Source: Rheinheimera sp.
GTDB lineage: Bacteria; Pseudomonadota; Gammaproteobacteria; Enterobacterales; Alteromonadaceae
Reading direction: 5' to 3'
Assembly (NCBI RefSeq): GCF_030690345.1
Contig: NZ_JAUYGV010000006.1
Span: 372,001-436,000, forward strand
DNA: 64,000 nt
Position 1 is the first letter of the stretch; each line of letters begins with the position of its first letter. Both the position numbers and the translations under genes were made by a program. The notes under the pieces are model-generated. The model was given only the letters and a program-made list of their open reading frames with translations. It did no database searches and was not told the origin of the DNA. This document shows, in pieces, positions 1 through 64,000 of this stretch.

Positions 1-108
1 CTGCACGTTATCCAGCAAGGTTAGCCAGTGTTGTATGCTCTGGCCGTATTTCTGTTCAATGGACGGGAAATAAGACGCCGGGCCTTTAACGGTTGCTGCT
101 GTGCTCAT
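1..108 (-). CDS. DUF4287 domain protein, N-terminal fragment (runs off the window)
   Basis: Thirty-six codons on the minus strand from an ATG, open through base 1, so only the N-terminus is present. The residues PASYFPSIEQKYG followed by HW are the hallmark of DUF4287, a small family of unknown function often found as a stand-alone protein. An AGGAGATAC-type ribosome site lies just upstream of the ATG, which supports the start. Nothing can be said about the C-terminal half. It is transcribed away from the SRPBCC/ArsR pair, with an 11-bp tandem repeat in the shared upstream region. Confidence 0.8.
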   Translation of the reverse strand, partial: MSTAATVKGPASYFPSIEQKYGQSIQHWLTLLDNVQ

Positions 109-120
109 AAGTATCTCCTG

Positions 121-175
121 TTAGCTGAGTGTTGGCTGAGTGTTAGCTGAGTGTTAGCTGAGTGTTAGCTTAGTC
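121..175. repeat. 11-bp tandem repeat, five units
   Basis: Five head-to-tail copies of TTAGCTGAGTG; units 1, 3 and 4 are exact, unit 2 differs at one position and unit 5 at two. The array lies immediately upstream of the DUF4287 ribosome site, inside its probable leader or promoter region. Whether it has a role is unknown. Confidence 0.9.
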
Positions 176-251
176 ATATCATAGTTTAGTCGTATCACAG
201 CTACAGTATTCGACATCGCAATACAGCATTGGCAGTAAATAGTGCTGACAG

Positions 252-281
252 CAAATATGCAACCATATGGTTGCATATTTG
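252..281. promoter_or_regulatory. 30-bp perfect palindrome, probable ArsR-family operator
   Basis: Positions 252-281 are a perfect inverted repeat centred on CAACCATATGGTTG with A+T-rich arms (AAATATG/CATATTT). It lies 57 bp before the first gene of an SRPBCC/ArsR operon and nowhere else that I noticed. ArsR/SmtB regulators are dimeric winged-helix proteins that bind such dyads and usually repress their own operon. The assignment to the adjacent ArsR gene is inference from position and symmetry. Confidence 0.65.
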
Positions 282-338
282 GTTGTGCTGTGCTTTTATT
301 AAACCGCAGTGAAGATAAACTCAGCTACGGAGCAACTT

Positions 339-785
339 ATGCAAAACACTATTCAGCGCGAACTGACTATCAACGCCAGCGCAGAGCGCATATACAATGC
401 CATCGCCACGCCGGAGCAGGTAATAAAGTGGTTTCCTGATAAAGTCGAAGGTGATTATCAGGTCGGTGGCCAGCCGGTATTCAGCTTCGGTGAAAAACAC
501 AGAAACAGCGTGTTTATACAAGACGCCATACCCAACAGCTATTTCGCTTACCGCTGGGTGCCCGGTGGTAACGACTTTATCGGTGATGTGCGCACCGTGC
601 CCAATACCCTGGTTGAGTTTCGTATTACCGAACTTGCACCGGGCCGCTGTAAAGTCAGCTTAACCGAAACCGGCTTTGCCGATTTGCCGGTGGAAATTGC
701 CGCAAGCAGCTTGCAACAAAACAACAACGGCTGGGATATTATGCTGGTGCGGTTGCAGCAATATTTCAGTATGGAGGCCAAATGA
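339..785 (+). CDS. SRPBCC (AHSA1-like) domain protein
   Basis: 148 residues. The pattern INASAERIYNAIATPEQVIKWF, then GGQPVFSFGE and, near the end, GWDIMLVRLQQYF, is that of the START/Bet v1-like SRPBCC fold of the AHSA1 subfamily, which forms a hydrophobic cavity for small ligands. A GTG 30 nt upstream in frame is possible, but GGAGCAACTT precedes the ATG at 339, which I prefer. The stop codon overlaps the next start (ATGA), so it is translationally coupled to the ArsR regulator. This SRPBCC-ArsR pairing is common; the ligand and function are unknown. The palindrome upstream suggests autoregulation. Confidence 0.88.
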   Translation: MQNTIQRELTINASAERIYNAIATPEQVIKWFPDKVEGDYQVGGQPVFSFGEKHRNSVFIQDAIPNSYFAYRWVPGGNDFIGDVRTVPNTLVEFRITELAPGRCKVSLTETGFADLPVEIAASSLQQNNNGWDIMLVRLQQYFSMEAK

Positions 786-1099
786 GTCAGGCTGCTGTAG
801 CACAGCTGTTTAAAGCGTTGGGTGACCCCGTGCGGTTGCAAATAGTGCAGCGGCTGTCACAGGGCGCAGCGCTGTGTATGGGCGAGCTGTCAAAAGATCT
901 CGGCATTTCCCGCCAGGGCGCGCGTAAGCAAATTCAGGCGCTGGTGTCGGCAAAAGTAGTACAGCTGCACCCGGCCGGGCGTGAAGTAAAGGTGCAGCTG
1001 GATACCGCTGCACTGCAACAAGGGCGCGATTTTATCGCTGCGCTGGAAGCACAGTGGGATCAACGCCTGCAGGCCTTAAAGCAGTTTACCGAGCAGTAA
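782..1099 (+). CDS. ArsR-family transcriptional regulator
   Basis: 105 residues, a single winged helix-turn-helix: FKALGDPVRLQIVQRL at the N-terminus, then the recognition region GELSKDLGISRQGARKQIQAL and the wing PAGREVKVQL. It lacks the paired cysteine motif (ELCVCDL-type) of metal sensors, so a metal ligand is unlikely; one Cys is present at LCMGEL. Overlaps the SRPBCC gene by ATGA. In such pairs the regulator usually controls the operon and responds to an unknown cue. The 30-bp palindrome upstream is its likely binding site. Confidence 0.9.
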   Translation: MSQAAVAQLFKALGDPVRLQIVQRLSQGAALCMGELSKDLGISRQGARKQIQALVSAKVVQLHPAGREVKVQLDTAALQQGRDFIAALEAQWDQRLQALKQFTEQ

Positions 1100-1346
1100 A
1101 TGCCTGGTTTACGCCGCGCTGGCAAAAGGCAAAGCCTATTGGCGCAATATCTTTGTCAGTTCGTCTATCAGTTTGCCCAAATGTTGTAACTGCGTTGACT
1201 TTCCTTTGACAACATTACACAGAGTAAAGCACTTATGAGTTAAGAGGAAAGCTCACAGCTTTATTCAGGTTTGATGTTTTAATGCAAATTTGCCAGTGAG
1301 GTATTTATACCTTCCCAGAAATAATCTGGAGTAATACTCCATATGA
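1100..1346. other. intergenic region without recognised genes
   Basis: Between the ArsR gene and the minus-strand peptide gene I see no convincing coding frame on either strand. A short dyad GGAGTA-A-TACTCC occurs at 1328-1340, next to the terminator-like hairpin; its role is unclear. Confidence 0.5.
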
Positions 1347-1387
1347 AAATTTAATGTGACTCAGCATTGCATTGCCACATTAAATTT
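1347..1387. terminator. 12-bp stem hairpin downstream of the small peptide gene
   Basis: AAATTTAATGTG (1347-1358) pairs perfectly with CACATTAAATTT (1376-1387) across a 17-nt loop. It lies about 40 nt past the stop of the minus-strand peptide gene; read on that strand the second arm ends in TTT. It is symmetric and A+T-rich, so it could act in either direction. Confidence 0.6.
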
Positions 1388-1425
1388 AAAGTATTTCTCT
1401 TAATGCTCAGATATCAAGCTGTAAT

Positions 1426-1560
1426 TTATAGCTCTTGGCATTCAGTGCAATATGTGTATTTACATATCCAGCTACAATGTGGATTTCCAGCTATTGCGGC
1501 TGTTGAAGCTAATGCCGCAACTGCTGCAAGTGCAACTAAGATTTTTTTGCTACGTTTCAT
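1426..1560 (-). CDS. small exported cysteine-rich peptide (44 residues)
   Basis: A 44-codon frame with an excellent ribosome site (AAGGAGAG, 5 nt before ATG). Residues 1-25 form a textbook Sec signal: MKRSKK, a hydrophobic Ala/Leu/Val core, then a cleavage site like A-I-A-G. The predicted mature part is only about 19 residues, NPHCSWICKYTYCTECQEL, with four cysteines (spacing C-x3-C-x4-C-x2-C) and aromatic residues. That suggests disulfide bonding or metal binding in the periplasm or outside the cell. A 12-bp-stem hairpin follows the gene, consistent with a monocistronic transcript. I do not recognise the family; secreted bacteriocin, metal-binding peptide or signalling peptide are all possible. 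The signal sequence, ribosome site and terminator together make it a credible gene despite its size. Confidence 0.7.
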   Translation of the reverse strand: MKRSKKILVALAAVAALASTAAIAGNPHCSWICKYTYCTECQEL

Positions 1561-1818
1561 AAAAACTCTCCTTAGTTAAAATATTGAGAACATTCAAAAG
1601 CCATTTGCAATTGAACTGCATCGAATTTACACAGGGCAAATCCCCCGAACAATGCAAAGTTATATTTATCATATATTTATCAATTTTTCGTGAGTGTAAC
1701 TGTATATGCCATGTAAAACTCGAGGGTGGCGTTTACTTTATTTGACTATTTTTCTTTGTTTTATAAGGGTTTTTGATTAAAAGCGCAGCATGTCAGTCCG
1801 CTTTACATCTGAAAGCTG

Positions 1819-2016
1819 TCAAACAATGAACCGCATCCATTTGATTGTTGCTATAGCTAAATTCTGTGGGGGCTTAAAGTCTTGTATGTGGTGGTGCTTG
1901 GGTTTACAAAAAATTTGATCCACTTTGCTCTTAGTGTAGTTTTTGCGCTTCGCTTTTTGTACATACAGCGGATAAGCTTTGGCAAAAGCCATACTGAAAA
2001 TACGCTGTTCGGTCAT
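1819..2016 (-). pseudogene. DUF2200 family gene remnant
   Basis: The first about 36 residues (RIFSMAFAKAYPLYVQKA ... TKSKVDQI) match the conserved N-terminus of DUF2200 proteins, normally about 110-120 residues with a WLTGY motif directly after VDQI. Here the frame diverges after VDQIF into a His/Lys-rich tail unlike the family and stops at 65 residues. The 3' two thirds appear to have been replaced or deleted rather than merely frameshifted, since I could not find the missing motif in the other frames nearby. A ribosome-site-like GGACAG precedes the ATG. The remnant abuts the left copy of the DUF3096 repeat, so rearrangement probably broke it. Confidence 0.65.
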
Positions 2017-2283
2017 TGATGCTGTCCTGTTATGGCAGTTACAACTGGCGCTCGCTGCATCAGACGCGGATCAGGTTGCCCTGGCATGGCCACATTTCAG
2101 TGGGCATTCACAGCTCTGATATAAAGCTTTGGGGTAATTCGGGTTTAGCGTAAGAAATTAACTAACGGTGCCCTTTTGCTGTTACGTGTTATATCGCATT
2201 TTCAATGAATTACTATATTCCCTGCCAGGCAGCACAATGCTTTAGTCAACCGACCACTAAACTCAAATATAAAGGACAGGATT

Positions 2284-2427
2284 ATGACTCTGCATATTGA
2301 CCTTATCCCGGTACTCTCCATTGTTGCCGGCATTCTGATACTGATCCGGCCTAAGATCTTAAACTATGTTGTGGCTATTTATCTGATCGCCGTTGGCGTA
2401 ATCCAGATTTTTGATTTGCAAATTTGA
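2284..2427 (+). CDS. DUF3096-type small membrane protein, copy 1
   Basis: 47 residues from an ATG preceded by AAAGGACAGGATT. It has two hydrophobic segments separated by RPKILNY: residues about 8-21 (PVLSIVAGILILI) and 28-44 (YVVAIYLIAVGVIQIF). This is the layout of DUF3096, a short two-helix inner-membrane family of unknown function. It differs from the second copy by one residue near the C-terminus (D versus G in IF-D/G-LQI). A strong hairpin follows directly. Too short for standard gene callers with a 60-residue limit, but conservation between the copies supports it. Confidence 0.85.
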   Translation: MTLHIDLIPVLSIVAGILILIRPKILNYVVAIYLIAVGVIQIFDLQI

Positions 2428-2434
2428 TTAGCGG

Positions 2435-2486
2435 GGCCAGATTATAATTAAATCTATAAAGATACTGATTTTAATTTGCTCTGGCC
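2435..2486. terminator. hairpin terminator shared by DUF3096 copy 1 and the desaturase
   Basis: GGCCAGA ... TCTGGCC arms extended by A+T-rich pairing (ATTAAAT with ATTTTAAT) around a short loop. It lies between the convergent DUF3096 and desaturase genes, and its right arm includes the last codons of the desaturase. The equivalent hairpin at 7254-7306 has different outer bases that still pair. Confidence 0.65.
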
Positions 2487-3505
2487 GTTTGCTCTTCATT
2501 CCAGCTGTTGCCACTTACAAAAGTGGACAGATCATTGCTTCTTACCCCCTGTTCACGCAGCACCTTAAGGACTTTTCCGGCCACCAGTTGGCGTAGATAG
2601 AATGGCTGATGCACCACAAAATGATGGATAGTATGGGTACTGCCAAAGTTACAACAAAATAGCTGCAGCGGCATAAAATACCAGCGATCCAGAATTTGGG
2701 TCTGCTGCAGCAAGTTATGTACGTTGCCGTAATAATGCATATGGGAAGTGATAAAGTTTAAGCAGGCTGAGCGAATTACGTTGGGGGCGATAAGCACCAC
2801 CACAGCAAAATCAATGCCTTGCATCAGCCATGTCAGGCTGTCTGGATAAGATCCGCTAATTCCACCGAACAGGGCATCATAGGCGTGGAATAGCAAAAAC
2901 AGATACCAACAAAGAAAATACAGGCTGGCCAGCGGAAAGCTTGCTTGCAGCAGCTTTTGTACGGAAAAGTTGTCTACTTCGCGGCGCAAAATAGCGCGAC
3001 GTATAAACAGACCCGATAAACCGTCAAACATCACGATAAAACGACTAAAGCCATAGGCGATGCCATTGCCTACCAGGCGCTCTTCCATATCTTTGGCAGT
3101 ACCGGAAACTTTGTGATGTAACAGGTGCATATCGCGCCTGTACCAGGGGTTAACTGTGTTAGGGCGCATCAACCAGGTTAGCAGCATCATGCCATGGTAG
3201 ATGATTGGCGTGTTACGAAAATACTGACGATGGATCAGATCATGTTCAATTTCATGCGACAGGGATGCACACAGTGCGGCCACGATTATACAGGCCCAGG
3301 CCGGGATCAACTGCAGGTAATATAAACCGGCGGCAGTTACCATACCGGTTAGTGCAAATAATAATATACCCAGCCCAAGCCAGTCCTGGTAGCGCAGGAT
3401 GGGGTAGCGTTCGCGCCAATATTGTTCTTCGGCACGAATAGCCTGAATAATGTAGCGGATGCGTTGCTGCGGGGATAGCGCATCTGATGCGTTGCTTACT
3501 GGCAT
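2471..3505 (-). CDS. membrane fatty acid desaturase-family protein
   Basis: 344 residues. It contains the three histidine clusters that bind the di-iron centre of membrane desaturases/hydroxylases: HEIEHDLIH (about residue 85), HLLHH (about 128) and HTIHHFVVH (about 287). Between them are several hydrophobic stretches (LLFALTGMVTAAGLYYL, ACIIVAALCASL, ASLYFLCWYLFLLF). The family uses O2 and an electron donor to desaturate or hydroxylate acyl chains or alkanes in the inner membrane; the substrate cannot be read from sequence. The start ATG has AAGG about 9 nt upstream. It is flanked by convergent DUF3096 and no obvious electron-donor gene, so it is probably monocistronic. Confidence 0.85.
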   Translation of the reverse strand: MPVSNASDALSPQQRIRYIIQAIRAEEQYWRERYPILRYQDWLGLGILLFALTGMVTAAGLYYLQLIPAWACIIVAALCASLSHEIEHDLIHRQYFRNTPIIYHGMMLLTWLMRPNTVNPWYRRDMHLLHHKVSGTAKDMEERLVGNGIAYGFSRFIVMFDGLSGLFIRRAILRREVDNFSVQKLLQASFPLASLYFLCWYLFLLFHAYDALFGGISGSYPDSLTWLMQGIDFAVVVLIAPNVIRSACLNFITSHMHYYGNVHNLLQQTQILDRWYFMPLQLFCCNFGSTHTIHHFVVHQPFYLRQLVAGKVLKVLREQGVRSNDLSTFVSGNSWNEEQTARAN

Positions 3506-3584
3506 GTATGTCGCCTTTCCAAATAGGCCAGCCTAACAGATAGTTCAGCTGATGGCTGGAATTAACGAACTATGAACTCTTTCT

Positions 3585-4022
3585 CTAAGCCTGACATGGC
3601 GCTGCAGCTTGCACTTTGCAGCGGGCTTCTGCTTCCTCAGCTGTGCTGCCGCCCATGCAGAAATCCAGCCGGATTAGCTTTTGCTCTGGTGCATTAGCTA
3701 CACTGCTGTTGTTAACCCATTGCCATTTTTTAATCACCTTAATTGCTGGTTTAGCAATCACTTTGCCGGGCACTGAGTTAACCAGGCTAACGTTGGTGGT
3801 TTTACCGTTTTCATTAATTGTCACGTTAAACACACCACAACCGGCGATGCCTTGTCGTGCCAACTCTATCGGGTACATAGGGGTAACTTGTTTTTCTCTG
3901 CTCCAGATGGCATCAGAGGGGGCCGGTTGTAGCAGGCTTAGCTGCACGTCTGCATAGTTGTTAGCATCAGCCTGAAAAACGGCTGCAGCGAGGGCGATAG
4001 CCAATATCATTGGTAATTTCAT
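3585..4022 (-). CDS. periplasmic TonB C-terminal-domain protein
   Basis: 145 residues with a Sec signal (MKLPMILAIALAAAVFQADA) and a TonB_C-like domain: YPIELARQGIAGCGVFNVTINENG, then VSLVNSVPG and a W-containing strand WQWVNN. There is no transmembrane anchor or Pro-rich spacer as in true TonB, so it is a soluble periplasmic relative rather than an energy transducer. Five cysteines may form disulfides. The ribosome site AAGGAAAACCA fits the ATG. A two-codon ORF with a strong ribosome site lies in its leader. Function unknown. Confidence 0.75.
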   Translation of the reverse strand: MKLPMILAIALAAAVFQADANNYADVQLSLLQPAPSDAIWSREKQVTPMYPIELARQGIAGCGVFNVTINENGKTTNVSLVNSVPGKVIAKPAIKVIKKWQWVNNSSVANAPEQKLIRLDFCMGGSTAEEAEARCKVQAAAPCQA

Positions 4023-4037
4023 TGGTTTTCCTTGTTG

Positions 4038-4046
4038 TTAAATCAT
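4038..4046 (-). other. two-codon mini-ORF with consensus ribosome site
   Basis: On the minus strand, AAGGAGA is followed at 4-nt spacing by ATG ATT TAA, 15 nt before the start of the TonB-domain gene, which has its own AAGGAAAA site. Its ribosome site is better than that of the real gene. It may be chance, or a start-stop element that loads or delays ribosomes. Confidence 0.35.
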
Positions 4047-4106
4047 GATATCTCCTTTAACAGACAATAAATGTACCAATTTTATTTACAAAATCAACCA
4101 TCAAAG

Positions 4107-4124
4107 CCGGGACTTTAAACCCGG
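4107..4124 (-). terminator. hairpin at the end of the SDR gene
   Basis: CCGGG / CCCGG arms with an 8-nt loop that contains the SDR stop codon; on the minus strand the stem is followed by CTTTGATGG and further T-rich sequence. A modest intrinsic terminator candidate. Confidence 0.45.
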
Positions 4125-4879
4125 TTTATCGATACACCGCCGTCTACCAGCATGGCTGAACCCGTAGTAAAGCTCGATGCGTCAGAAGCCAGATAGAGCG
4201 CAGATTGGGCAATCTCTTCTGGCTTAGCGATACGTTTCAGCGCGTGCAGGCCGGCGACAAATGCTTTTTTCTCCGGCGTATTGGCAAATTCCTGCGCTGC
4301 TGCGGTATCAGTTCCACCGGGCAATAACGCATTTACCCGAATATTATAACTACCGTACTCGCTGGCAAGTACTTGGGTAAGACCAATCAGCCCTGCTTTG
4401 CTGGCCGCGTATGCAGACATTCCCGGCATCCCCGCGCTATAGCCAACAAAAGTAGAAGTAAAAATTATCGACCCGCCACCGCCCGCTAACATTGCTGGCA
4501 GTTGATACTTCGCCGCCAGAAAAGCGCTGGTCAGATTCGTTGCGATAACCTGATCCCAATCGTGCAAAGACATGTCGGTAACCGGCCCTATAGCACCCAA
4601 TATGCCAGCATTATTAAAGGCAACATCCAGGCGGCCAAATTTGGCTAACGTCTGCTCAACCAGCGTTTTGGCAAATGCTTCTTCGCCAACATCACCCGCT
4701 ATTGCCAATGCCTGGCCGCCTTCATCAGTAATAAGCTTAGCCAAAGCCTGCAGCTCGGGCTCTTTTCGTGCGGCCAGCACCACAGCAGCGCCTTCGCTGG
4801 CGAACAGGCGTGCGGTTGCCCGACCAATACCGGCACTGGCGCCGGTAATAATAACGACTTTATTTTTGAGAGTATGCAT
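4115..4879 (-). CDS. short-chain dehydrogenase/reductase (SDR)
   Basis: 254 residues, the usual classical-SDR length. Rossmann motif TGASAGIGRA near residue 13, NNAG at about 90, catalytic Ser-Tyr-Lys set (FTSTFVGYSAG, then YAASK at about 157), and the C-terminal DGG typical of glucose-1-dehydrogenase-like members. It oxidises or reduces an alcohol/carbonyl with NAD(P)(H); substrate unknown. AAGAGG precedes the ATG. The HxlR regulator lies upstream on the same strand and a quinone-oxidoreductase-like enzyme is divergent, suggesting a reactive-carbonyl or quinone detoxification group under HxlR control (inference). Confidence 0.9.
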   Translation of the reverse strand: MHTLKNKVVIITGASAGIGRATARLFASEGAAVVLAARKEPELQALAKLITDEGGQALAIAGDVGEEAFAKTLVEQTLAKFGRLDVAFNNAGILGAIGPVTDMSLHDWDQVIATNLTSAFLAAKYQLPAMLAGGGGSIIFTSTFVGYSAGMPGMSAYAASKAGLIGLTQVLASEYGSYNIRVNALLPGGTDTAAAQEFANTPEKKAFVAGLHALKRIAKPEEIAQSALYLASDASSFTTGSAMLVDGGVSINRV

Positions 4880-5028
4880 ATTCGACCTCTTGGCTCTGTT
4901 TGAAATTAATGTCTAATCGGAACAGAGACAATTCTAAAAGGTCGCTACCGGCCTGCCGACCCGAATCTTGCTATGTTGTAACTGCTTAGCTAAATCCGGT
5001 GCCACAGGCAGAGCGCTGATATTTCAGG

Positions 5029-5379
5029 CTAGGCCCCATTTTCCTGCTCAGTGATTGTGGGTCTTTGTGCATGGAATGCCCCCCAGTCTCTCATCTGCAT
5101 CAATAAGGGCGTCAGCGTTTTGCCATATTCTGTCAGCGAATATTCAACATGAGGAGGAACAACTTCAAACACTTGCCGCGCAACAACGCCGTCATCGACC
5201 AGTTCTTTTAGCTGCATGGTCAACATCCGCTGCGTAATGCCATTAATCATGCGTTTTAACGCGTTGAATCTGCATTTGTCGTTTTCTAACAGATTAAACA
5301 AGATAATCGGTTTCCACCTGCCACCGATCACCTTGAGAGTCGTCGTTACTGAGCAGCCAAATGGTTCATCGTAGTTCAT
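5029..5379 (-). CDS. HxlR-family transcriptional regulator
   Basis: 116 residues from the ATG at 5379; a TTG 27 nt upstream is possible but would lie within the proposed operator. Typical HxlR/DUF24 winged helix: GCSVTTTLKVIGGRWKPIIL, then FNALKRMINGITQRMLTMQLKEL (recognition helix), then VEYSLTEYGKTL. The Cys near residue 8 matches the conserved N-terminal Cys used by YodB/HypR-type members to sense quinones, aldehydes or diamide. Divergent from the MDR oxidoreductase, upstream of the SDR. Confidence 0.88.
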   Translation of the reverse strand: MNYDEPFGCSVTTTLKVIGGRWKPIILFNLLENDKCRFNALKRMINGITQRMLTMQLKELVDDGVVARQVFEVVPPHVEYSLTEYGKTLTPLLMQMRDWGAFHAQRPTITEQENGA

Positions 5380-5394
5380 ATCGGCGGTGTTCTT

Positions 5395-5418
5395 AGTGGT
5401 ATACAAATTGATACTACA
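5395..5418. promoter_or_regulatory. imperfect inverted repeat between HxlR and MDR genes
   Basis: AGTGGTAT and ATACTACA arms (6 of 8 positions pair, the inner GTAT/ATAC exact) around an 8-nt A+T-rich spacer, just upstream of the HxlR start and 75 bp before the divergent MDR gene. The position suits an HxlR operator controlling both directions; this is inference. Confidence 0.4.
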
Positions 5419-5492
5419 TTACAAAATTGTGCGTACTTATGCAAAGGGAACTTTCGATGTAGACTGCAGAAAACTCAAATTCGGAGATAAAA

Positions 5493-6443
5493 ATGCAAGC
5501 TGTAGTGATCGAACAATTTGGCGCGGCAAGCGTGATGAAGCTGGTAGAGCAACCGACACCTACCCCGGCAGATGATGAAGTGCTGGTAAGGGTAAAAGCG
5601 GCGTCGGTGAACCCTGTTGATATACAAACCAGAAGGGGAGATTACAAAAGTATTGTTGCTTTACCCGCAAGGCTGGGCGTTGATTGTGCCGGCATCATTG
5701 AGAAAGTTGGCAAAGATGTGCATGACTTGCAGGTTGGCGATGAGGTGTTTTATGTGCCCAGATTACTGGAAAATGAGGGCAGCTATGCAACACACCACTT
5801 TGAGAAAGCCGCTATAGTTGCCAAAAAACCTGCCACCCTTTCTTTTGAGCAAGCGGCTACACTGCCTTTAGCCGCTGGCACCGCATGGGAGTGTTTAGTG
5901 GAGCGGGGCCGCCTGAAAAAAGGCGATAAAGTGCTTATTCATGGGGGGGCAGGTGGCGTAGGTGTGTATGCAATTCAGATTGCGAAGTTTTTCGGCGCGC
6001 ATGTGGTAACTACAGCCAGTCTGCATAACAAAGATTTTGTCGAAATGCTGGGGGCAGATGTTAATTACGACTATCGCAGTGAGTCGTTGTACGAAGACCT
6101 GCAGCAGGATTACAGCTCTGGTTTTGACATTGTCTTGGACACTGTTGGTCAAAAGACAATAGAAAACAGTCTTGTATTGTTGGCAACCTCAGGGCGGTTG
6201 GTATCCATTGTCGATATGGCTGTGCCGCAAAATCTGATTGCCGGCTGGTTAGCCAATGCCGAGATCCATTTTGTGTTTACAACCCAATCAGCGAAAAGGC
6301 TTACTGAGATCGCAAAAGTGGTGGATGCCGGTGGTATTAAGCCAATCGTCGAGCGGGTGATGAAGTTAACTGACATAGTGGCAGCGCATGAACTTATAGA
6401 AATCGGAAACCGAAAAGGCAAGATTGCAATCTCGGTAGACTAG
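5493..6443 (+). CDS. zinc-free MDR alcohol dehydrogenase / quinone oxidoreductase-like protein
   Basis: 316 residues. N-terminal GroES-like domain (VRVKAASVNPVDIQTRRG), then the MDR nucleotide-binding fold with VLIHGGAGGVGVYAIQIAK near residue 145, which is the AxxGxxG-type NADPH site of the QOR/zeta-crystallin branch. The structural-zinc cysteine cluster of alcohol dehydrogenases is absent. It probably reduces quinones or enones with NADPH in the cytoplasm. The ATG has GGAGAT 5 nt upstream. Divergent from HxlR; likely induced by the same electrophiles. Confidence 0.9.
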   Translation: MQAVVIEQFGAASVMKLVEQPTPTPADDEVLVRVKAASVNPVDIQTRRGDYKSIVALPARLGVDCAGIIEKVGKDVHDLQVGDEVFYVPRLLENEGSYATHHFEKAAIVAKKPATLSFEQAATLPLAAGTAWECLVERGRLKKGDKVLIHGGAGGVGVYAIQIAKFFGAHVVTTASLHNKDFVEMLGADVNYDYRSESLYEDLQQDYSSGFDIVLDTVGQKTIENSLVLLATSGRLVSIVDMAVPQNLIAGWLANAEIHFVFTTQSAKRLTEIAKVVDAGGIKPIVERVMKLTDIVAAHELIEIGNRKGKIAISVD

Positions 6444-6514
6444 CGACTGGTTGGCGGTAAAGAAAGCTTACTGGCGCAGGTATATCGTGCGAAATGGCCG
6501 TAGCATAGCTGCCG

Positions 6515-6928
6515 TCAAGCGAGCGAAAACTGCCAGGCTTCTGTAAGCAGCTGCTCAATGTGTTTAAGCTCAGCCAGGCTGGCAATTTTCGCCACATGAG
6601 TCACTTGTTTGCCGTCAGCAACAATCTTAATAAACGCCGGGTTATCGATCCGGCGGCCAAGATGTATCGCCACCCGCACCGCGTCTTGCATAATCGACAG
6701 ATCGACGAAAATGCGGCGGCTGCGAAACAACACATAGCGGTCGCGGGCCACGGTTTCTACTTTGCCAAGGTTATTAATAAAGTTTTCTAGTGCCCGGTAA
6801 ACCTCAATAACCGCTGGCGGCCTGTCGCGCAGCACATCCGCATTATTGCCGGTGCCACAAGCATGGCGCTGATTTTTGCGGCTGAATTCGCGCACACATT
6901 TCGGGCATTGCCACATTTCCGGGGGCAT
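6515..6928 (-). CDS. DUF5655 domain protein with N-terminal zinc ribbon
   Basis: 137 residues. The start MWQCPKC ... HAC resembles a C2HC zinc-ribbon; the rest (ALENFINNLGKVETVARDRYVLF, IHLGRRIDNP) resembles DUF5655, a short family of unknown function. GAGG sits 5 nt before the first ATG at 6928; a second ATG four codons on is also common in this family. Its 5' end lies in the right copy of the long direct repeat and a vestige of it survives in the left copy. Confidence 0.75.
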   Translation of the reverse strand: MPPEMWQCPKCVREFSRKNQRHACGTGNNADVLRDRPPAVIEVYRALENFINNLGKVETVARDRYVLFRSRRIFVDLSIMQDAVRVAIHLGRRIDNPAFIKIVADGKQVTHVAKIASLAELKHIEQLLTEAWQFSLA

Positions 6929-7102
6929 TCACACCTCTGATGCAAGGCTTTAGGTAATTCGAGTTTAGCGTAAGAAATTAACCAGCTGCGGCCCTTTTCC
7001 GGCACGTTTACATCGCATTTTAATGAATTGCTATATTCCCAGCCAGGCAGCACAATGCTTTAGCTAACCCACCACTAAACTCAAACATAAAAGGACAGGA
7101 TT

Positions 7103-7246
7103 ATGACTCTGCATATTGACCTTATTCCGGTACTCTCCATCGTAGCCGGCATTCTGATACTGATCCGGCCGAAGATCCTAAACTACGTTGTGGCTATTTA
7201 TCTGATCGCCGTAGGCGTAATCCAGATTTTTGGTTTGCAAATCTGA
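7103..7246 (+). CDS. DUF3096-type small membrane protein, copy 2
   Basis: 47 residues, identical to copy 1 except for Gly instead of Asp near the C-terminus. Same AAAGGACAGGATT ribosome site, two hydrophobic helices and following hairpin. Several codons differ only at silent third positions (for example GTT/GTA, ATT/ATC), which suggests that the protein is under selection in both copies. Confidence 0.85.
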   Translation: MTLHIDLIPVLSIVAGILILIRPKILNYVVAIYLIAVGVIQIFGLQI

Positions 7247-7253
7247 TTAACTG

Positions 7254-7306
7254 GGGCAGATTAAAATTAAATCTATAAAGAGACTGATTTTAATTTTGTT
7301 CTGCCC
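7254..7306. terminator. hairpin terminator after DUF3096 copy 2
   Basis: GGGCAGA (7254-7260) pairs with TCTGCCC (7300-7306) and the pairing extends inward through A+T-rich arms (TTAAAATTAAATC with GATTTTAATTTT). Compared with the copy at 2435-2486, both arms changed so that pairing is kept. It also lies just past the convergent LanC-like gene. Confidence 0.7.
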
Positions 7307-7360
7307 ACAGAGGTCTGTTCACACAAAGCCTTGAGGTGCTTGAACATAGCTTAACCAATA

Positions 7361-8575
7361 TCAGAATAAATCCAGCCCGGGTATTGCTGCTGTTTCAGGA
7401 TGCAGGCAGTGGTGCAAGAATATTGCCAGCCCGGCATCACCGGTCCATAAGGTAAATCGTCCCTGCCCATAGCGTAAACGGTCTCTTTGGCATTGTGCAA
7501 TGGCATGCATAGCGAACTTTTTTGCTCTTTCAAGCCAAAGCGGGTTTCCCCACCGGTGATATAAGTACAAAAACGCATAACCATTGCCTGCGGTACCGTG
7601 GCAGATATTAGAACCTTTTACCAAAGGCCCTGCTAGCCACACCAGCTCACCGGTTTTTTCCAATAGCTGATCAAGCTGTTTAGATTCCTCAGAATCGACT
7701 TTCGGTGTTCTGGCCATTGCCGTAACAATGCCTGCCGCGCCGTGACACCATTGCACCAGCAGTTTTTCAATATTGGGTTTAGTGCACAGCGGCCAATTAG
7801 CTAAATCAGTGTCTTGCTTTGCTGAGATATTGAGTGTGGCAATAGTACGTTTCATTACCAATTCAACGTACCCATCTGGCAATAAGTCAGCGCCTTGCAA
7901 CAGGACGTTGGCGTTGCCGGCGACACCATGACAAGCGCCGTAGTAATGCCGCTTCGGTCCAAACACCTGGCTTTGCCACAGCCACTCGCCGGTATCTGTA
8001 TCTTGGTGCCAGTTGTCCATCAGTGACTTGGCGCCTTGAACGTACATACTGCGCCAGCGGTTGTCAGCCGTTTTACGATAAAGCGCCAACGCAGCATGCA
8101 TCATGCCGGTTTGTCCGGACGTTATTTCGTACAGTGGCAGCGCTATAGTGGCTTCCATACAGCGCACAACGCGCTGGGCCAGTTGCTGATCTTCCGGTTG
8201 CGCTAATATTGCCGGCATTAGTATGCCAAGCTCGCCAATTTGTAAGCCGGGTTCAACAGCGACATCAGGTTCTTTAAGGAAAGATTGGTAAACGGTTTCA
8301 ATGAAGCCGGATAAATCCCTGGCGTTATAGCCGTAGCGCCGCAGAATTTGCAGCGCGTGAATAGTCCCAGCGGCACCGGCGTAGGAGGCCCACTTTGGCC
8401 CCGGTCGGGGGTAGCTTTCTGCATCAAGCGAATGCGTAGGCCAGCAAGCTTCAGGTAACAATGCTTGCTCAATATCGGCAATAATGGCGGCAATTTCTGC
8501 CTGAGCCGTAGCTTCACACCATAGGTTATTGGTAAGCGGTTCATGGCGGCTGGTATCAAATAACGGCAGTAACAT
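7361..8575 (-). CDS. stand-alone LanC-like protein
   Basis: 404 residues from the ATG at 8575; GTG or TTG starts up to 33 nt earlier are possible and no start has a strong ribosome site. The LanC/LANCL alpha-toroid signatures are present in order: CHGVAGN near residue 215, WCHGAAG near 277 and ICHGTAGNGYAFL near 325. These supply the Cys, Cys, His zinc ligands and the catalytic His of lanthionine cyclases. No dehydratase (LanB/LanM), precursor peptide, protease or transporter is adjacent, so it is an orphan. It may add thiols such as glutathione to dehydro-amino acids, as proposed for eukaryotic LANCL, or have another role. Preceded on its strand by an integron attC site. Confidence 0.85.
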   Translation of the reverse strand: MLLPLFDTSRHEPLTNNLWCEATAQAEIAAIIADIEQALLPEACWPTHSLDAESYPRPGPKWASYAGAAGTIHALQILRRYGYNARDLSGFIETVYQSFLKEPDVAVEPGLQIGELGILMPAILAQPEDQQLAQRVVRCMEATIALPLYEITSGQTGMMHAALALYRKTADNRWRSMYVQGAKSLMDNWHQDTDTGEWLWQSQVFGPKRHYYGACHGVAGNANVLLQGADLLPDGYVELVMKRTIATLNISAKQDTDLANWPLCTKPNIEKLLVQWCHGAAGIVTAMARTPKVDSEESKQLDQLLEKTGELVWLAGPLVKGSNICHGTAGNGYAFLYLYHRWGNPLWLERAKKFAMHAIAQCQRDRLRYGQGRFTLWTGDAGLAIFLHHCLHPETAAIPGLDLF

Positions 8576-8745
8576 CGGCGTGATCACTTTTATCAAAACT
8601 GCAGGCAAGCTAGCGTATTAGTCAATGAAACACAAAGCTAAGTAACATTAACAAAGCTGATGTGAGGCAGTGGTATACCAAGATAGCCACCGAATACGCT
8701 CAGTAAGAAGGTAAGCGGCGCTAATCCGCAATGCTTTTGGTTGAT

Positions 8746-8851
8746 GCCTAACGCTGCCAGCAACGGCCGGAGTGAATTGGCTGTTTTTTTTGCGGGTTTA
8801 TGCAAAAAAGAAGACAATTTACGGAGGTCCGCTTGACTGGCCTTGTTAGGC
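8746..8851 (-). other. integron attC site (cassette A)
   Basis: On the minus strand, GCCTAAC (R'') and GTTAGGC (R') bound a 106-bp imperfect inverted repeat whose inner arms contain GGCCAGTCAAGCGG and CCGGCCGTTGCTGGCAGC, the classic L''/L' arrangement. R'' complements the first bases of cassette A (G/TTAGGC at 9438/9437) exactly, as expected for a cassette that once circularised. Confidence 0.85.
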
Positions 8852-9379
8852 CTTACTATGTCGTTCACCAAGCAAATTTTCGCAATCGCACAGTTTGTCC
8901 AAAATCCCACTTCTCAGAAGAAACGAAATCAGAAGTGAAACTGGAACACCGCTAAAAATTAGGGCATCTAACACAGAGTCCATTATCATTTCTTTAACGC
9001 CATTAAAACTTAGTAAAAGCGAAGCGCCATCCGCACCTAACGACATTTTCTGTTTATGTTCACAATATCGCCTGCAAAGGTCATCAATACCATTGCTTCC
9101 GGCCTCTTTTAGTTTAAACAGTATGTTCTCGATTTTTTCTCTAAAATTAAATGAATTAGAGGCGATTTCCCCAGTGACCCAATCTTTTATCGCATCGACT
9201 GAAAATTCTTCATCAATTAACTCCTCAGGCAACTCACCAATGGATAACAACCATTCCTTAAGTTCTAAATAGGCCATATATTCAAGCCAACGCTGCAAGG
9301 GGCCGCGAATTTCCCGTGAATCTAAAATTCCGACAGTCACTGCGATATTTTCTATCATCGATCTTGATATGGTTTCCAT
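8846..9379 (-). CDS. integron cassette A protein, unknown function
   Basis: 177 residues from ATG 9379 (a TTG two codons earlier is possible; GGGG about 10 nt upstream). Mostly helical and acidic, with LELKEWLLSIGELPEELIDEEF in the first third, a C-terminal hydrophobic stretch near ALIFSGVPVSLLISFLL and a final CDCEN. I do not recognise the family. The stop codon lies in the R'' box of the attC site, as is typical of cassette genes. One membrane helix near residue 145-160 is likely. Confidence 0.75.
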   Translation of the reverse strand: METISRSMIENIAVTVGILDSREIRGPLQRWLEYMAYLELKEWLLSIGELPEELIDEEFSVDAIKDWVTGEIASNSFNFREKIENILFKLKEAGSNGIDDLCRRYCEHKQKMSLGADGASLLLSFNGVKEMIMDSVLDALIFSGVPVSLLISFLLRSGILDKLCDCENLLGERHSKA

Positions 9380-9431
9380 TTTCAATATTCCCCGACTAAA
9401 TTTGGAATGATGATCTTTGTACGATTTATAG

Positions 9432-9490
9432 GCCTAACGCTTCAAGAACCGATGCAGCTTGCTGCATCCGCGTTTCTTGACTTGTTAGCT
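9432..9490 (-). other. integron attC site (cassette B)
   Basis: 59 bp on the minus strand: AGCTAAC (R''), AAGTCAAGAAACGCGG, a GCAGCAAGCTGC palindromic loop, GGTTCTTGAAGC, then GTTAGGC (R'). A compact 60-bp-element form. R'' is the exact complement of the GTTAGCT at the start of cassette B (10108-10102). Confidence 0.9.
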
Positions 9491-10086
9491 GCTGTTTCAA
9501 AATTTGCTACACGGTAGAAAAAAGCCACATACAGCAAAGATAATTCTCTTTGAGCTTTGTAAATGGGTTCCACGTGTTCAATACCCGAAGAATTGCCAGA
9601 TAAATCAAATAAAGACAACGCTTCTGTAATCTTAATGTCAAGTTTAACTGCAAGCTCATAGCATTTGTGATCCTGCAAGTATTGGCAAATTGCAATAGCC
9701 TCTGCCAGTACAATCTTTCGACACTCAACTGAAAACGATACAAAATCTTCAACAAAATATTTTATTAAGTCATCTTGAATTTCTGAGCTTATTTTTTTAT
9801 TAGAAACTAAACCACAATACACATGAATAATAGTTTCGAATTTCGCGTATAAAGGACTGTAAATCTCCTGCAGCTTTAATGTGGCTGCACTTTTAGATTT
9901 AAGTTTCTCCATTGAAATAAGAGACTTTTGTTGAAGTTTAACAATCTCAAGGTCTTTTTCTTTCGTAATCTCAGCTAGGCGCTTTGATTGAATAAATGCA
10001 AATAACATACCAGCCACTGCAACAAAATATGGTCCAATAGCCTTTACTAGCTCTATAAGATTTATGGATTGCTCGGTATTAGACAT
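9442..10086 (-). CDS. integron cassette B protein, membrane-anchored coiled coil
   Basis: 214 residues from the ATG with GGAGG 5 nt upstream (an in-frame start 24 nt earlier is less likely). One transmembrane helix (GPYFVAVAGMLFAFIQ, about residues 18-34) is followed by a Lys/Glu-rich coiled coil (RLAEITKEKDLEIVKLQQKSL) and a helical cytoplasmic domain. Unusually, translation runs through R'' and most of the attC site and stops there, so the last about 16 residues (AANKSRNADAASCIGS) are attC-encoded. Function unknown; small membrane-tethered proteins are frequent in cassette arrays. Confidence 0.78.
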   Translation of the reverse strand: MSNTEQSINLIELVKAIGPYFVAVAGMLFAFIQSKRLAEITKEKDLEIVKLQQKSLISMEKLKSKSAATLKLQEIYSPLYAKFETIIHVYCGLVSNKKISSEIQDDLIKYFVEDFVSFSVECRKIVLAEAIAICQYLQDHKCYELAVKLDIKITEALSLFDLSGNSSGIEHVEPIYKAQRELSLLYVAFFYRVANFETAANKSRNADAASCIGS

Positions 10087-10101
10087 GAAACCTCCATGAG
10101 C

Positions 10102-10394
10102 AGCTAACAATATTATTAGAAGGAAAAATCCCTGCTTTCACCGCGGGATTCTCCCTTATATCCTGATTTTACATCCTGCTAAACTAGCCAACATTTTTCG
10201 CTAAATCAACCACATCTTGCTCCGTGCTTAATAAGCGCCTGCGTGAGAGCGGGGTTTAAGCTTCCGATTAACTTATTAACAAAAATAGCGCTGCTTTACA
10301 GTAGGTTATACAGTGCTTAAGTACTGTGTTTCCGCTAAAAAGATGGAGTGTTGAGAAGCCCCAACGGCTTTCGCCGCTGTGGGTGTGTTGAAGG
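10102..10394. other. cassette insertion edge and intergenic region
   Basis: AGCTAAC on the plus strand (10102-10108) marks the outer edge of cassette B. Just outside, on the cassette strand, AATCCCGC...GCAGGGATT followed by TTTTT resembles an intrinsic terminator (about 10123-10149). Further out are a near-palindrome ACAGTGCTTAAGTACTGT (about 10311-10328) and a GCGGC-GAAA-GCCG hairpin (about 10357-10383) that may end the amylase transcript. I find no integrase gene or clear attI. Confidence 0.5.
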
Positions 10395-12263
10395 TTAACG
10401 GATATCCAGCACCAAGGTACCGCGTGCTGGCACGGTAAGTTGTTTATCCAGCGTTATGCGTTTACCGGTTATGACTTCTGTGGCGGTTTTACCACGTGGC
10501 AGTACTTCATTAAAGCGGGCTAAGTCCAGTGTTACCGGCTGGTGTTGTTTATTCATTACCACCATTACCGTTTGCTTGTTGTTATAACGGAAGTAGGTAT
10601 AAGTGCCGTTATCCGGTGCGAAGTGCATTAGCTTGCCGCTGTGAATAGCGCTGGCGGTTTTACGCCAGTTCAGCAGGGTTTTCACCAGCTGCTGGGCGCT
10701 TTTTTGCGTGCTGTTTAGGCCTTTGCCGCTAAAAGCATTAACCTTGTCGTTAGCCCAGCCGCCCGGGAAGTCGGCGCGTACTTTGCCGTCGTCGCGTACT
10801 TTGGGGCTGGTCATGGCGATTTCAGTGCCGTAAAACAGTTGCGGTATACCGCGCATGGTCAGCAGGTAGCTGATGGCCATACGGTATAAAGCCATATCTT
10901 CGTTAAGCAGCGAAAAAATCCGCGCGGTGTCGTGGTTGCCTTCAAAAGTCACCAGATTAAACGGCTCGGCGTAAATATGGTCATTGCTGAGCATCTCGTA
11001 CAGGCCAATCCAGCCGCCGTTCCAGCTTTCATCATCGGTCAGGGCTTTTAACATGGCATCGTACAGCGGGAAATCCAGCATCGCCGGGGTGTGCGATACA
11101 TAGCCATCTTTATTTTGCTTACCACGCTGCCAGTACGCCACGATAAGCGGATTCGGGCTCCACTCTTCGCCGACGATATTAAAATCGGGGTACTCCAGCA
11201 TCAGGCGCCGCGCCCATTCGCTTAAAAACTGCTTGTCGGCGTAGCTGTAAGTGTCTTCGCGGATGCCGGCCAAATTGGCGTACTCCACCCACCAGATACT
11301 GTTCTGGATCAGGTAAGTCGCCAGCAGCGGATGGCGCTGGTTTAAATCCGGCATGCTGTCGACAAACCAGCCGTCGGTAAACTGCGCGCTATCAACGATG
11401 CTGGCGTACGGGTCTTGCACCGTGCTGCGGTTATGGTTAGTGCCAATAAAGGCGGTGCCGGTTAAAAAGCTTTGGTTGTTCAGCCAGTTGCTATCGGGCA
11501 GGTCTTTCAGCCACCAGTGTTCGTTACCAATATGGTTCAGAATAATATCCTGAATCACCTTAATGCCCCGGGCGTTGGCGGCAGCAACAAAGTCGCGGTA
11601 TTGGCTGTTAGTGCCAAAGCGCGCGTCGATATTGTACAAGTCCGTTGCGGCATAGCCGTGGTAGGAATAAGCGCTTTGGTTATTTTCCGTCAGTGGCGTG
11701 GGCCAAATGGCAGTAAAACCCATATCCGCGATATAGGGCAGGGCGTTTTGCATACCGGTTAAGTCGCCACCGTGGCGGCCATTTGGATCCTGGCGGTTCA
11801 CCTTGTCCGGCATGCCTGGCATATTGTCATTGGCCGGGTTGCCATTAGCAAAACGGTCTGGCGTGAGCAGGTAAATTACATCGGCCGGGTTAAAGCCCTG
11901 GCGGCCGGCAGAGGTTTCACGGCGCTGCAGCAGCGGGTAATTATGGCTCAGCACCGTTTCGCCGTTCAGGCTAAACTGCAGCGCGATATCGCCCGGCTTA
12001 ACCTTGGCGTCCAATGTCAGATTTACAAACAGATAGTTTGGGTTAGCGCTGCGCTCAACACCGGTTACGCTGACGCCGTCGTAATTAAGCGCCGGGGTTA
12101 ATTTGGCAATATCTTTGCCGTAAACCATTAATTGTAACTGTGGATGCTGCATACCGGCCCACCAGTTGGCCGGCTCCAGCCGTTCGATTTGAAAAACTTG
12201 TGCCTGCAGCTGACTGCTGAGCAGGCAGCCGGCGCTAATTGCCAGTAAGGTTTTAGCGTACAT
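10395..12263 (-). CDS. periplasmic GH13 neopullulanase/cyclomaltodextrinase-like alpha-glucanase
   Basis: 622 residues with a Sec signal (MYAKTLLAISAGCLLSSQLQAQ). An N-terminal beta domain of the cyclomaltodextrinase type (about 23-115) precedes the (beta/alpha)8 barrel. The four GH13 blocks are visible: DIILNHIGNEH (about 240), GIREDTYSY with the nucleophile Asp (about 336), VGEEW acid/base Glu (about 366) and FEGNHDT (about 444). The GxREDTYxY form resembles SusA-type periplasmic neopullulanases that cut maltodextrins and pullulan to short oligosaccharides. It starts 3 nt after the GH97 gene and forms an operon with it. No transporter is adjacent. Confidence 0.9.
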   Translation of the reverse strand: MYAKTLLAISAGCLLSSQLQAQVFQIERLEPANWWAGMQHPQLQLMVYGKDIAKLTPALNYDGVSVTGVERSANPNYLFVNLTLDAKVKPGDIALQFSLNGETVLSHNYPLLQRRETSAGRQGFNPADVIYLLTPDRFANGNPANDNMPGMPDKVNRQDPNGRHGGDLTGMQNALPYIADMGFTAIWPTPLTENNQSAYSYHGYAATDLYNIDARFGTNSQYRDFVAAANARGIKVIQDIILNHIGNEHWWLKDLPDSNWLNNQSFLTGTAFIGTNHNRSTVQDPYASIVDSAQFTDGWFVDSMPDLNQRHPLLATYLIQNSIWWVEYANLAGIREDTYSYADKQFLSEWARRLMLEYPDFNIVGEEWSPNPLIVAYWQRGKQNKDGYVSHTPAMLDFPLYDAMLKALTDDESWNGGWIGLYEMLSNDHIYAEPFNLVTFEGNHDTARIFSLLNEDMALYRMAISYLLTMRGIPQLFYGTEIAMTSPKVRDDGKVRADFPGGWANDKVNAFSGKGLNSTQKSAQQLVKTLLNWRKTASAIHSGKLMHFAPDNGTYTYFRYNNKQTVMVVMNKQHQPVTLDLARFNEVLPRGKTATEVITGKRITLDKQLTVPARGTLVLDIR

Positions 12264-12266
12264 AGT

Positions 12267-14306
12267 TTATAGCGCCTTAAAACGAATGGCGGCGCCGCCA
12301 CTGCCGGCCAGCGGCAGGGCCAGGCTGTCGCTGGCGGTTACGCTTTGCTGCTCTATTTGCATCTGGTACGGCTTGGTGCGCCAGTCGGCGTCTGTGCCAT
12401 CGCGGTATATTTGCGCCGTATAACGCTTACCGGCCGGTAAAAAGTCCAGTTTTACGCTTAGCGTGCGCGCTTGCTCATCAGTCAGTGCGCCTAAGTACCA
12501 GTCTTCGCTGTGTTTATCCTGGCGGGCAAATACAACAAAATCGCCGACTTCGCCTTGCAGCGCTTTGCTTTGCGCCCAGTCGGTGGGTACGTCTTTAATA
12601 AACTGAAAGGCTTTGGGGTGGGCGTCGTAATGTTCGGGTAAATCGGCCACCATCTGAATGGGGCTATACAGCACCACATACAGCGCCAGCTCTTTGGCCA
12701 GGGTTGACTGCACGCGGTTTTCCGCGTCCAGGCCGTTATAGGCCAGATTAAAGATGCCCGGCGTGTAGTCCATCGGGCCGGATAACATGCGGGTAAACGG
12801 CAGCATAGCCGTATGCTCCGGCGGGTTAGGCGGCGAGCCCCAGGCGTTATATTCCTGGCCACGGGCGCCTTCGCGGCTAATCCAGTTCGGGTAGGTACGG
12901 CGCAGGCCGGTATCTTTAATCGGCTCATGGGTATTAATACTGAGCTGCCGTTTCGCCGCTTCTGTCACCGAATGCAGATAGTGGTTTACCATCAGCTGGC
13001 CGTCGTGCCACTCTTTGCGCTCTATACCGTGCTCATCAATGCGGGTGGCCTGGCCGCCATCGGCGACATAGCCGGTTTTAATCTGGCTGACGCCGTGTTT
13101 GGCATAAAGGTCATAGGCATCGGCCATTTGCGCTTCGTAATTGCTGATATGGCCCGAGGTTTCATGGTGGCCAATCAGTTTTACGCCTTTTTCTTTGCCG
13201 TAGGCGCTGATAGCCGCTAAATCGAAGTCGGGGTAGGGCGTGGTAAAGTTAAACACCGCGCCATTTAAAAACCACTCGCCGTCCCAGCCGGTATTCCAGC
13301 CTTCTACCAACACGCCGTCAAAGCCGTTTTGGGCGGCAAAGTCGATATAGGCTTTAGTGTTAGCCGTAGTGGCACCGTGCTTGGGCCCACTGCCCCAGCT
13401 TTGCGTTGCCAGATGCATTCCCCACCAGATACCGGCGTATTTACCCGGTTTTACCCAGGACACATCACCGAGTTGATTCGGCTCGTTTAAATTTAAAATC
13501 AGATCAGAATTGAGCAGGCCAACGGCATTGTTGGCTATCTGAATAGTGCGCCACGGCGTGGTAAAGCTGCCGGCCGTTTTTACCCGGATGCCGTCAGACC
13601 AGGGAGTGAGATCGCTTTTTAATACGCCATCGCGCTGCTGATCCAGCACCATGGCAGCAAAATCAACCAGCGCTGCCTCATGAATACTCAGGTGTACGCC
13701 GCCCGGCAGTTTAAAAGTAAAAGGCGTATGGGCGCGGTCAACTTCGTTTAGTGCTGTGGTACGGTACAGCATTTCATAGCGGTTCCAGCCGCGGCCAGTG
13801 ATCCACCAGGCGGTGCTTTGCTTAGCGTCGCTAATACGAAATTCGGTCAGCTCGTCGATAATATCCAGCTTAGCCACACCTTGCTGCGGTACTTCGTAGC
13901 GAAAGCCGAGGCCGTCATTAAACAGCTTAAAGCGCAGCGTAAAAGGCGCTTTGCGCTTTGGGTGCTGCAGTGTTACGGTGAGTTCATTGTGCTGATCAAC
14001 GACAGTTTCGCGCTCGCCCCATGGCTGCTGCCAGCTCTGGTTTACGCTGCTGCGGCTATGCTGGCTGATTTTATAGCCGCTGCCGATGGCCGGTAGCTGT
14101 AAAAAGCGAAAGCCCAGTGCGGATGGGGCGATAACCTGCTTACCGTGAAACTGCACCTGATAGGTCAGCGCCGTGTCGTCCAGCGTCAGTACGATATTGC
14201 CATCTGGCGAGCTGACATTCAGGCTGGCGGCAGACAGCGCCAATGAGCACAAAGACAAGCCGCTAAGCAATAACAGCTGATAACGCCGCAGGTTGGACAT
14301 AGACAT
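12267..14306 (-). CDS. GH97 alpha-glucosidase (SusB-like)
   Basis: About 679 residues from ATG 14306; an in-frame start at 14387 is rejected because it would lie inside the operator and its extra residues are unlike a signal. N-terminal signal (MSNLRRYQLLLLSGLSLCSLALS), then the GH97 N-domain (LNVSSPDGNIVLTLDD) and the barrel with WWGMHL, HHETSGH, NTHEP and GQEYNAW. The Glu residues of the last three match the calcium-binding/base and acid positions of the inverting SusB-type subfamily. It releases glucose from maltodextrins in the periplasm. First gene of the operon with the GH13 enzyme. A GCTCTA-ACCC-TAGAGC hairpin lies in the leader (14332-14347). Confidence 0.9.
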   Translation of the reverse strand: MSMSNLRRYQLLLLSGLSLCSLALSAASLNVSSPDGNIVLTLDDTALTYQVQFHGKQVIAPSALGFRFLQLPAIGSGYKISQHSRSSVNQSWQQPWGERETVVDQHNELTVTLQHPKRKAPFTLRFKLFNDGLGFRYEVPQQGVAKLDIIDELTEFRISDAKQSTAWWITGRGWNRYEMLYRTTALNEVDRAHTPFTFKLPGGVHLSIHEAALVDFAAMVLDQQRDGVLKSDLTPWSDGIRVKTAGSFTTPWRTIQIANNAVGLLNSDLILNLNEPNQLGDVSWVKPGKYAGIWWGMHLATQSWGSGPKHGATTANTKAYIDFAAQNGFDGVLVEGWNTGWDGEWFLNGAVFNFTTPYPDFDLAAISAYGKEKGVKLIGHHETSGHISNYEAQMADAYDLYAKHGVSQIKTGYVADGGQATRIDEHGIERKEWHDGQLMVNHYLHSVTEAAKRQLSINTHEPIKDTGLRRTYPNWISREGARGQEYNAWGSPPNPPEHTAMLPFTRMLSGPMDYTPGIFNLAYNGLDAENRVQSTLAKELALYVVLYSPIQMVADLPEHYDAHPKAFQFIKDVPTDWAQSKALQGEVGDFVVFARQDKHSEDWYLGALTDEQARTLSVKLDFLPAGKRYTAQIYRDGTDADWRTKPYQMQIEQQSVTASDSLALPLAGSGGAAIRFKAL

Positions 14307-14382
14307 AAACAGATCCACTGACTTTTTTGGTGCTCTAACCCTAGAGCATTGCACCACGATGCAGCAAGGCAGATGCCTGAAA

Positions 14383-14396
14383 TGCATACGTATTCA
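14383..14396. promoter_or_regulatory. TGCATACGTATTCA operator-like site upstream of GH97
   Basis: A 14-bp near-palindrome with a central CG, typical of LacI-family operators, 76 nt before the GH97 start. A perfect version, TGCATACGTATGCA, lies at the same distance before the other starch operon at 23469-23482. Paired occurrence before two glucan operons points to a shared maltose/maltodextrin regulator (MalR-like, inference) encoded outside this window. Confidence 0.65.
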
Positions 14397-14425
14397 GCCA
14401 CAGCCAGGACCAGTGCCGGTAGCTG

Positions 14426-15673
14426 TCAACTTTGTAAGGCAGTAATTTGCTGCTGTAAAAAGCGCTGCTCCGGTGCCTGTTTGCACAGGCTTAGCGCTTG
14501 TTGATAGGCACGCAGTGCGTCGCTGCTGCGGCCAAGCTGGCGCAGTAAGTCGGCTTTGGCGGCATACAATAAATGATACTGGCTAAGCTCGCCCTGTTGC
14601 TCCAGTTCGCTAATCAGCGCCAGGCCGGCGGCCGGGCCGTCACGCATGGCAATGGCCACGGCGCGGTTAAGCGCCACAACCGGCGACGGGTCGGCTTGCT
14701 GCAATAAATTATACAGGCCGCTGATTTCCTGCCAGTCGGTATCTGCCGCCGTCGCCGCTTCGCTATGGATGGCGGCAATGGCGGCTTGTAAAGTATAAGG
14801 GCCGATACGCCGCGTGCGCAGCGCCCATTGCACTAACTCACTGCCCTCACGTATTTCATCCTGTTGCCATAAGCTGCGGTCCTGCTGTGGCAGCAACACC
14901 AGCTTACCCTGTGTTGAGATGCGCGCAGCGCGTCTGGCATGTTGCAGCAGCATTAACGCCAGCAGGCCGGCGGTTTCGGCATCGGGCAGCAGTTGCAGCA
15001 TCAGGCGGCCCAGCCGGATGGCTTCGTCACTTAAACTGATATCCAGCAGTTGCTCGCCCATCGAGGCGGAATAGCCTTCATTAAACAGCAGATAAATCAC
15101 CTGTAACACGTTATCCAGCCGCTGCGGCAGCTCAGCCGCTGGCGGTACTTCATAGGGGATACGCGCATCGCGGATTTTGCCTTTGGCGCGTACTATGCGC
15201 TGCGCCATCGTGGTGGGGCTGGTTAAAAAAGCCCGGGCAATTTGCTCGGTGGTCAGGCCGCAGACTTCACGCAGTGTTAGTGCCAATTGCGCATCGGCGG
15301 CTAATCCCGGGTGGCAGCAGGTAAAGATTAACCGCAGTTGGTCATCGCTTATCGGCTCGGCGTCCGGGGCTTCTTCTGCGCTTAGCTGCGCCAGTGTTTC
15401 ATCCGGCAAATGGGTTAAGCGCGCCGTTTTACGCAGCTGATCTATGGCTTTAAAGCGCCCGGCTGATACCAGCCAGGCCGTGGGGTTGGCCGGTATGCCA
15501 TCTGTTGGCCATTGTTGCAGCGCGGCATGAAAGGCTTCGTGCAGCGCTTCTTCGGCTAAGTCAAAATCACCCAGCAGGCGGATCAGCGTCGCCAGTACCT
15601 TGCGTGACTCCTGCTGGTATAGCTTGCTCAGCCTGGCCCGGAACTGGCCACTGTGCGCGGGGTTGACCGGCAT
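14426..15673 (-). CDS. ECF sigma factor of the ECF42 type
   Basis: 415 residues. Sigma region 2 ([19 protein letters not shown], then [20 protein letters not shown]) and region 4 ([18 protein letters not shown]) occupy the first about 185 residues. The remaining about 230 residues are the long C-terminal extension (DUF6596/TPR-like, e.g. [27 protein letters not shown]) that marks ECF42. There is no anti-sigma gene; in ECF42 the C-terminal extension is thought to control activity. It is third in an operon after an SnoaL-like protein and a YciI/DGPF protein, the diagnostic ECF42 neighbour. Confidence 0.92.
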
Positions 15674-15692
15674 TGGTGCTTAAACGCCAGGC

Positions 15693-16037
15693 TCAGACAT
15701 CAAGCTGGCGCACCGGTCGCACTTCGACCGAGCCGACCCGCGCCGCCGGTATGCCGCTGGCAATCTGGATCGCTTCGTTTAAGTCGTGCGCCTCTACCAG
15801 ATAAAAGCCGGCCAGTTGCTCTTTGGTTTCAGCAAAGGGGCCGTCGGTAATGCTGACTTTACCGCTACGCACGCGGATGGTGGTGGCGGTGCTGACCGGT
15901 TGCAGTGCTTCAGCGGCCAGCATGCGGCCACTGTCCTGTACCTTTTCGGCATAGGCCTGGCACTCGCTGTCATGCGGGCTGTCGGGCAGGCTATGCAGCG
16001 TTTGCTCGTCGCTGTATACCAAACACAGATATTTCAT
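15693..16037 (-). CDS. YciI-like (DGPF domain) protein
   Basis: 114 residues. MKYLCLVYSDEQ at the N-terminus, ADGPF-type signature here as TDGPFAETKEQLAGFYLVEA near residue 60, and the C-terminal VEVRPV. These YCII/DGPF proteins are ferredoxin-like dimers accompanying ECF42 sigma factors; their biochemical role is not established. The ribosome site AAGGAGCACAACG precedes the ATG. Nineteen nt separate it from the sigma gene. Confidence 0.92.
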   Translation of the reverse strand: MKYLCLVYSDEQTLHSLPDSPHDSECQAYAEKVQDSGRMLAAEALQPVSTATTIRVRSGKVSITDGPFAETKEQLAGFYLVEAHDLNEAIQIASGIPAARVGSVEVRPVRQLDV

Positions 16038-16048
16038 CGTTGTGCTCC

Positions 16049-16483
16049 TTAAGGCGCTAAGTTTGACAGCATAGCACCGCTTTCCATATCAAATGGCATC
16101 GAGTAGTGCTCGTGTACTATTTTCCAGCCATCGCTGCCATGTTGCCAACACTGGGTGGCGCGCATCCAGCAGCTTTGCATTTCACCTTTGTCATTGGTGC
16201 CGCCGCAGTGAGTCAGGCTATGGCTAAACGCCAGTTGTTCGTTAGCCTGTACTTTCAGTTGATGCAGTTCAAACATCGATTCGCCGCTGCAAAATTCCAT
16301 GCAGCGTTGCCAATGCTCGCGGTAGTCGGCTTTGCCTTTAAATTGCAACTGCGCTATCGCATCAAAAGCGACAATGTCGTTATGGTACAGCGTCATAATT
16401 TTGCTGACATCTTTGGCGCGTACAGCATTGGCCCAATTGGCAAGCAGATCGGTAATTTGTTGTACTTGTTGGCTGTGATTCAT
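16049..16483 (-). CDS. SnoaL/NTF2-like protein of the ECF42 operon
   Basis: 144 residues, a SgcJ/EcaC-type cone-shaped NTF2 fold: ITDLLANWANAVRAKDVSKIMTLYHNDIVAFDAI at the N-terminus and WKIVHEHYSMPF at the end. Such proteins bind small ligands or isomerise ketosteroid-like compounds; no function is proven here. First gene of the operon, with GGAGCAACATC before the ATG and a candidate ECF promoter 36-63 nt upstream. Often co-encoded with DGPF proteins. Confidence 0.88.
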   Translation of the reverse strand: MNHSQQVQQITDLLANWANAVRAKDVSKIMTLYHNDIVAFDAIAQLQFKGKADYREHWQRCMEFCSGESMFELHQLKVQANEQLAFSHSLTHCGGTNDKGEMQSCWMRATQCWQHGSDGWKIVHEHYSMPFDMESGAMLSNLAP

Positions 16484-16518
16484 GATGTTGCTCCTGTTTT
16501 ACCTTCAAAGGTATTACT

Positions 16519-16546
16519 GGTCGTTACAGCAACAATGAAATCGACA
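16519..16546 (-). promoter_or_regulatory. candidate ECF42 autoregulated promoter
   Basis: On the minus strand TGTCGA (16546-16541), 17-nt spacer, CGACC (16523-16519), then the start of the SnoaL-like gene 36 nt on. ECF sigma promoters typically pair a conserved -35 with a CG-containing -10, and ECF42 targets have been described with TGTCGA at -35. The elements sit in the 77-bp gap after thrE, exactly where the operon promoter must be. Confidence 0.65.
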
Positions 16547-16560
16547 ACCGCCGGCAGTTT

Positions 16561-17796
16561 TTACAAACTTTTTTTCGGCGGCAGGGCAACATTGGCAAAA
16601 ATAAGCCCGGCTACCAGCGCCATTAAAATCAAGAAGGTTTGCTGGCCAACGCGGTCGGACACGACAAAATCCTGGCCGGAGATCAGCGAATTTAAGCCGA
16701 TATAGGTTTTACTGCCCGGCACCAGCACAATAAGGCCATGCATGGCGACAATAACCGCCGGTGCATTCGCCAGCCGGGTAAACAGGTTGCTGTAGATGCC
16801 GACGGCAAAAGCCCCTAAAAAGGCGCCCATGGTGGCATCAAACAACGCAGCGCCGCTAATGCTGACGCCATAGGCAATAAAGCCGGCGGCCAGCGACCAC
16901 AGCGTATACTTGCCACGGCTTTTAAACAGCACTATCAGCGAGCTGACTAAAATACCCACGGCTAACCAGGCAAAGTGGTGCGAGATTGGCGGCGGCTTAA
17001 CAAAATCGACCACGCCAAACAGCGCAAAGCCGATGGCGATACCCAGCAGTGCGCCAAAGTACAACTTAAACAGCAGCATTAGCGCATCCATAATACGGGC
17101 ATTACCCGATACCAGATGCCGTGCCGCCAGTTCGGCAAAGCCGATGGTGAGCGCTAAGCCCGGGATAAAAGAAATGATGGCCGATAGCACGGCCAGGCGG
17201 ATATTAATACCGGGGTCGATATAGCTGCTGATGGCACAGGCGCCGATACCGGCCGCCAGCGCCACTAACGGCTCCAGCATATTGGCAATCCGCGGCGAGT
17301 GCGCGGCCCAGAGCATAAACAAATACACCAGTAAGGATAATAACGACGACCACAGCACATCATTCCAACTGGTCGCCATTAACATGGCAAAAGCGCCGCC
17401 GGAGGCCATCATCGCCACGGCGGTGGCCAGTTTACTGTATGAGCTGGGGCGCATATCGATGGCGTCGAGCAACGCATCGGCTTCATTAATGCTAACTTTG
17501 CCCTGCAACACCTGATCGACCAGCTCGTCGGTACGTGACAGCGCACCTAAATCCAGATCGCCCGGGTTAACCCTGGAAGCATGGGTGTACTCCTGCTCGT
17601 GGCCATCGGTCCACAGCACAAAGGTCATCGAAGTCGGCGAGATAATAAAGGAGCCTTTTAGCCCCAGGTGGGTAGTCAGCTCGGTTAAATGCGCTTCCAG
17701 CCGGTAGGCCGGGGTGCCGTACTTATGCAGCATCTTGCCCAGTTTGACGACAAACTTACGTTTATGATTAAAATCAGCTGTGTACACAAGCGACAT
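16561..17796 (-). CDS. ThrE-type threonine/serine exporter family protein
   Basis: 411 residues. An N-terminal cytoplasmic DUF1212 domain (KLGKMLHKYGTPAYRLEAHL, then FIISPTSMTFVLW, about 1-130) is followed by about ten hydrophobic segments covering the DUF1212 and DUF3815 transmembrane halves (FIPGLALTIGFAELAARHLVSG, LGAFAVGIYSNLFTRL, VLVPGSKTYIGL). The fused form resembles ThrE of actinobacteria; enterobacterial relatives are split in two. It is thought to export Thr/Ser or related metabolites. Monocistronic, ending just before the ECF42 promoter. Confidence 0.85.
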   Translation of the reverse strand: MSLVYTADFNHKRKFVVKLGKMLHKYGTPAYRLEAHLTELTTHLGLKGSFIISPTSMTFVLWTDGHEQEYTHASRVNPGDLDLGALSRTDELVDQVLQGKVSINEADALLDAIDMRPSSYSKLATAVAMMASGGAFAMLMATSWNDVLWSSLLSLLVYLFMLWAAHSPRIANMLEPLVALAAGIGACAISSYIDPGINIRLAVLSAIISFIPGLALTIGFAELAARHLVSGNARIMDALMLLFKLYFGALLGIAIGFALFGVVDFVKPPPISHHFAWLAVGILVSSLIVLFKSRGKYTLWSLAAGFIAYGVSISGAALFDATMGAFLGAFAVGIYSNLFTRLANAPAVIVAMHGLIVLVPGSKTYIGLNSLISGQDFVVSDRVGQQTFLILMALVAGLIFANVALPPKKSL

Positions 17797-17913
17797 CCAT
17801 CAGGTGGGTAACTTGTTCATTGTAATGCAAAAGCGCGCTGATACCACCAGCAGCACCAGTTATTTCCTGCCGCAGAACAGTCTGAATATCCGCTAGTGTC
17901 AGGACGACTTTAA

Positions 17914-18054
17914 ATGTTGCAGATTAAAAATCTGAGTCCAATAACACAGCTAAAAGAGCAATCTGATAATAAACAGTTTCCAATGCCTGTTTGGACCAAT
18001 AGAATAAACGACATACAACTGTGTTTTTCATGCGGTGCCATGGGGATAACGTGA
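17914..18054 (+). CDS. possible 46-residue leader ORF overlapping RhuM
   Basis: An ATG frame (MLQIKNLSPI...CFSCGAMGIT) whose TGA overlaps the GTG start of RhuM (GTGA), the geometry of translational coupling. AGGA lies about 9 nt upstream. No similarity recognised; a CFSCG motif is present. Could be a small upstream gene or chance. Confidence 0.3.
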   Translation: MLQIKNLSPITQLKEQSDNKQFPMPVWTNRINDIQLCFSCGAMGIT

Positions 18055-19052
18055 GTGAACTAATTCTTTACACTACTGAAGATGGCCAGAGCAAGATCCA
18101 GCTACGGGCGGATAATGGCACGGTATGGCTGACTCAGTTGGAAATGGCGGAGTTGTTTCTAACCAGCAAACAGAATATCGCCAAACACTTCAAAGCTATC
18201 TTTGCTGATGGAGAGTTAATCCAGGATGCAGTTGTCAACCAATGGTTGACAACTGCCAGCGATGGCAAGAAATACCGCGTAACGCATTACAATCTCGATG
18301 CCATTCTGGCTGTAGGCTACCGGGTGCGTTCGCCGCGTGGTGTGCAGTTCCGCCGTTGGGCCAGTACGGTACTGAGTGAATATCTGCACAAAGGTTTTGT
18401 CATGGATGACGAGCGGCTGAAAAATCCGGATGGCCGCCCGGATTACTTCGATGAGATGCTCGCGCGTATCCGCGACATTCGCGCCTCGGAAAAGCGCTTT
18501 TACCAGAAAGTGCGCGAGCTATTCTCCCTTAGCAGCGATTACGATAAAACCGACAAAAGTACCCAGCAGTTTTTCGCCACTGTACAGAATTTACTGTTAT
18601 ATGCGGTAACACAGCAAACTGCCGCCGAGCTGATTTGCGCCCGTGCTAACCCAGATGACAGCCACTTTGGTTTACTCAGCTGGAAAGGTGATAAGGTACG
18701 TAAACAGGATATTTTGATCGCCAAGAATTACCTGAGCGAAGATGAAATAGATACGCTGAACCGGCTGGTGGTTATTTTCCTCGAAACCGCTGAGCTTAGA
18801 GCGAAAAGCCGTATTGAAACCCGTATGGCATTCTGGCAGCAACGTGTGGGTGAAATTATTAGCAGTAATGGCTTTCCATTATTGGCAGATGCTGGCGTTA
18901 TCAGCCATGCCAAAATGGAACAACTTACTCAGCAGCGTTATGCTGATTTTGACCAGCGCCGCAAAGCAAAAGAAGCTATTGCGGCCGACCTTACAGACGA
19001 GGCCGCACTTAAAACGCTGGAAGATAAACTGAAACGCCGACCAAAGCGATAA
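18051..19052 (+). CDS. RhuM-family protein
   Basis: 333 residues from GTG 18051, which has GGGGA 5 nt upstream; an in-frame GTG 30 nt earlier is less likely. Matches the RhuM family: WLTQLEMAELFLTSKQNIAKHFKAIF, KKYRVTHYNLDAILAVGYRVRSPRGVQFRRWA, then a helical C-terminus. The N-terminal half resembles phage Bro-N/ANT-like DNA-binding modules. Named for a Salmonella pathogenicity-island gene, but found widely as a lone mobile gene with no established role. Flanked by host genes; it may be a laterally acquired moron. Confidence 0.88.
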   Translation: MSELILYTTEDGQSKIQLRADNGTVWLTQLEMAELFLTSKQNIAKHFKAIFADGELIQDAVVNQWLTTASDGKKYRVTHYNLDAILAVGYRVRSPRGVQFRRWASTVLSEYLHKGFVMDDERLKNPDGRPDYFDEMLARIRDIRASEKRFYQKVRELFSLSSDYDKTDKSTQQFFATVQNLLLYAVTQQTAAELICARANPDDSHFGLLSWKGDKVRKQDILIAKNYLSEDEIDTLNRLVVIFLETAELRAKSRIETRMAFWQQRVGEIISSNGFPLLADAGVISHAKMEQLTQQRYADFDQRRKAKEAIAADLTDEAALKTLEDKLKRRPKR

Positions 19053-19063
19053 ATCTGAGCTAT

Positions 19064-19081
19064 CACCGGTGTGAACCGGTG
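19064..19081. terminator. hairpin between convergent RhuM and GH31 genes
   Basis: CACCGGT-GTGA-ACCGGTG, a perfect 7-bp stem with a tetraloop, centred in the 45-bp gap between the two stops. No strong U-tract on either side, so termination is plausible rather than certain. Confidence 0.5.
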
Positions 19082-19097
19082 GTAGTTGGGTATATTG

Positions 19098-21500
19098 TTA
19101 CCTGATTTGCAGCTGTGTTTTATCTTCCTGCCAGTTAATTTTTACATGCAGCTGCTTAGCGGCCTTGTCGTACCAGGCCACATTTTGCATACGGTTAAAG
19201 CGTGTTTGCTGCGGCACCAACTGAATATAACGGCCATCGACACTGATATGCCTGGGTGTTGCGCTTTGGTTATGCACTACCAGGGTTAACTCGCGGCTCT
19301 CCGGCCTACCTGCATAGTTGCCGCTGCGGCGCAGTTCAAATTTCTGTTCGCCATCCTGCTGCAGATAATAGAAGTTCAGCAGCTCAAACTCACCTTTGTC
19401 TATCGCATCCGGGGTTTTACCATCGTCTTCATACATCTCGCTTTTGGCGCAGTCCACGCTGCTATCGGCGTAGTAATGCAACGTCAGCTTTTTGCTGCTG
19501 TAATCGCGGGTGCTTTGCACCAGTTCAGCCATTGGCACAAAGCTGCCGGCTTTTACCAGCACAGGTATGGTATTCAGCGTTACCGGCACCTCAACGTTGG
19601 CAGTACCTTGGTAACGTTTGCCGCTGAAATAATCAAACCAGACGCCGCCAGGCAGCTGCACCGGCCATGACGTGACACCGGGTTCGGTTACCGGCGCAAC
19701 TAAAAAGGCATCGCCCCAGAAGTAACTGTTTTTCTCATCGATTAGCGCCGTATTATTCTGATCAGCAAAAAACAGTGGCCGCATTAATGGCATGCCGGTT
19801 ACGCTGTTTTGATACGCCAGCGTATAGTTATACGGCAGCAACTGATAACGTAAATTCAGCCAGGGCCGCAAGGTTTCAATGGTGTGCTTATCATGAAATA
19901 CCAGTTCCGGCGCGATATGTTCCTGGGCATGCGGCCGGTACACCGGCTGGAACACACCGTACTGCAGCCAGCGGATATACAGCTCTTTATCAAATTGCTC
20001 GCCACCGGCAAAGCCGCCTAAATCTGAGTGAATATAACCAAAACCAAACAGGCCCATGCTCAGCGCCAGCTCTACCTGCGGTTTTAAGCCACCCCAGCTG
20101 CGCTCGACATCACCGGTCCAGGGCACCATGCCAAAGCGCTGGCTGCCGGGTGCGCCTGCGCGCATCATAATAAAGGGTCTTTGCTCAGGGAAATCGCGGC
20201 GCATGCCGCTGTACACCATATCAGCCCATTGATGGCCGTAAGCATTGTGCACTTCGTTGGCCATGCCGATGGCATGCACGGTATCGTCCGGGTGCACTTC
20301 CGGTTCGCCTAAATCGCCCCAGACACCGGCCACGCCTTGTTCTGCCAGCCCCTGATAAATTTGCCAGAACCAGTCTTGCGCTTTGGGATTAAACACATCA
20401 ATTAAGCCGGTATTACCAAAGTAAAAATCAAAGGTTTTTGGCTTACCATCCAGCCCCGGCGCTATGGCTCCGGCTGCTACCGCTTCCTGCCAGCGCTTTG
20501 AACTGGTCAGCACAAAGGGTTCAGTAACTAAAATGGTGTTGATGCCATCGGCTTTCAAATCAGAGAGCATTTTATCCGGCTGCGGGAAGGCGTTATTATC
20601 CCAGGCCAGGTTGCCCATATGGCCTTTAATATCCGGCCCGAACCAGTATAAATCCAGCACCAGCGCATCCAGTGGCAGTTTAAGCTGGCGGAATTTTTCT
20701 ACTACGGCGCGCGCTTCGGTCTCGTTACGGTAACCAAAGCGCGAGGCATAGTTGCCCAGCGTCCAGCGCGCCGGCAGAGGCTGACGGCCGGTGAGGGCAG
20801 TGTAGTTGTCTATCAGCTGCGGGTAACTATCACCTGCCACCACCACATAACTGCTGCGGCCGCCTTGTGCGCTAAACTGCATAATGTCGGGTTCGCTGTG
20901 GCCTAAGTCGGCTTCGCCTTTGGCAGAGTTATCAAATAACAACAGGTACTTATTGCTCGACATTATCGCCGGCAGGCTAAAGTACATTTGGCTCGACTCA
21001 GTGCTGTAGCCATAATGCGCTTTGTTATACAGCGGGAATTTGTGGCCGCGTCTGTCCATGCCCAACACGCGCTGGCCACCGCCGAGCAGTTTTTCATCTT
21101 TACTTAACGCAAAGCGAAAGCCATGTTGCTGTGTTTGCTGTACATAGCCTTGCTCTTCGGCCAGCAGTAAGGTGTCGTCACGATAATAGCTAAGCTGGAG
21201 CGGGGCTTTATTAATCTTTAACGTCAGGCTGGCACTGCTCAGCGTCAGGCTGTTGTCTGTTTCAGCCAGGGTTAACGCCACGGCTTCAGGCTGTTGGCTA
21301 ATCGAAAACGATGGCAGCTGTTTAACGCCGTCGGCTTGGTAGAAGGCTTCTACTACATCGTTTTGGTAGAAGGTCAGGCTAAGCTTGCCCTTATCGGTTT
21401 GGATCAGCAGGCTATTGCCATCGAACTGATGGGCCTGATATTGCGCCGCTGTGCTGCAAAAAGCGCAACAGAGCGTAATTAAAGCAAACAGTAACTTCAT
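19098..21500 (-). CDS. GH31 alpha-glucosidase, exported
   Basis: 800 residues with a Sec signal (MKLLFALITLCCAFCSTAAQ). N-terminal galactose-mutarotase-like beta domain, then the barrel with PLDALVLDLYWFG, GVWGDLGEPE containing the nucleophile Asp (about 396), and TGDVERSWGGL with the acid/base Asp (about 463), followed by GYIHSDLGGF. The WGDLGEPE form occurs in bacterial alpha-glucosidases and alpha-glucosyltransferases acting on maltose and isomalto-oligosaccharides. Start overlaps the stop of the upstream GH13 gene (ATGA), so the two are co-translated. Confidence 0.92.
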   Translation of the reverse strand: MKLLFALITLCCAFCSTAAQYQAHQFDGNSLLIQTDKGKLSLTFYQNDVVEAFYQADGVKQLPSFSISQQPEAVALTLAETDNSLTLSSASLTLKINKAPLQLSYYRDDTLLLAEEQGYVQQTQQHGFRFALSKDEKLLGGGQRVLGMDRRGHKFPLYNKAHYGYSTESSQMYFSLPAIMSSNKYLLLFDNSAKGEADLGHSEPDIMQFSAQGGRSSYVVVAGDSYPQLIDNYTALTGRQPLPARWTLGNYASRFGYRNETEARAVVEKFRQLKLPLDALVLDLYWFGPDIKGHMGNLAWDNNAFPQPDKMLSDLKADGINTILVTEPFVLTSSKRWQEAVAAGAIAPGLDGKPKTFDFYFGNTGLIDVFNPKAQDWFWQIYQGLAEQGVAGVWGDLGEPEVHPDDTVHAIGMANEVHNAYGHQWADMVYSGMRRDFPEQRPFIMMRAGAPGSQRFGMVPWTGDVERSWGGLKPQVELALSMGLFGFGYIHSDLGGFAGGEQFDKELYIRWLQYGVFQPVYRPHAQEHIAPELVFHDKHTIETLRPWLNLRYQLLPYNYTLAYQNSVTGMPLMRPLFFADQNNTALIDEKNSYFWGDAFLVAPVTEPGVTSWPVQLPGGVWFDYFSGKRYQGTANVEVPVTLNTIPVLVKAGSFVPMAELVQSTRDYSSKKLTLHYYADSSVDCAKSEMYEDDGKTPDAIDKGEFELLNFYYLQQDGEQKFELRRSGNYAGRPESRELTLVVHNQSATPRHISVDGRYIQLVPQQTRFNRMQNVAWYDKAAKQLHVKINWQEDKTQLQIR

Positions 21501-23395
21501 GGTTGCAGCTCCAGAATTACCGAAGCCAGCGGTGCCAGTTTAACCACCACGCTGCCAACACCGTGTTGCACTGTCAGAGTATTGTCGTCGCCGGTTAGCT
21601 TCTCACTAAGCCGATATTGGCCATCGGCCAGCTGCCACTTATTGATCAGCTCTGCCGGTACGGTTAGGGCAAAATTAACACTGTGGTCGCTGTTAAAGTG
21701 GCTGACAATCAGCAGTTTTTGCTCTGCGCTGTAGCGGGCAAACGCCAGTTGTTGCTCGCTGTAGGCGGTGCCGGCGGCCAGATTGGCACTGTGCAATTCA
21801 GTATATTCACCCATCAGCGCTGGTGCCGTGGCGGTAAAGCTAAGCAGAGTTTTATAAAAGTTATGCAATGCCAGCTCGTCAGCAGTTAAGCCACCGCCAT
21901 CAAACTTGCCGGCGTTCATCCATTTCTGGTGCTGCGGCACCCCCCAGTAATCAAAAATAGTGGTGCGGCTGGCTTTACCAAAGCCGGCGTCGCCGGCACC
22001 CGGCTCGCCAACATCCTGGCCAAAATACAGCATAGTAGGTGAGGTGCTGATGGTGGCAGACACCACCATTGCCGGCATGCCTTTGCGCGCGTCGCCGGCA
22101 AATTCAGGGGCGGCAATACGCTGCTCGTCGTGGTTTTCTAAAAAGTGCAACATATGGTGCTCAATGTCGGCCATGCGCTGTTGGGTTTCAACCAAGGCAG
22201 AAGTAGGGCCCTTGCCCTGCATCACCAGTTTTAAGCTGTCGTAAAACTCGACCTTGTCGTACAGGTAGTCCATTTTGCCAAGCTTAATATAGTCGCGGTA
22301 CAAATGCGGCTGATACACCTCGGCCAGCAAAAAGGCGTTGGGGTTGCTGTGTTTAATATGGGCGTTTAAATAGCTCCAGAATTCTACCGGCACCATTTCG
22401 GCCATATCGTAGCGAAAGCCATCGACGCCTTTGGCCAGCCAGTATTGGGTAATATCGCGGAATTTGTGCCAGGAGTCGGGCACATCTTTGCCCTGCCAGA
22501 AAGCGTAATGCGCTGGCCAGTCTTTGTCGGCGTAATCATCTGGTAGCTGGTCAAAGTCGTAGCTGCCGTCCGGCTTTACGCCATAGTTAATTTTTACCGT
22601 TTCGTACCAATCATCAAATGCCGGCTGAGCTGCGCGGGCGCCATTGCCGGTCCACTTGGCCGGATATTCAGCAAAATGGCCGTCGGCCAGCGGGTGAGCA
22701 TCACCGCCCAACACTTTATAGCTATCGGGAAACGCCGGTACGCTAAAAGCACTACCGGGTACATAGTAAAAGTTATTGTCGCGCTGATATTCCACACCGG
22801 TTTTATCGTTGGCGCCAAAATCAGTAACACTGCCCGGGTTGGTGAGCGACTGGTACGAGCGTGCCACATGGTTGGGCACTATATCAATCAGCACTTTCAT
22901 ATCATGCTGATGGGTGCGGGCAATTAAGGCTTCAAATTCGGCCAGCCGCTTGGCCGGATCTGTGGCTAAGTCGGGGTTAACGTTGTAATAATCTTTTACC
23001 GCATAAGGCGAGCCGGCGCGGCCTTTAATCACGTCCGGATCGTCATTGCTGATGCCGTAAGCGCTGTAGTCACGTACCAGGGCGTGGTGTGGTACACCGG
23101 TATACCAGATATGGCTGACGCCCATGGCTTTAATGGCGCTAAGTGCTTGTGGCGTAAAATCGGCAAACTTACCGACGCCATTTTCTTCCGCGGTGCCCCA
23201 CGGCTTGTTAGTATTGTTTTGATTGCCAAATAAACGGGTAAATACCTGATACACCACTATTTTGTTATCGGCTTTAGTGTTGCTTGCGACTGATGGTTGT
23301 GTGTCGGCTGACATAACCGGCTCCGGTGCTTTGCTGCAGGCCAGCAACACTGCGCTGGCAACGCTTAGCATCAGTATTAAGGTTTTTTTACACAT
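21497..23395 (-). CDS. GH13 alpha-amylase lipoprotein
   Basis: 632 residues. MCKKTLILMLSVASAVLLACS is a lipoprotein signal with lipobox LLAC, followed by KAPEP, so the enzyme is membrane-anchored. GH13 blocks: DIVPNHVAR (about 175), GFRYDMAEM nucleophile Asp (about 328), LLAEVYQP acid/base Glu (about 357) and LENHDEQR (about 422). It likely hydrolyses long glucan chains whose products feed the GH31 enzyme encoded next. Downstream of the perfect TGCATACGTATGCA site. Confidence 0.92.
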   Translation of the reverse strand: MCKKTLILMLSVASAVLLACSKAPEPVMSADTQPSVASNTKADNKIVVYQVFTRLFGNQNNTNKPWGTAEENGVGKFADFTPQALSAIKAMGVSHIWYTGVPHHALVRDYSAYGISNDDPDVIKGRAGSPYAVKDYYNVNPDLATDPAKRLAEFEALIARTHQHDMKVLIDIVPNHVARSYQSLTNPGSVTDFGANDKTGVEYQRDNNFYYVPGSAFSVPAFPDSYKVLGGDAHPLADGHFAEYPAKWTGNGARAAQPAFDDWYETVKINYGVKPDGSYDFDQLPDDYADKDWPAHYAFWQGKDVPDSWHKFRDITQYWLAKGVDGFRYDMAEMVPVEFWSYLNAHIKHSNPNAFLLAEVYQPHLYRDYIKLGKMDYLYDKVEFYDSLKLVMQGKGPTSALVETQQRMADIEHHMLHFLENHDEQRIAAPEFAGDARKGMPAMVVSATISTSPTMLYFGQDVGEPGAGDAGFGKASRTTIFDYWGVPQHQKWMNAGKFDGGGLTADELALHNFYKTLLSFTATAPALMGEYTELHSANLAAGTAYSEQQLAFARYSAEQKLLIVSHFNSDHSVNFALTVPAELINKWQLADGQYRLSEKLTGDDNTLTVQHGVGSVVVKLAPLASVILELQP

Positions 23396-23468
23396 AAATC
23401 TACCCTGTCTATTTTTTCTTGTCGCTTAAAGTAACCGGGATTATTAACGCCGGCCTGGCTTTTTTTGG

Positions 23469-23482
23469 TGCATACGTATGCA
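23469..23482. promoter_or_regulatory. perfect TGCATACGTATGCA palindrome upstream of the amylase operon
   Basis: A 14-bp perfect palindrome 73 nt before the amylase-lipoprotein start. It matches the site before GH97 at 13 of 14 positions, and both sites lie close to GCACCAAAAAA. A LacI-type (MalR-like) operator is the best guess. Confidence 0.7.
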
Positions 23483-23595
23483 GCAACGTCGCTTTTGCTA
23501 TACACGACTAAGGTCGCAGCCGGCTTTATTTCCTTATGATTTACACTATGCTGTAACGGAATCAACTTGTTATCGCTATTTTGCGGAGCCTGCCT

Positions 23596-25275
23596 ATGTT
23601 CAATTTTACGCTGAAAAACAAAATGCTGCTGCTGGCGGTATTGCCGATGGTGACGGTAGTGCTGGCGCTGATGTTGCTGATTTACAGCCAGATGCGCGCC
23701 ATGGGCGAAGAAGAAGTGGTGCAGTTTCGCGCTGATATGATGGCAGAGAAGCAAAATGCACTGCAGCACCATGTGGCCATTGCGGTAACAGCTGTGGCGC
23801 CCTATTTCGGCAGTGGTGCACCCTCCGCAGAGCAACTGGATGCTGCGAAAGCGGTGATCCGCGCGATGAAGTTCAGCGATGACGGCTATATGTTTGTTTA
23901 CGATATGGACGGTGTGAACATAGTGCACGGTTCTAATGCGGCGCTGGAAGGGCGCAATTTAATGAGCCTGCAGGACCCGAATGGTATTTATTTGATCCGC
24001 GAGTTAATTGACGCCGGCAAAAAAGGTGGTGGCTTTGTTACTTATATGTGGGACGAGAAAACCCGCGGCGGCTTAACGCCTAAGCTGGGTTATGCCGCAC
24101 CGATGTATAACAACCGCTGGGTGTTAGGCTCGGGCTTTTATATTGATGATATTGACCGCCGGGTAGCAGAGCAGGAAGCACAGATTAGCGAGCGTATCCG
24201 CGATACGCTGTTGCTGATTATCGGCGGTGCTGTAGTGCTGTTGGTGTTGGTGGTATTGCTGGCATTATTTGTGGCAAATTTGGTGGTGTCACCACTGCAA
24301 AAAGCCTCGGCGGCGCTGATTAACATTGGTCAGGGCGAGGGGGATTTAACCCAGCGGCTGCAGATAGAAACGGCCGATGAAGTAGGTGAAGTAGCGCGCG
24401 GCTTTAATGAGTTTGCGCAAAAAATTCAGCAACTGGTTAGCGAAGTAAAACAAGCGGTGCTGGCGCTGAGCCATTCGGCCAGTACCATGCAGCAAATTGT
24501 GCACTTAACTGACCAGGATGCCGGCACGCAAAAGGCCGAAACTACCCAGGTTGCTGCAGCGGTGTATCAAATGTCGACGGCAGTGCAGGAAGTGGCCAGC
24601 AGCGCCGGCTTAGCCGCCGGTGCCGCCCAGGACGCCGATAAAGAAGCGGTAGGTGGCCAGCATAGTGTGTCGCTTACCATCAGCTCGATTAACAAGCTGG
24701 CCGAAGATGTAAACCGTGCCGGCGATGCCATTGAGAAGCTGGGTGCTAACGCCGACCAGATTGGCTCGGTGGTAAATGTAATTCGCGGTATTGCCGAGCA
24801 AACCAACCTGCTGGCGTTAAACGCGGCGATAGAGGCGGCACGGGCCGGTGAGCAAGGCCGCGGCTTTGCCGTTGTCGCCGACGAAGTACGCACCCTGGCT
24901 ACCCGTACCCAGCAAAGCACCAATGAAATTCAGCAGATGATAGATGTGTTCCAACAGGGCACCAAAGATGCGGTATTGGTAATGCAGCGCGGCAAGGAGC
25001 AGTCGGTGCAAACCGTGGCTCAGGCTGATAAAGCCAGCGAATCACTGCAAACCATTACCAAGTCGGTTAGCACCATTACCCAGATGAATATTCAGATTGC
25101 CACCGCAGCAGAGCAACAAACTGCTGTGGCGGCAGATATCAGCCGCAGTATTCATGAAATTGCCCAGTTGGCCGATCAGGCGGCAAATAACGCCTCTGAA
25201 CTGGCCAAATCGACTGATGAGCTGGGCAGCATAGAACAGCGGTTAAGTGCTCTGGTACAGCGCTTTCGCGTTTAA
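23596..25275 (+). CDS. methyl-accepting chemotaxis protein with a Cache domain
   Basis: 559 residues from the ATG that has GCGGAGCC upstream; an in-frame TTG 15 nt earlier is rejected. TM1 ([21 protein letters not shown]), a periplasmic single-Cache (sCache_2) sensor about 40-190 ([35 protein letters not shown]), TM2 ([27 protein letters not shown]), HAMP, then the signalling domain with the conserved hairpin tip [19 protein letters not shown] and [10 protein letters not shown]. The sCache_2 form often binds small carboxylates. No C-terminal CheR-tether pentapeptide. The ligand is unknown; adjacency to the amylase operon is divergent and may be incidental. Confidence 0.93.
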
Positions 25276-26174
25276 GCCGGCGTAGCCGTGCTGGTTGCCG
25301 CCGGCAGTGCCGGTAGCGGCCGGCGCACAAACCAGCGCCCCAGATGCCAGAGTAACCACAGCGATAACAGCGGAAAGATCAGCGTTTGCAAACTGTACAC
25401 TACAATCAGTTGGATCAGCTTTTCTACCATGTTGTCGGAGAAGCTTTTAACCGCGGCAAACATATCATTCGCCTGCGCTGCCATCTGGCGTAACCAACTG
25501 AATGAGCCTTCATCGGCACTTTGCAGCGGCTGATCCACCCGTTGCAGCGCCGCCGTTTCACCACTCAGTGCGGCCTCGGCGGCAATACGTTGTGGCTCTA
25601 ATACCCAGTCTGACAGTTCGGCCACGCCAAAAGCCGCCAGTGGCACACCAATACGGATCACCAGCAGCAGGGCAATAAAAATGCGTAGCAGCCAGGTGCA
25701 GCTGGTACGCCAGCCGGCAGGCCCCAGTAACAGCAATACAGCAGACAGTAAAATACCGCCGCCAAATAGCGGCAAGGCGGCTAACTTGCCAAACTCAAGT
25801 AAAAACAGCTGCAGGCCGATGGATGTCATCGCCAAGACCATTAAATCGGAGTAACGCACCGCCATATCCTGCAGCGGCTTTAAAAACTGGCCGGGTTTAA
25901 CACTGGCAACACCGACGCCGACTTCGGCTTCTGATACAAAGGCAATGCCACGGTCAATTAAGCGCGCAGTAGCAAAAGAAGCGCTGCTCAGCACCAGGCT
26001 GCGCTGCAGCGCGGCAGTGGCCCGGTCATCCAGTGGTGCAAGTAGCGGGTTCACCAGCCGTTGCTGCAGCAGGCCGCTGTAAATGCCGGCCGCCAGCACT
26101 AACAGACACAGCAATAACGCCACGCTGCGCTGTGCAGTACTGAGTTTGCTTAAAGATTTACTGAGTGAGTTCAT
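25272..26174 (-). CDS. uncharacterised multi-pass membrane protein
   Basis: 300 residues. Hydrophobic segments at about 17-36, 113-130, 135-155, 163-185 and 255-285 predict about five membrane helices. Between the first two lies a periplasmic-type stretch ([47 protein letters not shown]), and a second loop of about 55 residues precedes the last pair. I do not recognise a domain with a known function. Convergent with the chemoreceptor, the two stops overlapping by 4 nt. Confidence 0.7.
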
Positions 26175-26262
26175 GGCGGCCTCCGGTTAACAGCATGGCG
26201 GGCTCAGGCTTACGCCAGTATTAACCATTTCACCATGCAGTGAAAGCGGTGCGGCAAAAGTA

Positions 26263-26282
26263 AAGGCGCCCGCAGGCGCCTT
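26263..26282 (-). terminator. intrinsic terminator of the giant surface-protein gene
   Basis: AAGGCGCC-TGCG-GGCGCCTT on the minus strand, an 8-bp G+C-rich stem with tetraloop followed by TACTTTTG, 8 nt past the stop. Confidence 0.75.
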
Positions 26283-26290
26283 AGTGCTGA

Positions 26291-29200
26291 TTAAAAGGCG
26301 TAACTGACGCCAAGCATAATATTATCAGCTTTATTCCCTTCCAGATGATAGCGGGTAAATGTCGTACGCAGTGTCAGATGCTGGTCCAGCGCATAACCGG
26401 CGCCAAGCGCCCAATAGATGTCGGTATCGCTGGCTTTATAGCTGATAAGGTTATCGCCGGCTGTGCTGCGGGTTTCGCTGTTCCAGGCAAACACCCCGGT
26501 TTGTACCGTTGCTGACCAACCGGCATGCTGCCATACGTGGTAAGCCAAGCCGCTGCGCACACCTTTGGCCAGCATAGGGCCTATGTCTGATATGCTGCGG
26601 TGGAATGCTTGCGGAGTGAGTGTTTCGCCACGCATACTGACACTGGCATCACCTAAATCCACGTAATGCGCCTGTATTGCCAGCCGCGGCGTGAAGTAGT
26701 AACTCAGGCCCAGCGCCCAGCTTCTGCCGCTGTTGTCGTATTGCAGTAACTCGGCTTCCGCCGGCAGTTGGCTGCGGATCTCGCCGGTTGACTGTTTCGT
26801 CGTGCTTTTGCCGAAAAACGCATCAACAGACCAGTTAGCGCTGGCACTACAGCTCAGCGTTGCCACTAACATCAATAACGCTTTCAGCAGTACCCGACGT
26901 TGGCGCAGCAGTGCCAGACAGGCCAGCAATAGTAGCGGCCAGCCATTAGCAGCACCACCGGACGATTTATTTACCACTGTTATCACCTCATATGCAGTAA
27001 CACTGATGAGCACTTCGCCGTTAACACTGCCGCCACGGTTATCGCTGACGGTAAAGCTGACGGTATCTGTGCCGGAGAACCCCTGCTGCGGCGTATAACC
27101 CAGGGTTTGCGCTGCAGTGATTGTTACCGTGCCATGTTGCGCGCTGGCGCTGCTGATAACAAGCGCATCGCCATCCGGATCGCTGGCATTGGCCAGTACA
27201 TCAATATCGATTGCCGTTTGGTCATTGGTGTCGGCTGTGGCATTGGTTACCAGCGGCGCTCTGTTGTAATACACTGCCACGCTCACCGTGGCACCGGCGC
27301 TACCGTTATTGCCATCGTTAATGCCATAACTAAGGGTGTCAGTGCCGACAAAATCCTGCGCCGGGGTGTATAGCAACGTCAGGCCATCATCACTGATGCT
27401 AACACTGCCAAATGCGGCAGAGGCCTGGTTAATGCTCAGCGTATCACCATCTGCATCGGTGTCATTTTGCAGTACGTCCAGGGTATGGCTTTGGTTCCAC
27501 TGTACCTGGTAGCTGTCGTCGGTTGCTACAGGCAGCTGGTTACCATTGAGGATAACGGCCACACCGCCCGGGTCAACAATAGTGCTGTTGGCCAGGCCGT
27601 CGGCGTCGTTAGCACCGCCATCTTCTATCAGTAACTGTACACACCAGTGGCCGGCGGTTAAGCCGTTTTGCCAGCTGTTGTCGCCAGGCGGAGGACAGAA
27701 ACCCGGCTCGCCGGCAGCGCTGAACAACTGATTGCGCTCGTTTTGCACAAAGTTGCTCCAGCCATTGGCTTGAGTAAATTTACGGTACACCGCATTTTGC
27801 GGCACCGGCTGACGCTGCGGCAATACCAGACGATAACCGGCACCGGCAACAGGCAGGCTATGCAGCATAAAGTCGAAGCTGCCGCCGATATTAGCGGCCA
27901 GCATATCCGGCTCCAGAGCTTGTTGGTCTGCCGTTGTCAGCTGAATACCACCGGAGTTGCTCAGTGCTGCTGTTGTGCCTTTGCGCAGGCAGATACCGGG
28001 CTCGCCTTCAGCGACAAATTGCACAACGTTAGCCAGTTGTTCCGGAATGACGTTGCAGTCAAAGCCCGGATCCAGATAGTCAGGAATACCATTGCTGTTA
28101 CTGTCACCGAAGCCTTCAACATTGTCAGCTATCAGGTTGTTATTGCTGTCGCTATCATCCAGCAGCGGCAAGCTGTCCTGCACCAGCAGGTAAATTTCGG
28201 CGGTGCTGCTCAGCGGCTCAACGGCATCATCAGTGGCTGTCAGCGCAATACGATAGACGCCGCTGGCCAGGCCTGCAGGGTCAAACACAAACTGCATCGC
28301 ATCACCCGAGATATTGCTCAGCGCCGCATCAGCTTGCCATTGCAGACCGGCACTGTCACCCGGATTCGGATCGCTGACCTGCGCGGTAATGCTTGCTACG
28401 CCACCGGCTTTACTTAGTGTCAGGCGGTTTTCGCCCTGTTGCTGTGCATTCAGTACTACCACTGGAGCCAGGTTAGCTTCTGTAACGCTGATGGTAGTAC
28501 TGGCGTTGGCTCCAAGGTTCAGGCCGGTATCCAGAGTAATCACAATATCTTTTTCTGCCACGCTGCTTAAATCAGCGAACAGGTTAAAGCTGAAGCTGGC
28601 GCGCAGCCCGGAGCTAATTTGTACCGAGCCTGCTGCCAGATCATGCTCGGTCAGGGCATCGGCAGAGCCGCTGACCGTGTAAGCCACCTCCAGCGGGTAA
28701 ACCGGTGCCTGGCCATTCAGTATCACCTCTACTGTAACTGTGCTGTTGTTAATCACGGTTTGCGGTTTGCTTAACGACACTAACGGGTTTACCTGCAGTA
28801 ACTGAGTCACAGTGCTGCTCTGGCCGCTGGCATCGGTTGCCCGCCAGTACAGTTCGTGGCTGCCGGCGGCAAACATTGGCAAGCCGTTAACCAGCGATAC
28901 GGCCAGCCGGTTACCGTTAACATCAACTGCGGTCGCCACGCCGACATCGACCTTGGTAAATAAGCCGCTGGCATTGATGATCAAATCATCCGGTGCGGTA
29001 ATAACCGGTGCATCCGGGTTACTGCCTGCAATTTGCAGTGTTACCTGCGCCATATCGCTTAGCTCGCCATCGCTGATGTTATAGCTGAAAGAGGTGGTAC
29101 CACTGAAATTGTCCGGGGCAGTAAACAGCAGTTTATTATTCTGCACACTAACCAGACCAATACCGGCTTTAGCCGCTGTAATAGTCAGGCTGTCGTCGTC

Positions 29201-32200
29201 CGGGTCGGTATCGTTAGCGGCTACATCCAGCAGATAGGTATGGTTGGCGCTAAACGGTAGTTCAATATTGTCATCTACCGCTACCGGCGCGGCATTAACG
29301 TTAATAACTTCCAGGTTAAACGCATCCAGGCTGGCGGTAAATTCGCCATCAGACACACTGATCACAATACCGCTGGTAGTACCTACATGTTCTTTCGCCG
29401 GGGTGCCGGTTAACGCGCCGCTGGCAGAATCAAAACTTGCCCAGGTTGGTTTATTGGTAATGCTAAAGGTCAGGGTGTCGTCGTCGGGATCAGACACCGT
29501 TGGCTCAAAGTTGTAGCTTTCGTCCTGATTAACCGTGATAGCAGGTGTGCCGCTTATTTCCGGTGCCTCATTTACTGCGCTGACTTCGATGTTAAATGCA
29601 TTCAGACTGGCGCTAAGTACACCATCACTAACACTGATAACAATACCTGTCGTTGTCCCGACATCATCCCGTGTTGGCGTACCACTTAATGCGCCGGTCG
29701 TTGTGTTAAAGCTGGCCCAGGCTGGTTTGTTGCTAATGCTAAATGTCAGACTGTCGTTTTCAGCATCAGTGGTAACCGGTGTAAACAAATATGCGTTGCC
29801 ACGAGATACCTGAGTAGGTGGTATACCGCTAATCTCTGGTGCACTGTTTAATGTAATACTGTTGGACGCCGCAGAAGCTGCGCTGACGCCTGCTGAGTTG
29901 GTAGCAGTTACTGTGAAGGTGTAGGCCTTACCACCAGACAAACCTGTAACGGTTATTGGGGATCCGTTACCTGATACCGACAGATTATCCGGGCTGGACG
30001 TAACCTTATAGGAGCTGATAGCGCTACCACCTTTAAAAGCCGGAGCACTGAACGTTACGCTGGCTGCTGTGCCTGACACTGCAGTAGCTGAACCGATAGT
30101 TGGAGCGCCCGGCACAACAGCGGCAACGTTAAAACTGCGGTTAACCTGCGGTGCAGCAAGATAAGCGGCATTCCCCGCCTGGTCTGCATTAATCGAACAG
30201 CTACCGGTAGCGACAAAAGTTAAGGCGCCGCCGGAAGTTATAGTGCACACCCCTGTAGTCGATGAGGTAAAGCTTACCGTCAAGCCGGAGTTCGACGTCG
30301 CTGTCAGCGTTGGATTGGTACCAAAATTCTGCGCGCCGGGGTTAGCAAAGGTAATGATCTGAGCTGCCGCCGGTGTAGTAGCGTTAGATGCTGCCGAGGC
30401 AACACCGGTGCCGGCACTGTTAGTTGCCGTAACGCTAAAGGTATAAGCCGTGCCGTTAGTTAAACCGTTAACGACTACCGGCGAGCCGGCACCAACGCCG
30501 GTAAGGCCACCGGGGTTGGACGTAACCGTATAACCGGTAATATTAACGCCGCCATTACTCGCCGGGGCGGTAAAGGCAATGCTTGCAGCAGTATCAGCTG
30601 CAGTGGCAACAACAGCCGTAGGTGCACCGGGCACTACCGGGTTAACAATAAAGGTCCGGCTTACCTGAGGAGCGGGCAAGTAGCTACCATTACCGGCTTG
30701 ATCGGCATTGATTGTACAGGTACCCGTGGTCACAAACGTCAGTGCGCCTGCCGCGGTTATAGTACAAACCGCTGGTGTTGAAGAGGTAAATACCGGTGTT
30801 AAACCGGAGTCGGTCGTTGCTGTCAGGGTTGGTGTAGTACCAAAGTTCTGCGCCCCCGGGTTGGCAAAGGTAATAGTTTGGATAGCAGCCGGCGTTATTG
30901 AGTTGGAGGCTGCCGATGCAGGGCCGGTGCCTGCAACGTTGTTTGCCGTTACGGTAAAAGTATAGGCCTGGCCATTGGTTAAACCGGCCACCACAATCGG
31001 GGATGACGCACCGAGTATCGGCGCAACATCTGCTGGGTTTACCGTTACTGTATAACCGGTAATCGCCGCGCCGCCGATATTCACCGGGGCCACAAAGGCA
31101 ACACTGGCCTGGGTATCACCGGCGATTGCAGTCCCTATGGTTGGTGCATTGGGCACTACCGGGTTAACGGTGAAAGAGCGGCTCACTTGTAACGCAGGCA
31201 GGAAGGAGGAATCACCCGCTTGGTCCGCATTGATCGTACAAGTACCCGCCGCAACAAATGTTAGTGTACCACCGCTGGTGATGTTACAAACGCCGGTTGT
31301 CGATGAAGTGAACGTCACCGTATAGCCAGCTCCGGCAGATGAAGTGGCTGTAAGCGTTGGCGTAGTATTAAAGTTCTGCGCTCCGGGATTATTAAAGGTA
31401 ATGGTTTGCGTGCCTTTGGGGATCACAGCATTAGATGGCGCTGAAGCAACGCTATTGCCTTTAATATTGGTCGCTGTCACGGTAAAGCTGTAGGAGGTAC
31501 CGTTATCCAGGCCGTTTACGCTAATGGTGCAAGCTGCAGGGCCGGCACAGTTACCTGAGGCGCCGCCGGGGCTGGCAGTAGCGGTATAAGTGGTAATGGC
31601 CGAGCCGCCGTTATTGCCAGGAGCAGTAAAGGTTACACTGGCCTGGGTATTACCTGCAGTGGCTGTGCCTATGGTTGGGGCGTCGGGTACCGTTATACCA
31701 TCCACCAGCACAGATGCTGTACTGCCGACACTGTTCAGTGTCAGATTCATATTATTGCCGGAACCGTCTTGCAGCGTAGCGTTATTGGCGTCAATCACGC
31801 CGGCGACAGCAATACCGTTAGCATCAAAGTCACCGGGCTGGGCGGTATAACGGAAGGTTAACCAGGGCGAAGCTGAACCGGAGATGTAGCTGGCGTAGCG
31901 CGTGCTGGCGCCAACCGTCAGTGCAATGCGCGGTGTGCCGCCATTAGTGTCGACAACAACATCACTGACAGCAGCAATATTAACCACAAAATCCAGGTTT
32001 TGCCCTGCAATATAGGTGGCATTGGCCGGCACACTAACGCTACCGACGACAGGGGCGGCATTATCCACAGCAGCATTGCTGGTATCGGCCCGGGTTGCGC
32101 TGTTACCGGCGTTATCGGTAGCGGTAACCGACACATTGCGGCCACCGGCTTCTATCGCACCGGCAACGACAGTGTAAGTAGCTGTCCAGGTGCCGGCGCT

Positions 32201-34450
32201 GTTGCTGGCGGCAACTGTACCGCCACCAAACTGACTGAAATTAACAGTCACGCCACTAATGGTATCGCTATTATTATCTCCGCCTGCGGTATTGTTCCAG
32301 CTGGCGGTGACAGTGTCGCCGACAATATAAGTTCCGCCAGAGCCGGTGCCGCCGGAAATACTGATCCGTGCATCAGTTACTGTTGGGGCTATGTTGTCGA
32401 CAGTAGCATTTGTAGTGTCAGCAGCGGTGGTGGGGCCGTCTGCATTGCTGGCGGTGACGCTGATATTACGATTGGTAGTATCAATGGCGCCTGCCGTAAT
32501 GGTATAGGTTGCGGTCCAGCTGCCGGCGCTATTAGTGGCAACCACTGCAGCACCGCCGCCAAACTGGGAAAAATCTGTCGTAACACCGGTAATGCCGGCG
32601 TTATTATCGCCGCCGCCGGTATTGTTCCACGTTACGCTGATGGTATCGCCAATTTTATAAGCACCACCGGTACCTGTTGCACCGGAAATGCTGATGTTGC
32701 CATCGGTGACGACGGGAAATGGGGCGTAGTTGGTGTCGGTAGTGCCACCGCCTGTGGTGTGTATCTGCGAGGTCGACACGCCGGCAGCGCCGTTTGAGCT
32801 GCTGCCATCGTTTGTTAAGCCAATACCACCGGCTGCACCAATATTGCCCGTTGCCAATGACGTGTTCGTAGCGGTGTCTATCTGAACGGTGCCTCCGGCA
32901 TTCCAGATGGCACCAATACCAGATCCCGCATCGCCGCCATTACCACTGATACCACTAGTACCACCGCCACCGCCACCACCGCCAGCGCCGACGTTATTGG
33001 TGATACTGCTACTTGTGACGGTGAGCAAACCAGTGTTGTAGATGCCGCCCGTCGCATTGCCGGCCCGACCGCCTCCAAATGAGTAGCCACCGCCGCCGCC
33101 GCCGCCACCGATGCTAATCGAACCATTGCTGGCGGTGCCGCCATTGCCGCCATTGGTGTAACTGTTTCCGTAGGTTGCGCCCGTACCGCCGCTAGATGTG
33201 CCGCCACGCCCGACCAGGTTACCAAAGCCAGCACCGTCGCCCCCCGCGCCTGCCGAGGCCGAACCTGCCGTATGTGTCGGGTTAGTGCCGCCGGCACCGC
33301 CAAAAGTCGTGCCGAAACCACCACCGCCACCACCAGCACCGCCTCCACCTCCCGCGCCACCGCCACCACCACCGCCGCCAGCTGCTTTACCTGCGGTGAT
33401 GGTAGAGTTAGTAATTATGAGCGTCCCGGTATTGCGGATATTGGCACCCAATGCATCGCCACCAGCAAGTCCGACACCGTTGCCCGGGGTATTACCACCG
33501 TTGCCGGTCAAGAAACCGTTGCTAATTGTCAGGCCACTGATAGCGACTTCTGAGCCTGCACCCGATGATGCAACATCCAGTACCCGCGTAAGGTTATTGC
33601 CGTTGAGCGTAAAGCCGCCGCCGACAATTGACATAGTCTTGCCATCGGTGACATTGATTGAAATGGCGTCAGCTGCTGAAGCGAAGCTGATATTACCGGT
33701 TAAAGTGATCACGTCGTCGAGGCCATCGGTGTTACCAGTGGCAATAGCGGCTTTAAGTTGTGCAACTGAGTTAACACTGGTTGTTACCAAGGTGTGATTG
33801 TAATTATCCAGTCGGTTTGCCAGCAACGCCCGGCCACTGTCAATCTTACCGGTGGTAATCTCCAGATCCCAGTTCCCGCCAGCAGTATTCCCCCCTGTTT
33901 TGTCATCAGATGCTGCAATATCGGCACCGGTTAACTGCGACAGTTGCGCCAGAAATGCAGCCCCTTTTGCGCCATTGGCAACATCACAACCATAGAGTTT
34001 GATATCGCCATTCTCTGTCAACGCAGCGCCTATAGACTGTAACTGGTTGCTGTACTGACTGATATTTTCCACTGACAGCGGCTCATTGCCCAGCAGCAGC
34101 GAACCTTTATCACCATGTGAAATGATATGAATGGCGGCTATATTGCGGCGCTGTTTTACATAGTTTGCTAGCTGCGCCACACCATTGCTGTCGGCGTCTA
34201 TAAAGATAACTTCAGTACCTGGCTTTATAGCCTTGAGGATAGTACTGATGTCCGGTACTCGTGAATCAATAAACACCAGCTCCGGGCCTGTATAACCTGC
34301 TTCGATAAACGCTGCGGCTTGCGTGTTGTCTGAAATGCCGGAAAGTGGCAGAGCGAGTGCCACCTGCACTGAACTGGCCAGCAACGTTGTAACAAACAGC
34401 GTTTTGCATAGCGGCTTTGTAACAGTTGTAACGGGGGGTTGAACTGGCAT
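26291..34450 (-). CDS. giant modular surface protein: DUF4347, Gly-rich, Ig/Fn3/cadherin-like repeats, internal GlyGly-CTERM, C-terminal beta-barrel
   Basis: 2719 residues from ATG 34450 (AGGAAAG upstream). Order: signal peptide (about 1-35, ending QVALA); DUF4347 (about 55-205) with IHIISHGDKG and LYGCDVANG; a region with very Gly-rich stretches (about 350-520); two near-identical about 100-residue Ig-like repeats (about 590-850); four Fn3-like units alternating with three QTITFxNPGAQNF repeats (about 920-1530); two putative-Ig units (PEISGxP...FSIxNKPxWASF); cadherin-like and HYR-like units; a DSDSNNNLIADNVEG calcium-type segment; two VxQNDTDADGD cadherin repeats. Near 2500, SSGGAANGWPLLLLACLALL plus RQRR resembles a GlyGly-CTERM rhombosortase signal. 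It is followed by a second signal-like segment (LLKALLMLVATLSCSASA) and an about 180-residue OM barrel ending in SYAF. Likely cell-surface adhesion or matrix role (inference). Confidence 0.85.
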   Translation of the reverse strand: MPVQPPVTTVTKPLCKTLFVTTLLASSVQVALALPLSGISDNTQAAAFIEAGYTGPELVFIDSRVPDISTILKAIKPGTEVIFIDADSNGVAQLANYVKQRRNIAAIHIISHGDKGSLLLGNEPLSVENISQYSNQLQSIGAALTENGDIKLYGCDVANGAKGAAFLAQLSQLTGADIAASDDKTGGNTAGGNWDLEITTGKIDSGRALLANRLDNYNHTLVTTSVNSVAQLKAAIATGNTDGLDDVITLTGNISFASAADAISINVTDGKTMSIVGGGFTLNGNNLTRVLDVASSGAGSEVAISGLTISNGFLTGNGGNTPGNGVGLAGGDALGANIRNTGTLIITNSTITAGKAAGGGGGGGGAGGGGGAGGGGGGFGTTFGGAGGTNPTHTAGSASAGAGGDGAGFGNLVGRGGTSSGGTGATYGNSYTNGGNGGTASNGSISIGGGGGGGGYSFGGGRAGNATGGIYNTGLLTVTSSSITNNVGAGGGGGGGGTSGISGNGGDAGSGIGAIWNAGGTVQIDTATNTSLATGNIGAAGGIGLTNDGSSSNGAAGVSTSQIHTTGGGTTDTNYAPFPVVTDGNISISGATGTGGAYKIGDTISVTWNNTGGGDNNAGITGVTTDFSQFGGGAAVVATNSAGSWTATYTITAGAIDTTNRNISVTASNADGPTTAADTTNATVDNIAPTVTDARISISGGTGSGGTYIVGDTVTASWNNTAGGDNNSDTISGVTVNFSQFGGGTVAASNSAGTWTATYTVVAGAIEAGGRNVSVTATDNAGNSATRADTSNAAVDNAAPVVGSVSVPANATYIAGQNLDFVVNIAAVSDVVVDTNGGTPRIALTVGASTRYASYISGSASPWLTFRYTAQPGDFDANGIAVAGVIDANNATLQDGSGNNMNLTLNSVGSTASVLVDGITVPDAPTIGTATAGNTQASVTFTAPGNNGGSAITTYTATASPGGASGNCAGPAACTISVNGLDNGTSYSFTVTATNIKGNSVASAPSNAVIPKGTQTITFNNPGAQNFNTTPTLTATSSAGAGYTVTFTSSTTGVCNITSGGTLTFVAAGTCTINADQAGDSSFLPALQVSRSFTVNPVVPNAPTIGTAIAGDTQASVAFVAPVNIGGAAITGYTVTVNPADVAPILGASSPIVVAGLTNGQAYTFTVTANNVAGTGPASAASNSITPAAIQTITFANPGAQNFGTTPTLTATTDSGLTPVFTSSTPAVCTITAAGALTFVTTGTCTINADQAGNGSYLPAPQVSRTFIVNPVVPGAPTAVVATAADTAASIAFTAPASNGGVNITGYTVTSNPGGLTGVGAGSPVVVNGLTNGTAYTFSVTATNSAGTGVASAASNATTPAAAQIITFANPGAQNFGTNPTLTATSNSGLTVSFTSSTTGVCTITSGGALTFVATGSCSINADQAGNAAYLAAPQVNRSFNVAAVVPGAPTIGSATAVSGTAASVTFSAPAFKGGSAISSYKVTSSPDNLSVSGNGSPITVTGLSGGKAYTFTVTATNSAGVSAASAASNSITLNSAPEISGIPPTQVSRGNAYLFTPVTTDAENDSLTFSISNKPAWASFNTTTGALSGTPTRDDVGTTTGIVISVSDGVLSASLNAFNIEVSAVNEAPEISGTPAITVNQDESYNFEPTVSDPDDDTLTFSITNKPTWASFDSASGALTGTPAKEHVGTTSGIVISVSDGEFTASLDAFNLEVINVNAAPVAVDDNIELPFSANHTYLLDVAANDTDPDDDSLTITAAKAGIGLVSVQNNKLLFTAPDNFSGTTSFSYNISDGELSDMAQVTLQIAGSNPDAPVITAPDDLIINASGLFTKVDVGVATAVDVNGNRLAVSLVNGLPMFAAGSHELYWRATDASGQSSTVTQLLQVNPLVSLSKPQTVINNSTVTVEVILNGQAPVYPLEVAYTVSGSADALTEHDLAAGSVQISSGLRASFSFNLFADLSSVAEKDIVITLDTGLNLGANASTTISVTEANLAPVVVLNAQQQGENRLTLSKAGGVASITAQVSDPNPGDSAGLQWQADAALSNISGDAMQFVFDPAGLASGVYRIALTATDDAVEPLSSTAEIYLLVQDSLPLLDDSDSNNNLIADNVEGFGDSNSNGIPDYLDPGFDCNVIPEQLANVVQFVAEGEPGICLRKGTTAALSNSGGIQLTTADQQALEPDMLAANIGGSFDFMLHSLPVAGAGYRLVLPQRQPVPQNAVYRKFTQANGWSNFVQNERNQLFSAAGEPGFCPPPGDNSWQNGLTAGHWCVQLLIEDGGANDADGLANSTIVDPGGVAVILNGNQLPVATDDSYQVQWNQSHTLDVLQNDTDADGDTLSINQASAAFGSVSISDDGLTLLYTPAQDFVGTDTLSYGINDGNNGSAGATVSVAVYYNRAPLVTNATADTNDQTAIDIDVLANASDPDGDALVISSASAQHGTVTITAAQTLGYTPQQGFSGTDTVSFTVSDNRGGSVNGEVLISVTAYEVITVVNKSSGGAANGWPLLLLACLALLRQRRVLLKALLMLVATLSCSASANWSVDAFFGKSTTKQSTGEIRSQLPAEAELLQYDNSGRSWALGLSYYFTPRLAIQAHYVDLGDASVSMRGETLTPQAFHRSISDIGPMLAKGVRSGLAYHVWQHAGWSATVQTGVFAWNSETRSTAGDNLISYKASDTDIYWALGAGYALDQHLTLRTTFTRYHLEGNKADNIMLGVSYAF

Positions 34451-34467
34451 AGTGCTTTCCTGCAAAG

Positions 34468-35295
34468 TTATGGCTGTTTAATTCGGATTACATTGGCTTG
34501 GCTGCTGGTATCTTGATCCCAGAAATTCATTGCAGCGTAACGGTCAAATAAATCGGGAGGTAATATGGTTTGTCGGGATGCAACCGCAACCTGGCTGCGG
34601 ATCCGGTGTAGGCCAGATAAACCAAGATTTTGGTCAAATTCGGGAGTGTCAAAAGCAACATCGTCAAAACGGTGCTCGAACCAGGGCTCACCGATGAACT
34701 GATAAACTAACCTCAGCACTTTTTCCGGCGCCTCGGTTAGCAGCTGATAGTCAACCAGCAATACAGAGCTGGCGTATGGGCTGTAATATGCCTCTTTCAG
34801 TGCTGTCCAGGCAAAACCCACCATGCGATTAGACATTGCCAGCGTGTCTGTGCGGCTATATACCGTATTGCGCTCAGCCTCATCATTAAACAGTCGGCTG
34901 TTTTCAAAAGGGTCTGCACTATAAAGTCGTTCTAAACTGTCCATGATCCAAGCGACATTGCGCACGCAAGCAATGACTTTGCTTTGGGGAAATAACTTTT
35001 GCAGTAATGGTAAGCGCGCGCACCACAATCGGTTGGTGTCGAATATAACCTGCTTATCCTGCTGTTCGGTGTAATAGCTGGAAAACAGTCCTTGCAACAA
35101 TGATTGGCGTTGTGCTGTGGAAACCAAAGATGCGTGTTCACTGCCGGCACTGAATTGCTGCAGCATACTCGTCAGTAATGGCGCTACCGGGCTGGAAATG
35201 CTAGCGTAAAATGCTGGGTTCTGTCGCAAAATTGCTGACAGCAGGGTAGACCCTGAGCGCGGCAAACCGGAAATAAAATGAAACTGTTGCGGCAT
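34468..35295 (-). CDS. sulfotransferase family protein
   Basis: 275 residues, cytoplasmic. GLPRSGSTLLSAIL at residue 10 is the 5'-PSB loop that holds the PAPS phosphosulfate donor; CVRNVAWIMDSLERLYS near 109 resembles the 3'-phosphate-binding RxPxxxxxS region. It transfers sulfate from PAPS to an unknown acceptor. The next gene on the strand, the giant surface protein, begins 17 nt after its stop, so the two share an operon. No PAPS-synthesis genes are in the window. Confidence 0.85.
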   Translation of the reverse strand: MPQQFHFISGLPRSGSTLLSAILRQNPAFYASISSPVAPLLTSMLQQFSAGSEHASLVSTAQRQSLLQGLFSSYYTEQQDKQVIFDTNRLWCARLPLLQKLFPQSKVIACVRNVAWIMDSLERLYSADPFENSRLFNDEAERNTVYSRTDTLAMSNRMVGFAWTALKEAYYSPYASSVLLVDYQLLTEAPEKVLRLVYQFIGEPWFEHRFDDVAFDTPEFDQNLGLSGLHRIRSQVAVASRQTILPPDLFDRYAAMNFWDQDTSSQANVIRIKQP

Positions 35296-35383
35296 CAGAA
35301 AAGCGCATCATTGTAGTTATTTTAGGCAATTCTGGGCTAAGAAAGCATTAGCTGCAAGTAATATATTCAGTTTGCGTTAAGTT

Positions 35384-35413
35384 AAAAAGCGCTGGCTGGT
35401 GTGAGAGAGCGCT
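35384..35413 (-). terminator. intrinsic terminator after the DMT transporter
   Basis: On the minus strand AGCGCT, 14-nt loop, AGCGCT, then TTTTT; 8 nt beyond the stop of the transporter gene. Confidence 0.65.
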
Positions 35414-35420
35414 GCGTTGC

Positions 35421-36344
35421 TTATTTAAGCAATATTAATGCTGTACCCGTTACTGTAAGCGCAGCCCCCAGCCAGGCGCCGGCAGCCGGGCTGCGTTTAT
35501 ACACCAACCATAACAGCGGCAATACCAGCACCGGGCTAACCGATGACAGTATCGCTACCATACCGGCATCGCCGTGTTTTAATGCCTGCAATATTAATGT
35601 CATGCCCAGTACCATCGACAGCGCGGCATTGGCCAGCACCAGCAGGAATACCTCCTTATTCAGCGGTAAATAAGCGCGGGCGATTTTAAACCCCAGCATA
35701 AAGATCAGTTGGTGCAGCACAAAAGCGGTGCTCATGCGTACGGCGCTGGCAGCAACAGCATCAATATTAGTTTCCATCAGCGGCTTTAGCATTAGCGTCG
35801 CTACTGCCTGACACAGCGCGGCCAGTAAACCCAAGACAACGCCGCTTTTCAACTGGCTTTGATTGGCTTCCCAGGCGTGCAGCTCGGTTTTGCGTTTACC
35901 GAAAAATATCGCTGTCATTACACCGCTGACTAATAAACTGCTGCCGATCAGCGTCCAGCCCCACTGGGTTTCGCCGAGGAAAATATACGCCAACACCACA
36001 GAAAACAGCGCATGAGTAGCAAACAGCACCCCGGCACGGCGCGGGCCGAGGCGGTTCATTGCGGCAAACAGTGCGGTGTCGCCGATAAAGATGCCGATAA
36101 CGCCGGACAGCACCAGCAAACCCAGACTATCAACAGCCAATGTTACCCAGCCGCCGCTAACAGCAGCTATCAGCCATAACATTAGCGCAGCACATAACAT
36201 GCGCCAGCGGGTAAAGGCAAAAGCGCCCAGATGGGTAGAGGCGGTGGCCGACATCAGGCTGCCGACGGCCCAACAGGCGGCGGCTAATAAGGCAAGGTAT
36301 TCGTATGACAAAGAGGCGGTTACCGGCAATGACGTTGGCGGCAT
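35421..36344 (-). CDS. EamA/DMT-superfamily transporter
   Basis: 307 residues with about ten hydrophobic helices in two EamA repeats (YLALLAAACWAVGSLMSATAS at the start and VVLGLLAALCQAVATLMLKPLME at the midpoint). The second repeat ends VLVLPLLWLVYKRSPAAGAWLGAALTVTGTALILL. Drug/metabolite-transporter members export amino acids, metabolites or drugs; specificity is not evident. Terminator follows directly; monocistronic. Confidence 0.88.
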   Translation of the reverse strand: MPPTSLPVTASLSYEYLALLAAACWAVGSLMSATASTHLGAFAFTRWRMLCAALMLWLIAAVSGGWVTLAVDSLGLLVLSGVIGIFIGDTALFAAMNRLGPRRAGVLFATHALFSVVLAYIFLGETQWGWTLIGSSLLVSGVMTAIFFGKRKTELHAWEANQSQLKSGVVLGLLAALCQAVATLMLKPLMETNIDAVAASAVRMSTAFVLHQLIFMLGFKIARAYLPLNKEVFLLVLANAALSMVLGMTLILQALKHGDAGMVAILSSVSPVLVLPLLWLVYKRSPAAGAWLGAALTVTGTALILLK

Positions 36345-36388
36345 TATACGTCAGCCGCCGACGGTAGAAGAGATTATTCCGCTATACC

Positions 36389-36886
36389 TTAGCGCTTTTT
36401 TGGTATCCAGGCCCAGGTCATGTTGGCGTTTACCGGCTCAATGCCGGCGCTGTCGGTAATGGTTACCGCTACCGTTACTTCGCCTTTGTCCTCGTTATGC
36501 ATGGCGGTGATTTGCTCGTCGGTTAGCGTGGCCACCGCAGTTAAGTCACCGGTTGAGCGCTTGATATAGTCAATTTGCATTTGTTTCAGCAGCGGCAGCT
36601 TGCTGTCAGGCAGGTGAATGCCAACTAAAAAGCCGGTGGCCGATTCGGCCAGTAAGCCGGTGGCGGCGGCGTGCACTGAACCGATATGATTTTGCGCCTT
36701 CTTGCGGTTTTTCAGCCGTAGCACTGAGCGTGCGCCTTTTAGCTCTAATACTTCTACCCCGGCGGTGCCGGCAAATTTAATCACCCGGCCAAATACCGTG
36801 CTTAGGGCAAAGGCCTGCAACGATTTTGGCAGTTGATAGCACTTAGTAACAATGCGCTGTAGTTTATTCGGTTTATGTTGGCTCAT
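36389..36886 (-). CDS. DUF4442 (hotdog-fold) protein
   Basis: 165 residues. The central HIGSVHAAATGLLAESATGFLVGIHLP and LLKQMQIDYIKRSTGDLTAVATL match DUF4442, a hotdog-fold family related to acyl-CoA thioesterases. The Asn/His positions of canonical PaaI-type active sites are partly conserved (NHIGSVHAA). Probable acyl-thioester-binding protein; activity unproven. Lies upstream of no obvious partner, in the same direction as the exonuclease gene 63 nt away. Confidence 0.8.
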   Translation of the reverse strand: MSQHKPNKLQRIVTKCYQLPKSLQAFALSTVFGRVIKFAGTAGVEVLELKGARSVLRLKNRKKAQNHIGSVHAAATGLLAESATGFLVGIHLPDSKLPLLKQMQIDYIKRSTGDLTAVATLTDEQITAMHNEDKGEVTVAVTITDSAGIEPVNANMTWAWIPKKR

Positions 36887-36949
36887 TGTGGTCTGACCTG
36901 TTGTGGCTTTTGCGCACTATGCCAACTGGCAGGCACAAATGCAAGTGGC

Positions 36950-37702
36950 CTAACACCACAGCTGGCTAACCGGCGTGTTTGGGCTAAAGCGTGCTGCCAA
37001 TTGGGCGCGAAATAACTCGGCACAGGCCAGCGCATCGGTGGCGGCATGGTGCGGCCGGTAGGGCGGTAAGCCATAGCGTAAGCGGCTGTCTGCCAGGCGG
37101 ATGGATAACTGCTGTTTACCACGCAGCTGCTGCCACAGGCTCAGCGCTTTGCGCCGGTGTAAGCGTGCTTCCAGCTCCATAGTATCAATCAGCGGAAAGT
37201 ACACACCTTGCCCTAACCTGGCTTTAACCGCGGCATGCAAAAACGGCCGTTCAATACCGCGGTAATGCACTATCACCACTTTGCCGGCCAGCTGTTGCAG
37301 TAGTTCGGGCAATACCGCGCTGAGATCCGGCGCCTGGGCAATATCTGAATGGGTAATACGGTGCAGCGTAACCGAGTCATCGCTAAGGGCAAAGCGCGGC
37401 TTTAGCAGCCATTGCCTGGCGCGGGAGGCATAAATTTGGCTTAAGTCCATTGGCAATAAACCAATGCTGACAATGCCGCTGCTGGCAGGGTCCAGCCCGG
37501 TGGTTTCAATATCCAGCGCCAGCAAAGGCACCTCGCGAATAGGCGTGTCGGCGGCCACCATGCCGGCCTGATAAAACTGTTGCAGCAGCGCATGTTGGCT
37601 GCTTTGGGCCTGCTGTTGATAGTATTGCCGCCAGTTGCTGATGGCCGGATCAGATTGCCGGCCGGCGGGGCGTTGTAGTTCGGAAGGGCCCAGATACAGC
37701 AT
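36950..37702 (-). CDS. DEDDh 3'-5' exonuclease (DnaQ/PolC-like)
   Basis: 250 residues. ExoI LALDIETTGLDP (Asp, Glu), ExoII region HYRGIERPFLHAAV, ExoIII HHAATDALACAELF (catalytic His and Asp), all of the DEDDh type. Often annotated as a DNA polymerase III epsilon-like exonuclease; the real proofreading dnaQ is usually elsewhere. The gene begins 2 nt after the stop of the cNMP/CBS/DUF294 gene, a conserved pairing in gammaproteobacteria near acetate or solute transporters. Confidence 0.9.
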   Translation of the reverse strand: MLYLGPSELQRPAGRQSDPAISNWRQYYQQQAQSSQHALLQQFYQAGMVAADTPIREVPLLALDIETTGLDPASSGIVSIGLLPMDLSQIYASRARQWLLKPRFALSDDSVTLHRITHSDIAQAPDLSAVLPELLQQLAGKVVIVHYRGIERPFLHAAVKARLGQGVYFPLIDTMELEARLHRRKALSLWQQLRGKQQLSIRLADSRLRYGLPPYRPHHAATDALACAELFRAQLAARFSPNTPVSQLWC

Positions 37703-37704
37703 AG

Positions 37705-39600
37705 TCAGGCGCGCAGATGAAATTTAAGGAATTTTTGTGCGTTGCTTAACACCGAAAAGGCTTCTTTTAAGTGCTTGCGTTCAAACTCGGATAAGCGCTC
37801 CGGCACCACGTTGTTGTCCGGCGTTTCACCGGCCTGCAAGGCCAGCGCCTGTTGGCGGATACGGGTCATGGCAATCACTTCATAAGCGTCACGCAAATCT
37901 TCACCGCGGCCGTTGGGCAGTACTTTAGCAGCGATAATATCGCGCAGGCGTCCAAACGAGTTAACTGCTGTGGAGCCAATGGCCAGTGCATGCACGCGGA
38001 TTAGATCCGCCATTGGTGCGGTGCCGCGGCGTTTAATATTCAGGCTGTTGTTTTGCCGGCCGTCGTTTTCCATCACAAAGTCTTTAAAAAAGCCCAGCGG
38101 CGGCGTGCGCTGCAGCGCGTTGCGTGTCATACAGGCGAGAAACTGTGGCCGGGCCCGGGCTTTTGCCGCGATCAACTGATTTAACTCATCGCCCCAGCGG
38201 GTTTCACCCCAGACCGCATCTAAATCGAAAAAGATATTGGCGTGCAGCAAACGTTCGGCATCGGGCTTTTCTATCCAGTCGGTAAAATATTGCTGCCATA
38301 CCCGTAGCGGCTGACGCCACTGTGGGTTAGTGGCCATAATATTGCCGCTGCAATAGCTGTAACCGCAAGCGGCCAGGCCATCACAGACAAAAGTCGCCAG
38401 TTGCTGAAAATAGCCATCGTGCTGTGCCGGATCAAAGCTATTGTCCAGCACCAGGGCGTTGTCCTGATCGGTAACAATCAGCTGCTCGTCGCGCGCCATT
38501 GACCCCAGCGCTAAAAAGCAGTAGGGCACCGGCGGCGGGCCAAGCTGCTGCTCGGCCAGCTCCAGCAACCGTTGTTTAAAACTGCGACCAATGGCGGCCA
38601 TGGCGCTGCCAATCATATGCGAGTTGGCGTCTTCATTTACCATCCGCACAAAGCAGGCTTTAACATCTTTGCCCAGGGCGCTAAGCTCGTCCAGCGAGTG
38701 CTGGCGGAAAATACTGCTGACGACAAACAGGCTGTTTTGTGACTCGTAACGGATAATATCCGACAGCGCCAGCACGCCCACCGGCCGCGCCTGCTGCAGC
38801 ACCGGCAGATGATGCACATTGTGGCGCAGCATCAGCATCATGGCTTCAAACAGATACTGGTGTTGGTCAATGGTCACCAAATTGGTGGACATAATGTCAC
38901 TGACACAGGTTTCTGACTTCAGCCCGGGCGCCACCAAACGTGAGCGGATATCACGGTCGGTAATAATGCCGGCCAGTGTACCTGGTTCAGCACCCGGTTC
39001 TGCAGCGGGTTCAGCAGCTTGCTCAGCGCCGTTATCGTGCAGGATCAGCAAGCAGGACACGCCATGTTCTGTCATGGTTTGCGCCGCTTGCCAGACACTG
39101 GCGCTGCTGGCCAGGCATACCGGCTCGCGTTGCAGCAGGGTGCTGATTTTTGCGCTGAGCAAATCGGCTTCGGCTTGTTTCGCTGCCTTGGTGGATTTAC
39201 GCCGCTCGGTATCGCCGACTTCTACGTAATCGGCGAAAAACTCATTGCTGTCAAACAGCTGCTGAAATACCTGGTCGGGAATAAAGTAAATTAACGTATC
39301 TTCCAGTGCGGTCGCCGGAAAGCGCACCTTGCCGCCGCGCAGCAGGCCTTGTTCAGCAAAAATACCGCCTTCGCTTAAACGGTTATATAAATCACCGTTG
39401 CGACGAAAGGTTTCTACCGCGCCGCTGCGGATCAAATGCAGCGCCTGCAGCGGCTCGTTATAGCGCAGTATCTCGCTGCCAGCCTGAAAGTAGCCAACAT
39501 TAATACTCTGCGCCAACAGCAGTTGCTGCTCCGGCGGCAATTCCTGAAACGGCGAATGCCGCTGCAGAAACTGCAATATTTCAATTTGCTCTATTTCCAT
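37705..39600 (-). CDS. cNMP-binding/CBS/DUF294 putative nucleotidyltransferase
   Basis: 631 residues. N-terminal cyclic-nucleotide-binding domain (about 10-125: GSEILRYNEPLQALHLIRSGAVE), two CBS domains (about 155-285: MTEHGVSCLLILHD, GIITDRDIRSRLV, HHLPVL), then DUF294 with the GlnD-like nucleotidyltransferase motif LGSMARDEQLIVTDQDNALVL (about 365), and a helical DUF294_C. An insertion rich in AEPGAEPG interrupts the first CBS unit. The domain set suggests nucleotidylylation of a target in response to cyclic nucleotides and adenylates. Operon with the exonuclease and probably downstream of the BCCT transporter. Confidence 0.9.
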   Translation of the reverse strand: MEIEQIEILQFLQRHSPFQELPPEQQLLLAQSINVGYFQAGSEILRYNEPLQALHLIRSGAVETFRRNGDLYNRLSEGGIFAEQGLLRGGKVRFPATALEDTLIYFIPDQVFQQLFDSNEFFADYVEVGDTERRKSTKAAKQAEADLLSAKISTLLQREPVCLASSASVWQAAQTMTEHGVSCLLILHDNGAEQAAEPAAEPGAEPGTLAGIITDRDIRSRLVAPGLKSETCVSDIMSTNLVTIDQHQYLFEAMMLMLRHNVHHLPVLQQARPVGVLALSDIIRYESQNSLFVVSSIFRQHSLDELSALGKDVKACFVRMVNEDANSHMIGSAMAAIGRSFKQRLLELAEQQLGPPPVPYCFLALGSMARDEQLIVTDQDNALVLDNSFDPAQHDGYFQQLATFVCDGLAACGYSYCSGNIMATNPQWRQPLRVWQQYFTDWIEKPDAERLLHANIFFDLDAVWGETRWGDELNQLIAAKARARPQFLACMTRNALQRTPPLGFFKDFVMENDGRQNNSLNIKRRGTAPMADLIRVHALAIGSTAVNSFGRLRDIIAAKVLPNGRGEDLRDAYEVIAMTRIRQQALALQAGETPDNNVVPERLSEFERKHLKEAFSVLSNAQKFLKFHLRA

Positions 39601-39636
39601 CGTGTCTGCTGTTCTACCTGCTTATATGCCACGGCG

Positions 39637-41265
39637 TCAGGCTCTGGGTTCAGACAACAGGCCTTTTACCACCGCCACACAGGCGGCCAGTAATACCAGT
39701 GTAAACGGAAAGCCGGTAGACACCGCCATCGCCTGCAAGGCCACCAGGCCACCGCCTAAAATCAATGCTATCGCCACCAGGCCTTCAAAGGTGCACCAGA
39801 ATACCCGCTGTGGCGTAGGGGCATTCACTTTACCGCCGGCCGCTATGGTATCAATAACCAGCGAGCCGGAGTCAGACGAGGTAACAAAAAACACCACTAC
39901 CAGAATAATGGCAATAAAGGAGCTGATTTGCGCCAGCGGCAATACGTCTAACATGGCAAACAGCTGCAGCGGCAGCTCGGCGCCGGCTGCCACTTCGTAA
40001 CCTTGTTGCACCACCTGGCTGATAGCGGTGCCGCCAAATACTGTCATCCATAATACACAGGCCAGTGACGGGATAAGTAATACCGAAATTAAAAACTCGC
40101 GTACGGTACGGCCGCGCGATACCCGGGCGATAAACATGCCGACAAAAGGCGACCAGCTGATCCACCAGGCCCAGTAAAAGGCGGTCCAGCCCTGCGAGAA
40201 ATTAACATCTTCGCGGCCAAGCGGGTTGGCCAGCGCCGGTAAATGTTGCAAATAAGCGCCCAGGTTGGCAACAAAGCCGCTGGCGATGGCTAATGTTGGC
40301 CCGACAATAATAACAAACAGCAGCAGTAATGCTGCCAGCAGCATATTAATTTCAGACAGGCGTTTTACCCCGGCTTCCAGCCCGGCCAATACCGATACCA
40401 GGGCGATGGCGGTAATGCCGATAACCAGCAGGATTTGTGTGGTGCTGCCCTGCGGCCAGTCAAACAGATAATGCAAACCGGCACCGGCTTGTGACGCGCC
40501 CAGCCCCAGCGACGTGGCTAAACCAAACAGGGTGGCAAATACGGCCAGAATATCAATAATGTGGCCCGGCCAACCCCAGATACGCTCGCCCAGTAGCGGG
40601 TAAAACACCGAGCGGATGGTGAGCGGCAAACCTTTATTAAAAGAAAACAGCGCTAAACCCAGCGCTAAAATGGCATATATGGCCCAGGGGTGCAGTGCCC
40701 AGTGATAAATAGTGGCCGCCATACCCAAGCGCTCTGCGGCTAAGGCATCACCGGCAGCACCGGCCAGCGGCGCCCAGTCGGTGCGCACACCGTCGGTTAC
40801 GCTAACGCCGCCGTAGGCGCTGCTAAAGTGCGATAGCGGTTCTGATACGCCGTAAAACATCAGGCCAATGCCCATACCGGCGGCAAACAGCATCGAGAAC
40901 CAACCGGCGTAGCCAAAATCCGGCGTGGCTTCGGTACCGCCCAGGCGTACCTTGCCCAGCGGCGACACTATTAAACCTAAACACAGCAACACAAAAATAT
41001 TGGCGGCGGAAATAAAAAACCAATCCAGATTGCTGGTAAGCCAGCCGCGCATGCTGCTGAATACCGGTTCGGCCTGTTGCTGAAAGCTGATGGTCAGTAC
41101 GACAAACAGCACCACTACGATGGCAGAAATTAAAAACACTCTGTTATGAATGTCGAGGCCAAAAGGGCCGACTTTTACCAGGATATTGTCCTGGCCTATC
41201 TGGTAATCGGTATCTATCGGGTTAACTTTGCCGTCCGGGATCATCGGATCTTTATAATCTGTCAT
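39637..41265 (-). CDS. BCCT-family betaine/choline/carnitine transporter
   Basis: 542 residues, about twelve membrane helices. Family signatures: GMGIGLMFYGVSEPL, HWALHPWAIYAI, and the substrate/gating helix FYWAWWISWSPFVGMFIARVSRGRTVREF. Imports quaternary ammonium solutes with Na+ or H+; the GMGIGLMF form (no Gly-Met-Gly-Ile-Gly cluster variant for BetT) does not settle the substrate. The ribosome site AAGGACAACAGC precedes the ATG. Lies 36 nt before the DUF294 gene and just after a porin gene on the same strand, possibly an uptake set. Confidence 0.92.
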   Translation of the reverse strand: MTDYKDPMIPDGKVNPIDTDYQIGQDNILVKVGPFGLDIHNRVFLISAIVVVLFVVLTISFQQQAEPVFSSMRGWLTSNLDWFFISAANIFVLLCLGLIVSPLGKVRLGGTEATPDFGYAGWFSMLFAAGMGIGLMFYGVSEPLSHFSSAYGGVSVTDGVRTDWAPLAGAAGDALAAERLGMAATIYHWALHPWAIYAILALGLALFSFNKGLPLTIRSVFYPLLGERIWGWPGHIIDILAVFATLFGLATSLGLGASQAGAGLHYLFDWPQGSTTQILLVIGITAIALVSVLAGLEAGVKRLSEINMLLAALLLLFVIIVGPTLAIASGFVANLGAYLQHLPALANPLGREDVNFSQGWTAFYWAWWISWSPFVGMFIARVSRGRTVREFLISVLLIPSLACVLWMTVFGGTAISQVVQQGYEVAAGAELPLQLFAMLDVLPLAQISSFIAIILVVVFFVTSSDSGSLVIDTIAAGGKVNAPTPQRVFWCTFEGLVAIALILGGGLVALQAMAVSTGFPFTLVLLAACVAVVKGLLSEPRA

Positions 41266-41304
41266 GCTGTTGTCCTTGTTTTGTCTGCAAAGCCGCAGCC
41301 TTTG

Positions 41305-42591
41305 TTAAAAGTAGTAGCCGATATTAATGTTGAAGCGGCGCTCGGTTTCATTGCTGTCACCGGCCGCACTGCCACCAACGAAGGGCTGATTTCTGGCATG
41401 CACTAAATCAAAATAGGTAAACAGGCCGCCGGCAGCAACGGAAAAGCCGGTGACATTCATCATAGTATCGCGGCTGTTATCAGATTTGTCGTACACCAGG
41501 CCGTAGTTGTTATAAAACTGCAGCCCGGTAACCGGGCCCCATTCAATCGGCAGGCTGTAAGCCAGATTCACGGTGCTGGTTTTGGCTTTGGCGGCAATGC
41601 TGTCGTAAAAGGCATAGGCGCCGACCGCCATACGCTCAACATCGTCGATGTTGTAATGGTATTCGCCGTGTTGCAGTTGCAGGTTCCAGCGCTGGTAATG
41701 GCTGTTTAAATGCAACGCCCAGGCATTGTAACTGCCGGCGCGCGAGCTGCCGTCATGTAAGCCGCCAGCGAGGGCGGATACGCCCAGCTCAGTGGTAAAG
41801 TCGCTGCTGTGCTCTAACTGATAGGCAAAACGGCCGGAGAAAGTATTGTACTCGCCCAGTGGCTGCGCAGGATCGTCATAAATGCCGTCATCGCCCTGGC
41901 GGTAGCCGACGATGTCGTAGGAATAACGATCAGCACGGCTACTGACATAGCCCTCAACACCACCCAGTTCGTCGTTCTTAAAAAAGCCTAAGTCCAGCTG
42001 CCAGTTATCGGCCAGTTGGCGCTTAAACATAATGCCGAGGTCGTGATCATCTTCCAACCCCAGGTAATAGTTAGTGCTGAAAAAATAGTTATGCGAATTA
42101 TACGGCCAATTACCAAAAGGTACCTGAGTAATACCGGCCTGCACCTGCCAGTCTTCCGTTAGTTGGTAACCGACATAGGCATACTTAACCGCGGTCATAT
42201 AATCGAAAAAGCGGATCTCGGCGTTTAGCAGCACATCACCAATGCTGCCGTTTAAATTCAGCCGGAAGATATCAAAAGCAAAGTCGCCGCCGCGGTTTTT
42301 ATTGCCGTCGCTGTACGAGGTATGGCTGTAATTGGTACGGATAGCACCGCCGAGCTTTATGCCGTCTGTTTTCTCCGTACTGTCGTCAGTGGCTTCTACC
42401 TGCTGCTGTGCCAGCAATGCAGCGGCTTTTTCGCCGGCCGCTTCCTGTTCTGCCAGCCGTTGCTCCAGCGCAGCAATTTGCGCCTTCAGCGCCGCCAGTT
42501 GTTGTTTAATGTCGTCGGTTTCAGTGGCATGGGCAGAAAAATGGCATAGCCCAACGGCAGCGATCAGACTGATACTGCGAAGTGAGAACAT
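41305..42591 (-). CDS. outer-membrane porin with N-terminal coiled coil
   Basis: 428 residues. Sec signal (MFSLRSISLIAAVGLCHFSAHA), coiled coil (DDIKQQLAALKAQIAALEQRLAEQEA, about 25-65) that would trimerise in the periplasm, then a beta-barrel with alternating aromatic strands (IRTNYSHTSYS, LNAEIRFFDYMTAVKYAYVGY) ending in INIGYYF, the C-terminal aromatic signal for BAM insertion. Resembles phosphate-selective (OprO/P) or DcaP-type porins; specificity uncertain. TAAGGATTTACT precedes the ATG. Adjacent to the BCCT gene on the same strand. Confidence 0.85.
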   Translation of the reverse strand: MFSLRSISLIAAVGLCHFSAHATETDDIKQQLAALKAQIAALEQRLAEQEAAGEKAAALLAQQQVEATDDSTEKTDGIKLGGAIRTNYSHTSYSDGNKNRGGDFAFDIFRLNLNGSIGDVLLNAEIRFFDYMTAVKYAYVGYQLTEDWQVQAGITQVPFGNWPYNSHNYFFSTNYYLGLEDDHDLGIMFKRQLADNWQLDLGFFKNDELGGVEGYVSSRADRYSYDIVGYRQGDDGIYDDPAQPLGEYNTFSGRFAYQLEHSSDFTTELGVSALAGGLHDGSSRAGSYNAWALHLNSHYQRWNLQLQHGEYHYNIDDVERMAVGAYAFYDSIAAKAKTSTVNLAYSLPIEWGPVTGLQFYNNYGLVYDKSDNSRDTMMNVTGFSVAAGGLFTYFDLVHARNQPFVGGSAAGDSNETERRFNINIGYYF

Positions 42592-42672
42592 AGTAAATCC
42601 TTATTTTGTATCAGATTTAAAGCAGAAGGGCTTTAAAGGATAGCGCAATCTGGCGCTAAGGCCAAATTAAGC

Positions 42673-42691
42673 GGCCAACAGAACGTTGGCC
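42673..42691 (-). terminator. hairpin after cysM
   Basis: GGCCAAC-AGAAC-GTTGGCC, a perfect 7-bp stem 25 nt past the cysM stop. On the minus strand it is followed by CGCTTAATTT, a weak U-tract. Confidence 0.45.
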
Positions 42692-42715
42692 GGGGCAGGA
42701 CAAAAACGCTACAGG

Positions 42716-43600
42716 CTAAAAAATACCGGAGGATAAATAGCGGTCACCGCGGTCGCAAATAATCGCCACGATCACGGCATTATCATATTGCTCAGCCAGT
42801 TGGATTGCCGCATGTACGGCGCCGCCGGAGCTGACACCGGCAAAGATACCTTCTTCGCGCGCTAAGCGGCGCATGGCGTTTAATGCATCCTGCTGGCTGA
42901 TATCAATGATCTGATCGACGCGGCTTCTATCAAAAAAGCCCGGCAGATAAGCCTCGGGCCAGCGGCGGATACCGGGAATGCTGGCGCCTTCGGCCGGTTG
43001 CAGGCCAATAATTTGGATCGCCGGGTTTTGCTCTTTCAGGTAACGCGACACCCCCATAATAGTGCCGGTGGTGCCCATACTGGATACGAAGTGGGTAACT
43101 TGTTGCCGGCTTTGCTGCCAAATTTCCGGCCCGGTACTGGCATAATGTGCCGCCGGGTTATCCGGGTTGTTAAACTGGTCCAGCACTATGCCTTTGCCTT
43201 GCGCCTGCATCTGCAGGGCTAAATCACGCGCGCCTTCCATGCCTTGCTCTTTGGTTACCAGTATCAGCTCGGCGCCATAAGCGCGCATGCTGCTTTTACG
43301 CTCTTCGGTAGCGTTATCCGGCATAATCAGGGTCATGGCATAGCCTTTAATCGCAGCTGCCATTGCCAAGGCAATACCGGTGTTGCCGCTGGTGGCTTCA
43401 ATAATGCGGTCACCGGGTTTAATCGTGCCGCGCTGTTCAGCCTGCACTATCATATTCAGCGCCGGCCGGTCTTTTACCGAACCGGCCGGGTTATCACCTT
43501 CCAGCTTGAGCAATACGGTGCTCTGGGTATGCGCCGCCATGCGCTGTAGCTTTACCAGCCGGGTGTTGCCAACAGAATGTTCAATAGTCGGGAAAGTCAT
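42716..43600 (-). CDS. cysM: cysteine synthase B / O-acetylserine sulfhydrylase
   Basis: 294 residues from the ATG giving MTFPTIEHSVGNTRLVKLQR, the usual CysM start; an ATG four codons upstream is possible. PLP lysine in GDNPAGSVKDRPALNMI (about residue 41), phosphate-binding EATSGNTGIALA, and VSSMGTTGTIMGVSRYL. CysM forms cysteine (or S-sulfocysteine from thiosulfate) from O-acetylserine. It has the shorter CysM length and GDNPAGSVKDRPA rather than the CysK consensus. It lies at the left edge of the accessory island. Confidence 0.93.
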   Translation of the reverse strand: MTFPTIEHSVGNTRLVKLQRMAAHTQSTVLLKLEGDNPAGSVKDRPALNMIVQAEQRGTIKPGDRIIEATSGNTGIALAMAAAIKGYAMTLIMPDNATEERKSSMRAYGAELILVTKEQGMEGARDLALQMQAQGKGIVLDQFNNPDNPAAHYASTGPEIWQQSRQQVTHFVSSMGTTGTIMGVSRYLKEQNPAIQIIGLQPAEGASIPGIRRWPEAYLPGFFDRSRVDQIIDISQQDALNAMRRLAREEGIFAGVSSGGAVHAAIQLAEQYDNAVIVAIICDRGDRYLSSGIF

Positions 43601-43742
43601 AGCCAGCACCATGCATTAAGAAGCGAAAACTGCTGCCAGTGTAGCGCAAAGCCACTTAGCTGTTAATGCTTAAGCGCTGGGTTGACAGTCTGGACCTATG
43701 TAATAAAGTAAAGCGTCCAGCTACTGGAATGAGAGGTGAATT

Positions 43743-44009
43743 ATGTATCCGTCTGTGAAAACAGTAGCGCCGCTGGATAATTATCTGTTGGCAGTGAGCT
43801 TTGATAACGGCGAAAAAGGCATTTTGGATATGAAACCCTATTTGGATTTCGGCGTATTTAAGCGGTTGCAAGATGTCGAAGCATTTAACCGGGTTCGGGT
43901 TTCATTTGACACCATAGAGTGGGACGCCGGAGTAGATCTTGCCCCTGAGTTTGTTTACAGCAAAAGCCAATGTTCAACAGCTGAAAAAGTGACGACAGTT
44001 ACCGCTTAG
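43743..44009 (+). CDS. DUF2442 domain protein
   Basis: 88 residues; GAGAGGTGAATT precedes the ATG. VKTVAPLDNYLLAVSFDNGEKGILDMKPYLDFGVFKRLQD...VRVSFDTIEWDAGVDLAPEFVY is the full DUF2442 pattern. These small proteins are often encoded next to DUF4160 proteins as toxin-antitoxin-like pairs, but no DUF4160 partner is present here. First gene of an island ending in integron cassettes; no attC site is visible after it. Confidence 0.88.
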   Translation: MYPSVKTVAPLDNYLLAVSFDNGEKGILDMKPYLDFGVFKRLQDVEAFNRVRVSFDTIEWDAGVDLAPEFVYSKSQCSTAEKVTTVTA

Positions 44010-44249
44010 AAACACTGTTAGTGGATTAAGGTTTAGATTTTCTATGATTTAAACAATAAACATATCTTAGTTACACTGCATCTAGGTTGGTTGAGACTAG
44101 ATCTGCCCTCTACGCTTCTTGACCAAATTCATTTTTTAGGTAAATGTAACGCAAGTTTGAAATTAGCTAGCTTTACTCGGCGGCGGTTAAGCGGTTCAGG
44201 CAAGTTGTAACAATTGGATCTGACCCTCGAGATTTATAAAGGGAAGTGA
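44010..44249. other. A+T-rich intergenic region
   Basis: Non-coding on both strands as far as I can see. A GTTAAGC heptamer (about 44187-44193) fits the attC R' consensus, but no matching R'' or folded arm accompanies it. Confidence 0.4.
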
Positions 44250-44873
44250 ATGCGCAAGAATCCATGGATGGAAAATTCAATTAAAAATCTCATACCACTT
44301 AGCGCTGCTAATGATTTTAAAGAAGCGTTGAAGGAATGGGAGTTTACTGGTGAAGTAATAGATCATCAAATCGCAGATGAAACCTGTGAGCTTTGCGAGC
44401 ATGAGGAACTTCGGTATCATTTTGAAATAATAAATTATTTGAAATTGAATCATTTATGGGTCGGGTCTTCATGTATTCTAAGATTTCAAGAAATTGTTGT
44501 TTATGATGAATCTGGAATGCAACTTACCGATGCGCGCACACGTAAGCGAGAACTTGATAGGGCATTAAAGGATAAGCAAGTAGACATTGCTTTACAACCA
44601 TTAAGGATACTATGGAAAATTGATAGGGAATACAGAAAATATATTGAGATGAGCGTTTCCCACTTTAAATCAAAAGGTGCTTTTACTCCTCAAAATTTAG
44701 TCGTTCTTTGCGAGAAAATGCATAAAAATGATATCAAGTATCAACCGTCCATGTTTCCTGTTTACCTACGAACTAGAGAATGCAAAGCATATCTTAGAAC
44801 GTTAAAAGATGACCAGCTTAACTATGTTTTACAGTGCATGTCTTCTCAGCAGAGAGAAAGGTTTGCAGTGTAA
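44250..44873 (+). CDS. uncharacterised protein with CxxC zinc-finger-like motif
   Basis: 207 residues; GGGAAG lies 5 nt before the ATG. Near residue 48, ETCELCEHEELRYHFEI, followed by LWVGSSCILRF around residue 76, gives three cysteines and histidines that could bind zinc. The remainder is charged and helical (ARTRKRELDRALKDKQ, IDREYRKYIEMSVSHFKSKG). Visibly richer in A+T codons than the flanking host genes, suggesting transfer. Family not recognised; a nucleic-acid-binding role is a guess. A G+C-rich hairpin follows. Confidence 0.75.
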   Translation: MRKNPWMENSIKNLIPLSAANDFKEALKEWEFTGEVIDHQIADETCELCEHEELRYHFEIINYLKLNHLWVGSSCILRFQEIVVYDESGMQLTDARTRKRELDRALKDKQVDIALQPLRILWKIDREYRKYIEMSVSHFKSKGAFTPQNLVVLCEKMHKNDIKYQPSMFPVYLRTRECKAYLRTLKDDQLNYVLQCMSSQQRERFAV

Positions 44874-45185
44874 TAAACATAACACATATGAGCCTTCCCG
44901 GAGTCAATAGGTAAAACCGCTCTTCTGGCCGCGTTAGCGGCCAGTCTGTTTGTCCATCAGCAAGATAGACTGCTACATCTGCCATCATGGTTGCCGGGCG
45001 ATAGCCTGCAACAAACGCATATCGGGGGCACCCTTACCTCATACTCCAAATAAGGGGCCGAAGATAATAATCGTCATATCTCTGCAAGGTGCCGAAATGC
45101 ATAGTATTAACCTAGCTGGCTTTTAACTTTTCCCTTAAAAAAATTCCTTTAGCATCAAGTATACCAAAAATTAAGCGAACCAGGC
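44874..45185. other. intergenic region between the zinc-finger-like gene and the cassettes
   Basis: Contains CTGGCCGC-GTTA-GCGGCCAG at 44925-44944, a perfect 8-bp stem that probably terminates the upstream gene. Beyond it I see no supported gene, only short frames without ribosome sites. Confidence 0.5.
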
Positions 45186-45247
45186 CGTTCAACAGGCGTT
45201 TAGCCGTCACTGGACAAAGTGCCGGATAAAACGCTAAGTTGTTAGCC
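45186..45247 (+). other. degenerate integron attC site
   Basis: 62 bp from GTTCAAC (R''-like) to GTTAGCC (R'-like). Inner arms GGCGTTTAGCCG and CCGGATAAAACGCT pair imperfectly. The right-hand box donates the first bases (TTAGCC) of the next cassette, which that cassette's own R'' complements exactly. Confidence 0.6.
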
Positions 45248-45282
45248 TAATATTGGAAAATTTAGTAATACGGTAGTGGTAA

Positions 45283-45921
45283 ATGACACAAAAATCAGAT
45301 GAAGTTGTTAGTAAAAGTACATTTCGCGCAAGTATTGCCGCGAGCATTGTTGCATCGATAATCTTTATTTCTTTGATACAGCCAGTGATGACATATTTTT
45401 GGAACGCTATTTCCTCTACAGGCAATGAGTATATTAATTACTATGTTGATCTTATGTACGAAAATGCAGCGTTAGGTGAAAGGAACTGGGTTGTTGTTAC
45501 TGTTGTGATTTTAGGCATTTATTTGCCTTTTGTCCTGTTGCTTGGAAAGGGATTAGGGCAGTTCACAGCAAGGAAGATAGATAAGTCTATTCAAAGCTCA
45601 GATGATGACGTTGCGAAGAAAGACAAGGTTAACGGTCTATTGTTTAAGTTAAGGATTCTTCGTTGGTTATTGGTTATTGTTGGTTTGAGTTTAGCTACCA
45701 TAATGGCTTCTTATATTTATACAGATCTCCAATTAAACGCATCATTTAATCAACGTCTTACAGTGTTAGCACCTAAGCTATCAAAAGCTGAATATCTTCA
45801 ATACAGAGCAGATTGGGCATCAATGGCATCTAAGCAGGACTATAAGTTGCTAGAAAAAAGGCTACATAATCAAGCTCAAATTTTAGAAGTTCAGTTGCCA
45901 TCACCGTTGTTAAAAGATTAG
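45283..45921 (+). CDS. integron cassette membrane protein, unknown function
   Basis: 212 residues. Three predicted membrane helices: ASIVASIIFISLIQPVMTYFW (about 17-37), VVVTVVILGIYLPFVLLLG (about 68-87) and WLLVIVGLSLATIMASYIY (about 128-147). A Lys-rich linker with QSSDDDVAKKDK lies between the last two, and a helical C-terminal domain of about 60 residues follows. The stop codon coincides with the first base of attC. A+T-rich codon use. No family recognised. It has its own upstream region of about 40 bp inside the cassette and a weak ribosome site. Confidence 0.75.
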   Translation: MTQKSDEVVSKSTFRASIAASIVASIIFISLIQPVMTYFWNAISSTGNEYINYYVDLMYENAALGERNWVVVTVVILGIYLPFVLLLGKGLGQFTARKIDKSIQSSDDDVAKKDKVNGLLFKLRILRWLLVIVGLSLATIMASYIYTDLQLNASFNQRLTVLAPKLSKAEYLQYRADWASMASKQDYKLLEKRLHNQAQILEVQLPSPLLKD

Positions 45922-46047
45922 GCTAACAAAGCATTTAAGAGTGATTCCCAACGCTTGGCATTTTCAGTTCAACGTTGGGTTTAGTGTTTACGGCGCAATG
46001 GTTTAGTGCCGTGGAAGCGTTGCTCACATCTTAATGCGGCGTTAGGC
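45921..46047 (+). other. long VCR-like integron attC site
   Basis: 127 bp from GGCTAAC to GTTAGGC. The left part (TAACAAAGCATTTAAGAGTG, CAACGCTTGGCATTTTCAGT, then GTTGGGTTTAGTGTT) closely resembles the Vibrio cholerae repeat type of attC. Its R'' (GGCTAAC) is the exact complement of this cassette's first bases (G/TTAGCC at 45241/45242). Defines an 800-bp cassette, 45242-46041. Confidence 0.92.
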
Positions 46048-46072
46048 CGCATAGGCACGAGGTTGAAGTACC

Positions 46073-46708
46073 ATGGGAAAGATTAAATCGGGTCCAATCA
46101 TCACATTCAGCAAGAGCAGTCGTAAAGGTGTTGTGGATATCGCTACGCCCGAGGATCTCTATGCAAAGCTAGAGCGCACCCTGCACAGGCGTGCAGCGTA
46201 TGGCGATGACCAATTCGATTGGGTCTTTGATTTCAGCATCACCGCCTGGCATATGGTCGACTGGCTTGCTTCTCGGAACGGGCCTGCGGATCGAAAGATG
46301 CTGAGGACATTGCAGGAGCAATGCAGGGCAGATTCGGCAGAACTCGCGGTTTGCGAACAAATTGCGAATGGTGCAAAACACAAGACACTTGATAACCCGT
46401 TGTTGGCTCCCTTTGATCTTGTCTCTCACCTTTACTATTCAGGCGGCCATGTTGGGTGTGGCTATGTCACGGCCGTAGAGGACCATGAGGACCCCCCTGA
46501 ATTCTCGGCTCCTGGTGCATCGGACTGGGTCGTCACACCAGCAGTGAACGTGATAGACCGAAGTGGCAAGGACTGGGATGTTCTCTTGCTATTCTTGGCC
46601 GTTCTGTATTACTGGAGGAAGAAGCTTGGTGTCCCCCCTGTACATCCAGAGGGGACTTATCTTGCAGTGTTCAGGACATCTGAAGACGTAGTTGTTGGCG
46701 CGGTCTAA
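46073..46708 (+). CDS. integron cassette protein, unknown function
   Basis: 211 residues; GAGG lies 9 nt before the ATG. Soluble. FDWVFDFSITAWHMVDWL, then CEQIANGAKHKTLD (about residue 98), resembles a family of uncharacterised bacterial proteins with a helical, HEPN-like look. C-terminal VLLLFLAVLYYWRKKLGVP. Its G+C content is higher than the preceding cassette, so the two cassettes come from different sources. The stop lies in the R'' box of its attC. Confidence 0.75.
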   Translation: MGKIKSGPIITFSKSSRKGVVDIATPEDLYAKLERTLHRRAAYGDDQFDWVFDFSITAWHMVDWLASRNGPADRKMLRTLQEQCRADSAELAVCEQIANGAKHKTLDNPLLAPFDLVSHLYYSGGHVGCGYVTAVEDHEDPPEFSAPGASDWVVTPAVNVIDRSGKDWDVLLLFLAVLYYWRKKLGVPPVHPEGTYLAVFRTSEDVVVGAV

Positions 46709-46771
46709 CCAGTCGCTCGAGCCGACTCGCATTGGCAGGCCGCCGCTCGCGGCTCAGCTTCAACGTTAACG
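46703..46771 (+). other. integron attC site, 60-bp-element type
   Basis: 69 bp from GTCTAAC to GTTAACG. CCAGTCGCTCGAGCCGACTCGC and GCGGCTCAGCTTCAAC arms flank GGCAGGCCGCCGC, very like the compact attC sites of mobile integron cassettes. R'' matches this cassette's own start (TTAGGC) at all but one position. Defines the 724-bp cassette 46042-46765. Confidence 0.9.
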
Positions 46772-46818
46772 CCCACTGTTGGTCGCAACTTCCGCTAGTG
46801 TTTACACCGCTAGTACTA

Positions 46819-47562
46819 CTAACTTAGCCGCAGCAAATTATCACAGATTACCGCGGCAGCGATGCCGACATTCAGTGATTCTGCCTCGCCAAAGGCCGGG
46901 ATGGTGATTTTGCGGTTAATTACGCCTTCTAACTCTGCGCTGATACCATTGGCCTCATTACCCAGCACGATAAAGCCACCTTGCTGTGTAAGTTGTAGCT
47001 GATGCACTGATTCACCGCCAAGATAGGCGCCGTACACCGGCAATATGCTGTGTGCCAGCAGCGGCTGCAGCGCCTGGTAATGCAGTTGCACCCGTAAAAA
47101 CGAGCCTTTGGCGGCGGCTATTACCTTGGGGTTGTAGCAGTCTGCAGTATCCGGCGAGCAGACAATATGCTTGATGCCGTACCAGTCGGCAATACGGATA
47201 ATGGTGCCCAGATTACCCGGGTCGTTGATCTGATCCAGCACCAGCACAAAACCGTGGCTATGTGGTACAAAATCGCTCTGCACTGGCATTTTTACTACTG
47301 CCAACGCCGCGTCATTGCTGGCAAAGGTGCCTACCTTTACCAGCTCATCAGCGCTGCATTGTTGCACCAGCGCTGCCGTTTTTACCTGCTGCGGATATTG
47401 CTGCAAGAACTTTTCTGTCGCGAACACCGCGTCGACCTGCCAGCCGGAGGCCAGTAGTTCTAATACGGCTTTTTCGCCTTCAACAAAAAACAGCTGCTCG
47501 GCTTTGCGGTATTTTTTTTGCTGCAAGGAGCGGATTAACTTGCTCCACTTTTGGCTGATCAT
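46819..47562 (-). CDS. TrmH/SpoU-family RNA 2'-O-methyltransferase
   Basis: 247 residues. N-terminal substrate-binding domain (KYRKAEQLFFVEGEKAVLELL), then the SPOUT trefoil-knot motifs: motif 1 INDPGNLGTIIRIADW (about 130), motif 2 IVLGNEANGIS and motif 3 IPAFGEAESLNVGIAAAVI. Methylates a ribose 2'-OH in rRNA or tRNA using SAM; it belongs to the RlmB-like branch with an L30e-like N-domain, target not certain. Its start overlaps the stop of the amidohydrolase gene (ATGA). Confidence 0.9.
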   Translation of the reverse strand: MISQKWSKLIRSLQQKKYRKAEQLFFVEGEKAVLELLASGWQVDAVFATEKFLQQYPQQVKTAALVQQCSADELVKVGTFASNDAALAVVKMPVQSDFVPHSHGFVLVLDQINDPGNLGTIIRIADWYGIKHIVCSPDTADCYNPKVIAAAKGSFLRVQLHYQALQPLLAHSILPVYGAYLGGESVHQLQLTQQGGFIVLGNEANGISAELEGVINRKITIPAFGEAESLNVGIAAAVICDNLLRLS

Positions 47563-49223
47563 TTAGTGAATACCTGCTTACCGTTAACCCAGGTTTGCTC
47601 TACCTCTGTCTGCCACAGCTGCTGTGGCGGGATGTTATAAATATCGCGATCTATCAGAATAAAATCGGCCCAGCTACCCGGCGCCAGCGTGCCCATGCTG
47701 GTTTCCTGAAAGGCGCCATAGGCGGCGTCTACGGTAAAAGAGCGCAGTGCTTCGGTTAAACTGAGTTTTTGCTCCGGCAACCAGCCGCCAACCGGTTGGT
47801 TATCCTGGCTTTGCCGCGTAACCGAGGCATGAATACCGTGAAAGGCGTTGGCCAGTTCGACCGGAAAGTCGGAGCCGCCAACAATAATGCTGCCCTGGTC
47901 GATAAAGCTGCGCCAGGCATAGGCACCACGCAGCCGTGCTACGCCCAAGCGATCGCCGGCCATGTTTTTATCTGAGGTGGCATGCACCGCCTGCATCGCC
48001 GGCAACACATGCAGTTTGGCAAAGCGCGGAATGTCTTTCGGTGACACAATTTGCGCATGCTCAATCCGGTGCCGGCTGGCGGCGCGTTTATCTTCCGGCA
48101 CCAGCTGTTCAAAGCGGTCCAACGCTAAACGGTTGGCTAAATCGCCGATGGCATGCACATTGGTTTGAAAACCGGCATCTATCGTCATTTGCATTATTTG
48201 CGTTAACTGGTCTGGCTGGGTTACCAGTAAGCCTTTTTGCGATGGCTGATCGCTGTAGGGCTCAATTAAAGCTGCACCACGGCTGCCAAGCGCCCCGTCA
48301 CCGTAGATTTTCACCGAACGGATATCGAGAAAATCTGTTGGGTCGTCAATAATGCCGGCTGCCAGCCACTGCGGCAGTTGCGGGTCGCGCGCCGATAACA
48401 TCGGATAGATACGCAGCGGCAGTTTTTGCTCTGCCGCCAGTTGCTGAAACAGCTTAACGGTGGCGGTATCTACGCCGGCGTCATGTACGCTGGTAATGCC
48501 CAGTGCCAGTAAGTGGGAAAAGGCTACGTTTAACGCCCGCAGTGTGTCGTTTTTATCCGGCTCGGGTATATGTTGTTCTACCAGCGCCATGGCGTTGTCT
48601 ATCAACACCCCGGTCGGGTTGCCTTTGCTGTCGCGGATGATCTCGCCGCCCGGCGGGTCTATGCTGTCTTTGGTAATGCCAGCCAGCGCCAGCGCTTTGC
48701 TGTTAGCCCAGCCGGCATGCGCATCTATCCGCTCCAGATAAACCGGTTTGTCGCTGATGGCCTCATCGAGTAAGGCGGTGGTAGGGAACTGCTTAGTAGG
48801 CCACAATACCTGGTTCCAGCCGCGGCCGATAATCCAGGGCGCGTCTTTATTGGCGGCAGCAAACTGCGCTACCCGTGCGACTGCATCCTGCTCACTGTTG
48901 CTGCCGCGCAGTTCTGCCACGGCTAAGTATTGCCCCAGCCCCAATACATGGCCATGGCCGTCAATTAAACCCGGTAGCAGGGTTTTACCGTTGCCGCTCA
49001 GCTGTTTAGCCTGTGGATACTGCTTTAGCAGTGCTGCATCACCACGCGCTAATACTTTGCCGCTGGCATCATCAAATACCAGCACGCTGAACTGCTGCAG
49101 CTGGCGTGCTGAATCGAAGCCGTAACCTTTAATATCTGACAGTACCACCGGCGCGGCACTGAGATTGCCGGTAACAAGGCCGGTAGTAAATAACGCACAA
49201 GCTAAGCTGGCAAAGCGCAACAT
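47559..49223 (-). CDS. exported amidohydrolase (YtcJ-like, Amidohydro_3)
   Basis: 554 residues with a Sec signal (MLRFASLACALFTTGLVTGNLSAAP). Metal site GLIDGHGHVLGL (about 88), RIDAHAGWANSKAL (about 165), HAIGDLANR (about 360), HRIEHAQI and GGSDFPVE. Hydrolyses amide or related bonds; YtcJ homologues often carry such N-terminal signals and act outside the cytoplasm. Substrate unknown. Co-translated with the TrmH gene. Confidence 0.9.
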   Translation of the reverse strand: MLRFASLACALFTTGLVTGNLSAAPVVLSDIKGYGFDSARQLQQFSVLVFDDASGKVLARGDAALLKQYPQAKQLSGNGKTLLPGLIDGHGHVLGLGQYLAVAELRGSNSEQDAVARVAQFAAANKDAPWIIGRGWNQVLWPTKQFPTTALLDEAISDKPVYLERIDAHAGWANSKALALAGITKDSIDPPGGEIIRDSKGNPTGVLIDNAMALVEQHIPEPDKNDTLRALNVAFSHLLALGITSVHDAGVDTATVKLFQQLAAEQKLPLRIYPMLSARDPQLPQWLAAGIIDDPTDFLDIRSVKIYGDGALGSRGAALIEPYSDQPSQKGLLVTQPDQLTQIMQMTIDAGFQTNVHAIGDLANRLALDRFEQLVPEDKRAASRHRIEHAQIVSPKDIPRFAKLHVLPAMQAVHATSDKNMAGDRLGVARLRGAYAWRSFIDQGSIIVGGSDFPVELANAFHGIHASVTRQSQDNQPVGGWLPEQKLSLTEALRSFTVDAAYGAFQETSMGTLAPGSWADFILIDRDIYNIPPQQLWQTEVEQTWVNGKQVFTK

Positions 49224-49297
49224 AAGGTATTGTCCCTGTTTGGTTTTGCTGGCAACTATAGCAATAAAACCGCGCCGGCGGAATCCGGCGCGGTGGT

Positions 49298-50344
49298 TCA
49301 GTCGGTGTGCTGCTGTGTTGCCTGTTCTATACGCTCGCGCGTATCGGGGTGGGAGCTGAGGTATTTTAACAAGCTGGCGGACGTGTCATCGCTATCGCCG
49401 TGTTCGCTCAGCAATGCCGACATGGCGTCGGCAAAAGCAGACGGTGACTTACCCAAAGCTTTCAGTTGCTGCAGCGCAAATTGATCGGCTTCGCGTTCCA
49501 TATCACGCGAAAAAGCACTTTGCAGCAGCACAGAACCCGAACCCAGCACCAGCTCAGCAATGCCTTCCGGGTCGCCAAACAAAATACCAAACACCAAAGC
49601 CGCGCCCAGTGACTGTGCGACTAAACGCACACTGTGCTGGCCTTCAACATGGCCGATCTCATGCAACAACACCGCCAGCAATGCATCCGGTTTGTCGTGC
49701 AGTAGTTTCACCAGGCCGTCGGTTACTACCACAGTGCCGTCGGGCAGGGCAAAAGCATTGGCACCGAAAAAGTCTGACTTATACAGATACAACTTATAGT
49801 TGCTCTGTTGCAGTGGTAGCTGCTGCAATGCCATTTGCCAGTGGTACTGCACAGTGGCTTGCTGTGGTGCCGCTAACTCTGTAGGCTGCAGCACAGTTTG
49901 TTGCAAACTGTAAAAAGTTTGCTGGCCCATTTGGCGTTTTACGCTGTCAGGCACCAGGGGTACGGCAGCACCGGCCGCCATCGGCATGGCATAGACAATA
50001 ATCCACCACAGCAACAGCGGCGATAAAAACACCGCGGCAAGCATCGCCAGCTTGTGGCTTTCCAGCCAGGCGGCCAGTTTGGCTTTGGCACTAAGCTGTG
50101 GCCAGCGAAAACTGCGGTCATCCGGCACAAACACCGCACCATCACGCAGCTGCAGCTCTACTGCTAACCCCGGCAGCACAGTGCCGAAACGATAGTCGTC
50201 GACACCGGCCTGACACAGGCTGCTGTTATCCGCCGCACTGACGATGCTCAGCCTGCCGTTGGCACTGATGGTTGCCAGCGCAGCATACAAGCTGCTGCTG
50301 GCGGCATGCTGAAATTGCCCGGCAATCCGGTGGCTGGCGTGCAT
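49298..50344 (-). CDS. M48-family metalloprotease, membrane-bound
   Basis: 348 residues. HEIGHVEGQHSVRLVAQ near residue 230 supplies the HExxH zinc site, and READQFALQQL about 55 residues on gives the third ligand Glu. A transmembrane segment at about 93-115 (LAMLAAVFLSPLLLWWIIVYAMPM) anchors it; the catalytic part is C-terminal. Its start shares a base with the stop of the DUF898 gene (TGATG). In other gammaproteobacteria DUF898/YjgN and M48 proteins are likewise paired, suggesting a membrane-quality role (inference). Confidence 0.9.
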   Translation of the reverse strand: MHASHRIAGQFQHAASSSLYAALATISANGRLSIVSAADNSSLCQAGVDDYRFGTVLPGLAVELQLRDGAVFVPDDRSFRWPQLSAKAKLAAWLESHKLAMLAAVFLSPLLLWWIIVYAMPMAAGAAVPLVPDSVKRQMGQQTFYSLQQTVLQPTELAAPQQATVQYHWQMALQQLPLQQSNYKLYLYKSDFFGANAFALPDGTVVVTDGLVKLLHDKPDALLAVLLHEIGHVEGQHSVRLVAQSLGAALVFGILFGDPEGIAELVLGSGSVLLQSAFSRDMEREADQFALQQLKALGKSPSAFADAMSALLSEHGDSDDTSASLLKYLSSHPDTRERIEQATQQHTD

Positions 50345-51423
50345 CAGGCTAAAGACACGTCGATATCAAATAGGCCGGCTGCTTCTTCGCCAAAGGCGCT
50401 GCTGCTCTGTTGTGCCTGATCAACCAGGGAGTCGGCTTGCGGATACACCGCTACGGTAGTAACGCCGGCAAAATAGCTGGCTTTACGGATCCTGGCCCAC
50501 GGATACGCCAGGCCCAGCGTACAGATGATAGCCAGTAAGTTGGTGATGGTTAACCATAAAAACGGCATAACCCGGGCTTCAGATTTAAATTGTACAATCT
50601 GTGGCAATTCAGTGCGTTCGAATAAATGGTTGCGGATCATGGTTTGATAAATTGCACCGCTTAGTGTCAGCATTAAAAAGTACATAACGAAAATCAAAAA
50701 GCCGGTGACACCGAGCACACCATCTAAGCTACTTTGGGTACCGAAGGCTGTTGCGCCAATCACCAGCGCGGAGATAATACTGAAAGCGATACCGACACAT
50801 ATCACGGCGGCTATTGCCACCAGGGCAGCGATATAATAGTTGCCGGTTTCAGTGTTGGCCTGAAATTGCTTACCGCCATAGCTGATATTGCCGTAAACAA
50901 ACTGGTCTATACGTTTTAACACCCAAGGCATGGCCAGATACAGCGTAAAAACTGCCAGCACCGGCAGCAACACAAAATGTTTAAAGGCACCGGCATAGTC
51001 ACCGTTAAAAGCAAACCGCACATTGCGGTAGCTGGTCATACGCATATTGAATTTTAAACTTTGTACAATTAACCACGGCGAGGCGATTAAAAAAGCCAGT
51101 GCCAACACAACCGCAAATATTGGCGATACAGCGGATAACACAAAAAACAAAGCAAAGATAATTACCGCAATAATGCGGCCTTTTAAAATTTGTATCGGGC
51201 TGGCCAGGTAACGGAATGATTGGTTTTCTATGCTGGTGTGGCCATAAAAATACTGATTGGTGCGTACTTTAGCCCAGGCACTGTAGATACCCAAGGTAAC
51301 AATGCTGAGTAACAGATTGACGATCCAAATACCAAAAAATTCACCGGCCTGACCGCTGAAGGCTACGTTACTGATGCGCGCCTGGTTGGGCTGCGGCGTG
51401 GTGGTGCCGAAGGTGTTTTCCAT
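50344..51423 (-). CDS. YjgN-family (DUF898) inner-membrane protein
   Basis: 359 residues. About seven hydrophobic segments. Signature GIYSAWAKVRTNQYFYGHTSIENQSFRYLASPIQILKGR near residue 45, repeated weakly later as LGLAYPWARIRKASYF (about 310). YjgN proteins are inner-membrane proteins of unknown function. First gene of the pair with the M48 protease. Confidence 0.9.
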   Translation of the reverse strand: MENTFGTTTPQPNQARISNVAFSGQAGEFFGIWIVNLLLSIVTLGIYSAWAKVRTNQYFYGHTSIENQSFRYLASPIQILKGRIIAVIIFALFFVLSAVSPIFAVVLALAFLIASPWLIVQSLKFNMRMTSYRNVRFAFNGDYAGAFKHFVLLPVLAVFTLYLAMPWVLKRIDQFVYGNISYGGKQFQANTETGNYYIAALVAIAAVICVGIAFSIISALVIGATAFGTQSSLDGVLGVTGFLIFVMYFLMLTLSGAIYQTMIRNHLFERTELPQIVQFKSEARVMPFLWLTITNLLAIICTLGLAYPWARIRKASYFAGVTTVAVYPQADSLVDQAQQSSSAFGEEAAGLFDIDVSLA

Positions 51424-51570
51424 AGAACTGCTTCCCTTTTGTTGCTGCTGTGTAAAATAAAAGCGGCATTATAGCTGGCAACAATATGTAGTTGGCAATA
51501 GTTTTATTTATTATTTAACAAGATAGTGGCGCAATTGAATTGTCAATTGCGCCACGGCTTAGTTTATTGC

Positions 51571-53547
51571 TTAGGGCTGAGCTTCGTAGCCGCTGATATC
51601 ACCAATCCCGGCCGGCAATAAGCCTTTTAACATATCGGGCGTGTAGGCTCCGGCGTCAGTCCATACTACCCAGTCGATATCACCGACGTAACTGCTGCCA
51701 CCGGCATCGCCGATTTGCAGGTAATTGTCTGTGTTGTTACTGGCCGGGCGCATAGTAACGCCGTCCAGTTGCAGTAACGGCGTATTATTGCCTTCAACAT
51801 ACAGCGCCACGTTGCCGGTGGTGGGTGAGGTTAGCGCTACCGTAAAGTGATACACGCGGAACTGGCTCATATCCAGCGGGTCCGGCTCGTTGCCTTTGCC
51901 GGCGGTAATGGATGAGCCGTTGTTGGCATTTTCCAGTTGGACGCCGGAATTATTACCGTCATTGCGATACACAATTTTTAACCGGCTGCTGGCGCCGGTA
52001 GCGGCACTATCGCCCAGCGCAATTTCGGTTTCCAACACGCGGTTGCCACCGGCATTACCGGTAATACCCATCAGCAGGGTAAAAGATTTCGGATAAACAC
52101 CATCAGCGGCAGCGACATTGTCCAATTTGGCTCTGCTACGGTCGGCGCCATTGGCGCTGCTGTCAAAGGTTACCGTACCATCGCCGTTAGCACTGAACCG
52201 GTTAGGCTCATCGACACCGCCACTTTGTTGTGGCAGAAATGCAGTTTGGCTGCCATCAGGCAGGGTAATGGCATTGGCGGCGAATGGCTGCAGGCTGCCG
52301 TCATAAGTACCCCAGTCTACGCTTAACGGCGGCTCTACCGGGTCAACCGGCACCGGCTCCGGCCCGGGATCGACCGGCTCCGGCGGCTGCGGTGCCGGGC
52401 ATAAACCGGCACTGGGCGGCGTGTCTATTACGCCGACACCGGCATACGCCAACACTGTGGCCTTGACATTGTACACCGGTAACAAGCTGGCGCTGTAATC
52501 ATAGGGCGGCTGCAGTTCGCCGGTAGAGCGGCCGTCTTCACTGGCAATTACGCCGTCGGCCGGGCTGTCCTGCCAACTGATATTGTCAAAGATATTGTCA
52601 ATCAGCTGCCAATAACCTATCTCCTGGCTGTACATCGACATCACCGGATTCTTCATATCAGCAAAGTGGTTGTGCTCAATGCGGATCAGGGCCCCCATCC
52701 GCGAGTTAATGCCGCTTTCTAACGCGCCGTCGTAAAAATTATTGTAGATATGGCCTTTACCAAAGCGAAATAGTGGCAAGCGTGAATTGACGTTATACCA
52801 GTGGTTGTGGTGGTAAGTTAACGTGCGGTCGAAATTGTCGCTGTCGGACGAACCCACCAGCGAGGTTTTCCAGCTGTGGTGGAACTTGTTAAATGAAATG
52901 GTAATAAACTGCGCATCGCCTTTGGCGTCTACCAGGCCATCGTAATAATCTTTTACCTGATCTTCAGTCAGCGCCGGGTCATCAACGGTGAGGCTGTTAT
53001 AAATTTCGTTGTGATCAATCCAGATATTGCGTACCGGGCCTTCCATACTGATGCCGTCGCCCGGCGCGCCCTGGTTGGCGCGCACATGATGAATACGCAG
53101 GTTACGGATAATGATATTTTCGGCGCGCACTATATTAAAGCCGATACCGGCCATTTCGCCCTGGGTACCCAGACCGATAATGGAAATATCCGACACATCC
53201 TTAATATCTATCCGCGTATCTTTGGCATTTTGCAGTGTAATACTACCGTTAACCCAGATGGTTAGGGGCCGGTTTGGGTCTTTATTTTTAATCGCATTAA
53301 TCATTTCTTCGCCGGTACAAACGGTTACTTCAACCTTGTTATCCCCGCTGCCGCCGGTGGTGCCGCCGTTCTCAGCGGCATAACCGTAAACAGTATCCAG
53401 ATCGGTTAAGGTGATAACACCGGTGTCAGGCCGCGGGATTTCAGTGCCTGTATCGGGCACTGCCGGCGGCTCATTATCGCTGTCGTTGCAGCCAAGCAAC
53501 AAGCTGCTGCTTACCAATACGGCAAGAAGTGTTTTATTAGCTATCAT
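51571..53547 (-). CDS. PL1-type pectate lyase-like lipoprotein with C-terminal glucan/lectin-like domain
   Basis: 658 residues. Lipoprotein signal ending LLLGC (then NDSDNE). The parallel beta-helix about 45-375 has NIWIDHNEIYNS (WiDH calcium-region motif, about 176), and RLPLFRFGKGHIYNNFYDG near 260 with the Arg of the catalytic RxPxxRxG-type block. A Pro/Glu-rich linker (PPEPVDPGPEPVPVDPVEPP) leads to a C-terminal domain of about 240 residues like those on many marine pectate lyases (concanavalin-like). Cleaves pectate by beta-elimination with calcium. Isolated: no other pectin genes nearby. Confidence 0.88.
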   Translation of the reverse strand: MIANKTLLAVLVSSSLLLGCNDSDNEPPAVPDTGTEIPRPDTGVITLTDLDTVYGYAAENGGTTGGSGDNKVEVTVCTGEEMINAIKNKDPNRPLTIWVNGSITLQNAKDTRIDIKDVSDISIIGLGTQGEMAGIGFNIVRAENIIIRNLRIHHVRANQGAPGDGISMEGPVRNIWIDHNEIYNSLTVDDPALTEDQVKDYYDGLVDAKGDAQFITISFNKFHHSWKTSLVGSSDSDNFDRTLTYHHNHWYNVNSRLPLFRFGKGHIYNNFYDGALESGINSRMGALIRIEHNHFADMKNPVMSMYSQEIGYWQLIDNIFDNISWQDSPADGVIASEDGRSTGELQPPYDYSASLLPVYNVKATVLAYAGVGVIDTPPSAGLCPAPQPPEPVDPGPEPVPVDPVEPPLSVDWGTYDGSLQPFAANAITLPDGSQTAFLPQQSGGVDEPNRFSANGDGTVTFDSSANGADRSRAKLDNVAAADGVYPKSFTLLMGITGNAGGNRVLETEIALGDSAATGASSRLKIVYRNDGNNSGVQLENANNGSSITAGKGNEPDPLDMSQFRVYHFTVALTSPTTGNVALYVEGNNTPLLQLDGVTMRPASNNTDNYLQIGDAGGSSYVGDIDWVVWTDAGAYTPDMLKGLLPAGIGDISGYEAQP

Positions 53548-53821
53548 ATCGCTACCCTTTATCCGGGGTGCATGAACTGCCCGTACAGCGGGATCGGAAA
53601 GTGTAAGACACCCTGTTGATTTAAATTGTTATTTTTATAGTGCAGCGGAATATTGTAGTTTTGTCTACCGGTGGCATTTTTTGTGCGCACTGTGGCGGAC
53701 ATTATTGCTGCGCTATCAGTTATCGCTGACAGGCAGCAGTTTGTACAAGCTATACGCAGAAAAGTGATGCAGTTTCAGCTGAAATGTTCGTATTTGAACC
53801 AAAATACGTCAGGCTGCTACA

Positions 53822-53845
53822 GTAATGTGGCCTAAGCCACATTAC
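53822..53845 (-). terminator. hairpin across the fumC stop codon
   Basis: GTAATGTGGC-CTAA-GCCACATTAC, a perfect 10-bp stem with a 4-nt loop. The fumC stop TAG lies in the loop, so the stem includes the final sense codons. No U-tract follows on the minus strand. Confidence 0.5.
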
Positions 53846-55211
53846 CACCCTGACATAAGCGGGCCGGGTCCAGCAGTTGTTCCAGTTCGCTGCGGCTGTA
53901 GCTGGTGTGTTCCAGCGCAACATCCAGCACCGGTCTTTGTTGTTTATAGGCTTGCTTGGCTATTTCCGCAGCTTTGGCATAGCCTATCAGTGGGTTAAGC
54001 GCGGTAACCAGGATCGGATTTCGCGCCAGCGCTTTGCTGATATTATCTTCCAGCACAGTAAAACCACTGATGGTCCGGTCCGCCAGCGCGGTGCAACCAT
54101 TGGCCAGCAGGCTGATGCTTTGCAACAAATTGTAAGCAATAAGCGGCAGCATTACATTTAGCTCAAAGTTACCGGACTGGCCGGCCAGCGTAATGGTAGT
54201 GTCGTTGCCAATCACCTGAGCCGACAACATGGCCACGGCTTCCGGGATCACCGGATTAACTTTACCCGGCATAATGGACGAGCCGGGTTGTAATGCCGGC
54301 AGCGCAATTTCGCCAAGGCCGGCCAGTGGGCCGGAATTCATCCAGCGTAAATCGTTGCTGATTTTCATCAAACTGACGGCCAGGGTTTTCAACGCACCCG
54401 AAGTGGCAACCGCGCTGTCCTGTGAGCCGATGGCGCTGAAAAAGTTGTCCGCCGGACGAAATGCCAGCCCGGTATCGTCGCTCAGTTGGCGGCAAAAGGC
54501 CGCGGCAAAGCGCGGGTCGGCATTAATGCCGCTGCCAACAGCGGTGCCGCCCTGCGCCAAAGCTTGTAATTGTTGCAGCTGTTGCTGTATGCCGTGTTCA
54601 GCCTGCGCCAGTTGCGCCTGCCAGCCACCCAGTACCTGGCTGAAATTTACCGGCATGGCATCCATTAAATGAGTGCGGCCGGTTTTTACAATATGGCCAA
54701 TCTGTTGGCTTTTGCCTACCAGCACCGCTTGCAGATGCTGCAATGCCGGGATCAGCTGCTGTGTAATGGCCTGCACCGCGCTGACATGAATGGCGCAGGG
54801 TATTGTATCGTTGCTGCTTTGGCCGAGGTTAACATGATCATTCGGGCTAACAGCCAGGCCTGCTTGCTGCCCGGCCAGGGTGGCCAGCACTTCATTGACA
54901 TTCATATTACTGCTGGTGGCGGAGCCGGTTTGAAATACGTCTACCGGGTACTGTTGCATGTTGGTGTCAGCCAGTTGTGCCTTAGCGGCATTAACTATTG
55001 CGCCGGCAATTTTGCTGTCGAGTAAGCCCAACTGCTGATTTACTGTGGCAGCGGCCTGTTTGATCTGCAATAAGGCGCGGATAAAGCCGACGGGTAAGGT
55101 CAGGCCGCTAAGCTGAAAATTCTGCACCGCGCGTTGGGTTTGTGCCTGGTACAGCGCGTTGAGCGGTACCTGCAGTTCGCCCATACTGTCGTACTCAGTT
55201 CTGGTTTTCAT
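53832..55211 (-). CDS. fumC: class II fumarate hydratase
   Basis: 459 residues from the ATG giving MKTRTEYDSMGELQVP. Family signature GSSIMPGKVNPVIPEA near residue 316, TGSATSSNMNVNEVLA near 97 and HVNLGQSSNDTIP. The fumarase/aspartase superfamily catalyses reversible addition to fumarate; the SSNMNVNE form and length fit FumC (fumarate to malate, TCA cycle) better than aspartase. Not linked to other TCA genes here. Confidence 0.85.
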   Translation of the reverse strand: MKTRTEYDSMGELQVPLNALYQAQTQRAVQNFQLSGLTLPVGFIRALLQIKQAAATVNQQLGLLDSKIAGAIVNAAKAQLADTNMQQYPVDVFQTGSATSSNMNVNEVLATLAGQQAGLAVSPNDHVNLGQSSNDTIPCAIHVSAVQAITQQLIPALQHLQAVLVGKSQQIGHIVKTGRTHLMDAMPVNFSQVLGGWQAQLAQAEHGIQQQLQQLQALAQGGTAVGSGINADPRFAAAFCRQLSDDTGLAFRPADNFFSAIGSQDSAVATSGALKTLAVSLMKISNDLRWMNSGPLAGLGEIALPALQPGSSIMPGKVNPVIPEAVAMLSAQVIGNDTTITLAGQSGNFELNVMLPLIAYNLLQSISLLANGCTALADRTISGFTVLEDNISKALARNPILVTALNPLIGYAKAAEIAKQAYKQQRPVLDVALEHTSYSRSELEQLLDPARLCQGGNVA

Positions 55212-55553
55212 AGCCACTCCTTTAAGGTTGCTGTATCACACTGCTATTAGTTGTACTTGCTTTAGTGCGGTGTTGCCAGTTTAGTGTTGCGATAAACCTG
55301 TTGTCCTGCAAGGTGAAACTCTGTGCAGATGCGCTGTGGCGCGGCGTGATAAATAGACTTTTACGCTAAATCCCGGTATAAATACCGGCTTAACAACTGA
55401 CAAGCTGATTTTTTGTACCCGCCCATGTTGCAAAGGCATTACGTCTTCTATGCTTAATTAACTGCCTTTGGATATCAACAACTTAATCTGTAAGCCAGGC
55501 GGTGCAGAATAGGCTGGCAGTAAGAATAATTTTAATAAGGATGCGCGACAGCT
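55212..55553. promoter_or_regulatory. upstream region of the mrp operon
   Basis: 342 bp between divergent fumC and mrpA. Contains CCGGTAT-AA-ATACCGG at 55373-55388, a symmetric 7-bp dyad that could be an operator or the end of a short transcript. No coding frame is convincing. The mrpA ribosome site is weak (AAGGATG well upstream). Confidence 0.45.
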
Positions 55554-58349
55554 ATGACACTTTTGTGGATTTTACTTCTGCCGCTGCTGGGGGCTTTGGT
55601 ACCGGTAATCACTGCTAAGTGGAACCGCAGTGCCTGCGCCCTTGCTACTGCTATACCTCCGGCGTTCGCGCTGATGTTGCTGCTGTATCATGCCGAAACC
55701 ATCCTGGCCGGCGAAAGCCTGCGCTTCTTTTGGCAATGGGTGCCGCTACTGGGCTTAGATGTCGTTATCCGCCTTGATGGTCTGGCGTTTTTATTCAGCC
55801 TGCTGATTTTAGGTATCGGCCTGTTAATTATTCTGTATGCCCGTTATTACCTGTCTGAGCGCGATTCGATGCCGCGTTTTTATGCTTATCTGATGCTGTT
55901 TATGACAGCGATGCTGGGTATAGTACTGTCCGGCAATTTGCTGCAATTGTGGCTGTTTTGGGAGCTGACCAGTATCAGCTCGTTTTTACTGATCAGCTTC
56001 TGGTGGCACAAAGCCGAAGCCCGCCGCGGCGCACGCATGGCATTAACGGTAACCGGAGCCGGCGGTTTAGCCTTGTTAGCCGCGTTTTTACTGATTGGCG
56101 AAGTCGTTGGCAGCTACGATTTGGAAGTGGTGCTGGCCAGCACCGATATTATTCAGCAGCACAGTTGGTATCCGTTGTTGCTGGTGCTGTTTTTACTGGG
56201 ATGTTTTACCAAATCGGCGCAGTTTCCGTTTCACTTCTGGCTACCCAACGCCATGGCCGCGCCTACGCCGGTAAGTGCTTACTTACACTCTGCTACTATG
56301 GTAAAGGCCGGTATCTTTTTGCTGGCGCGGTTTTATCCGGCCTTATCCGGCACGGAATTGTGGTTTATTTTGGTCAGCTTAACCGGGCTGGCTACCTTGT
56401 TAATCGGCGCTTATCTGGCGTTGTTTAAGCATGATTTAAAAGGCTTATTGGCGTATTCCACCATCAGTCATTTGGGGTTAATTACGCTGCTGTTTGGCAT
56501 GGGCAGCGACCTTGCTGCAGTAGCGGGGGTGTTTCATATTATTAACCACGCTACCTTTAAAGCGTCGCTGTTTATGGCCGCCGGTATTATTGATCATGAG
56601 TCCGGCTCGCGCGATATGCGTAAACTGAATGGTTTATGGCAATTTATGCCGATAACCGCCACCCTGGCAATGGTGGCTGCCGCAGCGATGGCAGGGGTGC
56701 CGCTGTTAAACGGCTTTTTGTCGAAAGAAATGTTTTTTGCCGAAACCCTGCACCAGCATTTGCTGGGGTCTTTATCCTGGGTGATCCCGGTGTTAGCAAC
56801 GGTAGCAGCAGTGTTCTCGGTAGCCTATTCGATGCGCTTTATCCACGACGTGTTTTTCAACGGCCAACCCAAAGGTCTGACGAAAACACCGCACGAGCCG
56901 CCACGTTATATGCGGGTACCGGTAGAAGTGCTGGTAGCCTTGTGTATTTTAGTCGGTATTTTCCCGGGTTATATCGTCGGCGATTTGCTGCATGCAGCAT
57001 CTGCAGCTGTGTTAGCCGGTGAGGTGCCACAGTACAGTTTATCTATCTGGCATGGCATTAATTTACCGCTGATGATGAGTGTGCTGGCGTTAGCCGGCGG
57101 CACGTTAATTTACGTTAACCGTAAACATTTATTCGATTTTCAGAATTCGTTACCTGATTTTGACGCACTGAACAGTTTTGAGAGCAGTATTAAGAAGTTT
57201 GCCGCCAGCTGCAACCGGCTGTATGACTGGCTGGATAACGGTTCCTTGCAGCGCTATATGACCTTTTTGCTATTTGCATTTGTAGTATTAGCCGGCATGC
57301 CGTTGCTGAGTTTAGATACGCTGTGGGGCGGACGGCAGGAGCTGGCAGTAGATGCCGTTAATGCAGCCGGTGCGGTAATGTTGCTGCTGGCAGCCTTTGC
57401 CACGGTTATTTGGCACCGCAAACGTGTAGTGGCCTTATTGATGATTTCTGTTGTTGGTTTAATGGTGTCTATCGCCTTTACCCGCTTTTCGGCACCGGAT
57501 CTGGCGTTAACTCAGCTGTCGGTAGAAGTGGTGACCATTATTCTGCTGATGCTGGCGCTGTTCTTTTTACCGCACAAAACGCCGAAACAGTCGGAAGCCT
57601 CCAGGGTGGTGCGTGATATCAGTATTGCCAGTATGGTTGGGGTAATTGTCGGCAGCTTAAGTTATGCCCTGATGACGCGGCCGTTCAGCACCATTTCTGA
57701 CTTCTTTATTACTAACGCCAAAACCGGTGGTGGCGGTACTAATGTGGTTAACGTTATCCTCGTCGATTTCCGTGGTTTTGATACTCTGGGTGAAATTACG
57801 GTATTGGGCATAGCGTCGTTAGGTATCTTCAAATTACTGACACGGATCCCGCTGTTTAAGCCCAGCAGTGACGGTGATGGCCGGCCCTGGGCCATTGAGC
57901 GCCATTCGCTGTTATTGTCTACCGTGTCACAAAGCTTGTTACCGCTGGCGATTATGGTGTCTGTGTATATCTTCTTCCGCGGCCATAACTTGCCTGGCGG
58001 CGGTTTTATTGCCGGTTTAGTTACTGCCGTAGCCATTATTCTGCAGTATATCGCCCAGGGGGTAGATTGGGTAAAAGCGCGAATGAATGTGGAGTATCAA
58101 CGCGTGGTGGCGGTGGGGCTGTTGATTGCCCTGGGCACCGGCGTAGCCAGCTGGTTGTTTAACCGACCGTTTTTGACCTCCTGGTTCGATTACTTTGATA
58201 TTCCGCTATTGGGCAAGATTGAATTGGCCAGTGCGATAGCGTTTGATTTGGGCGTGTATGTCACTGTAGTAGGCTCTACGCTGCTGATTCTGGCCAGTTT
58301 AGGCAAGATGACCACCAGCCACCGGCCTGTGCATAAGGATACGATCTGA
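55554..58349 (+). CDS. mrpA: Mrp antiporter subunit A (fused A/B)
   Basis: 931 residues. NuoL-like N-terminal antiporter module with about fourteen helices, the Glu in [17 protein letters not shown] (about 128), the Lys in [18 protein letters not shown] (about 245) and [18 protein letters not shown] (about 335). MrpA-specific middle ([32 protein letters not shown], about 635), then an MrpB domain ([16 protein letters not shown], about 805) fused at the C-terminus. Complex exchanges cytoplasmic Na+ (or K+) for H+. Its stop overlaps the mrpC start by 1 nt. Confidence 0.93.
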
Positions 58350-58702
58350 TGGAAACCTTATTTGCCTGTTGTATCGGTTTTTTAACCGCCTGTGGTGTGT
58401 TTTTAATGCTGCGTGGCCGCACTTTCCCGGTGGTATTGGGCCTGACCATGCTGTCGTACGCGGTTAACCTGTTTATTTTTTCTTCCGGTCGGCTGACGTT
58501 ACGTGGTGCTGCCGTACTGGGCACTGCTGAGCAATATGCCGACCCCTTACCCCAGGCATTGGTGTTAACCGCCATAGTGATAGGTTTTGCCATGACCGCT
58601 TTCCTGGTAATTCTTGCTATCCGTGCCAGGGCCGATTTAGGTAATGATCATGTGGACGGTAAATTACCGGATGCAGCCAATATGAAGAAGGAAAGTCGTT
58701 AA
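58349..58702 (+). CDS. mrpC: Mrp antiporter subunit C
   Basis: 117 residues, NuoK-like with three helices: ACCIGFLTACGVFLMLRG, VVLGLTMLSYAVNLFIFSSG and ALVLTAIVIGFAMTAFLVILAIRA. The last matches the conserved DPLPQALVLTAIVIGFA motif. Overlaps both neighbours by one base. Confidence 0.93.
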   Translation: METLFACCIGFLTACGVFLMLRGRTFPVVLGLTMLSYAVNLFIFSSGRLTLRGAAVLGTAEQYADPLPQALVLTAIVIGFAMTAFLVILAIRARADLGNDHVDGKLPDAANMKKESR

Positions 58703-60225
58703 TGTGGCATTTGATTACGGCGCCGGTATTGTTGCCGATGCTGACAGCATTACTGATTATGTTGCCGCCAATTCATTATTCCCCTATGCGCCGGCGCTGG
58801 CTCAGCATGGTTTCTGCAGCAATCCAGCTGGTATTGGCGGTAATGTTATTATTGCAGGTACAGCAACAGGGCTTGCTGCACTACGCGGTCGGCAACTGGC
58901 AGGCTCCCTTTGGTATTATTCTGGTGGCGGATACCCTGTCAGTGGTGATGGTGTGTTTAACGTCATTTCTGGCATTAGGCGCTATTTGCTACGGCAGTGC
59001 CGGTGAAGATGAAAAGGGCTCTTTTTTTCACCCGTTGTTTCAGTTTCAGATCATGGGGATTAACGGTGCCTTTTTAACCGGCGATTTATTTAACCTGTTT
59101 GTATTCTTTGAAGTACTGCTGATTGCCTCTTATGCCTTGCTGATCCATGCCGGTGGCAAAAACAAAACCAAAGCTGCGGTGCACTATGTGGTGCTGAACC
59201 TGACCGGTTCAGCTATTTTTCTGATTTCGCTGGCAGTGTTGTACGGCACTTTGGGTACACTGAATATTGCCGATATGGCGTTGAAAGTTGCCGCCTTGCC
59301 AGCCGAAGATATGATGCTGGTAAAAGCCGGCGGCCTGATGCTGATGATTGTGTTTGCACTAAAAGCTGCCGTATTGCCGTTGCAGTTTTGGCTGCCTGCT
59401 ACCTATTCTTCTGCCTCTGCGCCAGTGGCCGCGCTGTTTGCCGTGATGACAAAAATTGGCGTTTACGCTTTGCTGCGGGTGTACAGCACAATATTTGGTC
59501 CCGACGCCGGTGAATTAAGCGGCATCGCTGCCGACTGGCTGTTGCCGGCCGGGCTGGCCACTATTGCATTGGGCGCTGTTGGCGTGATGGCCAGCCAGGA
59601 TTTTCGCAAGTTGGTGGCTAACCTGGTGCTGGTGTCGGTCGGTACCCTGGTTAGTTTAGTCGCGCTGCAAACAGAGCTGTCAGCCGCCGCCGCCCTGTAT
59701 TATACCGTGCACTCTACGTTAGTTACTGCCGCACTGTTTTTGTTGGCCGATCTTATCGCTAATCAGCGTGGCAAGGCCGCAGATCGGCTGGTGTCGGGTC
59801 GGCGGGTGATCCAGCCGGTGCTGTTGGGTTTTATGTTTGTGCTGGCCGCATTAACGGTCGCCGGTTTACCACCGTTTTCCGGTTTTATTGGTAAGCTGAT
59901 GCTGTTGCAAGCAGCAACAGAACCAACCAACCGGCTGTTATTGTGGAGTTTTGTGCTGGTAAGCAGCTTGCTGGTGATTATTGGTTTATCCCGTGCCGGC
60001 AGCACCTTATTCTGGCGTATCAGCGGCAGTGATGCTGCCGGAGAAAAAGCGGCGCCGCTTCAGGTGTTTTCGGTTTGCTGGCTGCTGCTGGCCAGCCCTT
60101 TGCTGGTGATCTTTGCCGGGCCTTTGACCGAATTATCACACCAGGCCGCGGCGCAGTTATATGATACCAGCGCGACTATTGAGATTATTTTGGGGCAGTC
60201 TGTTTCTCAGGGAGAAACGCCATGA
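58702..60225 (+). CDS. mrpD: Mrp antiporter subunit D
   Basis: 507 residues, NuoN/NuoM-like with about fourteen helices. NLFVFFEVLLIASYALLIHAG (Glu, about 138) and the proton-path Lys in LMIVFALKAAVLPLQFWLPATYSSASAPVAALFAVMTKIGVYAL (about 220 and 251). Together with MrpA it forms the second ion-translocating module. Its 3' end overlaps mrpE by 4 nt (ATGA). Confidence 0.93.
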   Translation: MWHLITAPVLLPMLTALLIMLPPIHYSPMRRRWLSMVSAAIQLVLAVMLLLQVQQQGLLHYAVGNWQAPFGIILVADTLSVVMVCLTSFLALGAICYGSAGEDEKGSFFHPLFQFQIMGINGAFLTGDLFNLFVFFEVLLIASYALLIHAGGKNKTKAAVHYVVLNLTGSAIFLISLAVLYGTLGTLNIADMALKVAALPAEDMMLVKAGGLMLMIVFALKAAVLPLQFWLPATYSSASAPVAALFAVMTKIGVYALLRVYSTIFGPDAGELSGIAADWLLPAGLATIALGAVGVMASQDFRKLVANLVLVSVGTLVSLVALQTELSAAAALYYTVHSTLVTAALFLLADLIANQRGKAADRLVSGRRVIQPVLLGFMFVLAALTVAGLPPFSGFIGKLMLLQAATEPTNRLLLWSFVLVSSLLVIIGLSRAGSTLFWRISGSDAAGEKAAPLQVFSVCWLLLASPLLVIFAGPLTELSHQAAAQLYDTSATIEIILGQSVSQGETP

Positions 60226-60758
60226 GGTTTAAACCTAAATACCGTTGGTTGCCAACACCTTACCGCAGTATGTTGCTGCTTATCGTGTGGCTATTGTTAA
60301 ACCAAAGCGTTGAAGCGGTACATGTGTTTTTCGGCATTATCCTCGCTTTGTTGATCCCGATGCTGACATTGCGTTTTCGTGATCCGCAGCCACTGATTGA
60401 ACGGCCGCTATTGGCTTTACGCTACATACTGCGGGTATTCGCTGACATTATTACCGCCAACGCTCAGGTTGCGGTGTTAATTCTCGGGCCGAAACGGCGG
60501 TTAAATCCGGCATTTGTGCGCGTGCCGCTGGATCTGCAGCACGAGTTACCCATCACTATCCTGGCCAGCACGGTATCAATGACGCCGGGTACTGTCAGCG
60601 CAGAAATTTATCCCAGTGCCGAATTGCTGGTGCCGGGTGAGCCGTTGCCGCAACGTTGGTTGCTTATTCATGTGCTTAACATGGGTGATGAGGCGGAACT
60701 GATTGCCTCGATTAAACAGCGCTATGAGGCACCGTTGAAGGAGATTTTCCAATGCTAG
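60222..60758 (+). CDS. mrpE: Mrp antiporter subunit E
   Basis: 178 residues. Two to three N-terminal helices (SMLLLIVWLLLNQSVEAVHVFFGIILALLIPML), then LDLQHELPITILASTVSMTPGTVSAEIYPS, the MrpE core specific to this complex, with no Complex I relative. Overlaps mrpD and mrpF. Confidence 0.92.
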   Translation: MRFKPKYRWLPTPYRSMLLLIVWLLLNQSVEAVHVFFGIILALLIPMLTLRFRDPQPLIERPLLALRYILRVFADIITANAQVAVLILGPKRRLNPAFVRVPLDLQHELPITILASTVSMTPGTVSAEIYPSAELLVPGEPLPQRWLLIHVLNMGDEAELIASIKQRYEAPLKEIFQC

Positions 60759-61021
60759 ATAACGTTATCATGCTGGTGTTCGCGATGATCAGTGTGGCCT
60801 TGTTGTTAAACCTGTGGCGTTTGCTGCGTGGCCCCAGCCTGCCGGATCGCATACTGGCGCTGGATACCATGTACATTAACAGCATAGCGCTGATTATCCT
60901 GTACGGCTTATTAATGGGCTCTCCGCTGTACTTTGAAGCGGCCTTGCTGATAGCCATGCTGGGTTTTGTCAGCACAGTGGCGGTGTGCAAATTCCTGCTA
61001 CGCGGCGATATCATTGAATAG
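60752..61021 (+). CDS. mrpF: Mrp antiporter subunit F
   Basis: 89 residues, three helices; LRGPSLPDRILALDTMYINSIALIILYG is the MrpF signature. Overlaps the mrpE end by 7 nt. Confidence 0.93.
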   Translation: MLDNVIMLVFAMISVALLLNLWRLLRGPSLPDRILALDTMYINSIALIILYGLLMGSPLYFEAALLIAMLGFVSTVAVCKFLLRGDIIE

Positions 61022-61030
61022 GAGCAACTG

Positions 61031-61399
61031 ATGCAACATTGGATGGAATGGGCGGTAGCGTTTTTTCTGTTGTTAGGTGGCAGCTTTGTGCTGATTGGTT
61101 CTATTGGCCTGAGCAGAATGCCGGACTTCTTTATGCGGCTGCATGGCCCAACCAAGGCCACGACCTTAGGCATGGGCGGTATCTTATTGGGCTCTATTTT
61201 CTTTTTCAGTATTTCCGGTGATGTCAGTGTGCACGAATTGTTGATCACTATTTTTCTGTTGATCACCGCACCTATCAGTGCGCATATGTTGATTAAAACA
61301 GCGCTGCATCACAAGCTGAAAGCGATAGAGAAAACTGCTGGTTTGGAGAATATTCACCCGGCACAACAAAAACAACACGACCGGCAACCAAAACCCTAG
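61031..61399 (+). CDS. mrpG: Mrp antiporter subunit G
   Basis: 122 residues, three helices (FFLLLGGSFVLIGSIGLSRMPDFFMRLHGPTKATTLG; LLITIFLLITAPISAHMLIKTAL). RMPDFFMRLHGPTKATT is the MrpG motif. GGAGCAACTG lies before the ATG. Last gene of the operon, convergent with ptsO, whose stop is 3 bp away. Confidence 0.93.
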   Translation: MQHWMEWAVAFFLLLGGSFVLIGSIGLSRMPDFFMRLHGPTKATTLGMGGILLGSIFFFSISGDVSVHELLITIFLLITAPISAHMLIKTALHHKLKAIEKTAGLENIHPAQQKQHDRQPKP

Positions 61400-61402
61400 C
61401 CG

Positions 61403-61681
61403 TTAGCTTTCGTCAAAACCGTTTTTGATCAGATCAACCACAGCGCTGAGTGCCCGCTCAGCGTCTTCCCCCTCAGCGCATACCTGCAGGGTTTTGCCTT
61501 TGCTGCTGGCCAGCATTAATAACGCCAGCACGCTGCTGGCATCAGCGGTTTTTTCTTCCTGCATCAGTTCAATCCGCGCCGTAAACTGCTGACACAGCTG
61601 GGCCAGTTTGGTAGCTGCTCTGGCGTGCAAGCCCAATGGATTAACAATGGTGACAGTTTCACTGAGTTTAGGCATGATCAA
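61403..61681 (-). CDS. ptsO: NPr phosphocarrier (HPr-like) of the nitrogen PTS
   Basis: 92 residues. [16 protein letters not shown] carries the phosphorylated His (about residue 18). The Ser46 region ([20 protein letters not shown]) matches NPr. Phosphate passes EINtr to NPr to EIIANtr in a regulatory, non-transport chain. Start overlaps the rapZ stop (ATGA); an ATG two codons on is also possible. Confidence 0.92.
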
Positions 61682-62538
61682 GCCTTATTATGATGTCTGA
61701 CCAATTCGCGGTGACGCAGCTGTACATCATCGCGTGAACTGCGATAGCTTTCAGCCAGACTTTCAACCATGTAGACAGAGCGGTGCTGACCGCCGGTGCA
61801 ACCGATGGCAATGGTCAGATAGCTGCGGTTATTACGCTCCAGGTGCGGTAGCCAGGTGCTGATAAAACTGTTGATTTGCCAAATATACTTCGCTACTACC
61901 GGCTGTGCTGCCAGGTAATCTTTTACCGGCTGATCCAGCCCGGTCAGTGGTTTTAAGTCCGGCTCCCAGTGCGGGTTGGGCAAAAAGCGTGCATCAAAGA
62001 CAAAGTCGGCGTCTTTGGGAATGCCGTATTTAAAGCCAAAAGATTCAAACAAAATAACCAGCCGGCCGGTTTTTTGCCCGAGGATACGCTCGCGTAATTG
62101 CTCCGCTAACTGATGTACGTTCAAATCCGTGGTGTCGATATACAGATCAGCTCGGCTGGAGATCGGATCCAGCAGCTGTTGTTCACGCGATATGGCTTCA
62201 TCCAGCGACATAGCTTGATGCGACAGTGGATGCAGCCGGCGCGTTTCACTAAAGCGTTTAATCAGGCTGGCATGGTCGGCATCCAGATACAGGATGGTTA
62301 AATCCAGTTTACGTGGCAGATAAGATAAAATGTCCGCCAGTTCGTCCGGGTCTTGTGGCAGGTTGCGCACGTCAATACTGACGGCGACACGCTCATATTG
62401 CCCCATCACAGTGGTCGCAAGGGTAGGCAGCAGGTTTACCGGGATATTGTCGACACAGTAGTAGCCAAGGTCTTCCATCACACGCAGTGCAACAGACTTG
62501 CCTGAGCCGGAGCGACCACTGACTACCAGCAGCTTCAT
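61678..62538 (-). CDS. rapZ: RNase adapter protein RapZ
   Basis: 286 residues. N-terminal kinase-like domain with Walker [13 protein letters not shown] at residue 8 and the Walker B-like region VSIDVRN. C-terminal domain [25 protein letters not shown] and [18 protein letters not shown] (GCTGGxHRS), which binds GlcN6P and the sRNA. In enterobacteria it presents GlmZ to RNase E. Overlaps ptsN (ATGA) and ptsO. Confidence 0.95.
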
Positions 62539-63011
62539 TTTGCCGGTTCCATTGCGCTGTATTCCACTAACAGCTGATACAACTGCTGGTTAGTATCGGC
62601 ATGGCGGATTTTTTTTGTCAGCTCTTTTTGGCTGAGTAACCGCGCTATGCCGGCCAGGGTGCTCAGATGCGCCTGGCACTGATCTTCCGGGATTAAAATG
62701 GCACAGAAGATATCCACAGGCTGATTGTCAATGGCATCAAACGGAATGGCTTCTTTACTTACTACAAACACCAGCATTGGCTGTGTTACGCATTTTAGCT
62801 TGCCATGCGGAATGGCAATACCACCACCTATGCCGGTTGAGCCGAGCTTTTCACGTGTCATCAGCGCTTCAAGAATACTGTATTCTGTCATATCCGGCAG
62901 TTGCTGGTGCGCCAGCTCAGCGATATATTCCAGAATGCGCTTTTTGCTGTTAAAAAGAACTGCACTTTTAGTGCAGTTCTCGGCAAGCATAGAGGTTAAA
63001 TTCATCATCAT
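62535..63011 (-). CDS. ptsN: EIIA-Ntr, nitrogen-regulatory PTS protein
   Basis: 158 residues (two ATGs further on are alternative starts; no strong ribosome site). [11 protein letters not shown] holds the phospho-acceptor His near residue 68, and [13 protein letters not shown] is typical of EIIA(Man/Fru-like) Ntr. Regulates potassium, phosphate and nitrogen responses. In the conserved rpoN-hpf-ptsN-rapZ-ptsO cluster. Confidence 0.94.
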
Positions 63012-63015
63012 CTAA

Positions 63016-63303
63016 TCAGTGTCGGGCTATTTTCTCTTTATGCTTAATGACCTGGCGATCTAACTTGTCTATCAGCTGGTCAATTGCAGCATACATGTTC
63101 TCATTTTCAGATACGGCAAACACTTCGCCACCGTTCAGGTGCAGCTTGGCTTCAGCGATCTGCTTCAATTTTTCCACGTTTAGGATCACATGTACATTGT
63201 TTATATGATCAAAATGCCGTTCCAGTTTAGCGAACTTGTTGTCTACGTATTCTTTTAAGGCAGAAGTGATTTCAACATGACGACCGGTTAGATTGATTTG
63301 CAT
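63016..63303 (-). CDS. hpf: ribosome hibernation promoting factor, short form
   Basis: 95 residues from the ATG that gives MQINLTGRHVEIT, with AAGGA 8 nt upstream; an ATG two codons earlier is too close to that site. S30AE/YfiA fold without the C-terminal extension of long HPF. Binds idle 70S ribosomes and helps form 100S dimers. Between rpoN and ptsN, as usual. Confidence 0.93.
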   Translation of the reverse strand: MQINLTGRHVEITSALKEYVDNKFAKLERHFDHINNVHVILNVEKLKQIAEAKLHLNGGEVFAVSENENMYAAIDQLIDKLDRQVIKHKEKIARH

Positions 63304-63328
63304 AGACATATTCCTTCTTTAGGCTTAT

Positions 63329-64000
63329 TTACAGCAAGGTCTTGCGTTGATTTGACGGCGGAATAAACAAAGACTCGCGATACTTGGCAATGGTGCGCCG
63401 CGCAACGTTAATGCCTTGTTCCAGCAGAATGTCAGCCATTTTGCTGTCACTCAACGGTTTAGCCGGGTTCTCCGCCGCCACTAATTTCTTAATAAAAGCC
63501 CGGATAGCAGTGGAGGAACACTCACCGCCGCTCTCCGTACTAACATGACTGGAAAAGAAGAACTTAAGTTCAAAAATACCTCGTGGTGTATGCATATACT
63601 TGTGTGTGGTAACACGGGAAATGGTGGACTCGTGCATGCCTACCATTTCAGCCACATCATTCAGTACCATGGGTTTCATGGCTTCCTCACCGTGTTCAAA
63701 AAAGGCCTGTTGCTGCTGCACTATGCAGTTAGCCACCTTTAACAAGGTTTCGTTACGGCTTTCCAGACTTTTTAAAAACCATTTCGCTTCCTGCAAATGT
63801 GAGCGGATAAACTGGCTGTCAGAGCTGTTTTTTGCCGTGCGGGACATAGCGGCATACTGCTGGTTTATCCGTACCTTTGGCATGGCGTCGGGGTTAAGTT
63901 CTACCTGCCAGCGGCCCTTTACTTTTTGCACGCTGACATCCGGAATTACATACTGTTGCTCTTCACGGATAACATCGGCACCGGGTCTAGGGTTAAGGCT
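63329..64000 (-). CDS. rpoN: RNA polymerase sigma-54 factor, C-terminal part (runs off the window)
   Basis: The frame is open to base 64000; about 223 codons of the C-terminal half are present. [10 protein letters not shown] ... [33 protein letters not shown] is the core-binding/middle region, then the DNA-binding HTH ([44 protein letters not shown]), and the RpoN box at the end, [12 protein letters not shown] (the -24 element reader). Recognises -24/-12 promoters with activator ATPases. A GTG at 63929-63931 is internal, not a start. Confidence 0.96.

Follow-up and report, generated by a model that had tools for sequence, protein, structure and literature searches.

The window, by which we mean the whole stretch of 64,000 nucleotides of Rheinheimera sp. 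DNA that was analysed, carried on its minus strand an open reading frame of 2719 aa (26291..34450; ATG at 34448–34450, stop at 26291–26293), for which the earliest start given by the ORF finder was a TTG at 34465. All features described below lie on this strand. From the N- to the C-terminus, the protein began with a Sec-type signal peptide judged by eye (residues 1–33; 34352..34450), a DUF4347 domain (PF14252, 197.5 bits in Pfam; 33788..34279) and a glycine-rich stretch, followed by a stalk of FN3, He_PIG, Big_9 and cadherin-like repeats recognised by Pfam and NCBIfam (26993..32650, limits approximate), with a choice-of-anchor U domain (NF041766 in NCBIfam, 34.2 bits, cut-off 32; 27554..27883) among the last repeats. 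After the repeats came a GlyGly-CTERM tail, a basic RQRR cluster, a second signal peptide, an OMP_b-brl barrel and the stop. Scans of the full protein (Pfam, NCBIfam) used the sequence minus its first Met. A sulfotransferase-family gene (34468..35295, minus strand) ended 17 nt before the polyprotein ATG and is possibly co-transcribed with it; L003 and L005 likewise had a homologue of this gene upstream of the giant one, and L014, L050 and L056 gave partial matches. A phage origin was considered and set aside, as the search found no match.

Translation of the C-terminal part gave …AYEVITVVNKSSGGAANGWPLLLLACLALL-RQRR-VLLKALLMLVATLSCSASA-NWSVDAFF…LGVSYAF*, with no stop inside. A preliminary description of this DNA had reported a GlyGly-CTERM tail followed by RQRR within the reading frame, and this was confirmed: the internal signal occupied residues 2497–2518 (26897..26962), with Gly-Gly at residues 2498–2499 (counted from the ATG at 34448–34450), a rhombosortase cut predicted after Gly2499 and the RQRR cluster (26894..26905) predicted to form a cytoplasmic loop. 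Against TIGR03501, the GlyGly-CTERM model (cut-off 15.5 bits), the tail scored 16.4 bits in a genome search and 16.9 bits on a 42-residue segment, where it was the top match among all families, versus only 9.2 bits on a 243-residue C-terminal piece, below cut-off. With scores on both sides of 15.5, the tail lies near the threshold of the model, and TIGR03501 was absent from the family list obtained with the full-length protein. MYXO-CTERM (TIGR03901, cut-off 20) stayed below its cut-off on both the 243-residue piece (12.8 bits) and the segment (15.8 bits). A position at the extreme C-terminus may help to tell the substrates of rhombosortase apart from proteins cut by other rhomboids, according to the available text of Haft and Varghese (PMC3237569); in the window protein, ~220 residues lay between the signal and the stop. 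Six other places in the host genome exceeded the TIGR03501 cut-off; five were full ORFs that ended 21–37 residues past the motif start, making the window protein the exception among them, and the sixth (L098) lay in a 41-residue frame. By its sequence, we regard the window protein as an internal variant of the GlyGly-CTERM proteins and not as a standard member.

The in-frame second Sec-type signal and the barrel of about 180 residues with an aromatic end, also described previously, were both present. The second signal peptide, VLLKALLMLVATLSCSASA (26837..26893), ended in …SASA^NWS with a signal peptidase I cut predicted after residue 2538, and ran without a stop into a barrel of 181 residues (residues 2539–2719; 26294..26836) whose last residue was Phe. 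This barrel passed Pfam OMP_b-brl (PF13505) with 40.9 bits (cut-off 28.7), and a profile built from 39 barrels matched OmpA in the PDB (E 2.6e-12). The best AlphaFold2 model of the barrel (pLDDT 72, pTM 0.63; the other four, pLDDT 32–45) had eight long strands, and its nearest solved folds included OmpA (top), Ail and OprF, with TM-scores about 0.6; a model of the whole tail was poor (pLDDT 39). Eight strands and a terminal aromatic are both features of OmpA-type barrels, and on profile and predicted fold together we assign the barrel to the OmpA type. The likeness is to the barrel domain of OmpA, which is itself a stand-alone protein with no sorted adhesin ahead of its barrel. No other close copy of the window barrel was found in the host genome at E ≤ 0.001, and a later profile search found a distant barrel-OmpA gene there (G000:C1:50037).

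A contig scan yielded 12 relative loci (nine from Rheinheimera, two from Arsukibacterium and one from a gammaproteobacterial MAG) with identities of 47–88%, and the junction was read through in frame in all 12 (contig ends cut L006 and L012 upstream and L014 inside the barrel). The preliminary description had named a stop between tail and barrel in orthologues as the mark of a frame error; such a stop was absent from every close relative, which ruled out this explanation, and its suggestion of two proteins fused with both signals kept proved to describe a real, conserved fusion. A complete Pseudoalteromonas record had a single annotated CDS over the same arrangement (WP_237115682.1), in which tail, second signal and barrel shared one frame, and Rheinheimera hassiensis carried two fused giant genes (L005 and L013) about 11.7 kb apart on one contig. 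Distant relatives with a stop mostly had a normal downstream start, and thus represent two-gene versions and give no sign of a frame error here. Across 13 aligned rows, AYEVITVVNKSSGG was nearly invariant; the predicted signal peptidase motif was SASA in the window and NTQA, NSQA or NAQA in relatives, and in Arsukibacterium a longer loop joined the two membrane segments with the frame kept. Ratios of pN/pS, computed over 36 pairs among 9 sequences, were 0.22 for the tail with its helix, 0.34 for the second signal peptide and 0.15 for the barrel, and we take the junction to be under purifying selection within the Rheinheimera group.

This architecture is conserved well beyond close relatives, and it exists in a linked two-gene version. 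Of 147 family genomes searched with the mature barrel sequence, 43 had it; the search was then widened with the barrel profile to 247 genomes of the order and 274 genomes of the class. Distant loci comprised 47 of the 50 family matches (all but the window and two close relatives from the same genus in long frames) and the 60 best-scoring new places (at least 79.2 bits in the order and at least 82.3 bits in the class). Classified by eye from printed tails, 52 of these 107 barrels were fused behind a GlyGly-type tail, 30 lay directly downstream of a separate tail-bearing gene, the arrangement that the preliminary description had suggested looking for in relatives, and 25 were unlinked; in these counts L149 was reassigned from unlinked to split, L084, L085 and L101 were cut by contig ends and scored unlinked, and the near-identical pairs L091/L092 and L104/L105, each pair in one genome, count twice. 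A strict automatic rule for the tripartite tail found one at the junction in 60 of the 107 loci and gave 44 fused, 16 split and 47 unlinked (L063 met the tail rule but exceeded the distance limit for split). Run on the six-frame translation of 1.415 Mb (127 loci), the same rule fired nine times outside junction windows, and it placed a tail in none of 20 generic barrels of the same order (weaker-scoring controls of 38.8–63.7 bits, hand-picked from the order list), on which ground we rejected a chance tail.

TIGR03501 matched 61 of 82 junction segments of relatives at E ≤ 10 (best E 2.7e-6), and the remaining 21 had no match at that level; the count includes four mis-extracted segments (L063, L064, L143 and L146). 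When correctly extracted, the L143 junction scored 15.3 bits, and the motif in L064 was degenerate. The tails of L116, L129, L132 and L149 matched no NCBIfam family, and the split tail of L147 was a JDVT-CTERM (50.7 bits, cut-off 27). Among the matches listed in a search of the 43 barrel genomes, at least 16 TIGR03501 matches stood just before a barrel.

In the split pairs, the median stop-to-start distance was 0 nt and 28 of 30 distances fell within −30 to +100 nt. A quick tree with many weak forks required at least 11 changes between fused and split (a count that ignores L149, with rows L084, L085, L092 and L105 left out), and well-supported branches alone forced at least four changes of the fused label versus all other rows. 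Fused loci spanned 17 family codes (18 with L181), and the passengers in the eight scanned were cadherin/Ig/FN3 repeats, DUF11 domains or a lactonase-type propeller. The interchange of fused and split forms, together with these differing passengers, suggests that the barrel is portable, serving as a partner to tagged surface proteins. A second fused tail-signal-barrel protein (L090, 1471 aa), whose passenger was a lactonase-type propeller, was found in G017, a same-genus genome that also holds a close relative of the window barrel. Among the best 10 new loci of a phylum-wide search, the two within the class were one fused and one not, and of the other eight, outside the class, seven were unlinked and one (L190) was masked just before the barrel.

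The host genome encoded a rhombosortase (TIGR03902, 165.2 bits, cut-off 84), the enzyme that the preliminary description had proposed looking for, and type II secretion as judged from GspD (548.7 bits, cut-off 351.35). Rhombosortase was detected in 145 of the 147 genomes of the family at E ≤ 1e-10, so that its presence or absence was uninformative there. Among second-round loci, 41 barrels were linked and 10 were not in genomes with rhombosortase over cut-off, compared with 3 linked and 6 not in genomes without it; linked barrels were thus commoner with the enzyme (Fisher p = 0.008, for loci that are not independent). Two of the three linked loci lacking rhombosortase over cut-off were fused loci of one genome (G244, 99% complete), and the third was in G301, which is 80% complete. 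One G244 locus, L127, had a GlyGly-type tail and a barrel fused behind it but lacked a second hydrophobic segment.

Taken together, we consider it probable that the window encodes a polyprotein of two outer-membrane partners, which would be cut by rhombosortase and signal peptidase to yield adhesin and barrel at 1:1, a ratio that would follow from their translation as one chain. The earlier proposal of a polyprotein cut at the GG site thus stands as the likeliest reading by comparison, with the cleavage itself predicted. We infer the two cleavages, the attachment to lipid, the formation of the complex and its part in adhesion as follows. The N-terminal signal peptide would start Sec export of the giant repeat protein. 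During Sec export, alternating hydrophobic and basic segments set topology; from this alternation, the GlyGly-CTERM helix would stop transfer, the RQRR loop would stay in the cytoplasm and the second hydrophobic stretch would act as a second signal peptide that restarts export. Signal peptidase I may then cut after SASA and release the barrel, which the BAM machinery would insert into the outer membrane; rhombosortase would cut after Gly-Gly, with the new C-terminus receiving a phospholipid-type anchor. Type II secretion would display the anchored protein on the surface, as with VesB, and surface protein and barrel would then work together as an adhesin complex.

An alternative is that translation of the barrel starts on its own within the long ORF, with two proteins made as from the split operons and the open frame reflecting only a lost stop codon. 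In split relatives the two genes are closely packed, often overlap and have good starts, so that fusion could be a small step, and a possible Shine-Dalgarno start was retained in the fused L012, L113, the near-identical L129–L131 and perhaps L064. We sought such starts ahead of the second hydrophobic core by n-region charge and Shine-Dalgarno match, and found them in 24 of 29 rows of split barrels versus 9 of 64 fused rows (L047, L051 and L100 among them through mis-parsing) and 5 of 57 well-parsed fused rows, i.e. those where automatic parsing recovered the two hydrophobic segments and the basic loop that separates them. The window itself had no in-frame ATG, GTG or TTG with a following positive charge from the first helix to the second hydrophobic core, and several well-supported clades were entirely fused, all of which makes separate initiation unlikely. 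We hold it equally doubtful that both hydrophobic segments stay uncut, leaving either an inner-membrane hairpin protein or adhesin and barrel as one chain. Cleavage of the window protein is predicted, which leaves room for an uncut chain, and covalent joining of adhesin and barrel can exist, since in L140 (G477) a repeat domain was joined straight to a barrel with neither tail nor second signal. However, the GG motif, helix, basic loop and AxA were retained in most fused forms and were lacking in L140, and inner-membrane helices would hardly let the barrel reach the outer membrane. The L140 ORF, of 581 aa, comprised OmpA-like and cadherin-like sequence (by eye), and G477 had no rhombosortase over cut-off. 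That the tail is an ordinary transmembrane segment resembling GlyGly-CTERM by chance, as the score below 15.5 on the longer piece might suggest, is very improbable given the scores above it in the two other searches, the matches at most junction segments, the tail-free control barrels and the association with rhombosortase among those non-independent loci.

The Bradyrhizobium FbcH cytochrome b/c1 polyprotein is a bacterial precursor that is divided at a signal peptide inside the chain; it differs from the polyprotein proposed here in that its proteins are unrelated and no sortase-type signal is involved. The closest arrangement in the available text of the literature was MXAN_5598 of Myxococcus xanthus, in which an internal MYXO-CTERM separates an adhesin region from a barrel-OmpA region; it was proposed to be the product of a gene fusion, its N-terminal part undergoing processing and anchoring (PMC11980579, the 2025 myxosortase paper). 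Internal MYXO-CTERM tags occur in rare cases, and MXAN_5598 is the one example detailed in the text available (PMC11980579). Compared by description, MXAN_5598 shares with the window protein the layout of a large adhesin region, an internal sorting tag and an outer-membrane barrel, but it uses MYXO-CTERM and myxosortase in place of GlyGly-CTERM and rhombosortase, has an extra OmpA cell-wall domain and belongs to another phylum. As MXAN_5598 is in print, the idea of an adhesin-tag-barrel fusion is, as far as the available text goes, already known for another tag and enzyme. VesB of Vibrio cholerae is cut after Gly-Gly, its new C-terminal glycine bears a glycerophosphoethanolamine group, and it needs type II secretion to reach the surface, according to the portions available (PMC6219818). 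For VesB, groups of +197 Da or +43 Da have been reported. VesB and other GlyGly-CTERM proteins of V. cholerae resemble the window protein in the tripartite signal, rhombosortase and type II secretion, but their signal is C-terminal and no barrel partner is mentioned in the available text (PMC6219818, PMC11389362, PMC13393428). Among the titles and abstract starts of the matches listed in our literature search, none described a GlyGly-CTERM tail followed by a barrel; within the reach of these searches, the new points are the version built on GlyGly-CTERM and rhombosortase, how widely it is spread, the occurrence of fused alongside split forms, and the scarcity of internal starts where the two are fused.

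TraA and TraB of myxobacteria provide a two-gene comparison. In the portions of these sources available, TraA has a C-terminal sorting tag and TraB a barrel with an OmpA domain, the two genes share a four-base overlap and are both required (PMC3325183, PMC6626042), and the two proteins form 1:1 complexes (PMC12045341). By description, this pair is like the present kind of protein in combining a tagged surface adhesin with a barrel partner, and its four-base overlap resembles that of the 12 of 30 split pairs here that overlapped by 1 or 4 nt; it is unlike the window in its two genes, the polymorphic recognition and cysteine-rich domains of TraA, and MYXO-CTERM. Pfam and NCBIfam listed no PA14-like recognition domain or cysteine-rich repeats in the window protein, and the Pfam scan found no OmpA cell-wall domain in its barrel part. 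Because it has neither recognition nor cysteine-rich domains, no MYXO-CTERM over cut-off and no OmpA domain, we judge the window protein not to be a TraA/TraB member. A barrel plus OmpA domain was present in L073 and L135, and the split partner in L073, with a barrel, a TSP_3 repeat (24.9 bits, cut-off 25, weak) and an OmpA domain, had the layout described for TraB. Outer-membrane exchange is demonstrated for TraA/TraB only, in the text available to us. It is a long shot, in our estimate, that rhombosortase-dependent Gammaproteobacteria have widespread TraA/TraB-like adhesins that join neighbouring cells, swap repeatedly between gene pairs and 1:1 polyproteins, and perhaps exchange outer-membrane material.

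These results suggest that GlyGly-CTERM, usually seen as a C-terminal signal, can function at an internal position together with a second signal peptide. They also suggest that many substrates of rhombosortase come with a barrel partner of their own, which annotation by C-terminal tags would miss. That the two genes have fused repeatedly is strong evidence for joint action of surface protein and barrel, a link noted only in myxobacteria in the available text of the literature found. The system also makes it possible to test directly whether rhombosortase accepts internal sites, and it opens a route to the outer-membrane partners of giant surface proteins. Since the upstream gene of L147 ends in JDVT-CTERM, other C-terminal tag systems may pair with such barrels as well. 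In addition, a barrel-OmpA gene of the same superfamily was found at L135:7057–10990 (host genome, G000:C1 near 50037) and also in L088 and L155 (the OmpA domain of this set was scanned in L135 only), in each case directly downstream of a gene for a protein with Big repeats and an ice-binding-like domain but without a GlyGly-type tail, which is possibly a parallel adhesin-barrel pairing.
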